This document shows, in pieces, positions 1 through 64,000 of a stretch of DNA of 64,000 bases. The DNA is from Siphonodentalium dalli (Eukaryota; Mollusca; Scaphopoda; Gadilida; Siphonodentaliidae), in contig CP136063.1 of NCBI GenBank assembly GCA_032622095.1, forward strand, positions 69,789,980 to 69,853,979, in the 5' to 3' direction. The number at the start of each line of letters is the position of its first letter. Position 1 is the stretch's first letter. The position numbers and the translations under genes were made by a program. The notes below the pieces were generated by a model. The model was not told the origin of the DNA, did no database searches, and saw nothing but the letters and a program-made list of their open reading frames with translations.

Positions 1-52
1 AGATTGCCCAAGCCGAACAATCTGAATTAAAAGGCCTGATGCCGAGATGGAC

Positions 53-244
53 TAGTTTCCTGCTCTTGCCACGGACATTGTTGAAATTAAATGTCCAATA
101 ACAGTCTCAGATGTCGCCCCATCGGTGGAACGTTTGAATTTCATGGAATTTGAAGGCGGCGGAATTCCTAAACTATGCCATGGACACAGATACTATGACC
201 AGGTTCAAGGCCAGATGGGTGTGACCAACAGGGACTTCATCTGA
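53..244 (+). pseudogene. YqaJ-type exonuclease domain fragment
   Basis: Frame 2 is open between a stop at 50-52 and a stop at 242-244. It encodes DIVEIKCPITVSDVAP (74-121) followed by HRYYDQVQGQMGVTNRDF (179-238). These match two hallmark segments of YqaJ/lambda-exonuclease-like domains: the catalytic E-x-K-C-P strand, and the Y-x-Q-V-Q-G-Q-M helix that follows about 30 residues later. In phages the family acts in recombination; in animal genomes such domains are usually found in transposon-linked genes. Only about 60 residues remain. Stops lie on both sides and the upstream D-G motif region is not readable, so I call it a dead fragment. The window edge hides anything further 5'. The family call is from motif recognition only. 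Confidence 0.7.
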
Positions 245-690
245 CTTCCATTTATGTGAACCTTATTTTAATATCAACTTATATGGACCGCTACGTTAAA
301 TAATGCAGTCTCAATTCGCAAAACAAAATTCTCAGAATTTCTCCTAAAATGATAAAAAGTGCACCCAATAGATCATTGTGCGCCAGGGGCGCGATTGGAA
401 ATCAATTGATGGCCGTTATGCAAATTTATGAATGAATTTAAAAAAATTAAATTAACGTATTGACCAAATAAGTACATGTAACATGTAGATGTAACAGGGG
501 TTTTAAGTGGTTACAGTTTGTTTGAAGATGGCGACTTCGGAGGAAAACAAAACAATTTCGGTTTTCGTATTTGCCGATTTGCCGAAGACACACGAGGAGG
601 TCCGGCAAACTTCGGCGGTACCACCAAGCTAACAGGTGAAAACAAATTTATAACGTGCGATAAAACCTGGAATAAATCAACTAATAGATG
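245..690. other. no recognised feature
   Basis: AT-rich sequence with scattered stops on both strands. I see no motif, repeat or coding signal that I can support. Confidence 0.5.
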
Positions 691-693
691 ATA

Positions 694-1067
694 CCCTGCT
701 GGACAAAACAAGTGTCCACTTAACCGCGGTGCGGTTAGCGTTGCCACCGCGGCCGAAATGCAACTACACTGCGGCTCCACCGGCTAACAACAGTTGGGCT
801 GCGGTGTACTTGCCATTCGGCCATGGTGTAGTTGCCGCGGTGTACGTTCATTAAACTGAAAAAAGATGATACAAACCCAAAATCTAACCACGATGTACAT
901 GCTATTCGGCCGCGTTGTAGTTGCCTTTCGGCCATGGTGTACTTGCCGCTTGGCTGCAGTGTACATACCGTTCGGCCGCGGTGCTCAACTGCAGTTACAA
1001 ACTCTGTCACCGCGACCGAACGGCAAATACACCGCGGTGCCAATGGACACTTATTTTGTCCAGCGGG
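694..1067. mobile_element. MITE with CTGGACAAAA termini
   Basis: Inverted termini CTGGACAAAACAAGTGTCCA (699-718) and TGGACACTTATTTTGTCCAG (1044-1063) differ at one position, and the match extends outward for a few bases. The interior is GC-rich and made of short degenerate GCCGCGGTGTAC and TTCGGCCGCGGT units. These keep several frames open for about 100 codons, but the resulting peptides are low-complexity and not genes. I could not fix a target-site duplication or superfamily. Confidence 0.65.
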
Positions 1068-2690
1068 GTCGTAACGTTACTCCAACGCGGTCATGATTTT
1101 TTCTCAACGCGGTCGAGGAAACCGTCAACGCAACATTACGCGGTCGGCATGACCACCAACGCAACAAACGCGGTCGAGATAACCGTCAACGCAACAAACG
1201 AGGTCGGGGGAATAGCTTATCAACTGAAATACTAATTATTGAATAACATTGTAAACAAGAACTTTGAGACATGAACTCATTTTATTAAAAAAAACATTAA
1301 ATTGAAAAGAGAAAATGAACGACGGCCACCAATTTTAGTTTCATACAATTTTCTGATAGGAAACAGAACGAAGTGTTGTAATCAATCGAGACGGTGACCG
1401 TGTGTTTGGCTTGGGTGATGCATGATTTATTGGTGATGTTTTACATTTACATTTAGAATTTTTCTGGGGAAAAAATAATAAATAAATGCAGATCACATCG
1501 ATCGCGCTGCACGAATTAATACTCTTGAGTGCCTAATAAATGTACAGGGTGGAATAATAGTACAGGTTGGAAAATGTCGCATAACTGAATAATAGTACAG
1601 GGCGGAATAAACGTACAGACTGGAAATATTATTAGTACCGGTACCATACATCCCCACAAAACGCACCATCTGACTGGTTTACTGATGCCATGTGACAGAA
1701 ATAGTTTTGATGGATAGCCAGGTCTGTGAATCTGCAGTGTGATGATAACTGTTTGTCAACAGTTCATTTCTTTATGAATAACACAATTTAAGATTGGTGA
1801 ATTATTTCTTTTGGTTAATTTAATAAACGTACAGGGCCAAATAACGATCGTACAGGTGGGAATTTTACCTCGATTTTAATAATCGTACATGTATGTTTAT
1901 TAGGCACTCAAGAGTAGAGATGCAATTGAGATATCTAACAACAAAAAACTTTGAGTTCACGTCGCAATGTACATGTACGTGTATTCTTTGAATATTTAAT
2001 ATTCAGTGTCACCTCCTAATAAAGGTCAATAACCTGTACGCCAAGGGTCCGATGTCATTTGAAATCTTCGTGAGGGTACGATAAAACACACATCTACATT
2101 TACACGCACGTTCGTAATTAACAAATGGATATACATGTACAGTGATGCAAATAATTTAGAATATTAATTATCCATGTGTTGTGAAATACATGTAAAACAA
2201 ACAGCGCTCAGATTTGGTTACCAGTGATTTGTCACTTTAACCAGCAGACCGCGGATCAAAAGCATGCTGCGAATGATTGACAGCGGTGTCAATAGACGCA
2301 AATACAATACGGGGCGTGTCTTCGGTAACTCAAACGGAATTCTCGATTGAAAACGTGCTGTCATAACTTCGTCGGTTTTGATTGGCTAGTGACCACTCGA
2401 TGAAGTCTTGTTCAGGTGTTACTTAATTCATTGATGATGAAATAACGAAATCATTCGTATTCAATGGTGCTTCGAAGAGACCAACAATGTATAATCCGCT
2501 ATTGTGTAGGCAAGCATATGATAAATATTATCTTTCTTTTTACCGTAGGATATATAAGTTGAATAATTTTGTTAAATTCAGTTTTTTTTTCACCGGAATT
2601 AAATCACTGCAATTCAATTATTTATTTGTCTTCATCAAATATTTGAAAACAATGTACATTTGAAGATCCAAGCGCCGTCCGACGCAGTAG
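1060..2690. repeat. Diverged long repeat, copy A
   Basis: Starts with units of AACGCGGTCGAGATAACCG type and continues into about 1.3 kb of AT-rich sequence. A second copy lies at about 5985-7690. Shared landmarks, in the same order, include GATCGCGCTGCACGAATTAA, TTGAATATTTAATATTCAG, TTTTGATTGGCTAG, GATGATGAAATAA, GGCTTCGAAGAGAC-like sequence and GAATTAAATCACTGCAATTC. This copy carries the MITE at 1522-1914, which the other copy lacks. No coding potential was recognised. It could be an old segmental duplication or two copies of an unknown mobile element. Confidence 0.7.
1522..1914. mobile_element. TA-flanked MITE with 19-bp perfect TIRs
   Basis: The left end CTCTTGAGTGCCTAATAAA (1522-1540) is the exact reverse complement of the right end at 1896-1914. 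TA lies on both sides (1520-1521 and 1915-1916), as in Tc1/mariner-type insertions. The related sequence at about 6215-6240 lacks the insert and so preserves an approximate empty site. The interior repeats short GTACAGG-TGGAATAATA units. No transposase is encoded. Confidence 0.8.
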
Positions 2691-3043
2691 ATACCAAATT
2701 AGACAAAATTGTTTTTTTTCTAGATTTCCCTGGGGAAAAAACTAATAAATAAATGTAGATCAGACCTAAAAAAATAATACCTTTGTTTCCGCTAACGAGC
2801 TAAAAAAAATTAGGGTAGGTAGGTAGGCTTAACTTTTTCTTCTTTTTTTTACTTTTTTTTTTTCAGTATCTTTAAAAATACTAGTAACTGTATAATACTT
2901 GTCAATAACCCAAACTATGCACTTCTTAGCTCCAATCAGGTTAACCCAGATGACAGAGGAACTAGAAACTCCAATTCAATCTTACATATGCTTTAATATT
3001 TACATATATACTAGTCTATATACTAAGATAGTCTTTGATAATC

Positions 3044-3200
3044 CTAATATTTCCTATATGGTCTGGCGACAACTGGAGTCAGTCCAGCACCACTGCACTG
3101 TTCACATATTGGAGTGACCGTCTTGTACCGATCTCTTAAGGATGGCTTCACAACACCACCTTCTCCGCATTCAGTGAAGGATCTATGTATTTTTTGGGGA
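3044..3200 (-). pseudogene. Possible Cys-rich protein fragment
   Basis: The minus strand reads FTECGEGG, then about 10 residues, then YKTVTPICEQCSGAG, and ends VARPYRKY. The spacing C-x2-C after a Y-x-x-V-x-P-x-C pattern, followed by a basic end, resembles the C-terminal tail of some transposon-associated proteins in invertebrates. There is no start, partner domain or second clear Cys pair. I could not name the family, and a chance frame remains possible. Confidence 0.25.
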
Positions 3201-3554
3201 CACCTGTTTTTGGGCAATGATATGCCGAAGGCATAACCTGAAGGCCTGATCGGAGGAATGTTTGGGAAGGGTGACCCCCTGATGATGGTGGTTTTGAAAA
3301 TCCATTGCATTTAGAGCTAATCTAAGGCTCTTTGAGTCAGTATTTTGAATTTTACAGAGAGGTCAATTTTATCAAGTTTCTCAAGCATAACTTTGGAACT
3401 TTTTATATATGTATGGATTGGAAATGCTTATAAGTTATTGTCAGATATCTTTTGGTTCTATGGATTATGCTTATCGGAAGCCTTATCCTGCTTGAAATTA
3501 GACTTGCCATCATCACTCTAATTCATAAATAGGCTATTTTATAAAATTCAAGTG

Positions 3555-3640
3555 AGACACATACCGTACATAATATACTACATGTACATGTAATACAGAA
3601 ATCCTACATGTACATGTAGTACAGAAACAATGTACATGTA
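3555..3640. repeat. TACATGTACATGTA short repeats
   Basis: Three near-identical stretches of ACATGTACATGTA followed by GTACAGAAA or ATACAGAAA lie within 90 bp. This is a small local duplication of self-complementary sequence. Confidence 0.6.
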
Positions 3641-3939
3641 TTAAGGTAGGATTGACTATATATGGTACTAATCTCTATGTTAATTTTTCATTTGGTATTA
3701 TGAGATCCCACTTGATAACAGGTTGATTTGATCAAATTGTTAATGTTCCTGTGCTGTAATTGATTGAAATACTGAAGTCTGAACGCTGAATGATAACATA
3801 CCGTACCTGAACTCAAATTATTTGAAGTTTTCACAGATGAAAGCTAGATAAAGCCAAACATACTTTACAGTATGGTTCCAACTGATAAATTTAAATCTTT
3901 TTGTAAACTTAAATTTCTTATGTCAATATATATAAATAC

Positions 3940-5810
3940 TAGAAGGTGACCCGACTTCGTCCGGGCTATTCAAAAACCAAATTTCAAGTCGATTGCTCCA
4001 CCCGTTTCCGAGATCTGGTCTGCGCATGCGCGAAGCTGGCGTCGCACGGGCTCGGCGACCCGATAAAATTCGTATCTGGGGCAAGATACATTCACATACC
4101 AAATTTCAAATCGATAGCTCCACCCGTTTCCGAGATATATAGCCCAATGTCATTTGCGGATACCTCGGCCGGTGATGAGTTAACGCGACATCGGCCGGTT
4201 AAGAGTTAACACGAACACGTCACGATATGTTGATGGCGTAATATATTTACGCATTGATTTTCGATGAGCGAAGCATGGTCCTGCGTTCTTCCCGATAATT
4301 AAGGTAGAAACTTTAAACGTACACAGGCGTGTGATACATCATTGGAAAGATGAAGCACCACAGATTCCAACCGTGCAAATTATATGACTGGCAATTTATT
4401 ATTCGCGCTATATCGAATCGATTTGTGAGCACCGAACTGAAATATATTAGCGCAAAACGGCGTAAAAACAGATTTGACCTCGGCACGTGAAAAGTTGACC
4501 TCGGATCTGAAAACCAATAGGCCTATGTTAACCCCCGGCCGAAAATACCCCCACGTACCAAATTTCATCGAAATCGGCTGGGCCATTTTCGAGTCCATCG
4601 ATTACACACACACAGACAGATACACACACACACACACAGATCTTTCAAAATATATAATAGACTAGAAGGTGACCCGACTTCGTCCGGGCTTTGACCTTGA
4701 ATTGTCCATTTTGAAGGTCAAGGTCAAGTGGGGTCACGATTTGACCAGTCCAAAACACTGCCCGGACAAAAGTACCCGACAAACGTGCCCGTCGAAATCC
4801 ATCCGGTTTTACCCGATTTGACCTTGAATTGATCATTTTGAAGGTCAAGGTCTGGTCGGGGTCACGATTGGACCCGTCCAAAACAATCGGTGAACAAAAG
4901 TAACCCCACGTATAAAATTTCGTCGAAATCCCCATCAAAATTGGCGATTTGACCTTGAAGTTACCCGATTTCAAGGTCAAGTCGCACGGGCAAATGAATA
5001 TGCTTATGAGACTCGCCATAAGAAAGTACCCCCACATACCAAGTTTCATCGAAATCCCGTGATATTCGGGCGTTTGACCTTGAAATGACCCGATTTCAAG
5101 GTCAAGGTGACGTCGCACGGACAAATTAATATGCCTATGTTCGTCCCCGACCGAAAATACCCCCACATACCAAGTTTCATCGAAATCGGCTGGGCCATTT
5201 TCGAGTCCATCGATTACACACACACACACACAGACAGATACACACACAGATCTTTCAAAATATATAATAGACTAGCCGATGAGCCCGACGTTGTCCGGGC
5301 TATTCAAAAACCAAATTTCAAGTCCGGGCTATTCAAAAACCAAATTTCAAGTCGATAGCTCTACCCGTTTCCGAGATCTGGTCTGCGCATGCGCGAAGCT
5401 GGCGTCGCACGGGCTCGGCAACCCGATAAAATTCGTATCCGGGGCAAGATACATTCACATAGCAAATTTCAAGTCGACAGCTCCACCCGTTTCCGAGATC
5501 TCGTCTGCGCATGCGCGAAGCTGGCGTCGCACGGGCTCAGCGACCCGATAAAATTCGTATCCGGGGCAAAATACATTCACATACCAAATTTCAAGTCGAT
5601 AGCTCCACCCGTTTCCGAGATCTCGTCTGCGCATGCGCGAAGCGGGCGCCGCACGGGCTCGCCAATACGACAACGACGACCGCCTGGTCAAACTACACAC
5701 ACGTACCAAGTTTCGTCCCGATCGGTCGAGAATCGTAGATTTGTATTAATGACAAACAGACAGACAGACAAACATACAGACAGAGGTCTTCAAAATATAT
5801 ATGAGATATA
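3940..5810. repeat. Tandem array of CCAAATTTCAAGTCGAT-type units
   Basis: A unit of about 120 bp recurs. It contains CACCCGTTTCCGAGATCT, GTCTGCGCATGCGCGAAGC, GGCGTCGCACGGGCTC and ACCCGATAAAATTCGTATC, at 3.96, 5.34, 5.46 and 5.58 kb. A second unit type contains TTTGACCTTGAA, GATTTCAAGGTCAAG and TTTCATCGAAATC, and recurs at 4.55-5.20 kb. Two blocks end in CA-rich microsatellite plus GATCTTTCAAAATATATAAT (4.60-4.66 and 5.22-5.27 kb), and GACAGACAGACA ends the last at 5.76 kb. The open frames through the array are by-products of the repeat. Confidence 0.8.
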
Positions 5811-5984
5811 AATGTTTTGCATCTTGTTATGATATGAATTAAATTAAAAAATTAAATTAAAAAAAAAAAAAAATTTAAATCAAATTTTTTTTTTTTTTGC
5901 AATGGCAATAAAAAGTTTAGGGTCGGCTGTTTAAAATAGGGTCGGTCGGGTTAGCGGAAACAAACGTATTTTTTGTTTAGGCCT

Positions 5985-7690
5985 CACGTTGATCACAATG
6001 CGGTCGAGTAAACCGTCACGCAACAAACGCAGTCGAGATAACTATCAACGAAATGGAACGTTTCCAAAATACCGGTAATACAATGTTGTTAACGTGATGG
6101 GAGTAATGCATGATAGATTTGTGTTAAAATGTTTTACATATTGGCCCACATTTATATTTTTTCCGGGAAAAAATAATAAATTAATGTAAATCACGTTGAT
6201 CGCGCTGCACGAATTAATGGAAACGTAATCGAGACTGCTAACAAACAAAACATATTGATGTCACGTCGCTATGTACATGTACATGTATGTGTGTTATTTG
6301 AATATTTAATATTCAGCGTCATATCCGATTAAATGTCGATTACCTGTATGCTCATGTACAGACCAAGGGTATTGTGTCAGTTCCGATGTCGGCCGAAACT
6401 GTATGAAACAATAAAGCGTGTTTATATACGCCATAAACAAACATCATGAAAAATTCCAGAAATGTTCACGACGCTCGTTATGTATACCACTATACACGTA
6501 CATGTAGCATTAAATAAACCAATAATCATTATAAAATAAACACGATTTGTGATTTATGTCGAAGAATACCATGACTTGATTATTCGGACTTTCATTAGCC
6601 TCTCGTAGGCAGTCCGTAAAATATTATCCAGATATCAGTGCCCCTTTAATACAAGGAAACCATAACTTCCCCATCGCGAACCTCTATTGGACCACGCACG
6701 CTGCTGAATGGTGACATTGTCTCGTTCTTTGAAGTTATTATTAAATTTAGATCAAAGGCATTTCTGCAAGATATTTTTATACCATGTAGCAACTTTGTGA
6801 AGATGACTCCTCCTACCAGCTTGTATTCTGTATTGATTGAAACACAGAATTCTCGACTGGACACGTGCAAGCATAACTTTGTCTGTTTTGATTGGCTAGC
6901 GGACATCGTGATTCGTGTGCCACAATGATCTGACACTCAATGAGGCATTGTCGCTTTCATGATGATGAAATAAACTTACTCAACGTGGCTTCGAAGAGAC
7001 GTTACTAGTACATGTTTCAGTAATTGTCCGCTATTGTATTGGCAAGCATACATGGACATGTAGCAGCCCTGGGAATTAGCCTAGGCAATAGGCAATGCCT
7101 AGGTAAAAGCAGAGGCAAAATCAGTTTGCCTAGGCAATTATATTGCCTAGGTAAAACAAGATCATTGGGTTACTAAAATTGATTTGTGTCTATTAGAAAT
7201 AGAACCTCTTTAGCCAAAATGACTTCCTTAAATCACTTTACATATATTGTCCTAAAATTGTTTCCATGGCACTGGGCCATTAACTAGCTACCCATAAGGG
7301 CACTAGTTTTGGAGATGATTTGTGGAATGTATATATATATGATGAGTAGTGGCCTGGAAATGTTCTCCAAAATAACTAAGCATTTCAGGTTATTATTGAA
7401 TCATATTGATTTGAGATGGCAATATTGTTGCAAAATTGCCTAGGTAAAATCTGTTTTTGCCTAGGCCGATTTCTTTCACCTAGGCAAAAATATTGCCTAA
7501 GCAAATTTTCCTTAATTCCCAGGGCTGTGTAGGGTAAATATTAACTTACCTTTTACCGTACTAGTAGTATATATAAGTTTAATAATTCAGTTAAATTCTG
7601 TTTTTCTCACCAGAATTAAATCACTGCAATTCAGTTTATTTATGTGTCCTCATCAAATATTTAAAAACAATTTAACAAAACATATACATT
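5985..7690. repeat. Diverged long repeat, copy B
   Basis: Partner of the sequence at about 1060-2690, same orientation, sharing the landmarks listed there. It is longer because a hAT-like MITE (7064-7527) sits inside it, and it lacks the TA-flanked MITE of copy A. An AACGCGGTC-type head block lies at 5985-6060. No gene was recognised in it. Confidence 0.7.
7064..7527. mobile_element. MITE with CAGCCCTGGGAATTA ends
   Basis: The ends CAGCCCTGGGAATTA and TTAATTCCCAGGGCTG are inverted. The 5 bp TGTAG is repeated directly outside both ends (7059-7063 and 7528-7532). Beneath both ends lie repeated palindromic TTGCCTAGGCAA and GCCTAGGTAAAA units, typical of subterminal transposase-binding repeats. 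The CAGNCCTGGG end resembles hAT elements, although 5 bp is short for their duplication. Non-coding. Confidence 0.75.
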
Positions 7691-7915
7691 TGAAAACGTG
7701 TGTGCGACTGTGCGTTGATCCTTAGCGCAACGTATTTAACGTAAACGCGGTCTGCGTTAAACGTAAACGCGGTCTGCGTTAAACTTCAACGCGGTCCGTT
7801 GATTTTCAATGCGGTCGTAACGTATCACCAACGCGTTATCAACGCAAAAACCGCGTTACGTTGGCGTTACGACCACGTTGAGGACCGCGTTAAAAGGGCC
7901 ACTTATTTTGAGAAG
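7690..7915. repeat. AACGCGGTC-type short repeats
   Basis: Degenerate repeats of ACGTAAACGCGGTCTGCGTTA (two adjacent copies near 7740-7785), followed by CAACGCGGTC and its complement. Related to the head block at 1060-1210 and 5985-6060. Confidence 0.6.
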
Positions 7916-9430
7916 GTGTGTAAATATGTTTATTTAATATGTATATATATGTATATATATAGGCAGGTTTCTGTTCTATTTCTGTATCTTTCACGTCCAA
8001 GAGATCACTGTGGGTTCCATAGTATACATTCAATCCCGGTGAAAAATGAGATAAGCAAAGTTATTAGATGAGAAACTGAAAGCACGCCTTAATGAGATAT
8101 CTAAATAGTTTCGCGCTAGGGTACGAATTTACTTTTTCGGAGGGTACAAGCTGGTCAGGGTACGAAAATACTTGCTCCCACGACAGCGAGTGCGGTGTGA
8201 CCGGAGTTCGATCGAACACAACCCATGTTTAAAAATCCGTCGACTCTAGCCGAATATTCTCAATAAATCTCTCTTTTTTGGAAAAGGAATATGAAAGGTA
8301 TGTCAGGGTGATGCAGTAGCACATGTATTACCCCAAAAACATCGCGGTTTGGTCGTATCTTGCGTCACATTCTTCCTTTCCGGACTTGAAGAAAAAGCTC
8401 CGTTACCAGCGATGGGGAAAGTTGGACTATACATTCAATGTATAGTCAATTTTGGACTACTGTCAGACTAGAGAACCAAAAACCACTTGCCTCTTGAGTA
8501 GTCAAAATGACATTGAATAAGAGCATTAATTAGAATTCCACTGTGTACTCGCTCCCCGACTCTAGAACACATTTAGCTCGCTGATTCCATATGCTACACC
8601 GATCTTGCACCACTGTGACACCCTTGTACATTTTAATTACACTTGTGCGCATGTTCGTAAAATTTAGAAACTGTCTATATTTTCTTTAACACTACGTCAC
8701 TAGTGTTGAATGAAATTGTCACTTATTATCCGCATAAATGCGTAAAATTCCTTTGTAAATATATCGAACATTTGCAGATAAACATACCTTTCACTGTTAA
8801 TCCAAAGATGTCAGTCAGTAATTGTCAAAATAACTGATATTTCCGGATTTGATTTGAGTGCGGCCCGCACTTTCCGCCATTTTTAGAAAAAGGCCGAAAA
8901 TTCCGGTGCTCGAAAAAATTTAATCCGACCCGGTACTTTTTCCGGATCGCCTGATGTTTGTACTGCATATATATCGTACCATACCTGCTGCGGAATACTT
9001 TTTCGAACGACACAATATATTTCGGCGGATTATAGTTATGCAGTCATACAGAACTTAGACGAGAAGAGTTTTTCAGTGTAAAGTGACGCATATTTTCTTT
9101 TATCTTGGAAGGGGAATTTGATAATTTTTACTAATATCATAGTAGACTAATATAGCATGTGAGTAGGCCTAGTTTTTTTTACCATAATCAATCGAGTCAA
9201 AGATTTTTATTTTTTATTTTGATACATTCAATCAGCATTTTACAATATATAATTACAGATACAAACATTTGATAAAAGTGATAAAGTTGACAGAGCTGAA
9301 AATTTGAATGAGAAGATATTTGTGTTGGCTTATAAGAGGCTGCAAAGATAGTGATGTTAGAGGGGCGAGTAGGTGCATGGGCAGACTAATCGAAAATAAG
9401 AAGATAAATGCCGAGGGCTATCAAGGATGA
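7916..9430. other. no recognised feature
   Basis: Non-repetitive or unrecognised AT-rich sequence. Short frames on both strands look random. I see no exon-like stretch with plausible splice borders. Confidence 0.4.
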
Positions 9431-9436
9431 CACAAA

Positions 9437-9618
9437 AAGTCTCAGATTTGGGACACCAATTGGGTGGTTGGGATACTCGCTATAATTTGAGACTGCAGTT
9501 GGTGGATTTGAGACAGTGATATTCGTCGATTGGGCCACTGATTGGGCCGTTTTGGAACACTGGCTGGACGGGTTGGGGCGACAGTTGGGTGGTTTGGGAC
9601 ACCTGTTGTATGACAGAT
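9437..9618. repeat. GGGACACC-type degenerate array, left block
   Basis: Short units of the type GGTTTGGGACACCAGTTGGGT, heavily mutated. This 180-bp block is a diverged direct copy of 13043-13222, sharing ATTTGGGACACCAATTGGG, ACTCGCTATAATTTGAGACT and GTTTGGGACACCTGTTGTATGACG/A in the same order. The rest of the array continues at 12.45 kb beyond the retrotransposon. Confidence 0.7.
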
Positions 9619-10319
9619 AGATAGATAGATAGATAATTTTGTAATGGCTAAAAGATGCAAAATTTGCAGACATATGAGCATAAGCATATATACAAAAGAG
9701 TAAAACAGAGTGTGACATTCATATAGTATAAATATAACAAGTAGCCTATAGATATATAAATATAACAAGAATGCAGCTTGACAGTTCTGTAGAGGGACAA
9801 GATAGTGAATAAACCTAGCTTAGTAATGACTACTAAATAGATACTCGTACCTTTATATATATATAAAAACATGAAAAATCAACCCGTGCTATCACACCAT
9901 CCTCCCCCAACAGGACTGTCATGTTGCTTAAGAGATACTAGTAAGAGAACAAACAGCTTCGTCATCTGCATATACACACTGCTGCCATGTATGGCCGGCT
10001 TTAGACTGGCATGTCCATGACCGAAAGATGGAATCCCTAAATACAGGCAGCAGTGACAATATATGCAGCTGGCCAAGTACTGCCATCGTACATAGAAAGA
10101 TAGAGAGGAAAATAGAGTAGTAGAAGAGAAATATACATATTAATACGCTCGTCTGACAAGTCATGCCATCGATTGCCATCAAGGAGCGCACAGGAAAGCA
10201 AGCCAAAGCTTGCTTATTTCCACTGTGGTCCTTAATGGTAACCGACCACATGACTGACCAGGCCACAGCACAAGTTCCCATAAGGTCGTACGGTATTATA
10301 AATAGCATGATTCACACCA

Positions 10320-11200
10320 TTAATAATATACAAAGTCAGATTCCTCAGTACCTAAAATTTTATCGAATAATTCCTGTTTTATTAGGTGATTCCATGTAGC
10401 CAAGTTGCAGTTAGGTTCAATATATTTTACATAATTATTCCACAACGTGATTCCTGTGTAGAAAAAGCTATTGTAACCAAATACCCTAACATGAGCCACA
10501 GATAATCTAAAGATTCCAGACCGGAGATTATATTTACAATGAGTGTTCGAAAATTGGAATCCATCTCTTAGGTAGGTAGGAGCTTTCCCATCTGTTATAT
10601 TTTTCATGATAGACAGCAGCTTTCTTTGGGAAACTCTGGATTCAACCGGAAGCCATTTAATGGTTTTAAACTCTTCATAATTAACCTATATGTGAAAATC
10701 TATCCAAGCTCAGAACAAACCGGATTAATTTGTTTTGAAATATTTGTAGTTTATTTTTGGTAGTTGTAGTCAAAGAGCTATACCAAATAGAGGATGCATA
10801 ATCGAGGTGGGATTGAATTAATGAGTTAGCAAGTAGTTTCTTTGTGAAAGGGGTTAGAAAGTCAGCCTTTCTATATAAAAATTTGAGACGAGCAGTTACT
10901 TTATTAAAGTTTATTTAGTACCTGTTTGGCCATTTGTTCCCCAGTGAGACTTTCATCGAGACAGGCGCCCAGATATTTCACCTCCTTGACGGACTGAATA
11001 TTGATACCGTTGCAGCAGATTGCAAGTTCGGGACATTTATTAATATTGCGTTTGGAGCCAAATAAGATGGATTCTGTTTTGCCTAAATGAAGTGACAATT
11101 TGTTGTCGACTAGCCAGTGGCTTAGTGATGTTAATTCAGTACTCAGCTGATCTGCTATCACTTTTGAATCATTTCCCGAGACTATCAAAGCTGAGTCATC
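10320..11200 (-). pseudogene. LINE RT YADD box to C-terminus
   Basis: Starts with LLYADDSALIVSG (second catalytic block), then LSTELTSLSHWLVDNKLSLH, KTESILFGS and VKEVKYLGACLDESLT, the thumb-side motifs of LINE RTs. After a degenerate stretch, 10320-10607 gives GKAPTYLRDGFQFSNTH, YNLRSG and GITLWNNYVKYIE, matching the C-terminal domain seen after RT in many CR1-like ORF2 proteins. The two parts are in different frames. Confidence 0.8.
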
Positions 11201-11880
11201 TGCGTACAGTAGTAAATAACTTGCAATTTACGGCTGCAACGGCATCATTCACGTATAATAAAAACAGAAGAGGTCCCAATATTTACCCTTGAGGGACACC
11301 ACACGTGATATTCATAGCATGTGAGTGTGTTCCACTTATGTCAGTAATTTGTGTCCTGTCTGTCAGATATGATGAGAACCATGTTAAGGTGTTATTATCG
11401 CTGACTAGAGCACTTAATTTATCCAAAAGGATAGTATGATTCACAGTGTCAAATGCTTTCTGGAGGTCAATAAAGACCATTCCAGTAAGCGATCCTTTAT
11501 CCATGTTCCTTCTAATAGAGTCGATGAGAGAGATAAGGGTAGATTCGGTTGAGAAGCCAGCTCTAAACCCCGATTGGTGCTCATATAATAAATTATTCTG
11601 TGTTAGGTATTCTTCCATTTGTTTATAAACAATTTTCTCCAGGATTTTAGAAGCCATATTTAGGATGGAAACCGGTCTATAATTACCGGGTGAAGTTTTC
11701 ATTTTTCTTATAAATGGGAACCACTCTTGCAACTTTCAAATCGCTTGGAATGATCCCGTAGTGTATTGTCAGATTTATAATGTGTGTCAAGGGGGAAGAA
11801 ATCACTGAAGCGCCATCTCGAAGAAACCTTGCTGGTATCAGATCCAACCCTGTAGCCTTGGGTTTTACATATTTAGCAGA
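11197..11880 (-). pseudogene. LINE reverse transcriptase, catalytic half
   Basis: Minus-strand pieces contain KATGLDLIPARFLRDGA and VARVVPIYKKN (about 11730-11870), then NYRPVSILNMASKILE, HQSGFRAGFSTEST, VFIDLQKAFDTVNH (first catalytic Asp block) and GVPQG. A TAA stop replaces the expected serine after GVPQG (near 11286), followed by ILGPLLFLLYVNDA. There is a frameshift near 11715, between the KKN block and NYRP, and another near 11205, just before YADD. The order and spacing fit CR1/L2/Jockey RTs. The enzyme is clearly dead. Confidence 0.85.
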
Positions 11881-11899
11881 ATATCAAGAATTTCTTGTT

Positions 11900-12444
11900 C
11901 CTCTACTACTCTATAAAGTTTAAATGAATTAGGCTTTACACCTTTGTCAGAATAATATTTGTGAATAAACGCACTACCATATTTCCCTTTGGCTGCAGGT
12001 AATTTGTCAACAAGTTCAGCAGCCACATTACTACAAAAAATTATTAAATTCGTTACCGACCAATTTCTTATCTGAAATAATATCATCCCCAATTTTAAGT
12101 GAAACATTCACTGAACTACCACGCCCCTTCTTTGATGGGGTACCAAGGTCTTTAAGAGACGTCCATAGAGCTTTAGAATTATTTTTGTTCATCTTTAATT
12201 TATTAGTAAAATAAGTGGCTTTAACTTTCCTTATTTGGTACTGAATCTTATTTCTCAAAAATTTATAAGTTTCATAGAATATACCATTTTGAGTCCGACG
12301 GAAATTTTGAAGAGCTTTATCCCTATCTCGAATATTCTGCAAAATATCTCCATCCACCCATGGCTCAGTTCGGGCCTTAGCTCTTACCTCAGCATAGGGA
12401 GCTACAATATCGATAGCAGAAATAAACAAACATTTGAACAACAT
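11900..12444 (-). pseudogene. LINE ORF2 fragment: linker before RT
   Basis: Encodes the segment between endonuclease and reverse transcriptase: an A-P-Y-A-E-V motif, then EPWVDGDI, a basic helical stretch with RRTQNG and YKFLRNKIQYQIRK, then SKALWTSLKDLG. This pattern is shared by CR1, L2 and Jockey-type ORF2 proteins. The frame changes near 12040-12107, so the open pieces do not join. Confidence 0.7.
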
Positions 12445-12449
12445 AGGAC

Positions 12450-13680
12450 CCTACCGAATGGTTTGGGACACTAGTTATGGTTTATATACTATTTGAATGT
12501 ATTGAGATGACAGTCAGTAGATGGTTTGTGACACCAGTTGGGTTGATTGGGAACTCATTGGATGTTTTAGCATGCTATTGTTATGGTTTGGGTCACCCAC
12601 CGGGTGGTTTGTGACACCGGTTTTATGGTTGTGGCACACATTGGAAGGATTTGGGACACCAGTTGGGTGGATTTTGCGACAATGGTCTATTTTGGGCCAC
12701 TGGTTGTGACACCAGTTGAAGAATGTATTCAGACGACAGTTGGTTGGTTTGGGATACCTGCTGTATGACATAGCTAGCTAGGACATAGGACACTACCCGG
12801 GTGGAATGCGACACCAGATGTGTAGCATGAGGTACATATGTTGGATGCCTATTCGATACTCTACTATAGATGTGTGGTTTCGGATACCCACTGGATGGGT
12901 TGGGACACTCATGTAGTTAAGGTATTCATTGGATGGTTTGACAAACTCGTTGTACGGTTTTGAACAATTCTTGTATGGTTAGGGACACTCATTTGGGTAT
13001 AGTTTCGTACACATATTGGATGGTTTGGGACACCGATTGTGAGATTTGGGACACCAATTGGGTGGTTTCAAGTTTGGATATATACTCGCTATAATTTGAG
13101 ACTCTAGTTATGTGGATTTGAGACAGTGATTCGACGATTGGGTCACTGATTGGGCCGTTTGGGACACTGGCTGAACGGATTGAGGCGACAGTTGGTTGGT
13201 TTGGGACACCTGTTGTATGACGTCAACGTGAGAGAGACTGCTAGCGCGATAAGTCACACAAACATCAACATATATCATTCATGGAACATTTGTTGAATAG
13301 TTTGGGACACTGATCAGGTGGATTGAGGCACCCAGTGGGTAGCTTGTGACACTGATTGGGCACCATGTGCATGATTCCAGGGACTATCTTTGTAGGTTGC
13401 CTGCGATACCGGTACGATTTACATATAGTTTGGGGCACAGCCTCGGCGGTTTAAGAAACTCATTGTGTGGATTGGTACACCTTTTTGATGGTTTGGGACA
13501 ATATTTAGATTGTATTGGGATACTCACGCACATGTTGGTTTTGGATACTATAGGTGGGTGGTTTGTAACTCTATATATGGTTTGGTATACACTCGCTATG
13601 TGGCATGCTCATTTGATGTATTTTGAGACTAGTTGGTGGCATATGGTGGCACATATCACCACTTATTGTCTATAAATTTA
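12450..13680. repeat. GGGACACC-type degenerate array, right block
   Basis: About 1.2 kb of imperfect, roughly 25-35 bp units of the type GGTTTGGGACACCAGTTGGGTG, with variable spacing. The segment 13043-13222 duplicates 9437-9613. Low-complexity open frames run through it and are not genes. Confidence 0.75.
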
Positions 13681-13689
13681 TGGGAAGAT

Positions 13690-15400
13690 TTAGTAAAAAA
13701 AAAAAACCCACTTCAATTACTGACTTTCGATTGCCGTTTCGTGGTGCCATTTTGTAATTTTGTTTAGCTCTCATCTGGAGATGATCCCCGACTCATATAT
13801 ACTGGATATCGTTGAAAGTTTGTTCGAGTTAGCGTGCTACGATTTTAATCTCACCTATTTTAATCGATATATCTCTCCAGTGTTTGTTAACTCTAGTGGA
13901 ACATATGTGCCGTTTAGCTCAGTCACCTATCGTTGCTTTAATTTAAACAGACCATTTGCATTTCATTGGTTAAATATAATTATATTTTAAAACCAGTAGT
14001 TTGTGATGGTAGGAAGCGTATGGGTGTGTTCCGTTCTCTCGTGTGGTCTGAATCCATTGCATGGGGACCATAATGGAAATAAATGGTCTTAGGACCAGTG
14101 TTAGGACTGTTTACTTATGCTATCCCCGATGGTTTTGGTCACCTGTTAGTGCCGGACAACTCATTTGCAGTCTCACACCCTATATAAACGCCATACGCAT
14201 TCTGGGCTTTGGTCAATTTGGGTGGTGGTTATGTAACACTTGGTACATCACATCCTTCCAGTTGACCATTGTCCAGTAATAAATCAAATAATTTGATATT
14301 TCTATATCTTTACAATTCGTGTTAATCTGTTACTTGTTATATGTATATCACATATGTACCATGTATTCCTGTTTATTTTTATTTATACATGTAGTTGTCC
14401 TACACCAATATGTGTCTTAAAGACCATTAAAACGTATCTTATCATATCTTATCACGATCAAAATTGCTAAAAAATAGACAAACTAAGTCCCATAACTCTT
14501 GCATAAAAGGTTGTACAAACCTGGTTTTCGAACTTTTGAGATACTGTTGCAAGAGACCCAAATATCAATGATATCCGTTGATATTTGTGTGAGTTATCGC
14601 GCTGACGGTCTCACATCCGCAAGCCCGCTTAATGACATGGCCAAATCATCAGTCAAGTTTTTTGAAAATACTCGACTAATGAGAGGCCGATCACGATCGG
14701 CAGATGTTAACCCATCCCTTGGCGATAGTAAATTACTATGATCGGAATCGTAAATGAGAGTTTTGGTGTTGAATTATACAGTATACTGTTATGTACTATA
14801 TATTATAGACAAATGTACATAACACAAATTATTGGAATGTATGGGTCACTCGCATTTATATAAGAGAATGCACTGGTACATGATCTGTAATGCTGCAACA
14901 CCACAGCATTGGGTTAAATGTGAAAGGTGACCTGGACATGGCATACTTGGGTTAAGAGAGTCCAATTTAAGTTTACAATTATGTATCAATTCTACCCACC
15001 TCACTGCTGACCCATTAATATCAATCATATAGCAGGGCTGTCAACAAATCACAGGAATTGTTTATGTTGAATACCGACATCTCTATTAAGCCAATAACAT
15101 TTATAATGACCTCAGACAATCTGTAGAGTGATATCTTCAGCTGTGCAAGGCAGCACATATGTCCAAATCTACTGTTAATATCATGTGATGTGTATTGTTG
15201 AATATTTATTTCAAATTAGATACCATAGCTTTCTTTATCAGATTATCTGCACATTGGCATAAGAGACATCAGAAAATAATATAGCCTTATCAATAGCTAA
15301 GTAGTCCCAAGGCATGGGATCGAATTGGTGAATTGGATTTAATGTCGCTCCAAAAAAATTTACCAGTACATAACACAAGATTTTGGACCGATTTAAACCA
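13690..15400. other. Mostly unrecognised; possible retroelement tail
   Basis: No gene was recognised. The end of a block at about 14300-14460 reads AGACCATTAAAACGTATCTT then TATCATATCTTATCA, which resembles the microsatellite-type 3' tail of a plus-strand non-LTR element, but no coding remnant lies upstream. At 14855-14910 there is a short remnant of the CATG-type TTAA MITE (TATATAAGAGAATGCACTGG). Confidence 0.35.
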
Positions 15401-15489
15401 AATTTGGTATGTTGACTCGGAGTACTAACTTTAAAAAAAATATATTTTATTATATTTTCAGTAACTTTTTCTGCCAAAATAATAACCGT

Positions 15490-15760
15490 ATCCCCACTCC
15501 CAGAAGCGCCACGATGTTATCCTACTCCCAGAGGTTTATCCTACTCCCAGCGATGACGGACTATTTATCCCAACCTCGCGAGTCGCGAGCACATTCCGAG
15601 TTATGTAATCTTCAAGCAGTTCAACTTCAAGTTCCGTGGATATTTGGGCATATTCCAAATGACAGTGAGCAGTGACATCTCATAGAACTCCGAAGGCTTA
15701 TCAACACAATGACATTCTAAACAGTTACTAATTTAATCAATAAAGTTTGTTTGTTTGAAA
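15490..15760 (+). repeat. Possible retroelement 3' tail
   Basis: Two to three short copies of TATCCTACTCCCAG near 15520-15550, then sequence ending TAATCAATAAAGTTTGTTTG (about 15735-15757). A polyadenylation-like signal followed by a GTTT run is the usual look of a non-LTR or SINE 3' end. No RT remnant is visible. Confidence 0.35.
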
Positions 15761-16031
15761 AATCCGTCCGAAACAATCCCCCTTGAAGTTGGTCGCGATA
15801 GGAGAAATCAGTCAATGAAATGACGTCACTTTCCTGATATGGGGTAAAATACTATTGCGCGCTGGGCAATAGTAAAAAATCATGAATGAATGACGTTAAT
15901 TATTTACCTTATTTTGGTTGTTATGTTATCATTGCGCGTAATTTTAACGGAAACATTTAGGTCAATGTTCAGAATCGGAAACATCTCATCAATGCATTTT
16001 ATTAGAGTTGTGTCGTGACAAACTGTTGTGG

Positions 16032-16136
16032 AAAATATAATAAACACAATAGTTAACTGTCATCAGCGACGAACAAAGGAGGAGAAACTTCGTTCGTCGC
16101 TGATGACAGTTAACTATTGTCTATTTATTATATTTT
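16032..16136. repeat. Long hairpin, arms about 47 bp
   Basis: A left arm from AAAATATAATAAACACAATA through GTTAACTGTCATCAGCGACG pairs with the right arm CGTCGCTGATGACAGTTAAC through TATTTATTATATTTT. The loop is about 9 bp, with only a few mismatches. It is probably a foldback MITE; no target duplication could be fixed. Confidence 0.8.
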
Positions 16137-16199
16137 TTTTATCTATTTTTTTGTTAAATTGAGCAAAGGAATTCAATCTAAAAAAATATTTATTTCCAA

Positions 16200-16445
16200 G
16201 TGAATATTTTGTCGAAAAAGGGCCATAACTCTGTTAAAAATAGTCGGATCAAACCCATATTCGAACTCGATCTGTCTTTTGTGCTGAGAAATTCATATAC
16301 AAAATTTGGTTCTGATCAGATAACAATTATTTGAGTTATCGCACCATGCGTAAAGTGTCTTCGGACAGACGGACGAACGACGAGTGGTCAATCCGGACAA
16401 CGACACTATGTTTACCATACTATGGTATGGGTAAACATAAAAATG
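16200..16445 (+). repeat. CATAACTCTG-type interspersed repeat
   Basis: Contains GGGCCATAACTCTGTTAAAA, TCGAACTCGATCTGTCTTTT, then GGACAGACGGACGAACGACG and a hairpin TTTACCATACTATGGTATGG GTAAAC. Same family as the array at 37.4-39.8 kb. Confidence 0.65.
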
Positions 16446-16550
16446 AAAAGACCAGGTTTACCAGAGAGAAAGGATTTAATTGATAGAAGAAAACAAATCT
16501 GTTTATGATGAAATATTTAATTATCACATGATTATAAAGAGCTGTTTTAC

Positions 16551-16752
16551 CTTTCCATGACTGGAGCTTCCTGAAATTTTTCGAAAACCCTGTGCCAATG
16601 CATTATATATGCGAGTCTCCCATAGGGAATCTCCCATAGAGAATGCATTGGCCTAACAATATTTACCATGACCATGGAAGCCAGTGCATTCTCTTATATA
16701 TGCGAGGCTTTAATCCTGCACCAGCGCAGCTCCCGCCATGAAAGGGTTAAAG
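16551..16752. mobile_element. TTAA MITE, CATG type (family 3)
   Basis: Left part CCTTTCCATGACTGGAGCTT and right part CCGCCATGAAAGGGTTAA are the characteristic ends of this family. The interior has decayed versions of the GCCAATGCATTCTCTTATAT hairpin arms. The left TTAA is mutated. Confidence 0.65.
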
Positions 16753-16854
16753 GGGAAGGTCTGGTTTGAAATTGAATATTGGTCAAAATCAATATACCAA
16801 TTGGAAAGTTCGTAATATATGCTACAGGCAGGCCTGAAAATATGTGCCGGACAT

Positions 16855-17640
16855 TAGTAGAATGAGGTCCACAGAGGGTGAATTTAGTGGCACCATATTC
16901 ATCCTCTGGGGACCACATTCTGCATGACCTCATCTCCTATGGGAGATCTAGACACAGATTTTTAAGTTCCCAGTGGTGAAGATGGTGATGTCCACCCATT
17001 GGGCACCTCGATTATGCATTGTGTTGTCTGTCAATTTGGGAATATAAAGAAACTAAATTAAAAAAGAAACTTTCTAAAGAAACTTTTAAACTTGTTCATT
17101 TTATAATAAAGATATTTTCCAAAGAAAATAAGGTCTAAGCAGTTTGAGGTTCCCAGAGGGTGGTGTGTGGGTTAGCGTCACTAAATCCACCTTAGTCCAG
17201 CAACATATTTTCAAGCCTGAGTTTAGTGTTGCACAAGTCAAGTCTGAGTTTAGTGTGCCTGTCATTTACAGAATGAGGTCCCCAGAGGGTGAATTTAGTG
17301 ACACTATCCTGCATAGTGGCCTAGCATCACTCAATTCACCCTCTGGGGACCTCATTCTGCTTAGGCCCCATCTGCTATGGGAGACATAGACTCAGATTTA
17401 AGTTCCCAAAAGGGTGAAAATTGTGATATACACCCATTGGGAACCTCAATTATGTAATGTGTTGATTGCCAATTTGGGGATATAGAGAAAGTAAACTAAA
17501 AAAGAAATAGAGTCTATGTGAAGAAGTTTCTATAGAAATTTTATAATAAAGTAACTTTCCAGAGAAGATGAGGCCTAAGCAGAATGAGGTCCCCAGAGGG
17601 TGAATTTATTGATGCTAGTCCGCTATGCGGGAATGGCACA
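16855..17640. mobile_element. CAAGCC hAT MITE fragments
   Basis: Several copies of the terminal block AATGAGGTCCCCAGAGGGTG / CACCCTCTGGGGACCTCATT, plus the internal block with CTATGGGAGACATAGACTCA and AGTTTCTATAGAAATTT. At 17220 the motif AAGCCTGAGTTTAGTG appears twice, which suggests a copy inside a copy. No clean outer borders. Confidence 0.7.
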
Positions 17641-18040
17641 TTAACCCTTTACCCAACAAACCGGCCAAAACCGGCCAAATAAAGCTTCAACAGCCTAAAA
17701 TATCTTCGGTCTGTCTCAATAGAACCATACACATATGGATATCATTGGAACCGGCTCCTTGACCACATTGTGATAGTTACAGTTATGCCCTGTGCCAATG
17801 CATTCTCTTATATATGCGAGTCGACCATAGGTCGCCTCGCATATATAAGAGAATGCATTGGCCTAAAAAAAATCTTTTTTTAACACTTTTTACCATTTTT
17901 TCTTACATTCTTTAACAATTTTATAATTTTTAATGTGTTAAGCCAATGCATTCTCTTATATATGCGAGGCGACCTATGGTCGACTCGCATATATAAGAGA
18001 ATGCATTGGCACAGGGCCGTTCTGTTGGGTAAAGGGTTAA
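17641..18040. mobile_element. TTAA MITE family 1, copy 1
   Basis: Full length. TTAA at both ends, termini CCCTTTACCCAACAAA and TTCTGTTGGGTAAAGGG. The left unique part has ACCGGCCAAATAAAGCTTC and ATATGGATATCATTGGAACC. Two 69-bp hairpins follow, with arms GCCAATGCATTCTCTTATAT ATGCGAG, separated by a T-rich spacer; the second is the reverse complement of the first. TTAA target and CCCTTT ends are the hallmarks of piggyBac-type MITEs. It encodes no protein. Confidence 0.85.
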
Positions 18041-18472
18041 TAAACTCAGGCTTGCTACCAACCCAGAGACTTTTTTCAAATATGTGAAATAATTATTTTG
18101 ACCTAACTTTCAAACTGGGCCTGCCCCTGCAAACAGTAAGGAATTCAGTCCAATATGCTATATATGCAGAACACACATAATACATTTAAACATACCTTTA
18201 GGAATGGATGATATTATAATAAGATTAAATAGCTCAGAATCAAATTGAATAAAAGTTTTTTTTTTTAAAACAGGTACATGAATCTGTGAGATCAGGACGC
18301 TGCATTCAGCTTAAACGGACATGGCTAATTTGAGCTTCTAAATTTTGTCTACGTAATTTGGAAGGAGGTATAAGATAGGTTGATAAATACACAAAATATT
18401 TATATACCGGATTCATATGATCTGAAAAATACTGGCCATGATCACAGCCAATTTCCAGCTGTTTAACCCTTT

Positions 18473-18822
18473 ACCCAACAAAACGGCCAAAACCGGCCAA
18501 ATAAAGCTTCAACAGCCTAAAATATCTTCGGTCTGTCTCAATAGAACCATACAAATATGGATATCATTGGAACCGGCTCCTTGACCACATTGTGATGGTT
18601 ACAGTTATGCCCTGTGCCAATGCATTCTCTTATATATGCGAGTCGACCATAGGTCGCCTCGCATATATAAGAGAATGCATTGGCCTACATTCTTTAACAA
18701 TTTTATAACTTTTAATGTGTTAAGCCAACCCATTCTCTTATATATGCGAGGCGACCTATGGTCGACTCGCATACATAAGAGAATGCATTGGCACAGGGCC
18801 CTTCTGTTGGGTAAAGGGTTAA
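18473..18822. mobile_element. TTAA MITE family 1, copy 2
   Basis: Same structure as the copy at 17641 but about 50 bp shorter in the T-rich spacer. TTAA at 18473-18476 and 18819-18822. One hairpin arm has CCAACCCATTCTC in place of CCAATGCATTCTC. Confidence 0.85.
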
Positions 18823-19417
18823 ACTATTTCTCACAGAAGTGAAATAAATGCTCTTTATTTCTACCATATCAGGAAAAGACTAACACAGGATGCTCTTTTC
18901 TGTTCCATGCCGTGCACATGGCTGTTGTTTGGTTTGGACCAAAAATAGTGTTCAAAGTTGCATTTTTTATGACTTCAATGCATCTTTCTGCCCATAGAGA
19001 GGTAATTCAAGTATTTATCAACCTATTTCGATACCGGGAACAAATAAAGAAGCAAATATTATTAGGTGTATTTTGAAGCACAAACCACTTTAAAATAAAT
19101 GTCAAGACTAAAGAGTCATGAGTATTAAAGATGTTATCAGGGTTCTAGGCTAATTTTTATATAGATGTTAGTATACTAGCTGAAACAGGTGATTATTGAT
19201 GCAAACTTGAGATTTTTCACATGGTGGTCCTTTAAGGTAAGTCAAGACCCAAGTTTTTGTGTCAAAAAAAAGCACGGGGCCCATGGGATTACTGATTGGC
19301 ATATAAATTGATGACCTCTCACCTGGCTGATAACAGTAATGGCTCAAGAACAGTAATATCTGAGATTTTCTTTTCAGCAAATATAAATAGCATTGGTGAC
19401 AGCCATTAGTAGTTTTT

Positions 19418-19567
19418 GGTGGTACAGGGATAGGCCCATTCAGGTGGTACAGGGATAGGCCCATTCAGGTGGTACAGGGATAGGCCCATTCAGGTGGTAC
19501 AGGGATAGGCCCATTCAGGTGGTACAGGGATAGGCCCATTCAGGTGGTACAGGGATAGGCCCATTCA
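19418..19567 (+). repeat. 25-bp minisatellite, 6 identical units
   Basis: Unit GGTGGTACAGGGATAGGCCC ATTCA starts at 19418, 19443, 19468, 19493, 19518 and 19543. The units are identical, so the array is young or homogenised. It carries a continuous frame, but there is no sign that it is coding. Confidence 0.95.
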
Positions 19568-19642
19568 GGCCTACTGGCTGAGACATCCATGCAAAGGAAT
19601 GAAAGGAAATCAAATAAATCATCAAGTACCTACTTATTAGTA

Positions 19643-20042
19643 TTAACCCTTTACCCAACAAACCGGCCAAAACCGGCCAAATAAAGCTTCAACAGCCTAA
19701 AATATCTTCGGTCTGTCTCAATAAAACCATACAAATATGGATATCATTGGAACCGGCTCATTGACCACATTGTGATGGTTATAGTTATGCCCTGTGCCAA
19801 TGCATTCTCTTATATATGCGAGTCGACCATAGGTCGCCTCGCATATATAAGAGAATGCATTGGCCTAAAAAAAATCTTTTTTTAACACTTTTTACCATTT
19901 TTTCTTACATTCTTTAACAATTTTATAATTTGTAATGTGTTAAGCCAATGCATTCTCTTATATATGCGAGGCGACCTATGGTCGACTCGCATATATAAGA
20001 GAATGCATTGGCACAGGGCCCTTCTGTTGGGTAAAGGGTTAA
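19643..20042. mobile_element. TTAA MITE family 1, copy 3
   Basis: Full length with TTAA at 19643-19646 and 20039-20042, both hairpins intact. Very similar to copy 1, including the TTTTTTTAACACTTTTTACC spacer. Confidence 0.85.
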
Positions 20043-20143
20043 ATAAATAGATTGTCAATGCTGAGGCACATTACATTATCTTCGGAGTTATTTCACAAAA
20101 CAGTATTGCATGGTCAAAAACATGAATGTGATCTGCACTGCCA

Positions 20144-20490
20144 AAAAGCCTGAGTTTAGTATGCCTGCCATTTGCAGAATGAGGTCCCCTGAGGGTGAAT
20201 TTAGTGATGCTATCCCGCATAGTGGGCTACATCACGAAATTCACTCTGGGGACCTCATTCTGCATGGCCTCATCTGCAATGGCAGACATAGACTCAGATT
20301 GAAGTTCCCAAATAATCTATGGGAAGAAGTTTCTATAGAAATTTGATAATCCAGAGAAGATGAGGCCAAAGCATAATAAGGTCACCAAAGGTTGAATTTA
20401 GTGATGCTAGCCCGCTGTGGGATAGCATCACTAAATTCACCCTCTGGGGACCTCATTCTGCAAATGAAAGGCACACTAAACCCAGACTTG
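20144..20490. mobile_element. CAAGCC hAT MITE copy
   Basis: Left end AAGCCTGAGTTTAGTATGCC, right end GGCACACTAAACCCAGACTTG, each followed inward by the AATGAGGTCCCC block and its complement. The target duplication is not clear. Confidence 0.75.
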
Positions 20491-20499
20491 GGGAAAGAA

Positions 20500-21270
20500 C
20501 AGGATATTGATCAAATCTCGTAAGCATCTTTTGGGATAGATCATGCCATGAATCTCTGCTCTGTCTAACGCCCGTAGAGATCATATTCCACCAGTACAAA
20601 ACCCGGGTACTTTTAAAGTTTTGACAGGAAACCTTATAAAGTCGGAAAAATAATGCGGGGAATGTATTTCTTTGTTATCACCTGTTGCTTAATGATTTAT
20701 TCACCTGTACGTCAAGTTCCCAGCTCGAGATTACATTATTTACGTGACTTTTGACACCCGATTCCGCGAGAAATATTTATTTTATTCCCTGTCACCCAAA
20801 GTCTGCAGATTAGATTATAAGCAGCCAACGCGGAAGCAATTCTTGATTGGTCGATCGCCAAAAGTATAACTTCCCGCAACCGATTCGTAAAACTGGCCAA
20901 GCTCCCCTGCGTAACAATCATGAAGGCTTAATAGACAATCCAATGCGACGATTCCCGGGTTTTGTATGGGCGTTAAGAGTAGAGATTCATGGCACAATCT
21001 ACTTTTGGGAAGGACATATAATAAGTTGTATTTATTCTATAATTCAGAATCCATTACGTACGTAATGATACTGGCGTGGAAAAGTGGGTAGCGATGAGAG
21101 AGAAATTATGAAAGATTTTTTTTATGAAATTGATTAACAATATTATGTGTACTATAGAGTTGGCTGATTAACATATATTCCAATTTCCAAATAAAATGCA
21201 AAAAGTGAAAAATCATATGAATAATCAACAACCTAACATAAATCTCTACAACGATTTTAGTGTTGAAATG
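20500..21270. other. no recognised feature
   Basis: Unrecognised sequence with short frames only. No splice-bordered stretch that I could support. Confidence 0.4.
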
Positions 21271-21271
21271 A

Positions 21272-21724
21272 TTAACCCTTTCAGTGCCAAGTCCAATTTT
21301 TGTATCAACCCATATACCCTGTGCCAATGCATTCTCTTATATATGCGAGTCGACCATAGGTCGCCTCGCATATATAAGAGAATGCATTGGCCTAACAATT
21401 TTTCATCATTTGTTATTATTTTTTACAATTTTAATAATTTTTTCTTATTTTCTTTAACAGACTTATTTTGTAGGTTTAGTGCCAGGGAATCTTACTTTTT
21501 TCATGGGCATCAAAATTATTACTATGAATACTTGGTGATAGTTTTGAGTTATAACATGCCCCTAAGGTTTTATCCAGTTTGTTTTTAAATTCGCTATAGC
21601 ATGCTTAAGCATACCCAAAAAAAATTCAACTAAAAATTCAACTAAAATAAAAAAATTTTAGGGCCGATTTTACAGACCGTAAATTAGGGCCGATGAGATC
21701 GGCCCCTGGCACTGAAAGGGTTAA
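21272..21724. mobile_element. TTAA MITE family 2 with hairpin module
   Basis: TTAA at both ends; termini CCCTTTCAGTGCCAAGTCC and GGCACTGAAAGGG. Contains one copy of the same 69-bp GCCAATGCATTCTC hairpin found in family 1, inserted between CCCTGT and TGGCCTAACAATTTTTCATC. The copy at 29860 has the same flanks with no hairpin. Confidence 0.85.
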
Positions 21725-22490
21725 GGAATTTCCTAATTTACACAATCAATGGCTATCTTAAATTCATTCAAGGCAGGGACTATTTATTCAGTAAAACACT
21801 CAAGCGCATTCACTCTCTCATGTTTTTACAACGTCCCTGCCTCTCATGAATTATTTCACGTCACCAGTTCAATCAAGCAATTACTCTCTATTTATTGTGA
21901 TTAGTTGAGAGGTAATAATGTGAAAGATGTCAAGTTCGTAGGTCTTTTTCGTGAATTGTCGTTCCTGGAATCGAGATTACTTCAAAATACACATTTCAAT
22001 GAAAGAGTGGTGTCCATAGAAGGAGATAATATATATATTATGAATATAAATTTAAGCAAGTATAGAAGCAATATTTTGCAAGTGCTGATAGATAAAAATC
22101 TGTTTTAAAAAACTTAAGAACGACAACTCAAGAAAAACCTACAAACTTTAACAACTTTCACGGTAAATAACGTAATTAATTTAACCAAAATTATTTTAGA
22201 CATTGATTAATCATTTAAACAGTAACAATTGTTCTCTTTCTGGATTCAAGCAAATGCTGAGTTTGAATAACTCGTTAGGGATGAGAAATTATAATGTGCA
22301 ACAAGCTCACAAATATTAATTTAAAAGGCTGGTAATTTATCATAAAAATTAAACAGACAATGTTTTGATCATATCGTAACTGACATTGTAAATTGATAGT
22401 GGAAATTAAGTTGAAATTTGCATTATCGACTATATATTATACATGTAGGTGAAACTTATTTATAAATGTATTCAGGGCTCTTTGCGACAT
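21725..22490. other. no recognised feature
   Basis: AT-rich. A 67-codon plus-strand frame at 21905-22108 has no recognisable motif and is probably chance. Confidence 0.4.
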
Positions 22491-22616
22491 TTTAACCCTT
22501 TCTATAATAAATACTCATTGACGAGTAGTTATCCCTCAGGAAATGTTCAGATAATAAGTTCAACAAATGACTTATTATCAGAACATTTGCATCCAATAAA
22601 TATGACTTCCTCTGTA

Positions 22617-23199
22617 CAGTAATGCCTTAAGTAATCGACCTCTTAACCAAAGCAGAATTATGGGTAACTTTTCAGGATTTAGTCGGAAATATGGCTTGTT
22701 GCCATTCATTGGAAAGCTCTCGCCGAGAGCTTTCCGATGAATGGCAACATGCCATATTTCCGACTAAATCCTGAAAAGTTACCCATAATTCTGCTTTGGT
22801 TAAGAGGTCGATTACTTTAGTGTACTGTCAGACGACCACGATACAATCGTAAGTGGAGGAATCGGGCCCAACGAGATCGTGGATAGTTTGTTCAGACGAT
22901 TGTGATGTCACGTGCATTATGATATTGTAGGTTTGTTCTAAAGCATGTGATCGACTACCCTACGACCATTTCCAGCTATGATTTTTACGTACACACGGCT
23001 GCGATTACGTCGCAAGTGGAGGTAACCAAGGATACGCCACGATATAACATCTAAAATCAAACACTGTCTGATATTATTTTTTTACCTACGATTTTGACGT
23101 GAGCATGCACACTCCATCTACCGGTTACTTCCTACGACGGAAATCTTTCCACTTACGATTGTATCGTGGATGTCTGAAAGTACACTTAGGGCATTACTG
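22617..23199. mobile_element. TA-flanked palindromic MITE (middle of nest)
   Basis: Ends CAGTAATGCC and GCATTACTG, with TA directly repeated at 22615-22616 and 23200-23201. The body is the long palindrome of this family: AATTATGGGTAACTTTTCAG, GGAAATATGGCTTGTTGCCA, AAGCTCTCGCCGAGAGCTTT and complements. It is itself interrupted near its right end by the element at 22820-23185. Confidence 0.85.
22820..23185. mobile_element. PIF/Harbinger-type MITE (inner of nest)
   Basis: Inverted ends begin GTGTACTGTCAGACGACCAC / GTGTACTTTCAGACATCCAC and share GATACAATCGTAAGTGGA. The 3 bp TTA is repeated on both sides (22817-22819, 23186-23188), the preferred PIF/Harbinger target. The uninterrupted host sequence GATTACTTAGGGCATTACTG is known from sister copies (for example the right end near 45480), which confirms the insertion. 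Confidence 0.8.
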
Positions 23200-23674
23200 T
23201 ATGTTGTCTGCTTATTTTTCACCAGATGAATAACAGACCATTGTAATGTATACTGTTATAAATGAGTGGGAGATTCCATTTAGCATAGAATGGGTTAATA
23301 TATAATTTATACATGTACTTCTGATTTTGATACTAAAATGAAATGTTTTGAGCCGAGAAGTGCCACCAACAAAACAAACAGGAATTATTCCACCAACGAG
23401 TGTCACCAATGTAACTAATAGAAAATAAATGTAAATATCTGCATTTAGAAAATTTAATCGCCATGCTGGTTTGAACACCCCAACAGTGTTTCATTTCATA
23501 TTTAATGTTGGATGCGGTTTCTGACAAGGTTTTATACAGAACAAAGCAAATAGGATTTAACAATAAAATAACAAAAAAAATAACATTGTTGTTGGGACTG
23601 GAAACCTGAATACATCTATAATTGACCTACTTTGTCCGATACCTAGTTCTCTATTTGCATCACCATCTAGCCTT

Positions 23675-23905
23675 GAAATAGTGGGTGTGATATTTTCAGA
23701 ATGAGGTCCCCAGAGGGTGAATTTAGTGATTCTACCCCACACAGTGGGCTAGCATCACCAAATTCACGCTCTGGGGGACCTCATTCTGCTTAGTCAGTTG
23801 AGGTCCCCAGAGGGTGAATTTAGTTATGCTAACCCAGTGTGGGATAGCATAACTAAATTCACCCTCTGGGACCTCATTCTGCAAATATCAGACACACAAT
23901 TTCAA
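23675..23905. mobile_element. CAAGCC hAT MITE, two hairpins
   Basis: Two adjacent palindromes of the AATGAGGTCCCCAGAGGGTG type with a CTTAGTCAGTTGAGG joint. Flanked by CCTTGAAATAGTGGGTGTGA and GACACACAATTTCAAGGCTTG. Complete or nearly so. Confidence 0.75.
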
Positions 23906-23934
23906 GGCTTGGTCACCATCAGGAATAATAATAT

Positions 23935-24060
23935 GCAGAAAATACTCTCAGTGAGAGCTTTCGGATGAATGGCAACAAGCCATATTTCCGACTAAATCCT
24001 GAAAAATTACCCATAATTCTGCTGTGGTTAAGGAGTCGATTATTTAGGGCGTTACATGTA
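23935..24060. mobile_element. Half copy of TA-flanked palindromic MITE
   Basis: Begins at the centre of the palindrome (CTCTCAGTGAGAGCTTTC) and runs to GATTATTTAGGGCGTTACATG. The left arm is missing. Confidence 0.8.
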
Positions 24061-24149
24061 TTATAAGAGGATACACAATAATTAATTCTCATATGCAGCT
24101 TGTTCTTATGATATACATGTACAATACATTTAACTTTATCCATACAAAA

Positions 24150-24465
24150 ATGGTCATTTAAACTAACTCTTTACTAAATACTATTGAAGAGTAGTTCCCT
24201 TAGGAAATGTTCAGAAAATAAGTTCAACAAACGACCATAGTGTTTGTTGAACTTATTATCTGAACATTTCCTACCATTAATATGAATCTTTCTGCACTTG
24301 TATTATCTGTCGTCTGCTTATTTTTCTATTTTCTCTCCAGATAAATGATAGTCCATTCCAATGTAAAACTTTCAAATTGAATGAAAGAATCCAATTAGTT
24401 TTGTATGACCCACATGTGAGTAAATCTTTTCCAAACAATTGATTCCTCGTACGATAAGTCAAATA
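24150..24465. mobile_element. TTAA MITE family 4, degraded copy
   Basis: Recognised by CTTTACTAAATACTATTGAA, the hairpin around GTTCAACAAACGACC, and GTCGTCTGCTTATTTTTC. The terminal TTAACCC is lost. A further end fragment lies at about 24836-24925 (CTCCAGATGAATAATAATCC ... AAGGTTAAC). Confidence 0.65.
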
Positions 24466-25248
24466 CATGTTTCGTAGGTATGCATTAACAAAATGTCCGA
24501 ATATGGTCGATTAATGTTATGGATGGGACAACACCAATACAATTTGGGAAATGTATAACTTATCTATAAATGTGTGTACCTTTGATTCAGGTACGATATA
24601 TATGGTAAACTTGGTACCCAATATACCGGAGGACATGGGGCTTTCTTGTTTATTTTATTTCAACTTTCTGAATGATTCTGAATCTACTTATACAGCAGGG
24701 TGCTCTGCCTATCATTAGCTTATGTCAGCTTCCGGTGGGCAAGACATGGTACCTCTTGTCGTGGAGTCAAGTGCCATTTGGGCACCCCCCCCCCCCCCCT
24801 TTACTCACATATGTGGGTCATACAAAGAATATTTTTCCATTTTACCTCCAGATGAATAATAATCCGCTCCAATGTATAACTTTCTAATTGAATGGAAGAA
24901 TTCAATTAGTAAAGAGAAGGTTAACACTCAGATAATTACGAGCGAACTATCATAAAAATAATAACTTTCATCCTGCAATTATTTGGGATAATGGACATGC
25001 AGGTTTAAACTGGAGAATGTCAAACTTAGCACTTCAAGCATCAAGAGATTATAAAATTCCATTTGCTTGACAGAAACATCTGCACAATGGTGGTTGAATT
25101 ATAATCTGTTAATAGACTCGACAAAATACAAAATGAGAATTGTTTAACACAAGTAGCGGGTGCTATGCAGATTTGTGTCAGGGAGAAGTCAAGTCACTTT
25201 TCCCAGAATGAGGATGAGAGTTTTACATGATAAGTAACTATAGAGCAT

Positions 25249-25399
25249 CAAGCCTTGAAATAGGGTGTCTGTCATTTGCAGAATGAGGTCCCCAGAGGGT
25301 GAATTTGGTGATGCTAGCCTGCTATGCTGGGTAGCATCACTAAATTCACCCTCTGGGGACCTCATTCTGCAAATGACAGACACCCTATTTCAAGGCTTG
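25249..25399. mobile_element. Short CAAGCC hAT MITE with exact TSD
   Basis: A 151-bp almost perfect palindrome with ends CAAGCCTTGAAATAGGGTGT and complement. TAGAGCAT is repeated directly outside both ends (25241-25248 and 25400-25407). An 8-bp duplication and CA-starting TIRs point to the hAT superfamily. Confidence 0.9.
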
Positions 25400-25737
25400 T
25401 AGAGCATTCTGTTATTTGTTTCCATTTGTTTCCATTTGTTTTTATTTTATAATCAAAATAGTCTGTTATCTTGAAGTGTGGCATTAAATTTTGGCATTCT
25501 CCAATATAATGTTACGATAAGAAAATTCACTATTTATGATTTACTTGCAAACAAATTATCACAACTTTATGGTTTGTGACATCAACAGTTGAGGAAAATT
25601 CAGTTTGAGGAATCAGTTTCACCATCCATGTCCAGAGATTACTAGAACATCAATATAGTAAATACATTCTAGAATTCCAAAATTTCAGATAGCACTATAT
25701 ACGTAGCATGTTAAAATCTCACACAACCACAAGAATT

Positions 25738-26240
25738 AACCCTTTCTTTACTAAATACTCATAAAGGAGTAGTTACCTTTGGAAATGTTCAGACAATAAA
25801 CCTTCCATGACTGGAGCTTCCTGAAAATTTGCGAAAACCCTCTGCCAATGCATTCTCTTATATATGCGAGTCTCCCTTAAGGAACTTCACATATATAAGA
25901 GAATACATTGGACTAACAAGATTTACCTTGACCTTGTAAGCCAGTGCATTCTCATATATGCGAGGCTCCCTATAAGAGCATATATATATGCACTGACACA
26001 GGGTATTTAATGCTGCACCAGTGAAGCTCCCATCATAAAGGGATAAGAGAAGCCGTTCTTTTAACTTATTATCTAAACATTTCCCACCAATGAATATGAA
26101 TCTTTCTGTGCTTGTATTACCTTTTTGCCTGTCTGTCGTCTGCTATTATTATCCGAACATCCCTCCAAATGAATAATAGACCATTCCAATGAGTAGTTTT
26201 ATAGCTGAATGGGAGAATCCATTTAGTACAGAAAGGGTTA
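25738..26240. mobile_element. TTAA family 4 MITE with nested family 3 copy
   Basis: The outer element begins TTAACCCTTTCTTTACTAAA and ends CAGAAAGGGTTAA. Inside it, about 25799-26044, is a family 3 element (CCTTCCATGACTGGAGCTTC ... CATCATAAAGGG) with TAA on both sides in place of the usual TTAA. The interrupted AAATGTTCAGACAATAA ... ACTTATTATCTAAACATTT hairpin resumes after it. Confidence 0.75.
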
Positions 26241-26424
26241 ACAAGGCATAGGAAAATTGATCTAATCACTGCATAAAGCCATCTTCCGATGAGCATTTTG
26301 AGTCGGTTGCATCCAACATGTTGACTGCGTTTGTGGCCTTATAAGGAGTGTTCAGACATTGCAGCATGTGAGACATTGATAATTAGAACACAAGCAATAA
26401 ATACTACAAAAGAATGAATCTGCA

Positions 26425-26730
26425 AAGCGTTTCATGACTGGAGCTTGCTTAATTTTGCGAAAACCCTGTGCCAATGCATTCTCTTATATATGAGAGTCTC
26501 CCAAAGGGAGCCTCACATATATAAGAGAATACATTGAACTAACACTATTTACTTTGACCTTGTAAGCCAGTGCTTTCTCTTATTAATGCCAGGCTCCCTA
26601 TGGAAGACTCACATATATAAGATAATTATTAATACCAGGCTCCCTATGGAAGACTCACATATATAAGATAATGCACTGGCACATGATCTTTAATGTTGCA
26701 CCTGCGTAGCTCCCGTCATGAAAGGGTTAA
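26425..26730. mobile_element. TTAA MITE family 3 copy
   Basis: Starts near TTTCATGACTGGAGCTTGC and ends CCGTCATGAAAGGGTTAA. Hairpin arms are present in decayed form. A 42-bp segment containing AATACCAGGCTCCCTATGGA and CTCACATATATAAGATAA is duplicated near 26580-26665. Confidence 0.7.
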
Positions 26731-26739
26731 GAAGAACCA

Positions 26740-27300
26740 TTTAGTATGCGAATCAGGGACCAGCCTAGTTTCAAGAAGTGGGTTGTTATCAGGGAGAAGT
26801 CATAATAGCTGACATGACATATTATGGACTTATGTAGGTGCGTGAAACTATTAAGTTAGTATTCAGGTGCTATGCCAACCAGGGAAATGTAGCACTCTAC
26901 TAACATCGCCAAAAATCACAAGCAAACCCACCGTACTAATCAATAGAAAACATCGTCTGAACAATGCCCAATTGTAAATATTTACTTCTCGAATTGGGAC
27001 ACAAATATCGGCAATAAACTAACAAAAATGATTTTGCCACCGAGGGTCACTGTATTTAATTAATATATAAGAATGACGGTGTGTTTTGTAAATTTGGATA
27101 TACAATTTGTAAAAATAACTACTTGAGCAAGATTATTCTCCATTTCTATCTGATAACCCCACCGGAGTGTTTCACATCACTTTAATACAAAGTTTATAAT
27201 GCAAAAGCCCATTTATAATTGCACCATTATTAGGCAATACACTTTATAAATGCTGTCTGGATATTTTCACACTGGTAAAGAGAGAGAAATCACAGTAGTT
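26740..27300. other. no recognised feature
   Basis: AT-rich sequence without recognised repeat or coding motif. Confidence 0.4.
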
Positions 27301-27309
27301 TCTATAGAA

Positions 27310-27477
27310 ATTTGATAATAAAGGAACTTTCTCAAGAAGATGAGGCCTGAGCAGAATGAGGTCCACAGAGGGTGAATTTAGAGACGCTGGCATGCTATGC
27401 GGGATAGCATCACTAAATTCACCACCTGGGGACCTCATTCTGCAAATTACAGACAGGCTATAATCAGGCTTGCTCCC
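27310..27477. mobile_element. CAAGCC hAT MITE, truncated
   Basis: Internal block AAATTTGATAATAAAGGAAC leads into the right palindrome and the end GACAGGCTATAATCAGGCTTG. The left end is missing. Confidence 0.7.
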
Positions 27478-27669
27478 GAGTAGCCCTCTAGGCTGGTCCA
27501 TGGCGGGAATGAGCTAAGATTCACAAACATGTCTTCCATCACAAATAAGGTATGAATTGGTCTGTGACGAATCTAAAAATAGAAGTCCTGAGATTGTTGT
27601 CAACGCATTGGACACATAAACCTCTGTCTCAGTAAGTATTGCATAAATGGTCAAAACACAATGCGCAAC

Positions 27670-28030
27670 TTAACCCTTTACCCAACAAAACGGCCAAAAA
27701 CGGCCAAAAACGCCCAAATAAAGCTTCAACAGCCTAAAATATCTTTGGTCTGTCTCAATAACACCATACAAATATGGATATCATTGGAACCGGTTCATTG
27801 ACCACATTGTGATGGTTACAGTTATGCCCTGTGCCAATGCATTCTCTTATATATGCGAGTCGACCATAGGTCGCCTCGCATATACAAGAGAATGCATTGG
27901 CCTAAATTTTATCGTTTTTAATATGTGTTAAGCCAATGCATTCTCTTATATATGCGAGGCGACCTATGGTCGACTCGCATATATAAGAGAATGCATTGGC
28001 ACAGGGCCGTTCTGTTGGGTAAAGGGTTAA
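27670..28030. mobile_element. TTAA MITE family 1, copy 4
   Basis: TTAA at 27670-27673 and 28027-28030. The left end has a CGGCCAAAAA duplication, and the spacer between hairpins is shortened. Both hairpins present. Confidence 0.85.
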
Positions 28031-28409
28031 TCAAGAATCTTTTATAGAATGAATTGTGGACGGTGCAAGGATATATTTCCTGAAAACGAAGCTTAAGTAA
28101 AATGTCACCAAGCGCCATCTGCAACGAGTACGATAAAAGATTCTATTTGATACAAGTTGTGTTCGGTATTTATTCCACACCTTTGTGTCCAATGAGTTTA
28201 ATCCATGATTGTAATCACTATTGATACTCTAAACTATCTTTAATATTGTGATTTAAGTCTGATAGAATACCAAGAGTGGATCATTGATGTTATGTACGTC
28301 ATTTCTCTTGGCAACAATTAATTAATGTCAACACAAAGTAGATCGGGCTTGTATTTCTCTTGTGGTATACAACGATTTGTATACAATGACTGGGATTACG
28401 TCACATCGA

Positions 28410-28590
28410 TGGGTGTGGAATAAATAGAGAATCTACAACTCGTCCCCAGTTTATAGCGGAATTTCCAAAACGAGTCCAGTAAGTTCGGTCTTGACTGAGC
28501 CTTTGGTGAGGTCCATACCTAATATACTGGATGAATTTTGCAAATTCCTCTATAAGATGGGGACAAGTTGTAGATTCTATTTATTACGTG
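28410..28590. repeat. Inverted repeat with 170-bp spread
   Basis: AATAAATAGAGAATCTACAA then CTCGTCCCC near 28419 pairs imperfectly with GGGGACAAGTTGTAGATTCT ATTTATT near 28560-28587. Probably the ends of a small MITE. Borders uncertain. Confidence 0.5.
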
Positions 28591-28999
28591 ATCCAAAACC
28601 TTGATAAAACATACTTAAATCAACAAATGGGATGTGAAATTAACATCGGCTTCTATACTGTATGCGATGACATTTCAGATAAAAAAAGAATCTGTGACGT
28701 ATTTAATGGCGTATATTTAAGGAATTAACTTTTCAAACTCTTCACTCATTAGAGTTTGAATGAAAAATATTGGACGCCATAGTATTTGAATATGTATCGT
28801 ACGTAATGTAAACAGACGACAAACCGAATGCAAAGGTCACCTGGCACTATTTCCTGTTATTAAACGAACGTTTAATATCACAATTTATAGAATGGGTTTA
28901 TTGAATGGAATAAAGGTAGGATCATGTAATAAATTCTAATTTCCAACACATGACATACAAAGGATGTAACAGACCTGTATGAACACCCCCAAAATAATG

Positions 29000-29203
29000 T
29001 TAACCCTTTCAGTGCCAAATCCGATTTTTGTATCAACCCATATTTCCTTGATCATTTTTCAAATTTATTGATTATATTTGATGGAAAGAGCTCTTAGAGC
29101 TCTTTACATCAATGAATCACATTATTATAATCAATAAATTTGAAAAAATGATCAAGGAAATATGGGTTGATACAAAAATCGGACATGGCACTGAAAGGGT
29201 TAA
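29000..29203. mobile_element. TTAA MITE family 2, compact palindrome
   Basis: TTAA at both ends; termini CCCTTTCAGTGCCAAATCC and GGCACTGAAAGGG. The 196 bp between are a nearly perfect inverted repeat centred on GAGCTCTTAGAGCTC, so this copy is a single long hairpin. Confidence 0.85.
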
Positions 29204-29859
29204 GGCCTAAAAAAAATAGTGATGTTTCTGGTAACCCGCTCACCCCTAGACCAGACCTCTGCCACTAATAGTTTTATTGACCCCATGAAAAAACAGAAAT
29301 AAATGCATATGGCCAGTTCAACTAGGAGATTCAACGGTTCAACGGTTGATGTTGATTTAAATTAAAAATACTACCAAGTATTTATTGTCCCTTCCAATAC
29401 CCACAGTAATGTACTCATTGTGTCCTGTTATATCAGATTTGGAGCCAGGGGTATGTATTCAGAATAAATATATTCCATATACGGATGTTAAAAAAAAAAA
29501 AAATTCCACTCGCCCCTACTTTTTTACCCTCCATTATCGGAAACATCATTATTTTTTTTTTGGCCTGATGGGGCCATTATCACATTCATAGTAAGATTTT
29601 CACAGGTGATCACTTTTGTAATCTTTTCACACATCTGCTTAGAACGTTAGAATGAGACTAGTTTGTTATATTTAGCCAATCTATAGACAACGTGATAATT
29701 TAATGAATCAACCAACGGCTGGCTTTGGTTCAAACTTGGCTAATAATACACTAGAATCAACCTCCATTTGTCGCAAAAGTAAACAGATAGATGGTCAATA
29801 AAACATATGCAATGTAATAGACGCATCACAGCCATCTCAACACCTTAGTGTTATTTTCT

Positions 29860-30266
29860 TTAACCCTTTCAGTGCCAGGTCCGATTTTTGTATCAACCCA
29901 TATACCCTGTTGGCCTAACAATTTTTCATCATTTGTCATTATTTTTTACAATTTGTTCTTATATTCTTTAGCAGACATATTTTGTAGGTTTAGTGCCAGG
30001 GTATCTTACTTTTTTCATGGGCATCAAAATTATTACTATGAATACTTGGTGATAGTTTTGAGTTATAACATGCCCCTAAGGTTTTATCCAGTTTGTTTTT
30101 AAATTCGCTATAGCGTGCTTAAGCATACCCAAAAAAAATTCAACCCAAAAAAATTAAAAAAAATTTATAAAAAACAAATCTAAAAAAAAACAATATTTTT
30201 TTAAATTGTTTTTATTTTTTTAGGGCCGATTTTACAGAGATCGTCCCCTGGCACTGAAAGGGTTAA
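29860..30266. mobile_element. TTAA MITE family 2 without hairpin module
   Basis: TTAA at both ends. Follows the copy at 21272 closely but reads CCCTGTTGGCCTAACAATTT where that copy has the 69-bp hairpin. The A-rich region near 30130-30220 is expanded. Confidence 0.85.
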
Positions 30267-30660
30267 TTCAATTTCAAGGAACGTATACAACAGACTCGTG
30301 AACACTACTTTACTTGATGAAACAACAAGATTTGAAATGCTGGCTATGAAAGTGATCACAGGTGAAGATCTAGACTACGCTTGTGACTGGTCTGAAAAGC
30401 AGACTACGAATGTGATTGATGTCTTGTGACAATGACCCCATCAGCCTAATTAAACACAGGGAGCAGGCACTTGTTTAATGGATTAGGCTGCCATGCCACT
30501 TGAGCAATCACAGGCACAGGTTGAAATTCTCTTCCCACTCATTCTATGGTTTCTGGAAGAAGACAAAAAAAAGTGTCAGCAGAGATGAAATTTGAAGAAA
30601 GAAAATAACAACATGAACTTTCATTTAGTGTTTGTATAGCGTTTAAACTATACATATAAA

Positions 30661-32286
30661 CAAGCCTTGAAATAGTGTGTCTGTCATTTGCAGAATGAGG
30701 TCCCCAGAGGGTGAATTTAATGATGCTATCATCATGCATGATGGGCTAGCATCACCAAATTCACCCTCTGGGAACCTCATTCTGTTTAGGCCTCAACTGC
30801 TATGGGAGACCTAGGATCAGATTGAAGTTCCCCAGTTGAAGTTGGTGATGTTCACCCATCAGTCACTTCGATTATGCATTTTATCTTCTGCAAATTAGGG
30901 GATATATAAACTGAATAGGAGGGAAAAAGAAACTAAAAACAATGTTAAATTGAGACTATAAATACTTCCCAGAGATGGGGCATAAGCAGAATGAGGTCCC
31001 AGAGGGTGAATTTTATGATGCTATCATCATGCATGGTGGGCTAGCATCACCAAATTCACCCTCTGGGAACCTCATTCTGTTTAGGCCTCAACTGCTATGG
31101 GAGACCTAGGATCAGATTGAAGTTCCCCAGTTGAAGTTGGTGATGTTCACCCATCAGTCACTTCGATTATGCATTTTATCTTCTGCAAATTAGGGGATAT
31201 ATAAACTGAATAGGAGGGAAAAAGAAACTAAAAACAATGTTAAATTGAGACTATAAATAATTCCCAGAGATGAGGCATAAGCAGAATGAGGTCCCAGAGG
31301 GTGAATTTAATGATGCTATCATCATGCATGGTGGGCTAGCATCACAAAATTCACCCTCTGGGAACCTCATTCTGTTTAGGCCTCAACTGCTATGGGAGAC
31401 CTAGGATCAGATTGAAGTTCCCCAGTTGAAGTTGGTGATGTTCACCCATCAGTCACTTCGATTATGCATTTTATCTTCTGCAAATCAGGGGATATATAAA
31501 CTGAATAGGAGGGAAAAAGAAACTAAAAACAATGTTAAATTGAGACTATAAATACTTCCCAGAGATGAGGCATAAGCAGAATGAGGTCCCAGAGGGTGAA
31601 TTTAATGATGCTATCATCATGCATGGTGGGCTAGCATCACCAAATTCACCCTCTGGGAACCTCATTCTGTTTAGGCCTCAACTGCTATGGGAGACCTAGG
31701 ATCAGATTGAAGTTCCCCAGTTGAAGTTGGTGATGTTCACCCATCAGTCACTTCGATTATGCATTTTATCTTCTGCAAATTAGGGGATATATAAACTGAA
31801 TAGGAGGGAAAAAGAAACTAAAAACAATGTTAAATTGTGACTATAAATACTTCCCAGAGATGAGGCATAAGCAGAATGAGGTCCCAGAGGGTGAATTTAA
31901 TGATGCTATCATCATGCATGGTGGGCTAGCATCACCAAATTCACCCTCTGGGAACCTCATTCTGTTTAGGCCTCAACTGCTATGGGAGACCTAGGATCAG
32001 ATTGAAGTTCCCCAGTTGAAGTTGGTGATGTTCACCCATCAGTCACTTCGATTATGCATTTTATCTTCTGCAAATCAGGGGATATATAAACTGAATAGGA
32101 GGGAAAAAGAAACTAAAAACAATGTTAAATTGAGACTATAAATACTTCCCAGAGATGAGGCATAAGCAGAATGAGGTCCCAGAGGGTGAATTTAGCGATG
32201 CTAGCCCACTGTGTGGGGTAGCGTCACTAAATTCACCTTCCGGGGACTTCATTCTGCAAACAACAAACACACTATTTAAAGGCTTG
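30661..32286. mobile_element. hAT MITE containing a 295-bp satellite
   Basis: The outer ends are CAAGCCTTGAAATAGTGTGT and its decayed complement. CATATAAA is repeated exactly outside both (30653-30660, 32287-32294). Inside, the block running from GCAGAATGAGGTCCC through one palindrome and the internal CTATGGGAGACCTAGGATCA ... AGAGATGAGGCATAA sequence is repeated. Block starts are 30690, 30986, 31281, 31576, 31871 and 32166, giving spacings of 296, 295, 295, 295 and 295. The units differ by only a few bases. Confidence 0.95.
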
Positions 32287-32580
32287 CATATAAACACTCT
32301 ACATTCTACAAGAGGTTGCACCATGGAGGCTTGCAACCCCCCATGGCACCAAATAGAAACATGGGCAATGCATGGTTCTGATAGCTGAGTGGATGGACAG
32401 AAAGCAAAGAAAGGTAATTCTACAATGGAAAATGCACTTTTTAAAGCCCTCCTGATGTTGAAATTTCATTCCGATCTGGTAACCTATAGCTGAGGTGTAT
32501 CCCTGGATGAACAGATGGGTAGACGGACAAAATTAACCCATTTTCTCAAACACTGAGGATGTAACAAAAGGGAAATAATT

Positions 32581-33018
32581 AAGACCGAGTTTAGTGTGTC
32601 TGTCGTTTGTAGAATGAGGTCCCCAGAGGGTGAATTTAGTAGGCTAGCATCTCTAAATTCACCCTCTGGGGACCTAATACTGCTTAGGCCTCATCTTCTC
32701 TGGAAAGTTTCTTTATTATCAAATTTCTATAGAAACTTCTTCATAGATTCTATTACTTTTTTAGTTTAGTTTCTCTATGTCCTCAAATTGGCAGACGACA
32801 CATTGCATAATCGAGGTTCCCAATGGGTTTACATCACAATATTCACAATTTGGGACTTCAATCCGAGTCTATGTGTCCCATAACAGATGAGGCCATGCAG
32901 AATGTGGTCCCAGAGAGTGAGTTTCGTTATGCTAGCCTACTGTGCAGGATAGCATAACTAAATTCACCCTCTGGGGACCTCATTCTGCAAATGACAGGCA
33001 CACTGAACTCAGACTTGG
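32581..33018. mobile_element. CAAGCC hAT MITE with exact TSD
   Basis: AAATAATT lies directly outside both ends (32573-32580, 33019-33026). The left terminus is mutated (AAGACCGAGTTTAGTG); the right reads CTGAACTCAGACTTGG. Two palindromes flank an internal block with TCTCTATGTCCTCAAATTGG. Confidence 0.85.
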
Positions 33019-33584
33019 AAATAATTACCCCCAGAGAGCTTTATGGTATGATTAGTGATATAAACAAAGAATTTGTATACCATCTTCTATTTTCAACAGA
33101 AAGTATGTAACAAATTAATTAATTTGAGTTGACGATGAATGTTGAGAACATGTGTGTACACATAGAACTAAAACGTTGGTAACTAAAATAAAAATTAGAG
33201 AATGAGTTAAGACCCGTTTAATATGTCGCACACAGCATGGTTGGCACGAGACTAATTGATACTTAAATGAATAAGCCCATGAAAGCTCAACTGGAGCATG
33301 ACTCGTCAAAATTTCTCTGGCATGACCCAACATATATACATTTGGTGCCAATGTGCAACATGTATGTATTGTTTTAAACAACTTGCTGGACACAGGTCGT
33401 GATAAGATGATCCAGGGAAAATAACTCCCCACTCCCTGATGTTGAGCCAGACAAGGATAGAATGACCGTGTTGGTGCACCATATAAAATGGGCCTGAACA
33501 TTTTATTTGTTTTCATTTAACATTCATGCTGTTGTGCATTATTGATCACTTAAGTTTTTTTTTAGTAATAATAGTTATCAAACA

Positions 33585-34133
33585 TTAACCCTTTACCCAA
33601 CAGAAGGGCCCTGTGCCAATGCATTCTCTTATATATGCGAGTCGATCATAGGTCGCCTCGCATATATAAGAGAATGCATTGGCTTAACACATTAAAAATT
33701 ATAAAATTGTTAAAGAATGTAACAAAAAATGGTAAAAAGTGTTAAAAAAAAGATTGTTTTTAGGCCAATGCATTCTCTTATATATGCGAGGCGACCATAG
33801 GTCGCCTCGCATATATAAGAGAATGCATTGGCTTAACACATTAAAAATTATAAAATTGTTAAAGAATGTAACAAAAAATGGTAAAAAGTGTTAAAAAAAG
33901 ATTGTTTTTAGGCCAATGCATTCTCTTATATATGCGAGGCGACCTATGGTCGACTCGCATATATAAGAGAATGCATTGGCACAGGGCATAACTGTAACCA
34001 TCACAATGTGTTCAATGAACCGGTTCCAATGATATCCATATTTGTATGGTTTTATTGAGACAGACCCAAGATATTTTAGGCTGTTGAAGCTTTATTTGGC
34101 CGGTTTTGGCCGGTTTGTTGGGTAAAGGGTTAA
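33585..34133. mobile_element. TTAA MITE family 1, copy 5, three hairpins
   Basis: Reverse orientation, TTAA at 33585-33588 and 34130-34133. A segment of about 149 bp (spacer plus one hairpin) is tandemly duplicated: GGCTTAACACATTAAAAATT occurs at 33681 and 33830. The extra middle hairpin has a perfect centre, GCGAGGCGACC ATA GGTCGCCTCGC, a hybrid of the two normal hairpins. Confidence 0.85.
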
Positions 34134-34219
34134 GAAGGCTAGAATATCAGGTAAAACTATTTCTGAACTATTTCTGAACAACTGCAGCACTTTGCTAATA
34201 TTTTAACAAATTCCACAAA

Positions 34220-34574
34220 CAAGCCTGCAAATACAGTGTCTGTCATTCTGCTTAAGCCCTCAACTGCTATGGGAGACCTAGGATCAGATTGAAGTTCCCC
34301 AGTTGAAGTTGGTGATGTTCACCCACTGGGCACCTCGATTATGCATTTTGTCTTCTGAAAATGAGGGGATGTAGAAACTTCCCAGAAGGGAAAACGTAAC
34401 TAAAAACAATGTTAATTTGAGAATATAGATACTTCCCAGAAGATGAGGCCTAAGCAGAGAATGAGGTCTCCAGAAGGTGAATTTGGTGATGCTAGCGGGC
34501 GCGGGATAGTATCACTAAATTCACCCTCTGAGGACCTCATTCTGCAAATGACAGACACACCATTTGCAGACTTG
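34220..34574. mobile_element. CAAGCC hAT MITE, left palindrome lost
   Basis: Ends CAAGCCTGCAAATACAGTGT and CATTTGCAGACTTG. Flanking 8-mers TCCACAAA and TCCCCAAA differ by one base. The left end passes straight from GTCATTCTGC to the internal block, so its palindrome is deleted. Confidence 0.8.
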
Positions 34575-34826
34575 TCCCCAAAGGCTTTCTTTTGTGTCAA
34601 GTACTATAGACTCATTTCACCATTTCATCTAAAATTGAGTCGATTATTTAGGGCATTACTGTATATATATATAATTACATTCAATTTAAAAACAGAATGT
34701 TTGTCTTCCTACCTGATTTTTTTATAAAATGAGAAAAATAAAAATTCAAAACATATTGTCAGGGTATTATATTGTCAGAGTATTATATTGTCAGAGTATT
34801 ATATCGTTAGATTTGTGATCTCTTAC

Positions 34827-34979
34827 CTTTGATGGGCTGGAATTCTTGTTCACCAGTTGGGCTTCTGTCGATGAGGAATCAAACAGTGTGTCGGGAATGC
34901 TGTTTCCAAAGTATATTTTGGTGTTTGTGGAGAGGTATTGGTACTTCATTAGCTCCAAGTACTCTTTAGTCAAATGTAA
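34827..34979 (-). CDS. ERLIN: erlin exon: [12 protein letters not shown] to SSPSK
   Basis: 153 nt, 51 codons, phase 0. Encodes [18 protein letters not shown] then [18 protein letters not shown], the conserved C-terminal oligomerisation region. The donor AAAG|GTAAGA is strong, so a short last exon probably follows at lower coordinates. If unspliced, the frame stops after 11 further codons at 34791-34793. The acceptor TTTTTAG lies in MITE-derived sequence. Confidence 0.9.
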
Positions 34980-37900
34980 CTAAAAACAAAGTTAATTTGA
35001 TACTATAGATACTTCCTAGAAGATGAGGCCTAAGCAGAATGAGGTCTCCATAGGGTGAATTTGGTGATGCTAGCCCACTGTGCGTGGATAGCATTACTAA
35101 ATTCACCTTCTGGGGACCTCATTCTGCAAATTACAGACATGCTATTTGCAGGCTTGTTCACAGTCTGCTTTAAAATTCATTTGAAATCTTTTATCAAGTT
35201 GAGTTGACCCTTTCCTTACTAAATACTCATTGATGAGTATTTATCCCTTAGTAAATGTTCAGATAATAAGTTCAACAAACGACCATCGATTGTTGAACTT
35301 ATTATCTGAAAATATCTCTCAATTAAATAGGAATCCTTCTGAACTTTTATGATCTGTTGTCTGCTTATTTTCCTGAACACACCTCCAGATGAATAATAGA
35401 CTATTCCAATGTATACTTTTAAAACTGGGTAGGAAAATCTATTTAGTAAAGAAAGGGTTAACTCTGTTTAGATACTATGAGCAGGACACAGCAGAGAAAC
35501 ACTGAGATTTCTTTTGTAGGGATAACCAGCTAATACCCAGGTCTGGCAATTCCCAAATATAGCTACAATAGCCATATTTAGCTTACAATAGCCATATTTA
35601 GCTACAATAGCAATATTTAGCTACAATAGCCACATTTAGCTACAATAGCCATATGTAGCTATTGTAGCTAAATATGGCTATTGATGATGGATGAAGCTGG
35701 TTGAAGCCAACAAACACATATTTGAATATACAAGAACATGGTTTGATTATACTCTTAGTAAATTACTATTGTTTGCCATTTTCATGTATAATTAACAAAA
35801 TATTCCAATATTGTTACTCTTTCCTGACAACTGTACCTAAATAGAAGAAGAATAGATCATATATGGATGGATCTGAGTCCCATATCACATAGCATAACCA
35901 ATATCTAAACAGATGCATGTGCTTAGCTATGCTTCTCTGATATTCCGCAAGCCGGTGCAACTGAAATGTCATCGGTAGTGGTTTCATAAGTTGAAACAAC
36001 ATAATACCCCTCACCCTTAGTTGCAACAGCTTGTGGTAATGCTTGCATGTAATGCAAATTGGTGAAATATTGCTATTTTAGCTATAATTGGGAATTGCCA
36101 GACCTGATAACATTGTACACAATCAAGCCTTGAAAAAGTGTGTCTGTCATTTGCAGAATGAGGTCCCCAGAGGGTGAATTTAGTGATGCTACCCCACATC
36201 GTGGGCTAGCATCACCAAATTCACCCTCTGTGGACCTCATTCTGCTTACAGCTGAGCAGAATGAGGTTCCCAGCTCAGCTGTAAGCAGAATGAGGTCCCC
36301 AGAGGGTGAATTTGGTGATGCTAGCCCGCTATGTGGGGTAGCATAACTAAATTCACCCTCTGGGGACCTCATTCTGCAAATGACAGACACACTATTTCAA
36401 GGCTTGTACACAATCACATGACTAGGTGTAACAGTAATTTTTTCGAAAGCATACAGTAATATTTAGTCGGAAATATGGCTTGTTGCAATTCATCGGAAAG
36501 CTCTCACTGAGAGCTTTCCGATGAATGGCAACAAGCCATATTTCCGACTAAATCCTGAGTCGATTATTTAGGGCATTACTGTATTTGTCTATTTTTTTCT
36601 GCTCCAACTATATCTGCCATACTGAATATGTGCACTTCATAGCTACAAAAAACACGAAAAGCGATTCACATTTGGAGAAAAATGACATGAATAATCAGTT
36701 CGATCATTATTGCATATTTTTCATAACAAATCAGATCATGCAATGGTAGCAGTTGGAAAAATAAAACATTCATGCATCCATTGGTGTATCAATTGTATAA
36801 ATCGGACAAAAATGACAAAAACATGCAACATTTTTTAAAGACATTCACCTGCTAAATGGAGGATAAAGCTGATGAATTACTGTCTAATACAGGATTGTGA
36901 TGTGACGACAGGGGGTTTGGGGGTAAAACATTTAGATAATCATAGCTCACACAAAATCAGTTGGAAATTCAGACCAAAAATAGGTTTAAATTGTTCTCAT
37001 AGTGTGATTTAAAAAATATTTCCAACCATAGAAGGTGTCAGGCCTTGGAAATTTTCAACAGTTATCAGTTAGAAAATTCTGAGCTGATGGATGGGAGTGA
37101 AATTTCATAGACTTGGGATATTGGGTGTGATGTGAACATCCCTCCCTGCTCGCTCAGAGACAACACCCGGACTCAGTATAAAGAAAGAAAGAATATAACT
37201 TACTGTCATACTATTTACGTGACCAAAACAAATCACTTCCAGTATATAAAATACAAACGTACTGTACCAATTATTAATATACCAACATTTTAGTGTTTTA
37301 ATAAGACTGAGACAAAATATACATTTCGTTTAAAACACCATCCTTCATGCTCTGGACAAAGGGAGGATAATTACCACATAGTTTAGTGGGTAGGTATCTT
37401 ATATGGGAATGCACATTATCCTGTAACAAGAGCATCGCTATGGCATGGCAAAATACGCCCTTTAGCCATTTCGAATTGTACTACCGCAAAATAAAATAAT
37501 ACTTTGAGCTTACATTTGAAGAAAATCTGATATACCCCTAATTTCAATGCCAAAATGCGGTCAAATTCTAAGTCGAAAAATGGCCGTAACTCATGTATAA
37601 ATAATTCGACAGAACCTATATTCGAACTTGGCCTGTAGTTTTAGCTTGGAAATACACATACCAGCTTTGGTTCAGATCAAACAAGAGCTACGCTGGGCGT
37701 GCAATATACGCCCTCTCTTGGGTCGGCGGAAACTGGTAAAAAAGGGGTATAACTCTGGTAAAAATTGGCGGACGGAACTCAAATTTGAACTTGACCTGTG
37801 TTTTGGTGGGAGAAAGTAATATACCAAATTATCATTGAATCCGATAAGCTCTAGTAAAGTTATCATCCGGACAACAAATTTCAGGGATTTTCTAAGTCAA

Positions 37901-40900
37901 ATAAGGGGCATAACTCCGGTGAAAATTGGCGGACGGAACCCAAATTCGAACTTGAGCTGTCTTTTCTCCTAATAAACCCACATACCAAATTTGATTGAAA
38001 TCGGTTCACTCTAACTAAAGTTATCATCCGGACAACAAATTTCAGGGATTTTCTAAGTCAAATTACGTAAAAAAAGGGGCCATAACTCTCGCAAAAATTA
38101 TCGGATTAATCTGACTTGAGCTGTATTTTGATATATGTAATCCACAAAAAAACGGGTTTTGCGTATAAACATTCCAAAATCGAGTTATCATCCGGAAACC
38201 AAAAAACATAAGAAAAACTGAATTTTCTGAGTCGAAAAAGGGGCATAACTCTGCCAAAAATGGTCGGACAGAACCCAAGTTCGAACTTGACCTGTGTTTT
38301 GGTGGGAGAAAGTAATATACCAAATTTGGATTCATTCCGATAAACTATACTAAAGTTATCATCCGGACAACAAATTTCAAGGATTTTCTAAGTCAAAAAA
38401 CGTTAAATAAGGGGCATAACTCCGGTGAAAATTGGCGGGCGGAACCCAAATTCGAACTTGAACTTACTTTTCGGCTAATAAACCCACATACCAAATTTTA
38501 CTAATTTTGGTTCACTCCAACTAAAGTTATCATCCTGACAACAGGTTAACGGACGGACGGACGCCCGGACGACAGACCAATACTATAATACGGCCTTTTT
38601 TTCAAAAGGGCGTATAATAATCAAAACTGGAGTTATCGGTCGGAAACAAAAATGTTATGAAATTGGTCAAATTCTAAGTCGAAAAAAGGTCGGTAGACCT
38701 CAAGTCCGCCTCTAAGTGTCGGCTTGATACGACCGTTGTTTGCGCATAAAAACCTGTCTTTAGTGCTAGTAAACCTACATACCAAATTTAATTTCATTCA
38801 GTACACATTTACTAAAGTTATCATCCGGAAACCTCAAATTGGCAAAAATTCTAAGTAAAAAAGGGACATAACTCTGGTGAAAATTGGCGGGCGGAACCCG
38901 AATTCGAACTTGACCTGTGTTTTGCTGGGAGAAAGACACATACCAAATTTGGTTAAAATCTGATTAACTCTACTAAAGTTATCATCCGGACACCAACTTT
39001 TGGGGTTTTATATGTCGGGTCGGCGGACAAAAAAAGGCCATAACTCTCGCAAAAATTATCGGATTAAACCGAAATAGAGCTGTATTTTGATATAAGTAAT
39101 CCACAAAAAAACGGGTTTTGCATATAAACAATCCAAAATCAAGTTATCATCCGGAAACCAAAAAACAGAAGAAAAACTTAATTTTCTATGTCGAAAAAGG
39201 GGCATAACTCTGCCAAAAATGGTCGCGCAGAACCCAACTTGACCTGTGTTTTGCTGGGAGAAAGTAATATACCAAATTTGGTTTGAATCTGAATTAACTC
39301 TATTAAAGTTATCATCCGGAAACCAACTTTCAGGGGTTTTCTAAGTCAAAAAAGGGGCATAACTCTGGTGAAAATTGGTGGACGGAACCAGAATTCGAAC
39401 TTGAACTGTCTTTTCTGCTAGTAAACCCACATACCAAATTTAATTTAATTTGGTTCACTCTAACTAAAGTTATCATCCGGAAACCTCGGACGGACGCGCT
39501 GATTATAATAGTCCTCCGAACCTGTTGGGTTGGCGGACAAAAAGGGCCGTAACTCATGTAAAAATAATTGGACGGAACCCATATTCGAACTTGGCCTGTA
39601 TCTTTAGCTGGGAAATACACATACCAACTTTGGTTCAGATAAAATAATCCAAACTGGAGTTATCGATCGGAAACCAAAAAATGTTAACGGACGGACAGAC
39701 GGACGGATGGACTGATAACATAATACGACCTTTTTTCAAAAAGGGCGTATAAAAATTTGGTACGCACTTGCTTGTTCTGATAGTAAGGCGGGATGCAATT
39801 TACAGAGTCACTGGTGCCCCCTGGGAAACCCAAATCTAAATATAAATTGGGAATCTATTATCACTGTAACAAACCTTATTGGAATCTGATTCTTTTTGCA
39901 CTCTATAAAAGTCAGCATCTGCTTTAGATTCCATTGTAGCTTTATAAGTTAAATCTGTGAAAAGAACAAAATATATATACCCTGTGTTGAGCTGAAAAAT
40001 CTTCAGCAAGCCTGAGTTTAGTGTGTCTGTCATTTGCTGAATGAGGTCCCCAGAGGGTGAATTTAGTGACGCTATACTGCATATTGGGCTAGCATCACTA
40101 AATTCACCCTCTGGTGACCTCATTCGGCTTAGGACTGATTTTCTGGGAAGTATCTCAAATAAACATTGTTTTTAGTTACTTTTTCCCTTCTCTTCAGTTT
40201 CAATATCCCTAATTTGCAAAAGATAAAATGCATAATCGAGGTGAATTGGGTGAACATCACCAACTTCAACTGGGGAACTTCAATCTGATCCGAGATCTCC
40301 CATAACTAAGGGCTAAGCAGAATGAGGTTCCCAGAGGGTGAATTTAGTGATGCTAGTCTGCTGTGTGGGATAGCGTCACTAAATTCACCCTCGGGGGACC
40401 TCATTCTGCAAATGACGGAAACACTAAACCCAGGCTTGGTTTGTTGAACTTATTACCTGAACATTTCCCACCAACAAGCCTTGAAATAGGGTGTCTGTCA
40501 TTTGTGAGGTCCCCAGAGGGTGAATTTAGTGAAGCTACCCCGCATAGCGGGTTAGCATCACCAAATTCACCCTCTGGGAACCTCATTCTGCTGAGGTGTA
40601 AGCAGAATGAGGTCCCCAGGGGGTGAATTTGGTGATGCTAGCCCGCTATGCGGAGTAGCATAACTAAATTCACCCTCTGGGGACCTCATTCTGCAAATGA
40701 CAGACACCCTATTTCAAGGCTTGCCCACCAATGAATATGAATTCTTCAACACTTGTATAATCTTCTCGTCTGGTTGATGTTTGCTAATATATCTTTAATA
40801 TCCATCCAAATTAATAATAGAACATTCCAGTGAATACTTTTACCACTAAATGGGAGAATCCATTTAGTAGAGAAATGGTTAATATTGTGAAAACGAACCA

Positions 40901-43900
40901 GTTTCACCATATTCACCAAGTAAGCCTCCTGAAGCCTCCAGCCTAGAGGAGACTCTATATTTAACCCTTTCATGATGGGAGCTGCATTCAAGATCCTGTG
41001 CCAGTGCATTCTCTTATATATGCGAGTCTCCCATAGGGAACCTTTCATATATAAGAGGATGCACTGGCTTACAAGGTGAAGGTCAAATTTGTTAGGCCAA
41101 TGCATTCTCTTATGTATGTGATGCTCCCTCTGGGAGACTCCCATATAAAAGAGAATGCATTGGCATAGGGTTTTCAAAAACTTTCAGGAAGCTCCAGTCA
41201 TGGAAGGGTTAAAAAGTAAAAGTTTAGTTTAACCTTCTATCTCAGCTATTTTTTTCTCAGATTCTTTTTCCATTATCTTCTGATTCCATTTAATTTTTGC
41301 CACCTGAGCTTCCTTTTCAGCATCTGGAAAGAGAATCAGATATTAACTGCCTGTCACAATATCACAAGTCAGAACAAGAGCAATGCTAGGGCATGGCAAA
41401 ATATGCCCGTGGTAATTTCAACAAAGAGCCGTAACGAGTAATCCACATGACAGAATCTAAATTTGAACTTTACCTGTATTTTCATGTCGTTAATCTGCAT
41501 AACAAATTTGAAAACAGTCATAGAACTAAAACTAATGTTATAATCCGGAAACCAAAATAATTGGCAAATTCTAAGTCAACAAGGACCATGACTCCAGCAA
41601 AAATTGGCGCGCGGATTCCAAATTCAAACTTTACCTGAACATACCAAATTTGATTGCATTCAGTTCAGACTTACTAAAGTTATCATCCGAAAATGACAAT
41701 TGAGTACAAATTCCAACAAAAAGGGCTGTAACTCTGGTAAAAATTAGCGGGCAAACCCTAATTTGAACTTGACCTGTATTTTGTGCTAGTAAACCCACAT
41801 ACCAAATTCCATTACATTCCATTCAGTTCAGACTTACTAAAGCTATCATCCAGAAACGATTAAAAGCAAACGGACAGATGGACACACAGACGGACGAACC
41901 AACAACATAATACATTCTGTTTTTTCAAAACAAGCATATAAAAAGAGTGAAACTTAACAAGGTGGTAAATCTTCAGAATCAAATTACCTTGAATTAATTA
42001 AACAAGAGGTATCGGAAGACGTTTTTTAACCCATTCATGTACCTTCAACATACTTAAAACACTTGAAACCAATAATCCAAAATTGAATACACAAAAGTAC
42101 AGAAAAAGTGGATACGACTACCAAGGAGAGTTTGTTATAACATAAAAGTAGAATCCACTCACTTGCACAAGCATCAATGTACATCAATTGTGGAAACTTT
42201 GGTGGGGAAATGTTAAAGCTTACTGCGGGTCAAAGTTTGGAAGACAGGTTAAATTTCCTGATTTCTCTCCTCCTGATCTATTCACCAGTGCATATTAACA
42301 ATACAAATTACCACATTGGATATGAATAAAATCAGTTGTTCCACTTACTGAAGATAGGGATATGACAGGAAAGAAGCCATTTCTGCAGAGTGAATATGAT
42401 TCATATACCTGTGGACAACAGTCAGTTAATTCACTCACAAATAGTATGAGGTTTGACATTATAAAGTTTACAAATTGTCATTACCAACAAAACCAATTAG
42501 TAAGGTATTGGATGGACAGTAATGGTAGGGGATAACTTGACAAATCATGCTTAGAATGATCATGTAGAGCCATCAGTCAGTGTTGTAAAAGCAATTCAAG
42601 CGTGAACCAAAAGGGCCCCAGTGGATATCTGTCATGTACTGGAATGATTTGAAAGCTAACTGTTCAGGCATTGCTAACCCTGCACACAGTATACAGTAAA
42701 ACCTCGCCAAATCAACCATTTTGATTGATTTGAGAGGCGTTTGCTTAATATAACTCCAAACCGGATTGATTCGATTGTAGCCTGAGAAATTTATCTTTAC
42801 AACAAAATAACACACAGACCTATTATAGCTCTTTTTCTCTCTGTCTCTGCCTCTTTTTCAACTAGTTTCTGCTTTTGCATAGCTATCAACAACTTAGTTT
42901 TCTCAGCTTCCCTGCAATAAAAAATATGAATGTTAGCCTCACTTTTAAAATTGGACATAAATATTAAAAGAGCTGTAGTAACCATGCTTTTTTCCAAACA
43001 CCGTGAATAATGACAACTTTAGAAAAATAGATGTATAACTCTAGAATGGAATATCCGAACAAAATGATGGAACCCTCTATTTAATGTCCTCATAGTAGTG
43101 AACGTCCATACCAAATTTCATTGAGATCCCAGCACTACTGTTGAAGTTTCGACATGAACAGACACCAGACGTACCAAAAAGCCAACATTTCCAGATAAAC
43201 AAAGATGAATAACTCTAGAATGGAAAATCTGAACAAAACGATGGAACCATCTATTTAATGTCCTCATAGTAGTGAACATCCATACCTAATTTCATTGAGA
43301 TCCGAGCACTACTGTTCAAGTTACCACATGAACAGACATCGGACGGACGGTACGACGCACGGACGGACAGGTGCAAAACAGTATACCCCCCCCCTTTTTT
43401 TTTAAAAGGGGGGTATACTGTTTTGCACCTGTCCGTCCTTTTTCTAAATGGCAGGTTTGTTCTACCCACATCATAGCAATTCAGCAGGACCACCAGCATC
43501 AAAGTATATTAGCAGGACCACTGCACCAGTGGTGAGGGATTTGTCAATGTTCTCGAGCGGGCGACATGTGTCTCACTCAAGCATGGGTGACAACCTTAGC
43601 CTGCAAACAGAGTGCCTGTCATTTCCAGGATGAGGTCCCCAGAGGGTGAATTTAGGGACGCAGGCTAGAATTACCAAATTCACCCTCTGGGAACCTCTTT
43701 CTGCTTAGGCATCAACTGCTATGGGAGACCTAGGATCAGATTGAATTTCTCCAGTTGAAGTTAGTGATTTTCACCCATTTGTCACCTCGATTATGCATTT
43801 TATAAGCATTTTATTCCCCAGAGGGTGAATTCGTGATGCTAGCCTGCTGTGCGGGATAACATCACTAAATTAACCCTCTGGGGACCTCATTCTACAAATG

Positions 43901-46840
43901 GTAGACACACTATCTGCAGGCTAGTTAATCATACATACATAAGTTCGTAATTTTTCCTGATTTGCTCAGGTATCTTCGGCTTTGTAACTCGAACAGCTTG
44001 TACGTGTAATCCTGGAGAATACATGTTCAAATCTAACTGCAGTGAGTTCTTCAGATTTTCATCTATCTGGTCTGAAAAGTATATGGAATGGAGATATTAA
44101 ATGATGAGTCGTAATCTACCATGCAAGAAATATGGTACAAACATAAACACAAATGTAAATACAGTCGAAATGACAAGATAAAGTGATTTTCCAAACTATC
44201 ATAGAAAGTCTTGATTCATTTATTCCACTGACTAATTAGAGACTGTATATGTACTGCAGTGGATGATAGACAATAACACTTCAAATAACCATCATAAGCA
44301 TGGTCAATATTCACTGCTTGTCAAATTGTATTGTGCTCCGGTTTGCGCACCTTCAATCGTAATAGCGTAGCAAGGGGGAAGCTCTATCTTGCAGGGTTAC
44401 TTACTTACTGTGCAAAGGTTGCAAAGGTCAGGTTGGTGGACGACTCATTCAATATCCAACTTCCTGCTGATCGCAGATCGAAATATTTCAACACATTTGA
44501 CTAATAAACTTGGGGGTTTTGATAGCCTGTGGTGACAATATACCCGATACTTGTCTTTTGTTGAATACCCACACATACACTGATGCATTTAGCTCCTATT
44601 CGATATTTGAAATATAACTAATTTCTGTGTGACAGTTTCCTATTTTCATGTTTACAGCTACGGTGAAATCCAAAATAAAAATAAAATGGTTTAACAAGAG
44701 CCATTTTTTTTGCTGAAATTTTGCGAAAATCCTGTGCTAATACATTCTCTTATAAATGCAAGTCTCCCATAGGGAGCTTCGCATATATAAAAGAATAAAT
44801 TGCTCTAACAATATTTACCTTGATCTTGTAAGCCAGTGCATTCTCTTATATATGTGAGGCTCCCTATGGGAGACTCACATATATAAGAGAATGCACTGGA
44901 ACATGACCATTAATGCTGCATCAGCACAGATCCAGTCATGAAATGGTTATAAATAATTATCAAATATATGGACTTAAATGCGGCTACTTCAATGAAGATT
45001 AGTCTACGATAGACTTTCTTGATAAAAACCTGTATTTTGACAAAAACCTTAATTTGTATTCACAGATCTACTGTCTAATATCTTAGTAATGATCCCCTTT
45101 ATTCTCCGGATCATGTTAGTAATACTTACCAAACAGATCAATATAAACTTCATGTAAGTTATGAATGCTGCAGAACTGATTGAGTTCATGATGAATTTTG
45201 TTGTATATAAGCGTCTTGTCATAGTCAGCTGTGTAATTCTTTGCTATATCATACACTGAAATCAAAGAGGTAATATGAATCTGAAATACAGTAATGCTCT
45301 AAGTAATCGACTTCTAAACCACAGCAGAATTATGGTAACTTTTCATGATTTAGTCGGAAATATGGCTTGTTGCCATTCATCGGAGAGCTCTCGGGGAGAG
45401 CTTTCCGATGAATGGCAACAAGCCATATTTCCGACTAAATCATGAAAAGTTACCCATAATTCTGCTGTGGTTAAGAAGTCGATTACTTAGAGCATTACTG
45501 TACAATACAGAGGAGAGATGAAAGAGAGGAAAATAAAATTTAGTAGTTGAAAAACAAATTTCCATTTCATACTGGCTACCATGTACAAACACACACAAAC
45601 CCATAATTTTGGCGAAACAAATTATAATTCTTTGTTACACTTCTCCCTATTCAACAAATCACATTGTCGCCCGCTAGCCGGGGTAATATTGTTTTTGTCG
45701 CCCGCTTGATGTTACACTGCTAGAATGTATCCATCTCCAAGCACACACAGAGCAGTTACCCAGTGACTTCAATTCACAAATATATACTGGAAGCAAAAAT
45801 CTTATATTCCCCCCCATTCTGCAAAAAACACAAGTTGTGGTGTTGGCTAATTTGCATATATTTATATAACGCTAATATTTGAACTTTTAACTTGATACTA
45901 TTATCTGAATGGTGTCTAACATTTTATGTCAAAGGAACTCATTCATTCAATATTTTCATGTCAAAATTAATATGCGAGATTGAATGAGTTGATGGGCATA
46001 GGCTTTGTGTCGGCTGATTATAAATTTGTGTTGGACTACGCATGCTTATCTCTAGAAATAGACTTCTTCAGTATATGTGCATTACTATTATTTTAACATA
46101 TGTGGGTTTTGTATGCTGATGTCCTTGGTAGTATTGGCACACATGAATATTCATTTATGAAATTGACAACTTCTATCGAGCTTTCGGGAAAGATTGTACT
46201 GTAATTAACATTGCATGTAAATTTTGCACACAAGATGATATGCTGACCATGAATATGTCAAATTGCACATCAGATTAATCTCCTATGGGAGACTCGCATA
46301 TATAAGAGAATGATCTGGCACAGGATCTTCAATGCTGCACCAGTATATCTCCAGTCATGAAAGAGTTAAGAATAACAGACCTTTCCAATGTATACATTTA
46401 AAACTGAGAGAGAAATCCCATTCAGTATAGAAAGGGTTGACCGAGACTGTATAATAACATGTTCAGGCTACAATTTCTATTTATGGGGAATATGTTAATG
46501 AAAATATAATAAATAGTAGTATATGAACAAAAAATCTAATATTTTACCTGCATCAACATTTAATTTGTTCACAACCTCTATTCTGTCAAAGTATATCATA
46601 ACACCACCACTGAAAAATGAAGAGATCAGAGCATATAATAATGCAGTTTATTTAAAATAAGACTATATATATGCTTTATTCTCTGATCCAATGTAACATG
46701 AGAAAACGAAAATTATATACAAAATATGAATAGAACGAAGAAATTTTGAATGTACAAAATATACAAGGACCTCTCGGGTGTCATAATCAGCATTATCAAC
46801 ATCGCTTTCATCATCACCAGTTTCTTCCTCAAAATAATAG

Positions 46841-46875
<35 letters not shown>

Positions 46876-49800
46876 GTCATCATCATCATCATCACCACCA
46901 ATCGTTGTCGTCGCGATCATATTCACCATAGCGTCGACATTGATCATCGTCATTGTTTTCATAATCACCATGATCATAATATTCATAATATGGTCACCAC
47001 GTGCCGGCTTCAAAGTGGTTGTTAAAAAAAATGGCAACAGTAGCGACTAAACAACAACAACAACAACAACGGATTAATCGTTGTTATCCAACTTAAAGTT
47101 AATCAATCGTATAAACGAGCAAAGTCTACGTAAAAAAGTTACGTCATTCAAATTTAGTATGTCGTCTAAGACTGACGTTTGTATTAGCCTCTAGTGATCA
47201 GAATAGATAGTAGCCCATCAAATAATAACAAAATATCATGATTCAATGAACATTGCCTTTTGTTGATTGTCAAAAAATAATATTTTCTTATTCAAAATAT
47301 GTATCTCCTATTTATTAACCCTTTACCCAACAAACCGGCCAAAACGGCCAAATAAAGCTTCAACAGCCTAAAATATCTTCGGTCTGTCTCAATAAAACCA
47401 TACAAATATGGATATCATTGGAACCGGCTCCTTGACCACATTGTGATTGTTACAGTTATGCCCTATGCCAATGCATTCTCTTATATATGCGAGTCGACCA
47501 TAGGTCGCCTCGCATATATAAGAGAATGCATTGGCCTAAACAAAATCTTTTTTTAACACTTTTTACCATTTTTTCTTACATTCTTTAACAATTTTATAAT
47601 TGTTAATGTGTTAAGCCAATGCATTCTCTTATATATGCGAGGCGACCTATGGTCGACTCGCATATATAAGAGAATGCATTGGCACAGGGCCGTTCTGTTG
47701 GGTAAAGGGTTAAGTATCTTGGACACTTGACTAATGGTTATCCTTCATGCTTAGCATGTCGCAGAACAGTTTACATCAAATCAGGCTGCGATTTCTTGCT
47801 ATCCGTGGGTAATTAAGTGGTATGAAATACATACGGTACATTTGTAAACTAGCGGACAGGTAAGCAACCTTTCTCTTTCTAGTTCTCTGTGTGTTCGATG
47901 CGATTTGCCAAGTACGTGTGGCGGGATATCGGTTCTAACTGGGAGGGCCCTATGAGTTCAGTGTCCAAGATACATATTAGGAGATATTTACTCTGGGTAA
48001 AAAAATATTATATCTCCGTCAAATATATCTTGAGACACTGAAATAATCGGAATTTCGTCTCTGTGGTAATTCATAGCAAGCTGTGAATTGCTGCGTGATT
48101 TCTCTTCAAAAATGGAGAGCATTGCGCTTTGAACATTTAAAATCCATGTTACCACCGGTGTTTCAGTGGTCCCGGGACATCGTCTCAATACCTGTCTTCC
48201 AAACTTACAATACACAATATAAATGTGCAGACTAGAATAAGCTTCACACGGGGTGGAAAATCTTCCAAAATTTAATAAACGTGCATGCAAAAACAATTTT
48301 AAGGCGATCTACCCACTCGCCTCGGTCAGAGAATATTCCTTGCACCTTGGTGATCACAATTGACCAATGTTCGGTATGCGTGGCATTGCGTGTGTCGACA
48401 ATGACTCGACATACACTTATATCTAATATTATACCAATATTTGGTCAATTGTAATAGTATAACCATCTTAAATTATTAACGACTATTGAATTGACTACCC
48501 ACAAATGCGACCGTGTTTGTGGTATTTTTATGCCTCTTTGAACTTTCGGTGGGGAAATTCAATCATCACAATGTCATCGATTTTGACGTGGCAATATGAC
48601 TCAAGAAGCATAACTCTAAATTGTCAAATCGCTCAAAACTGAAACACATCGGATTTTCCCAAGGTATGATAATAGCAATACAGCAAAATTAGACTACGAT
48701 TAGTCAATAACATGATTTGTTTACCTCATCGCCAAGCGAATGATGTTATAATTATAACTGTTTAATGACCTGACACTGGCATACATTTTGATCATTCCAA
48801 ATAAAATGTATGTTTTATGAATATGTTTTCATTACTGATCAACTATAATTTTAGTAATTCGATATCTTACTGTTTAGGTAATCAAAACAATCGAAAGTAA
48901 AAGTCAATTTCGGTGGTAAACAAATTGCGGTCAAAGATAGACTGAATCTTTCTTATCCACGTGAACCAAATGTCAATCCAATATGGCAACAACCATTCCA
49001 ATTTGTGAATTAAATGTTCATTGCCCAGAGTAGAGTCCTTCATTTTATTTGGCAGTCTTTAATAATTGGCTTTGGCAATCTACTACGGCAACTCTTTGCC
49101 ATGGCCGGTTTGCTTCAGCTAATGGCTTCAGCATAGCTGATTGTCATAACCAATTATGAGGGCTTTAATAAAGAAGTCATATGTATGCATGACATTAATA
49201 AGATAATAGTAAAGGTGGCAAATAAATAGCTTTTACTTATTATTGGAAATAAAAAAAATTTGGGGCATTTCTCGCCTTGTGTCAATTTAGGGGGAGCTAC
49301 TCGCCTAAGGTCCATTACAGGCGAACTCCTATGCACCCTGCAATTCTGTTAGGAAGAGGCCTGATTCCAAAGTTATCATCTGGAAACCGAAAATGTTGGA
49401 CAGACAGACTGATGCATAGGAAGTCTGTTTTTAATGAGCATATAAAAATTGGTTGTACGGCAGGATGGTCCAGCCTATGAACAAACTTATTGCCCCATTA
49501 ACCCTTTACACAACAAACCGGCCAAATAAAGCTTCAACAGCCTAAAATATCTTCGGTCTGTCTCAATAGAACCATACAAATATGGATATCATTGGAACCG
49601 GCTCCTTGACCACATTGTGATAGTTACAGTTATGCCCTGTGCCAATGCATTCTCTTATATATGCGAGTCGACCATAGGTCGCCTCGCATATATAAGAGAA
49701 TGCATTGGCCTACTAAAAAAAAATAAAAATTTTAACACTTTTTACCATTTTTTCTTAATTCTTTAACAATTTTATAATTTTTAATGTGTTAAGCCAATGC

Positions 49801-52800
49801 ATTCTCTTATATATGCGAGGCAACCTATGGTCGACTCGCATATATAAGAGAATGCATTGGCACAGGGCCATTCTGTTGGGTAAAGGGTTAACATTAATGG
49901 ATTTGCATGGCATGACTGACAAATATTGCTGGCAATTACAAACACTGTTTCATGATTGCCCATATCCAAACTGTGAAATTGGATATTTATAATATTGAAG
50001 TGTAAACCTTTTTCTCTGGTTATAGCAGCATGGTAATAAAGATTCAAATATAAAAATCTATACATAGTTGAATGAAAAATGATTAATAAACTGCAATTTA
50101 GGGAGACATTCCAAGTGTTTACAAGCCAAAGGTAGCAGACTGCCATTTTCGCAGCTGTTTGGTTCAGCAGTGCCTCGGCGTGGTGATTGCTGTAGTGAAT
50201 TGCCAAGTCAGCAAGACTGCACAACATGCTTGTATCAGGGGCCTGCGAATCGGGCATTTTCATTTCGAATCGAATCTGGAATTTAATCAGCCAAATGATT
50301 TCAAATCGCATTGAATCTCGAATCGAATCATTGCATCCAGTATAATAACAGTGAAGATGAAGATAATACATGACTCGGAGGCCGTACCAATATCAATGTG
50401 CTCTCTTCGTAACGATGATAAATGGTCATCAGTATACAATGTAAATATTATCTTTAAATGAATCAAAGTGCGCATTCTTTGTGGCCATCTCCGTTATACA
50501 ATATTGAAAGAGTATCAGATGCCATATTGAACCCAGATAGCAATTGGTTTTACAAGTTTGACATATATATGAAATTGTGTTAGATCAGTTGCAAGATGGT
50601 CTATAGAAAAGCTCAGGTCGACGACAATGTAATTTATATGCGTTGGTATCATAATATATGTTCGCGAAAAAAGCAATGTGGTCCATTGAATTAATGAGAA
50701 CGCAATGGTGCCAATGATTCAATACAATTCGAATTAGGACAGCCAATTTCGAATCAAATCAAATAAGATAAAAGATTCCGAACATCGAATCGAATCTCAG
50801 GGCCCTAGCTTGTGTCCAAATTAATTACCTTGTGCCACAGGGAACATTCTTTATTTGATCAGTCTGTAGAGTAGTCTGTAAAATGCAAAAGAAACATATA
50901 TTCAGCTTTAAATGTTTGATACAGATACACAATCATATTTACTTGTACCAGTAAATGTAAATTAAATGAAAAAGTCCCCCAGTTGTACACTACTTCAATG
51001 CACACATAAAACATTGTACCTAATATGAATCGTATGTGACATGTAGTGGAGCAACCACACACGCTGTGCCTCGAATTCTCTTTTTATTGGCAACATATTG
51101 AATAATTTATGTAACAGCATAAAAGCATGCAATGGCTCCAGTGGAGACGACATGACAAGTATTGTCAAGGATTGTGCAATCTTGTCACGATTCTGGCCCG
51201 CAAAGACAACATGACATAAATGACGACATGAACTGTGCCATGACATCTTTACTGGTTTTCATTAAGCTAACTAACGAAATTGGTTTAAATGAAACTAGTA
51301 TGCCTAAATCACATGGGAATTCTTCGGAAGTTGTGACGTTGACAATTTTATTTTTGTCTCTTTGGTCCACAGCTGATTCCTCAATTTAACAATCCCTAGA
51401 CAGTTACTAACTGGAAGTCAGGTGTCAATTTCACAAAAAAAAAACCTACACGCCACCAGAATTTGGCTCATCGCTACATTTGCAGAATGAGGTCCCCAGA
51501 GGGTGAATTTAGTGATGCTACCCCGCATAGCGGGCTAGCATCACCAAATTCACCCTCTGGGGACCTCATTCTGCTTACACCTCAGCAGAATGAGGTTCCC
51601 AGAGGGTGAATTTGGTGATGCTAGCCCGCTATGCGGGGGTAGCATTACTAAATTCACCCTCTGGGGACCTCATTCTGCAAATGACAGACACCCTATTTGA
51701 AGGCTTGGGTATAAGCACCTATACATGCCTCGCGCGGTTGTGATTGCTATTATCTACTGTTAATGGCTTTGATTTCGTCAGCATCAATTTTCATGGTTTC
51801 GCACAAAAAGGCCATTTCGTGACAACATGAATTCGTGGATCGAGGATAGTATATATATCGGATAATACCAGCATTAACCCTAAGGTTCATGATGGGAGTT
51901 GTGTTAGTGTCGCATTAAAGATCCTGTGCCAGTGCATTCTCGTATATATGCGAGTCTCCCACAAGGAGCTTCGCAAATATAAGCGAATGAATTGGCTTAC
52001 AAGGTCAAGGTAAATATTGTTAGGCCAATGCATTCTCTTATATGCAAGGCTCCCTATGGGAGACTGGAATATATAAGAGAATACATTGGCACAGGGTTTT
52101 CCAAAATTTCAGGAAGCTCCAGTCATGGAATGGTTAAGGAATCATTGTTTAAAACTTGACTTCCAGGTAGTCTGGCGCATATATGGCATCATTCAATCAC
52201 TGCCCTAATACAAGCCTGAGTTTAGTGTGCCTGTCATTTGCAGAATGAGGTCCCCAGAGGGTGAATTTAGGGGGCTAGCATCACTAAATTCACCCTCTGG
52301 GGACCTCATTCTGCTTAGGCCTCATCTTCTCTGGAAAGTTTCTTTATTATCAAATTTCTATAGAAACTTCTTCACATAGAAACAATTTCTTTTTAGTTTA
52401 GTTGTCTATATCCCCAAATTAGCAGATGACACATTGCATAATCGAGGTTCCCAATGGGTGTACATCAATATATTCAGCATTTGGAAACTTCAATCTGAGT
52501 CTATGTCTCCCACAGCAGATGAGGCCATGCAGAATGAGGTCCCCAGAGGGTGAATTTGGTGATGCTAGCCCTCTATGCAGGATAGCGTCACTAAATTTAC
52601 CCTCTGGGGACCTCATTCTGCAAATATCAGACACGCTATAATCAGGCTCCCAATAGCTACCAGCTTTATTACACATGCTGACAAGGTACTTGCAACATTG
52701 TTTAACCCTTTACCCAACAGAATGGCCCTGTGCCAATGCATTCTCTTATATATGGTCGACTCGCATATATAAGAGAATGCATTGGCACAGGGCATAACTG

Positions 52801-55800
52801 TAACCATCACAATGTGGTCAATGAGCCGGTTCCAATGATATCCATATTTGTATGGTTTTATTGAGACAGACCCCAAGATAATTTATAGGCTGTTGCAGCT
52901 TTATTTGGCCGTTTTTGGCCGGTTTGTTGGGTAAAGGGTTAATGTAACCTGTGTTAGGTGAAACCATTTATAGCCTTTGCTGAGCACACAATTCATTGAG
53001 CCACGCTAACCCAAAATATTATGGAAGGGTTTAGAAGACATAGGATGTGAACACTAAAGGATCGGTTATTCTATATGGGTTGCTTATGTTTCATCTCGCA
53101 TTCTGTGCTTTTTTTTACGACACGTTGAAAAGAAATGCAATGTATAACTTGATCATCATATTGTGGACAGACATATCATGATGCATCAGTGAATCGATGA
53201 ATTGTTACACCCCTACTGAGCTTTTACAAGTACAAGTACAGTAATGCTCTAATTAATCGACTTCTTAACCACAGCAGAATTATGGGTAACTTTTCAGGAT
53301 TTAGTCAGAAATATGGCTTGTTGCCATTCATCGGAAAGCTCTTGCCGAGAGCTTTCCGATGAATGGCAACACGCCATATTTCCGACTAAATCCTGAAAAG
53401 TTACCCATAATTCTGCTGTGGTTTAGGGGTCGATTATTTAGGACATTCCTGTAGCATGAGAATCTACCTGTCAAAAAGAGATAACAAGAGGTACGCTGTC
53501 GCGTGGCATTTGCCCCCGACCGTAGCAATTCGGATTAAGCACAATCATCACTTCTAGAAATTCCGGAAACCCAAAAACAAGCGATCCTGAAACCTAAAAA
53601 CAAGCGAAAATTCAAATTTTCTAAGTTAAAAAAAGGGCCATAACTCTGGCAAAAATCGTCAGATCATACCCAAATTCGCACTTGACATGTATTTTCATAT
53701 AACTGATCCACAAAAATACGGGATTTGCAATCGTACCACCAACGCTCACGCTTACCTGTATGGATCGAAAGGATGTGATGAACGGAAACATGAAATGAAA
53801 TCCAGGATGACTTATACCCTTAAGCAAAGCTCCTCCCTGAAAAATATATGTCAGGAAATTAAAAGGTGTTAGTGGTCACACAAAAAACAAAACAATTTAA
53901 CTGTTTTCAATTTAATGATCAATGAAGTACTGATATATTTCAAGCACTGATATACCAATAACATGATTTTTGAGGGCATTATGGTTTATTAACGGCCCGA
54001 CAGGAATGATTAACAGCCCGAGGGCCTATTAGAGGCCCGTCGTGAGCCACTAATAGGCCTGAGGGCTGTTAATCATTCCTGGAGGGCCGTTAATAAACCA
54101 TGACGCCGGACAAAATCATGTTACATGTATTACTATTATTACCACTCCGTCCTCATTTGATCAAGTGATATGGTGACATAACCAGAAGCGTGTGGCAGGC
54201 GTTAATGAAAACAAATCTTCATTAACGCCCGCTTCCGGTCAACTTCGCCTCAAAATTATGGAATCTTATCGTGCGGGTAAAATACTGTTAATCTACTAGA
54301 GAATGCCCTCTAAGTGGTAATAATATAACAATAATAGGAATGTTAATCATTCCAGAGGGCCGTTAATAAACCATAATGCCCTCATAAATCATGTTATTAC
54401 TATTTTTACCACAGATTTGGACATTTGACCCAATTAAGGATTCAATTTCAATGTCACTGGAATAATGAAGTAGATTAAGAGAGATATGTCAGAGATATTT
54501 CCAAGAACATTTAAATTCAATACAATTTGAACACTAACTCAATTGAACTTTAACACTACATGTAAGTTAACAATCATTTTAGTGCATGTGAATTGTGCTG
54601 TCGTGAAATGGTGCCCCAGCCATGACACTTGTTGAGAGTGGGTGTTCATTCAGACTTGTCAGCTGACACGAAGTCTCGAAAATAGGAGAAAAAAACCAGC
54701 ATTGAAGACAAGTGACAAATGATGAGAGGTTGACAGCTAAAGTTATTAATGCATACTTACCATTGAGACAATAATTCTATCATGCAGTGTGATTTCCAGT
54801 CATAAAAGCACTACAGTGTTGGGAAAATATGGTACATATATCCATTATTTTCTTGAAATAAACATGACAAGTCGGATGTTGAAGGGATGTAACTCGCTTG
54901 ATAATAAACGAGATCTAATTTCCGGTCAGTTGCCTTCTCATTATTGGCCCACGGCCCGGTGTTTTGGTAACAATACGCTTTTTGGAACGCCTCGAAAAAC
55001 ACTATTAATAGCCTATAAAGTGGTAATAATTAATTTTAGCAATTTGAAGCTAATAGCTCAATCATCAAAATTTATAAAATGTTTCTTCAGTGTTTATATA
55101 CATATATTTAGTTTTTCGCTAGCCAAATATAAATAAAGATTTCCAAACAATTCAAAATGTTTTCTAATATTCCAAATAATTGTCGGTGTCCCTCTAAATC
55201 CACTGATGTTAAACAATAATCATATTGTTTCGAGGTTGACACGAGGAATTGTCAACCCGAGGAAGTCAATATTCACCAAGGCCATAGGTCGAGGTGAATA
55301 TTAACTTCCAAGGGCTGACAATTCCTCGTGTCAACCAAGAAACAATTCGATAACTGTTATATTATATCAAACGCGCTTTGATTGGACAAGACGTTGTGAC
55401 GTTGAATGTCGCTGGGGAAACCTGATCTATTTTCAGGTCTGATAATAAGTTATGTTAACCCTGAAGTATCTGACAACACTCAGAACTTTTAACCTGTTGT
55501 TTCATTAATGAGGTGAAGATTATTAGATATCTCAATATTTCATTAATATTTTAAAAGGGTACTGTATCCAAGATGTTGTTGTTGGTTTCTATAATCCCCG
55601 AGTCGGAGAATAAGGTAACAACTTTTCCATTCTTTGAAAGTCTGTTGAGTACGAAGTAGTGTTACGGATGGCAAATTTACCGGAATGCAAAAATACAAAT
55701 TGTCGTTGTCGAGTAATTTTTGTACAGTTTTCAACCAAATGAATCAAATTAAAATTATATTATATGCAAAGTAGTCCCATATACTCATTTAAGTTATTGT

Positions 55801-56283
55801 ATCGTCACTAGTCAATGAGTGGCTTGAGTTTTCTCCCCGTATAAGCATAATGTTTCAAACGACCGTGTGTGCAATGGGTTTACTAATCCAGTATCCCTCA
55901 ATTATAATTTGATTACGTTTTGTACACGGAAATTCGTATTTTAATTTACGCCATTTTATGGCTCCAGCCATAAATTCAATTTATATTAAATTATTAACTT
56001 TTAAATTATTCAATTTTAAGATAGCCTATTAACCTGAGCGTTTACAGAATACATCTTCGACTCAAATTACTTATGTTTCTATATAGTATCGATAATAGAT
56101 CGTTGTTATCACCGAAAATTTATTGAAAATGGCGTACAGTACCCCTTTAACAGAGGAATTGGGGAAATAAACTTATGATCATATAATAATATACATGTAC
56201 ATGTAACAATAAAGCGCTGTACGCTTGATAACAGAAGCTTGATTCAATATACATACATACCCTGTAATAAATTCCGACGTGTC
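34827..56283 (-). CDS. ERLIN: Erlin (SPFH-domain ER protein), 10 exons found
   Basis: Erlins are SPFH/prohibitin-domain proteins of cholesterol-rich ER membrane. In animals they form large complexes that recruit RNF170 and direct activated IP3 receptors to ER-associated degradation; they also affect sterol control. Ten minus-strand exons were placed: 56261-56283, 53756-53836, 50829-50875, 46548-46609, 45130-45255, 43939-44071, 42820-42911, 41234-41323, 39875-39954 and 34827-34979. All have AG/GT borders, and all nine junction phases agree. Together they give 887 nt, about 295 residues. They run from [10 protein letters not shown] through the SPFH core ([29 protein letters not shown]), the NYT sequon region, the Glu/Lys-rich coiled coil and KIYFGNSIP. 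Known erlins have about 340 residues. The N-terminal anchor exon and the C-terminal tail were not found. No frameshift or stop interrupts the set, so it looks functional. Confidence 0.93.
34975..35151. mobile_element. CAAGCC hAT MITE fragment abutting erlin exon
   Basis: Starts GTAACTAAAAACAAAGTTAA and runs through AAGATGAGGCCTAAGCAGAA, the right palindrome and the end CTATTTGCAGGCTTG. It matches the internal-to-right part of the copy at 34220-34574 nearly base for base. Its left limit coincides with the 5' border of the erlin exon at 34979. Confidence 0.85.
35205..35462. mobile_element. TTAA MITE family 4 copy
   Basis: Begins GTTGACCCTTTCCTTACTAA (left TTAA mutated) and ends AGAAAGGGTTAA. 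Contains the AAATGTTCAGATAATAAGTT hairpin and GTTGTCTGCTTATTTTCC. Confidence 0.75.
35538..36106. mobile_element. CAGGTCTGGCAATTCCC-ended element
   Basis: The ends CAGGTCTGGCAATTCCC and GGGAATTGCCAGACCTG are exact inverted repeats (17 bp). The CAGG-CTGG type resembles hAT. Next to the left end is a tandem run of about five AGCTACAATAGCCATATTT units that folds back on itself. No transposase recognised, and no clear target duplication. Confidence 0.75.
36124..36406. mobile_element. CAAGCC hAT MITE with exact TSD
   Basis: TACACAAT is repeated outside both ends (36116-36123, 36407-36414). Two palindromes are joined by CTTACAGCTGAGCAGAATGA and its near copy, so this is a compact two-hairpin form. 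Confidence 0.9.
36454..36581. mobile_element. TA-flanked palindromic MITE, short form
   Basis: CAGTAATATTTAGTCGGAAA ... GGGCATTACTG with TA outside both ends. The outer AATTATGGGTAACTTTTCAG section is deleted from the left arm. Confidence 0.8.
36590..37420. other. erlin intron, no recognised feature
   Basis: AT-rich intronic sequence; nothing recognised. Confidence 0.5.
37425..39755 (+). repeat. Array of CATAACTCTG-type repeats
   Basis: About 2.3 kb of 110-120 bp units. Each has, in order, AAAAGGGGCATAACTCTGGT, AAAATTGGCGGACGGAACCC, TTCGAACTTGACCTGTGTTT, ACATACCAAATTTGGTT-like sequence and ACTAAAGTTATCATCCGGA. Heads read AACAAGAGC-ACGCT-GGCGTG-AATACGCCC (37427, 37677). Tails read ACGGACGGACGG ... 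AATACG-CCTTTTTT-CAAAAGGGCGTATAA (38545-38620, 39680-39750). At least two head-to-tail composites are present. The element is non-coding, and I recall similar sequence from mollusc genomes only. Confidence 0.85.
39875..39954 (-). CDS. ERLIN: erlin exon: [17 protein letters not shown]
   Basis: 80 nt, acceptor TTCACAG, donor GTTTGT. Encodes (D)[17 protein letters not shown] then VQKESDSNK. It corresponds to the AREKAKADAEYY...NK segment of other erlins but is one of the more diverged parts. Confidence 0.88.
40007..40438. mobile_element. CAAGCC hAT MITE, full structure
   Basis: Ends CAAGCCTGAGTTTAGTGTGT and ACACTAAACCCAGGCTTGG. Both palindromes and the internal block (CATAATCGAGGTGAATTGGG) are present. 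Target duplication not evident. Confidence 0.75.
40440..40885. mobile_element. TTAA MITE family 4, 3' part, with hAT insert
   Basis: GTTGAACTTATTACCTGAAC ATTTCCCACCAA continues after the hAT MITE (40475-40723) as CCCACCAATGAATATGAATT, then CGTCTGGTTGATGTTTG and ends GTAGAGAAATGGTTAA. The left half is missing. Confidence 0.8.
40475..40723. mobile_element. CAAGCC hAT MITE with TSD and known empty site
   Basis: CCCACCAA flanks both ends exactly (40467-40474, 40724-40731). The uninterrupted sequence AACATTTCCCACCAATGAAT exists in the family 4 copy near 26080, which proves the 8 bp were duplicated on insertion. 249 bp, two palindromes. Confidence 0.95.
40961..41212. mobile_element. TTAA MITE family 3, complete copy
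   Basis: TTAA at both ends; termini CCCTTTCATGATGGGAGCTG and CTCCAGTCATGGAAGGG. Two decayed hairpins with arms of the GCCAATGCATTCTCTTATAT type, separated by AAGGTGAAGGTCAAATTTG. It lies just outside the donor of the erlin exon at 41234. Confidence 0.85.
41234..41323 (-). CDS. ERLIN: erlin exon: [12 protein letters not shown] to KIAEIE
   Basis: 90 nt, acceptor CTTTCCAG, donor GTTAAA. Encodes (D)[15 protein letters not shown] then [14 protein letters not shown], a continuation of the coiled coil. A family 3 TTAA MITE ends 22 bp beyond the donor. Confidence 0.93.
41375..41950 (+). repeat. CATAACTCTG-type repeat
   Basis: Head AACAAGAGCAATGCTAGGGC ATGGCAAAATATGCCC, three internal units with ACTAAAGTTATCATCCGAAA-like sequence, tail CGGACAGATGGACACACAGA CGGACG and a TTTTTTCAAAACAAGCATATAA end. 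Confidence 0.75.
42692..42790. mobile_element. Possible pogo-like MITE end
   Basis: TACAGTAAAACCTCGCCAAA then TCAACCATTTTGATTGATTTG forms a small inverted repeat. CAGTAAAACCTCG resembles pogo/Tigger-type ends, but the other end was not found. Confidence 0.3.
42820..42911 (-). CDS. ERLIN: erlin exon: [11 protein letters not shown] coiled coil
   Basis: 92 nt, acceptor TATTGCAG, donor GTCTGT (weaker than the others). Encodes (M)[15 protein letters not shown] then [15 protein letters not shown], the conserved Glu/Lys-rich coiled coil. Confidence 0.95.
43000..43360 (+). repeat. Tandem duplicate of 170-bp unit
   Basis: ATAACTCTAGAATGGAA ... GAACAAAATGATGGAACC ... TTTAATGTCCTCATAGTAGT ... ATTTCATTGAGATCC ... 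AGCACTACTGTT occurs at about 43030-43150 and again at 43205-43320. A GGACGGACGG tail follows. Probably a relative of the CATAACTCTG-type elements. Confidence 0.75.
43361..43438. repeat. Perfect 31-bp-arm palindrome
   Basis: The left arm GGACGGACAGGTGCAAAACA GTATACCCCCC (43361-43391) and the right arm (43408-43438) are exact complements around a C/T/A-rich 16-bp centre. Confidence 0.95.
43605..43925. mobile_element. CAAGCC hAT MITE copy
   Basis: Left GCAAACAGAGTGCCTGTCAT, right GGTAGACACACTATCTGCAGGCTAG. Both palindromes are shortened. The right end is about 14 bp from the erlin donor at 43939. Confidence 0.75.
43939..44071 (-). CDS. ERLIN: erlin exon: DQIDENLK to RKNYEL
   Basis: 133 nt, acceptor CTTTTCAG, donor GTATGT. 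Encodes (D)[15 protein letters not shown], then [18 protein letters not shown] and IRKNYEL, the end of the SPFH domain and the start of the helical region. Confidence 0.95.
44690..44952. mobile_element. TTAA MITE family 3, decayed
   Basis: Recognised by TTTTGCGAAAATCCTGTGCT, AAGTCTCCCATAGGGAGCTT and the right part CACAGATCCAGTCATGAAAT. Termini decayed. Confidence 0.65.
45130..45255 (-). CDS. ERLIN: erlin exon: [14 protein letters not shown] to IDLF
   Basis: 126 nt, acceptor GATTTCAG, donor GTAAGT. Encodes [26 protein letters not shown] and HEVYIDLF. The N-Y-T sequon matches the glycosylated asparagine of vertebrate erlin-2, so the domain would face the ER lumen. A TA-flanked palindromic MITE ends 33 bp upstream of the acceptor. 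Confidence 0.95.
45289..45500. mobile_element. TA-flanked palindromic MITE, near-perfect
   Basis: 212 bp, TA at 45287-45288 and 45501-45502, ends CAGTAATGCTCTAAGTAATC and its complement. The arms pair almost completely around GAGCTCTCGGGGAGAGC. It would form a long RNA hairpin in erlin pre-mRNA next to the exon at 45130-45255. Confidence 0.92.
45510..46260. other. erlin intron, no recognised feature
   Basis: Only a short inexact duplication of TGTCGCCCGCT near 45665-45705 was noted. Confidence 0.45.
46270..46442. mobile_element. Fragments of TTAA families 3 and 4
   Basis: ATTAATCTCCTATGGGAGAC ... CCAGTCATGAAAGAGTTAAG (right part of family 3) is followed at once by AACAGACCTTTCCAATGTAT ... 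AGAAAGGGTTGA (right end of family 4). This suggests that a family 3 element had inserted in a family 4 element, which was later truncated. Confidence 0.65.
46548..46609 (-). CDS. ERLIN: erlin exon: [15 protein letters not shown]
   Basis: 62 nt, acceptor TTTTTCAG, donor GTAAAA. Encodes (S)[35 protein letters not shown] is one of the most invariant erlin segments. Ends in phase 1. Confidence 0.95.
46842..46890. repeat. ATC trinucleotide microsatellite
   Basis: A CATCATCATC run with few interruptions. Creates poly-Asp, poly-His and poly-Ile frames that are not genes. Confidence 0.95.
47054..47071 (+). repeat. CAA trinucleotide run
   Basis: Six uninterrupted CAA units, directly followed by CGGATTAATCGTTGTT. 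Confidence 0.9.
47315..47713. mobile_element. TTAA MITE family 1, copy 6
   Basis: TTAA at 47315-47318 and 47710-47713, both hairpins intact. Lies in the intron upstream of the exon at 46548-46609. An inverted pair GTATCTTGGACACT (47716) / AGTGTCCAAGATAC (47958) follows directly and may be a separate small element. Confidence 0.85.
47985..49490. other. erlin intron, little recognised
   Basis: Mostly unique sequence. A tail remnant of the CATAACTCTG-type repeat (AGTTATCATCTGGAAACC, TTGGACAGACAGACTGATGC, GAGCATATAAAAATTGG) lies at 49368-49458. Confidence 0.45.
49498..49891. mobile_element. TTAA MITE family 1, copy 7
   Basis: TTAA at 49498-49501 and 49888-49891. Left end shortened (one CCGGCCAAA unit); both hairpins intact. 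Confidence 0.85.
50236..50807. mobile_element. hAT element with CGAATCGAATC subterminal repeats
   Basis: Ends CAGGGGCCTGCGAATCG and TCGAATCTCAGGGCCCTA. Flanking 8-mers GCTTGTAT (50228-50235) and GCTTGTGT (50808-50815) differ by one base. Subterminal ATCGAATCGAATC repeats mark both ends. Non-coding. It lies 21 bp from the donor of the erlin exon at 50829. Confidence 0.85.
50829..50875 (-). CDS. ERLIN: erlin exon: [15 protein letters not shown]
   Basis: 47 nt, acceptor TTTTACAG, donor GTAATT. Encodes [15 protein letters not shown] and the first two bases of a serine codon completed by the next exon. A hAT MITE ends 21 bp (its target duplication 13 bp) from the donor. Confidence 0.92.
51483..51706. 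mobile_element. CAAGCC hAT MITE, left tip missing
   Basis: Two perfect palindromes joined by CTTACACCTCAGCAGAATGA; right end CCTATTTGAAGGCTTG. The left side begins only at CATTTGCAGAATGAGG. Confidence 0.8.
51873..52137. mobile_element. TTAA MITE family 3 copy
   Basis: Starts ATTAACCCTAAGGTTCATGA TGGGAG and ends TCCAGTCATGGAATGGTTAA. Both hairpins decayed; spacer AAGGTCAAGGTAAATATTG. Confidence 0.75.
52211..52650. mobile_element. CAAGCC hAT MITE, full structure
   Basis: Left CAAGCCTGAGTTTAGTGTGC, right GACACGCTATAATCAGGCT. Both palindromes and the internal block (GATGACACATTGCATAATCG) are present. Outer 8-mers (CCCTAATA, CCCAATAG) are only similar. Confidence 0.8.
52702..52942. mobile_element. 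TTAA MITE family 1, copy 8, one hairpin lost
   Basis: Reverse orientation, TTAA at both ends. One hairpin is collapsed to TTCTCTTATATATGGTCGAC TCGCATATATAAGAGAA and the spacer is deleted. Confidence 0.85.
53239..53451. mobile_element. TA-flanked palindromic MITE copy
   Basis: 213 bp, TA at 53237-53238 and 53452-53453; ends CAGTAATGCTCTAATTAATC and GGACATTCCTG. Arms pair around AAGCTCTTGCCGAGAGCTTT. Confidence 0.88.
53482..53735 (+). repeat. CATAACTCTG-type repeat, head portion
   Basis: Head AACAAGAGGTACGCTGTCGC GTGGCATTTGCCCCC, then AAAGGGCCATAACTCTGGCA. It is cut off shortly before the erlin exon at 53756. Confidence 0.75.
53756..53836 (-). CDS. ERLIN: erlin exon: GGALL to FRSIQ
   Basis: 81 nt, phase 0 at both ends, acceptor TTTTTCAG, donor GTAAGC. 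Encodes [18 protein letters not shown] followed by FITSFRSIQ, matching the erlin GGALL...PGFH...PFITS block of the SPFH domain. Confidence 0.92.
53958..54400. repeat. Inverted repeat around GGCCCGTTAATAAACC
   Basis: AACATGATTTTTGAGGGCAT TATGGTTTATTAACGGCCC pairs with GGGCCGTTAATAAACCATGA CGCC ... AATCATGTTA (to 54123), loop near 54030. A third, half copy runs 54340-54398 (GGGCCGTTAATAAACCATAA TGCCCTCATAAATCATG). Probably a foldback DNA element. Confidence 0.75.
55212..55362. mobile_element. Foldback MITE with TTGACACGAGGAATTGTCAA
   Basis: The left arm ATTGTTTCGAGGTTGACACG AGGAATTGTCAACCCGAGGA pairs with the right arm over about 70 bp. The ends AACAATAATCATATTGTT / AACAATTCGATAACTGTT are themselves related. 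I recognise the GGTTGACACGAGGAATTGTC motif as a widespread invertebrate palindromic element, from memory only. Confidence 0.65.
55363..56255. other. erlin intron, no recognised feature
   Basis: AT-rich, no recognised repeat or exon. Confidence 0.5.
56261..56283 (-). CDS. ERLIN: erlin exon: GHVGIYYR
   Basis: A 23-nt microexon. The acceptor is TTTTCAG and the donor GTATGT. With one base (G) from an upstream exon it encodes GHVGIYYR, the conserved start of the SPFH domain just after the membrane anchor. It needs a preceding exon ending in phase 1, which I could not find between here and the window end. Confidence 0.88.
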
Positions 56284-56590
56284 CTGAAAATACAAAACAA
56301 CACATCAGATATTAAAAGCATTTATATACATGTATAATTTAACCATTATTTTTAGGGTTTGAAACCCCAAATTACAAAAACAACAGTTCTAACCAAAACC
56401 TTCATCGGGTCTCGCTCTCTCACCTATTCAAAACAAGCTAACAAGCCCATTTAATCTATGCTAGGTTGTTTGGTCTATATCAAGTGCTAATAAACCACTA
56501 CATTTTGGACTTTCAACTTTGCGCATGCAAAATTAGCTGTTGACGGAAACAGAAAGTTAAGCCGAATTTGCATGTTCCCACAAAAAGCTG
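56284..56590. other. Sequence upstream of first recognised erlin exon
   Basis: I searched for a short minus-strand exon ending in His-Lys-Ile/Val-Glu-Glu plus G and a GT donor. None was convincing here or up to 64000. The stretch at 56394-56420 reads AAG|GTTTTGG in a possible phase 1 donor, but the peptide before it (ARPDE) does not fit. Confidence 0.4.
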
Positions 56591-56599
56591 CGACAATGA

Positions 56600-56850
56600 A
56601 ACTTCTTCACATCGATTCTATTTCTTTTTTAGTTTAGTCTCTATATCCCCAAATTGGCAGACGACTCATTGCACAATCGAGGTTTCCCATGGGTGTACAT
56701 TACAATATTCACCATTTGGGAACTTCAATCTGAGTTATGTCACCCATAGCAGATGAGGCCATGCAGAATGAGGTTCCCATAGGGAGAATTTGGTGATGCT
56801 AGCCTGCTATGCGGGATAGCGTCACTAAATTTACCCTCTGGGGACCTCAT
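56600..56850. mobile_element. CAAGCC hAT MITE, right-hand part
   Basis: TTCTTTTTTAGTTTAGTCTC, TGAGTTATGTCACCCATAGC and one palindrome (AATGAGGTTCCCATAGGGAG ... CCTCTGGGGACCTCAT). Both tips missing. Confidence 0.75.
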
Positions 56851-57443
56851 ATAGGCATTATATATTAAATTCTGAAAGCCTATTCTGTAATCATCTCAGG
56901 CGTATATATATATTGTCTATATTCAATGAATCTATGCCCCCCCCCTTATTTCTGGGCCCCTGCATACAGAAAATGTGGAGCTTCACCTAGAGTATGTTGT
57001 AGATTTATACAAGAAAGGCAGCAATATATCTTTGAAATAGGCCAACTGCCATCATGTTCATTGAACTGAATGCACTCGCCCTTTATTGGAGAGGTGACTG
57101 GTGAATGAAACTCACTATTATCAAACACTTAACTTGTTCTGAGTCTTGAAATTTGTGGGTGGGGCCCATCTTTGTGATTGTTATCCAAGCTCTGGAAGTT
57201 TGATGACACTTATAGTTTCCGTAACATTAGATTCCTTTTTTTTAGGAACCGTCGGCGGTCTGTCATGCATTCCTACTTTTTTATTGTGTGTATGTCTGGC
57301 TATTCATAACATTGAAATTAATCGCTACAAATATTATAATGATGATATCGCCGAGAACTGTGCTGGTATTGAATTCATTGTGCTCATTAGTCATTACCGG
57401 TGGTTTATGATCCAATTTATTAACATAACAATTACATCAGCTG

Positions 57444-58630
57444 TAGGGTCCTGCGAATATTCGATATTCGATTCGAGATTCGATTCGACAGTCAAATTCG
57501 ATTCGAATTCGAGTCGAAATTTCCAACTCGAAATTTCGAATATATATGGATGAAATTATTAGCTGCTTACGAACACGTATACACACGTCGATCTTAGCTG
57601 TTGCTGTGCCATTTAATTCCCTAAAATTATGAATATGTGCGCTTTATAATTCTTAATGTACATCACGAATGTACGCATGCTATTAAATATATTTATGGCC
57701 AGTAATTAGCCACCAGATTAGGACCACTAAATACGTCTGAATTATAGCTTTGAACATGGTTGCCAAAAGCTATGAAATCGCAGTTGGACCGACGACGCAC
57801 GTAAATTATAATAACTATGAGACTGAGCAACTGCTAGCGTTATCCGCCGACTGTCTATCTCAGGTTCCGCGTTATTTGTATGTGACATCGTTGATGATGT
57901 AAACTTCACGTGTTTCAGGGGTCGAAAAGTGCATGTTGCATGGTGGAGTTTTCTTTTGAAGTTTCGGAGCGTTCCTTTGGCACTTGACAATAAGTCGTCC
58001 GTTATTCATGTTTATTTTAAACATGATAAGCTTCTCAGGCAGTGCAAGAACTTACACGTGTGACGAATACAACATGGCGTATAAATCGCAAGCATCTGGG
58101 ACAACGACCCATCTATGGAATCATCAGTTCCAGAAGCACCCAGTACTACATAAACAGGCTACCCTGCGACTGTTGTTGCATCTTCAAGTTTACAACAACG
58201 GGTGTTTCCGAATGCTCATTTGCAATTTTGCATGTACAATCAAACTGTACAAACTTTGCGTGATTTTAGTTCCGATAGGCCGGTTATATATTAATCGTCG
58301 TGACGTCCGCATGGACGTTTTGATCTGTTGTTTTCTTCTTGACAATAATCAAATGAAGTTAATAGTATCGCGATCGACGGTTGATCGCCACATAAGTTAT
58401 GATGGAACTTCGTGGAAGTTCATAGAACGTTTCAAACATCATCTAATCATTGGCAAAACATGACTAATTGAGAATGCAACACACATGTATAATTCGATTC
58501 GATATTCGATTCGATATTCGATTCGATATTCGATTCGATATTCGATTCGATTCGATATTCGATTCGATTCGAATTCTTCAATTCGAGTCGATATTCGATT
58601 CGATCAAAATCTCCAATTCGCAGGACCCTA
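57444..58630 (+). mobile_element. hAT element with decayed BED finger
   Basis: 1187 bp with ends TAGGGTCCTGCGAATATTCG and CCAATTCGCAGGACCCTA. ATCAGCTG is repeated exactly outside both (57436-57443, 58631-58638). Subterminal ATTCGATTCGATATTCG repeats are prominent at both ends, especially 58490-58600. The interior encodes part of a BED zinc finger, so it derives from an autonomous hAT transposon. Confidence 0.9.
58050..58145 (+). pseudogene. hAT transposase BED zinc finger remnant
   Basis: The plus frame reads ARTYTCDEYNMAYKSQASGT then TTHLWNHQFQKHP. The pattern Cys...SGTT-x-HLWNH...KHP is that of a BED finger in hAT transposases. The second Cys of the usual C-x2-C is replaced by Tyr (CDEY), so the finger should not bind zinc. 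No catalytic DDE region is left in this element. Confidence 0.65.
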
Positions 58631-58679
58631 ATCAGCTGATGCCTGAAACAACCAGCGACAGCAGTTAACCAGCAACCGG

Positions 58680-59300
58680 CCAATAGGCGATATTACAGAA
58701 TAATTTCACTGATGTTATTAATATTAGGTATGATTAATCGATTATACAACCGATTATCGATTATCAAAATCAATTATCATGGCACTTCTAACCTAGAGTC
58801 GCTAATTTATAGCCTACATGCAAACTAAATACGACTGAACCCCAGTGTCGAGAATTACTCACTGATGTATATGGTTACATTGATAGCTGAAATCAAAGGA
58901 GTCATCTCACTACCTGAAGTCTGTGATTTATGATATGTTTGGTAGGACAGTTTAGAGATAACAGTGCCAGATACATGATTCCTGATTATGAAAGTCTTGG
59001 AAATAGTAATTCTCTATCATTATTTTCAAGATTTTTATCTGATAGGTACATGTTGGAACATTGGGTTGGCTGACAGCAGGAATCTTTAGACGCTAACACA
59101 ATCGAGTAAACATATAGTTATGAAATGGCTTCTTGTGTCACAAAAGGGCTTTATTTTACAGTGTTTTAAGCTGATTGCAAAAGAGTGAAGTCATATATAC
59201 GCTCAATTAGAAACTTGTGATAGCTTCTCACATTTCATTTTCGTTAATGCATATAGGAGACATTTAGTCTCGTCTTTGTTTCCGAAGAATGTATAAACTA
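58680..59300. other. no recognised feature
   Basis: Unrecognised AT-rich sequence. GATTAATCGATTATACAACC GATTATCGATTATC near 58730-58770 is a short low-complexity run. Confidence 0.4.
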
Positions 59301-59326
59301 AGTCATAAACACAAAATCGTTTGAAA

Positions 59327-59515
59327 ATGAAAACCGACAGTCCTGCAAAACGGCGTAAATGTGAATCTGATGTTGAAAGTCCTGCAAAACGGCGTCGATA
59401 TAAATCTAAATACAGAGAATCGTGGTCAGTTGGTTTATCGCGGTTGACTCGCAGTGATCGCGGAGAACATTTTGCTTACTGTAATGTTTGCAACAGTCAA
59501 TTAAAGCTTCTTCTT
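59327..59515 (+). pseudogene. BED/TTF-like zinc finger N-terminal fragment
   Basis: Frame opening at ATG 59321/59327: MKTDSPAKRRKCESDVESPA (with SPAKRRK/R twice), then KYRESWSVGLSRLTRSDRGE and HFAYCNVCNSQL. This is the start of a family of animal hAT/BED-like proteins (KYRxxWS...WLxRS..G..FAYCxxCxxxF). Such proteins continue with a Gly-Gly-x-x-D-V-x-x-H segment carrying the His ligands. Here that is missing: the frame passes into KLLLFILHLKKKSP and stops. It could be a truncated domesticated gene or a transposon scrap; no donor site rescues it. Confidence 0.5.
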
Positions 59516-59549
59516 TTCATTTTACATCTGAAAAAAAAATCTCCCTGAT

Positions 59550-59605
59550 AGGACCAACAATCTCCCTGATACAGAACCCATATCTCCCTGATCAAAATTT
59601 TCTAA
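59550..59605 (+). repeat. ATCTCCCTGAT short tandem repeats
   Basis: AATCTCCCTGATAGGACC, AATCTCCCTGATACAGAACC and ATATCTCCCTGATCAAAA lie in a row: three copies of an 11-bp core at 20-bp spacing or so. Confidence 0.7.
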
Positions 59606-59652
59606 CAGGTCTGCTGACAGGATGAAGAAAGATAATGTTTTATTCTCAATTA

Positions 59653-59864
59653 CAGCAATGTCCTAAATAATCAAGCCCTAAACAACAGCAGAATTATGGG
59701 AAATTTTTCAAGATTTAGTCGTAAATATGGCTTGCTGCCATTCATTGGAAAGCTCTTGGTGAGAGCTTTCCAATGAATGGCAACAGCCATATTTCCGAAT
59801 AAATCCAGAAAAATTTCCCATAATTGTGCTGTGGTTAAAGGGTCATATACTTCGGGCATTACTG
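59653..59864. mobile_element. TA-flanked palindromic MITE copy
   Basis: 212 bp, TA at 59651-59652 and 59865-59866; ends CAGCAATGTCCTAAATAATC and GGGCATTACTG. Arms pair around AAGCTCTTGGTGAGAGCTTT. Confidence 0.85.
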
Positions 59865-60617
59865 TACTCTGGTTGTAAAAGACTCCCATCAAACCGGATG
59901 TTCGGTTCTCTTTAACATAGCTGGCAGTCACAGTCAGTTATTTAAGAAACAGAAACCGAGTAGATATTTCGATGAATCACAATGCTCTAGTTCAGAACTG
60001 AGTAGTCTTTGCGATACGAAATGTACACAAATGGTACTCTGAGTCTAACATTACAGAAGATATCTATTACTCCATTAGAACTGCATACATGTAGTCAAGT
60101 GCCAATAATCTGAATCGGCCGATAAAGATAACAATGGCCTTTACTGATGGTCAAAAATAAAAAATCTATTAATATTCTTAAAGATGCATTATCCTAATTA
60201 ACGCTCGCAAATTACTATTTCCTTGGCTACAGGTGTAAAACATATTTGATTCAAGTCGAGGAATGCCCCATCAAAGCTCAGAGTGATCAGATATTGATTT
60301 TTGAAATCCATTATTTTTCACCACCGATATATTTTTATTGGCCCAGTAAAAGTTGACAAGACAATCTCAGACCAAATTGCGGATGAAGATGGATAACTCT
60401 AAAATCAAGTGGCTTTTTTGTGTCAGATATTTGACAAACTGGCAAAATTTTTATGTCAGAATAAATTGTTAATAAATAACAGGTTTTGGGCAATTTTATA
60501 CTATAGTTGACAGTGGTAAGCATTATTTTTGGGCAATTAATCGATTCTGATAACTGCGGCATTTAAAACAAAAATGTTGTTGTTGGAATCTAATGATATG
60601 GGGACCATCGAATCGGA

Positions 60618-61136
60618 TTGAGTACCTTTAATATTGAAGGTTTAATTACTGTTATAACAAATCTAGCACAGTTGCAACTATCTTCAACTGATAACAGCCA
60701 AGCTGAGAGATATTACAGTTATAATACACTACAATGTGACTACATGAAGCTTAAAAAGGCTCCCTTCGGTTGTGAGTTAGTGCCTGCGACCCCCATGTGC
60801 GCCTCGAGCACATCACAGACAGACCCTACTCTTTTATATACAAGGTTATTTACTTATACTTATGATGCTACTTCAATATATCATCATGCAAATAGGTTCA
60901 TATTGGAGCTAAATATTGACATTGGTCCATATTGGACTTATTTGGTTCTGGAATATGCCCATATTGGACTTATACCAGTTATTCAGTTGGATGGCATGGT
61001 AGACCCCGAAACCACAACAAATAGATTTCGCGACTGGCTCAACGGATTTCGTGGCTGGTTAACTAGCTTAGCCGGCTCAGTCCCGACGTTCGTGGCTGAC
61101 GAAATATGGCGGCTCATCCAGCTGAGACGTTATTAA
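60618..61136 (+). CDS. Uncharacterised 172-codon frame (doubtful)
   Basis: The longest non-repetitive plus-strand frame not linked to a known gene. It starts MSTFNIEGLITV and ends ADEIWRLIQLRRY. A weak internal repeat (RFRDWLNG / FRGWL) lies near the end, and GGTCCATATTGGACTTAT-type DNA repeats lie within. No known domain, signal peptide or splice evidence. Length alone does not exclude chance in 64 kb. Confidence 0.15.
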   Translation: MSTFNIEGLITVITNLAQLQLSSTDNSQAERYYSYNTLQCDYMKLKKAPFGCELVPATPMCASSTSQTDPTLLYTRLFTYTYDATSIYHHANRFILELNIDIGPYWTYLVLEYAHIGLIPVIQLDGMVDPETTTNRFRDWLNGFRGWLTSLAGSVPTFVADEIWRLIQLRRY

Positions 61137-61139
61137 TCA

Positions 61140-62380
61140 GCGTACTTTCGTTTCCGAAATATTCATAATCCCCGGTATTGACCCCGTTTGTATTAGCGTT
61201 TGTGGTGAACCCGTGGAATTCCAGATCACACGTAATCTTTTGATGTTGGGTTTTTCCACTACATGGCAAAAATACCCGCATGGATATACTATGTAGTTTC
61301 CCATCTAATCGGTATAAGTTACATTGGGACTTCTGTCGACTTCAGACTGCTATCATCACTGGCATCTTGCATCATTGCATAATGAATCCGATAGTAATGA
61401 TATATAATATTTCAAACTATTTCCTATTCTCTTCTACAGGTTATGTGCATATATTGACAAATGCCAGCGATATCTGAGACTGGGTCGTGTCGATATAAAC
61501 AATTTATACTTTTTTACATTTTGGGCGTCTAAGGCGGGGACAGAGAGATCGCCCGTGGTTTACTCAACGTCGACACGGCCTCGAGGGCGAAGTGAAAGAG
61601 AAAGAGAACGACAAAAAATAAATCCCACCCTACCTTAAGAGAGTCACGGTTAGTCCCGCCGTTATCCCGCGTCTGGTCGAAAATTTAACCATTGCAATAC
61701 CGAATGGATGCACCCATTCAGTTGTATGAAAGCATGCATTGGGATAGTCTGTTCCACATTACGGGGCCGGTGTTCTGATAATATAACAACCATGGCGTAT
61801 CCATGCATGTATGCCAATATTAGGCAATGCGGTTTAGTTCAGTGCAGTTGAGCTTGACATATAAGCCCATGCACACGGCTCAGCCGTTTTACAATTCCGG
61901 CGGCCGAGATTTTTTTATGTGGCTAGTGTTAGAGATAATATGGCTGGCGGCGGCGTGTGGTCAATATGGCTGGCAGCGGTGGCGTGCAATGGCGGCTTCG
62001 GGCTCTATGGCATGGGCCACAGTGAAAACACATATATATAGACCTGCCTGGACCGAGTTGGCCCTGGGACGAGTAGGCCCGGATCCACAGAGAAAACATG
62101 AATATTGTATAGAAGGATATAACAGATGAATATAAACTAATATACTATAAGACTGTATCTAGTTAAATCCAGGATGTGCCAGACCCGATGATGGTAGCAA
62201 CCTCACTTCAACAGTTTCAATTCCAGCGCCTACATTTGTATCTGGAGTCGGACACATGTTAAATCGCAATGTTTATTCTATTGTAAACTCACTTTATACC
62301 AGGATTATTTCCTTTTTCACACTACATGTATATATGACAACTAACTGTTATTCTATTTACTTTTGTAAGTATTCTTATAC
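61140..62380. other. No recognised gene; locally GC-richer
   Basis: 61.5-62.1 kb has more CpG and GC than its surroundings (GGCCTCGAGGGCGAAGTG, GGCTGGCGGCGGCGTGTG). It could be promoter or untranslated exon sequence, for example of erlin, which lies downstream on the minus strand. I see no motif that decides this. Confidence 0.3.
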
Positions 62381-62481
62381 TCGATTTGTTCATATTTATT
62401 TGCATCTTCCTGAATAGTGGTTTTGTTTTATATCACCTAATTTTGCTGGTAAAAAAAGTGGAAGAAAACAGGGGTCACTAT

Positions 62482-63345
62482 GAATACCGAACACAACCGA
62501 ACATAATCGAACACAACCGAAAACAAGTTAAAATAAGGGTTAAAAGACGGAAATACATATGTATAAGAAATAAATTGTGTATGAGAGTGTGTGTATATGT
62601 AAGCTGGTGCTATGTGAAGATTGAAGCAATTTGTTCGATTAAAAGTTACGTTAAAGATAGTTTTATGTAAATTTACGCCGTCGGCGCATAAGCCAGAGTT
62701 CGGCGAGATGGCGGCTAACAACATGTATATGAATACCAAACACAAGTCCAAATAAGGCATATATAAGGGAAATATGTAAAATAAAGTTTATAATGATGTG
62801 TATGTATATGTAAGTTAGTGATATGTGAAGTTTGATGCAATTTGGGCGATTACAAGTTTCGTTATTGGTAGGTTTATGTACAATATTAGCTGTCGGCACG
62901 TAAACCAGAGTTCGGCGAGATGGCGGCTAACTATATGAATACCGAACACAAGTCCAAATAAGGCGTATATAAGGGAAATATATAAAATAAAGACTTTTGT
63001 GATGTGCATGTTAATGCATTTTAGTGATATGTGAAGATTGATGCAATTTGGGCGATTAAAAGTTACGTTAGTGGTGGTGTTATGTACAATATTACGCTGT
63101 CGGCGTAAACCAGAGTTCGGCGAGATGGCGGCTAACAATATGAATACAGAACACAAGTCCAAATAAGGCGTATACAGGAAAATATATTAAATAAAAGTTT
63201 ATTGTGATATGTATATATATGTTACTTATAGTGATATGTGAAGGAAGTTTGATGCAATTTGGGCGTTTAAAAATTGTGTTATTCAACTTATTGGTAGTTT
63301 TTATAATAATTTTACGCCGTGCACTCTTGTGTTGGCATACATTCA
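62482..63345. repeat. About 205-bp tandem array, 4 units
   Basis: Units begin GAATACCGAACACAAGTCCA (variants) at 62482, 62732, 62938 and 63142, giving spacings of 250, 206 and 204. Shared internal blocks: AAATAAGGCGTATATAAGGG, TAGTGATATGTGAAG, TTGATGCAATTTGGGCGATT and CAGAGTTCGGCGAGATGGCG GCTAAC. The first unit is the most diverged. Confidence 0.85.
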
Positions 63346-63419
63346 CCGTTAAGTAATTAACTTACAGGTATTCAGTTGGCTGGCTGGCTGGTTTAAAATT
63401 GTACTTTTGACACATTATT

Positions 63420-63640
63420 TTTTTTTTTTTTTTTTATAGTGCAGCGTTGACACTTTTTTGTGGGTTTATAGTGCTGCACCTTTTTTATGCTTATTTGGCA
63501 CTCGAGCCGAATCCCTGACTCTGCACAATTACCCACATTTAAGGGGAGTGTGTGTCTTTGCGCTGAAGCGACTTTTTTTTTATAGTACTACACCTTTTTT
63601 ATGATTATTTGGCACTCGAGCCAGATCACGGCTTGATCTG
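63420..63640. repeat. Duplicated TTTATAGTGCTGCACC/ACTCGAGCC block
   Basis: TATAGTGCTGCACCTTTTTT ATGCTTATTTGGCACTCGAG CC (63467-63507) is repeated with changes at 63579-63620. Poly-T runs precede both. Confidence 0.65.
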
Positions 63641-63787
63641 CCAAGGTTTTTTACCATGTTTAATGCCGTCGTCAATGAGAGCCTGCTGTTTTAATGAGAG
63701 ACGTTGATATGGCGCTGATGTCATTTTGGTGTTACCGTGTGCATTGCCTTCAGTTGGATAAAGAGACATCAAACTTTCATGTGTGTT

Positions 63788-63950
63788 TAACAATAATCCA
63801 TTGAATCCAATGATAATCATATACAACATGGATTATTACTTTCAAAACACACATGAACCCAAAGTATTTAAATCATAATCCATTGAAACCAATGATAATC
63901 CATACATCGTGGATTATTACTATCAAAACACACAGAGCCCAAAGTAAGCC
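63788..63950. repeat. Tandem duplicate of about 86 bp
   Basis: ATAATCCATTGAATCCAATG ATAATCATA ... TGGATTATTACTTTCAAAAC ACACATGAACCCAAAGTA is repeated from 63875 with a few substitutions. Each unit contains inverted ATAATCCA / TGGATTAT. Confidence 0.75.
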
Positions 63951-64000
63951 TCAATGGTATCGCCGAGTAGTGTCAGATCGTTACACCGAACACAGCTAAT

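What the first reader, a model, noticed from the sequence alone, without database searches (positions are those of the whole stretch)
34970..35151. Erlin exon acceptor lies inside a MITE
The acceptor TTTTTAG and its pyrimidine tract at 34980-34995 (minus strand) fall in sequence that matches, nearly base for base, the internal part of the hAT MITE also seen at 34385-34440. The MITE match starts at the exon border. So either a MITE insertion replaced the original 3' splice site of an essential conserved exon, or the truncation point happens to coincide with it. MITE capture of a constitutive splice site in an otherwise conserved gene is uncommon.
Basis: partly seen in the sequence, partly recalled or inferred. 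Interest (0 to 1): 0.7.

Follow-up and report, generated by a model that had tools for sequence, protein, structure and literature searches.

The report
Transposon-derived splice acceptor in erlin
The signal that starts the last recognised coding exon of the conserved gene erlin lies, by sequence, inside a truncated short DNA transposon; transposons are known to supply splice sites, so this is a neat new example rather than a new kind of thing.

Summary
A 185-bp piece (34972-35156) of a 355-bp MITE runs into the 5' end of erlin exon E9 (34979-34827, minus strand). It keeps one terminal repeat and the hairpin, lacks the other 172 bp, and matches the full copy at 34220-34574 at 86.7% (E=2e-59). 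Homology ends 8 bases inside the exon, not at its border. The family is real: 7 of 11 nearest end pairs have 8-bp target duplications at 7/8 or 8/8.

All 14 AGs upstream of the border within the MITE piece give early stops; only the border AG gives full-length erlin. It is the weakest of nine erlin acceptors, the only TAG, and the only one with stronger AGs just upstream.

Most likely a MITE entered an existing intron and a later deletion, perhaps guided by the shared AGTTAC.TTT, joined its interior to the exon start. Splice sites from transposons are known. No orthologue or RNA was available, so use, timing and mechanism are inferred. An element end within 8 bp of some junction is not rare here (3550 of 20000 shifts).

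The parts
34972..35156 (-). Truncated MITE copy: one terminal repeat (at 35156), hairpin and internal part kept; 172 bp of the 355-bp element missing on the exon side
   Evidence: BLAST E=2e-59, alignment, terminal repeat
34980..34993 (-). Acceptor AACTTTGTTTTTAG of erlin intron 8, within the MITE
34972..34979 (-). First 8 bases of exon E9 (TTACATTT), still alike to the MITE (7/8, 7/8, 6/8): microhomology or MITE-donated coding bases
34827..34979 (-). Erlin exon E9, 153 bp, phase 0 at both ends
39875..39954 (-). Erlin exon E8
34980..39874 (-). Erlin intron 8 (between E8 and E9), full of repeats; its donor lies outside the MITE family blocks
34990..34990 (-). T at -11, A in 9 of 9 relatives that have a base there; raises the recalled-matrix score from 2.33 to 5.03
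35016..35017 (-). Decoy AG at -36, higher score (8.22) than the border site; use would give an early stop; AG also present in 1 of 11 aligned relatives (27309 copy)
35030..35031 (-). Decoy AG at -50, score 5.92; use would give an early stop
35034..35127 (.). MITE hairpin arms upstream of the acceptor
   Evidence: inverted repeat I16, fold
34220..34574 (+). Fullest copy of the same MITE with 7/8 target duplication, just past E9 in the gene's direction

Best explanation
A MITE of an 8-bp-duplicating, hAT-like family inserted in the intron upstream of erlin exon E9. A later deletion or rearrangement removed the exon-proximal 172 bp of the element together with the original intron end and joined the element's interior to the first bases of the exon. 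The family carries a latent TTAAC...TTGTTTTTAG in this orientation, so splicing now uses the MITE's AG, with exon length and frame intact. The join may have been guided by AGTTAC.TTT, shared by element and exon start, which would explain why the breakpoint lies on the junction. A later A-to-T change at -11 may have strengthened the site. Shown: homology, truncation, reading frame, no other AG in the piece that gives erlin. Inferred: use in RNA, insertion then deletion, microhomology, selection on -11. My odds for the parts: acceptor in use is MITE-derived, about 0.9; insertion followed by deletion, about 0.75; microhomology at the join, about 0.5.
For: Homology of 34972-35156 to family copies, E down to about 2e-59. 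One terminal repeat kept; no duplication on the exon side (1/8). All 177 nt upstream of E9 are MITE (34980-35156). Joining E8 to the border AG gives [15 protein letters not shown], gapless against solved erlin-2 (NKLKLTPEYLQLMKY) and erlin-1 (NKHKLTPEYLELKKY). Of 19 AGs from -177 to +60, all 14 upstream of the border give early stops, +16 too, and +18, +27 and +36 stay open but lose 6, 9 and 12 residues; only the border AG keeps all. The joined 288-residue frame of nine exons has no stop and matches Pfam Band_7 at E=1.2e-24. The first exon residue L is shared with erlin-2, which favours an ancestral exon start over eight MITE-donated bases. E9 is the weakest of nine acceptors (5.03 against 6.93-11.52) and the only TAG, as a replacement might be.
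Against: No RNA and no orthologue: neither use nor an older acceptor is shown. The site is poor: AGs at -36 and -50 score higher, and 9.5% of 1049 AGs in the gene span score as high or higher. The matrix is recalled, approximate and human, not fitted to this organism. An element end within 8 bp of some junction arises in 3550 of 20000 shifts. The eight alike bases could instead be MITE-derived coding sequence.
Confidence: 0.72

Rival explanations
1. The MITE also donated the first eight coding bases: the deletion ran into the exon, and the first codons were replaced by MITE sequence that happened to code acceptable residues (TTA CGT TTG or similar, later TTA CAT TTG).
For: 7/8 identity to two elements runs to 34972 and stops there; CGT to CAT is a CpG-type change from the 34392 copy; residues here vary between erlin-1 (HKL) and erlin-2 (LKL).
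Against: L at the first position and L at the third agree with erlin-2, which random replacement would seldom give; exon length is exactly kept.
Confidence: 0.25
2. Leaky or poison acceptor: the stronger AG at -36 is used much of the time, giving a truncated reading frame, so that the MITE lowers or tunes erlin output.
For: E9 is the only one of nine acceptors with an upstream AG in 120 nt that scores higher (8.22 at -36, 5.92 at -50); product stops after 7 residues.
Against: Scores rest on a recalled matrix; no RNA; E9 is conserved in sequence with erlin, so the correct form must be made; it is not known whether E9 is the last exon, so decay of the stop-bearing RNA is uncertain.
Confidence: 0.2
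3. The likeness runs the other way: the MITE family captured the end of an erlin intron.
For: The internal segment with TTTTTAG is present in a few copies only (three elements besides this one).
Against: The piece carries the family's terminal repeat and hairpin, which are shared with about 20 blocks; in the other elements the internal sequence continues past the border with TCCCTTC or TCCCTCC, not with exon sequence.
Confidence: 0.03
4. Introner: the element created the whole intron.
For: MITE supplies the 3' splice site, as some Introners do (PMC9860276, section 4 part 1 seen).
Against: The donor at 39874 lies outside all 20 merged family blocks, and the intron is 4895 bp of mixed repeats.
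Confidence: 0.03

Closest known systems
Splice sites supplied by maize Ds1 (PMC5432752, abstract and passages seen; that Ac/Ds is hAT is recalled)
   Same: A non-autonomous element that makes 8-bp duplications carries acceptor sites usable by the host
   Different: Ds1 sites lie within 35 bp of its ends and the paper mostly simulates extra transcript forms; here the site is internal to a truncated copy and serves a conserved exon
MITE-associated alternative splicing in mulberry (PMC6593561, passages seen)
   Same: MITE sequence at 5' or 3' splice sites
   Different: Alternative splicing events, seen in transcriptome data; here a probable main acceptor without RNA
Transposon-derived splice sites in human genes (PMC3538075, passages seen; that study itself left repeat-derived sites out of its set)
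   Same: Its background says that Alu-derived sites are common and generally weak
   Different: Those often add or alter exons; here the exon is old and its length unchanged
Introners (PMC9860276, outline, section 4 part 1 and passages seen)
   Same: DNA-transposon-like elements that can carry the 3' splice site
   Different: Introners create whole introns; this is one end of a long intron

Membership tests
hAT-like MITE | 8-bp target site duplication | tested here: met
   Of 11 nearest end pairs 5 show 8/8, 2 show 7/8, 4 show 1-3 of 8. Met by the family, not by the erlin copy itself, whose other end is lost (1/8)
hAT-like MITE | Terminal inverted repeats in a short element | tested here: met
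   CAAGCCT/CAAGTCT-type ends, fullest copy 355 bp
hAT-like MITE | Mobilised by a hAT transposase acting on the same ends | not testable with these tools
   No whole genome held; five window ORFs scanned beside erlin gave one RVT_1 and no transposase
Transposon-derived splice acceptor | AG and pyrimidine tract within transposon-homologous sequence | tested here: met
Transposon-derived splice acceptor | Used in mature RNA | not testable with these tools
   Inferred from frame and homology only
Transposon-derived splice acceptor | Absent in relatives that lack the insertion | not testable with these tools
   No animal genome collection; a 26-base MITE pattern has 0 matches in viral and in prokaryote genome contigs
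Introner | Element similarity reaches near both splice borders | tested here: not met
   Donor at 39874 is outside all 20 merged family blocks
Erlin (SPFH / Band 7) | SPFH domain and erlin C-terminal region | tested here: met
   Band_7 E=1.2e-24; Erlin-2 and Erlin-1 chains are the top PDB matches of E8-E9, E=3.3e-11 and 4.4e-11

The most novel reading that the evidence does not exclude
A MITE family carries a latent 3' splice site, and chance likeness between that site and an exon start (AGTTAC.TTT) lets a microhomology deletion swap the native acceptor for the transposon's without changing the protein, leaving a stronger poison acceptor at -36 that now tunes the gene. If repeated across the genome, this would be a protein-silent route by which DNA transposons overwrite splice sites of old introns.
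Probability: 0.2. Interest if true: 0.55.

Novelty: new member of a known kind. Interest (0 to 1): 0.38.

Why it matters
It is a clear sequence-level case in which the acceptor of a conserved exon, not of a new exon, is transposon sequence while the protein keeps its length. Such swaps leave no mark in protein annotation, so their frequency is easily missed. With related genomes and RNA this case would show whether microhomology can steer a deletion to a splice junction, and whether decoy acceptors inherited from the element cost the host.

Tried and rejected
Simple insertion: the duplicated 8-bp flank was sought on the exon side; 1/8 adjacent, nothing above 6/8 (three places) in 290 positions. 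Other acceptors: all AGs from -177 to +60 were joined to E8 (19; eight sites first). Acceptor scores: nine sites and their upstream AGs. Against calling E9 odd in every respect: its spacing to the nearest upstream AG (23) equals that of E7 (23) and is near E4 (25), and E4 has more AGs in the last 60 nt (5 against 4). I first took the AG at -36 as unique to this copy; the check shows it in 1 of 11 aligned relatives (27309 copy, differing neighbours) and absent in 10. Transduplication and Introner origin: see rivals. RNA fold of the piece: -79.4 kcal/mol, z -7.6; this mainly shows the MITE hairpin and says little on splicing. Relatives: a 26-base exact MITE pattern gave 0 matches in viral contigs and 0 in genome contigs; these hold viruses and prokaryotes, so this says little. 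Human exon borders of ERLIN1/2, to date the intron, were sought in papers (listings, passages of PMC7039913) without a usable answer. Paper searches on transposon splice sites (12-20 titles seen in each) listed no case that I recognised as an acceptor swap in a conserved exon; most papers in these lists were not opened, so this is no proof of absence. PMC4732748 (clam haemoglobin genes, passages) reports MITE-like repeats in promoters and introns; the passages seen put no splice site in them. The organism was not identified by any search.

Full report
What was checked. The finding says that the acceptor of an erlin exon lies inside a MITE. The sequence was read and compared with itself by repeat search and BLAST. 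The stretch 34972-35157 matches 34392-34575 at 86.7% over 188 columns (E=2e-59), and matches further copies across the window. In gene orientation the copy reads from its terminal repeat at 35156 through a hairpin (35034-35127) into the internal part and ends ...CAAATTAACTTTGTTTTTAG|TTACATTT, where | is the exon border. Seven other sequences that carry this internal part have TTACGTTT, TTACTTTT or TTTCTTTT there and go on with TCCCTTC or TCCCTCC, unlike the exon; five of the seven are units of one tandem array, so they stand for three elements. Homology thus ends 8 bases inside the exon, not at its border.

The family. A scan with a 41-base terminal motif found 27 ends. Of 11 nearest end pairs, 5 have identical 8-bp flanks (25249-25399, 30661-32286, 32580-33017, 36124-36406, 40475-40723), 2 have 7/8 (23667-23911, 34220-34574) and 4 have 1-3 of 8. 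This is a real cut-and-paste family. Eight-base duplications and CAAG...CTTG ends suit a hAT-like element (recalled), but no transposase was seen, so the superfamily is a likely label only. The family covers about 6574 of 64000 bases in 20 merged blocks, some with a few bases of flank. The erlin copy lacks 172 of the 355 bp of the copy at 34220-34574. The 8 bases next to its truncated end match the flank of its intact end at 1/8.

The gene. tblastn with human ERLIN1 (recalled sequence) found nine colinear exons on the minus strand. Fitted to GT-AG borders they run from 53836 to 34827; the joined frame of 288 residues has no stop and matches Band_7 (E=1.2e-24). The N-terminal exon or exons, and any exon beyond 34827, were not found. 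E9 ends in a donor-like AAG|gtaaga; if that is not spliced, the frame stops 11 residues later. The joined E8-E9 peptide matches Erlin-2 and Erlin-1 chains of the PDB (E=3.3e-11 and 4.4e-11) without gap across the junction: [15 protein letters not shown] against NKLKLTPEYLQLMKY and NKHKLTPEYLELKKY.

Which acceptor. All 19 AGs from -177 to +60 were joined to E8. The 14 upstream of the border, all within the MITE piece, give early stops; +16 does too; +18, +27 and +36 stay open but lose 6, 9 and 12 residues; only the border AG keeps the whole. A TAG stands in frame directly before the exon. With a recalled human-like matrix the border site scores 5.03, lowest of nine (others 6.93-11.52), and it alone ends in TAG; 9.5% of 1049 AGs in the gene span score as high or higher. 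It is also the only one of the nine with a higher-scoring AG in the 120 nt upstream: 8.22 at -36 and 5.92 at -50. T at -11 differs from the A of 9 of 9 aligned relatives that have a base there and lifts the latent family site from 2.33 to 5.03. The AG at -36 is absent from 10 of 11 aligned relatives and present in one. The first change could be an adaptation and the second a burden; with one sequence neither is proven. The alignment used 12 sequences chosen for holding the internal part or its neighbourhood, not every copy.

How it arose. Insertion alone does not make a one-ended element. Insertion in an existing intron followed by a deletion or an interrupted repair is the simplest path. The first eight exon bases match the MITE continuation at 7/8, 6/8 and 7/8 for three relatives, while the other eight erlin exons match at most 4/8, and only 7 (TTACGTTT) or 16 (TTACTTTT) of 6493 AGs in the window are followed by a 7/8 match, the MITE copies included. 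Together with the AG this gives AGTTAC.TTT on both sides, as a microhomology join at the junction would, in which case the exon start is ancestral; the first residue L, shared with erlin-2, agrees. The rival is that these bases came from the MITE. Only an orthologue decides. That some element end lies within 8 bp of some junction is not rare (3550 of 20000 circular shifts), so position alone carries little weight; the weight lies in homology and frame.

Compared with what is known. Splice sites from transposons are known from Ds1 (PMC5432752, passages), mulberry MITEs (PMC6593561, passages) and human repeats (PMC3538075, passages); Introners carry splice sites but make whole introns (PMC9860276, outline, section 4 part 1 and passages). 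This case differs in serving a conserved exon with no change in length. It is a new member of a known kind; interest is moderate because the strong reading needs RNA or relatives that were not on hand.

Noticed in passing
30661-32286: A MITE of the same family holds 5.3 tandem copies of a 295-bp unit (97% matches, 30690-32256) between ends with an identical 8-bp duplication CATATAAA: a satellite-like array inside a mobile element. [quoted passage not shown] sequences not compared.
   Followed up: partly
43924-43939: Another family copy ends 14 nt past the erlin E5 donor (exon end 43939, gtatgt); the donor itself lies outside the element.
   Followed up: partly
34458-34545 and 35034-35125: Exon E9 lies between two MITE hairpins with mutually complementary arms (37 nt at 92%, 43 nt at 86%), an arrangement that could favour exon skipping or circular RNA (inference).
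   Followed up: no
33615-33980: A 149-bp unit in 2.5 tandem copies that starts GCCAATGCATTCTCTTATATATGCGAGGCGACC; a related 99-bp array stands at 27833-28030.
   Followed up: no
11283-11735: Reverse transcriptase fragment on the minus strand, Pfam RVT_1 E=1.2e-20.
   Followed up: no
37738-38543: Imperfect tandem repeats of 161 and 171 bp (ggggcataactc... units) in erlin intron 8; similar sequence goes on to about 39750.
   Followed up: no
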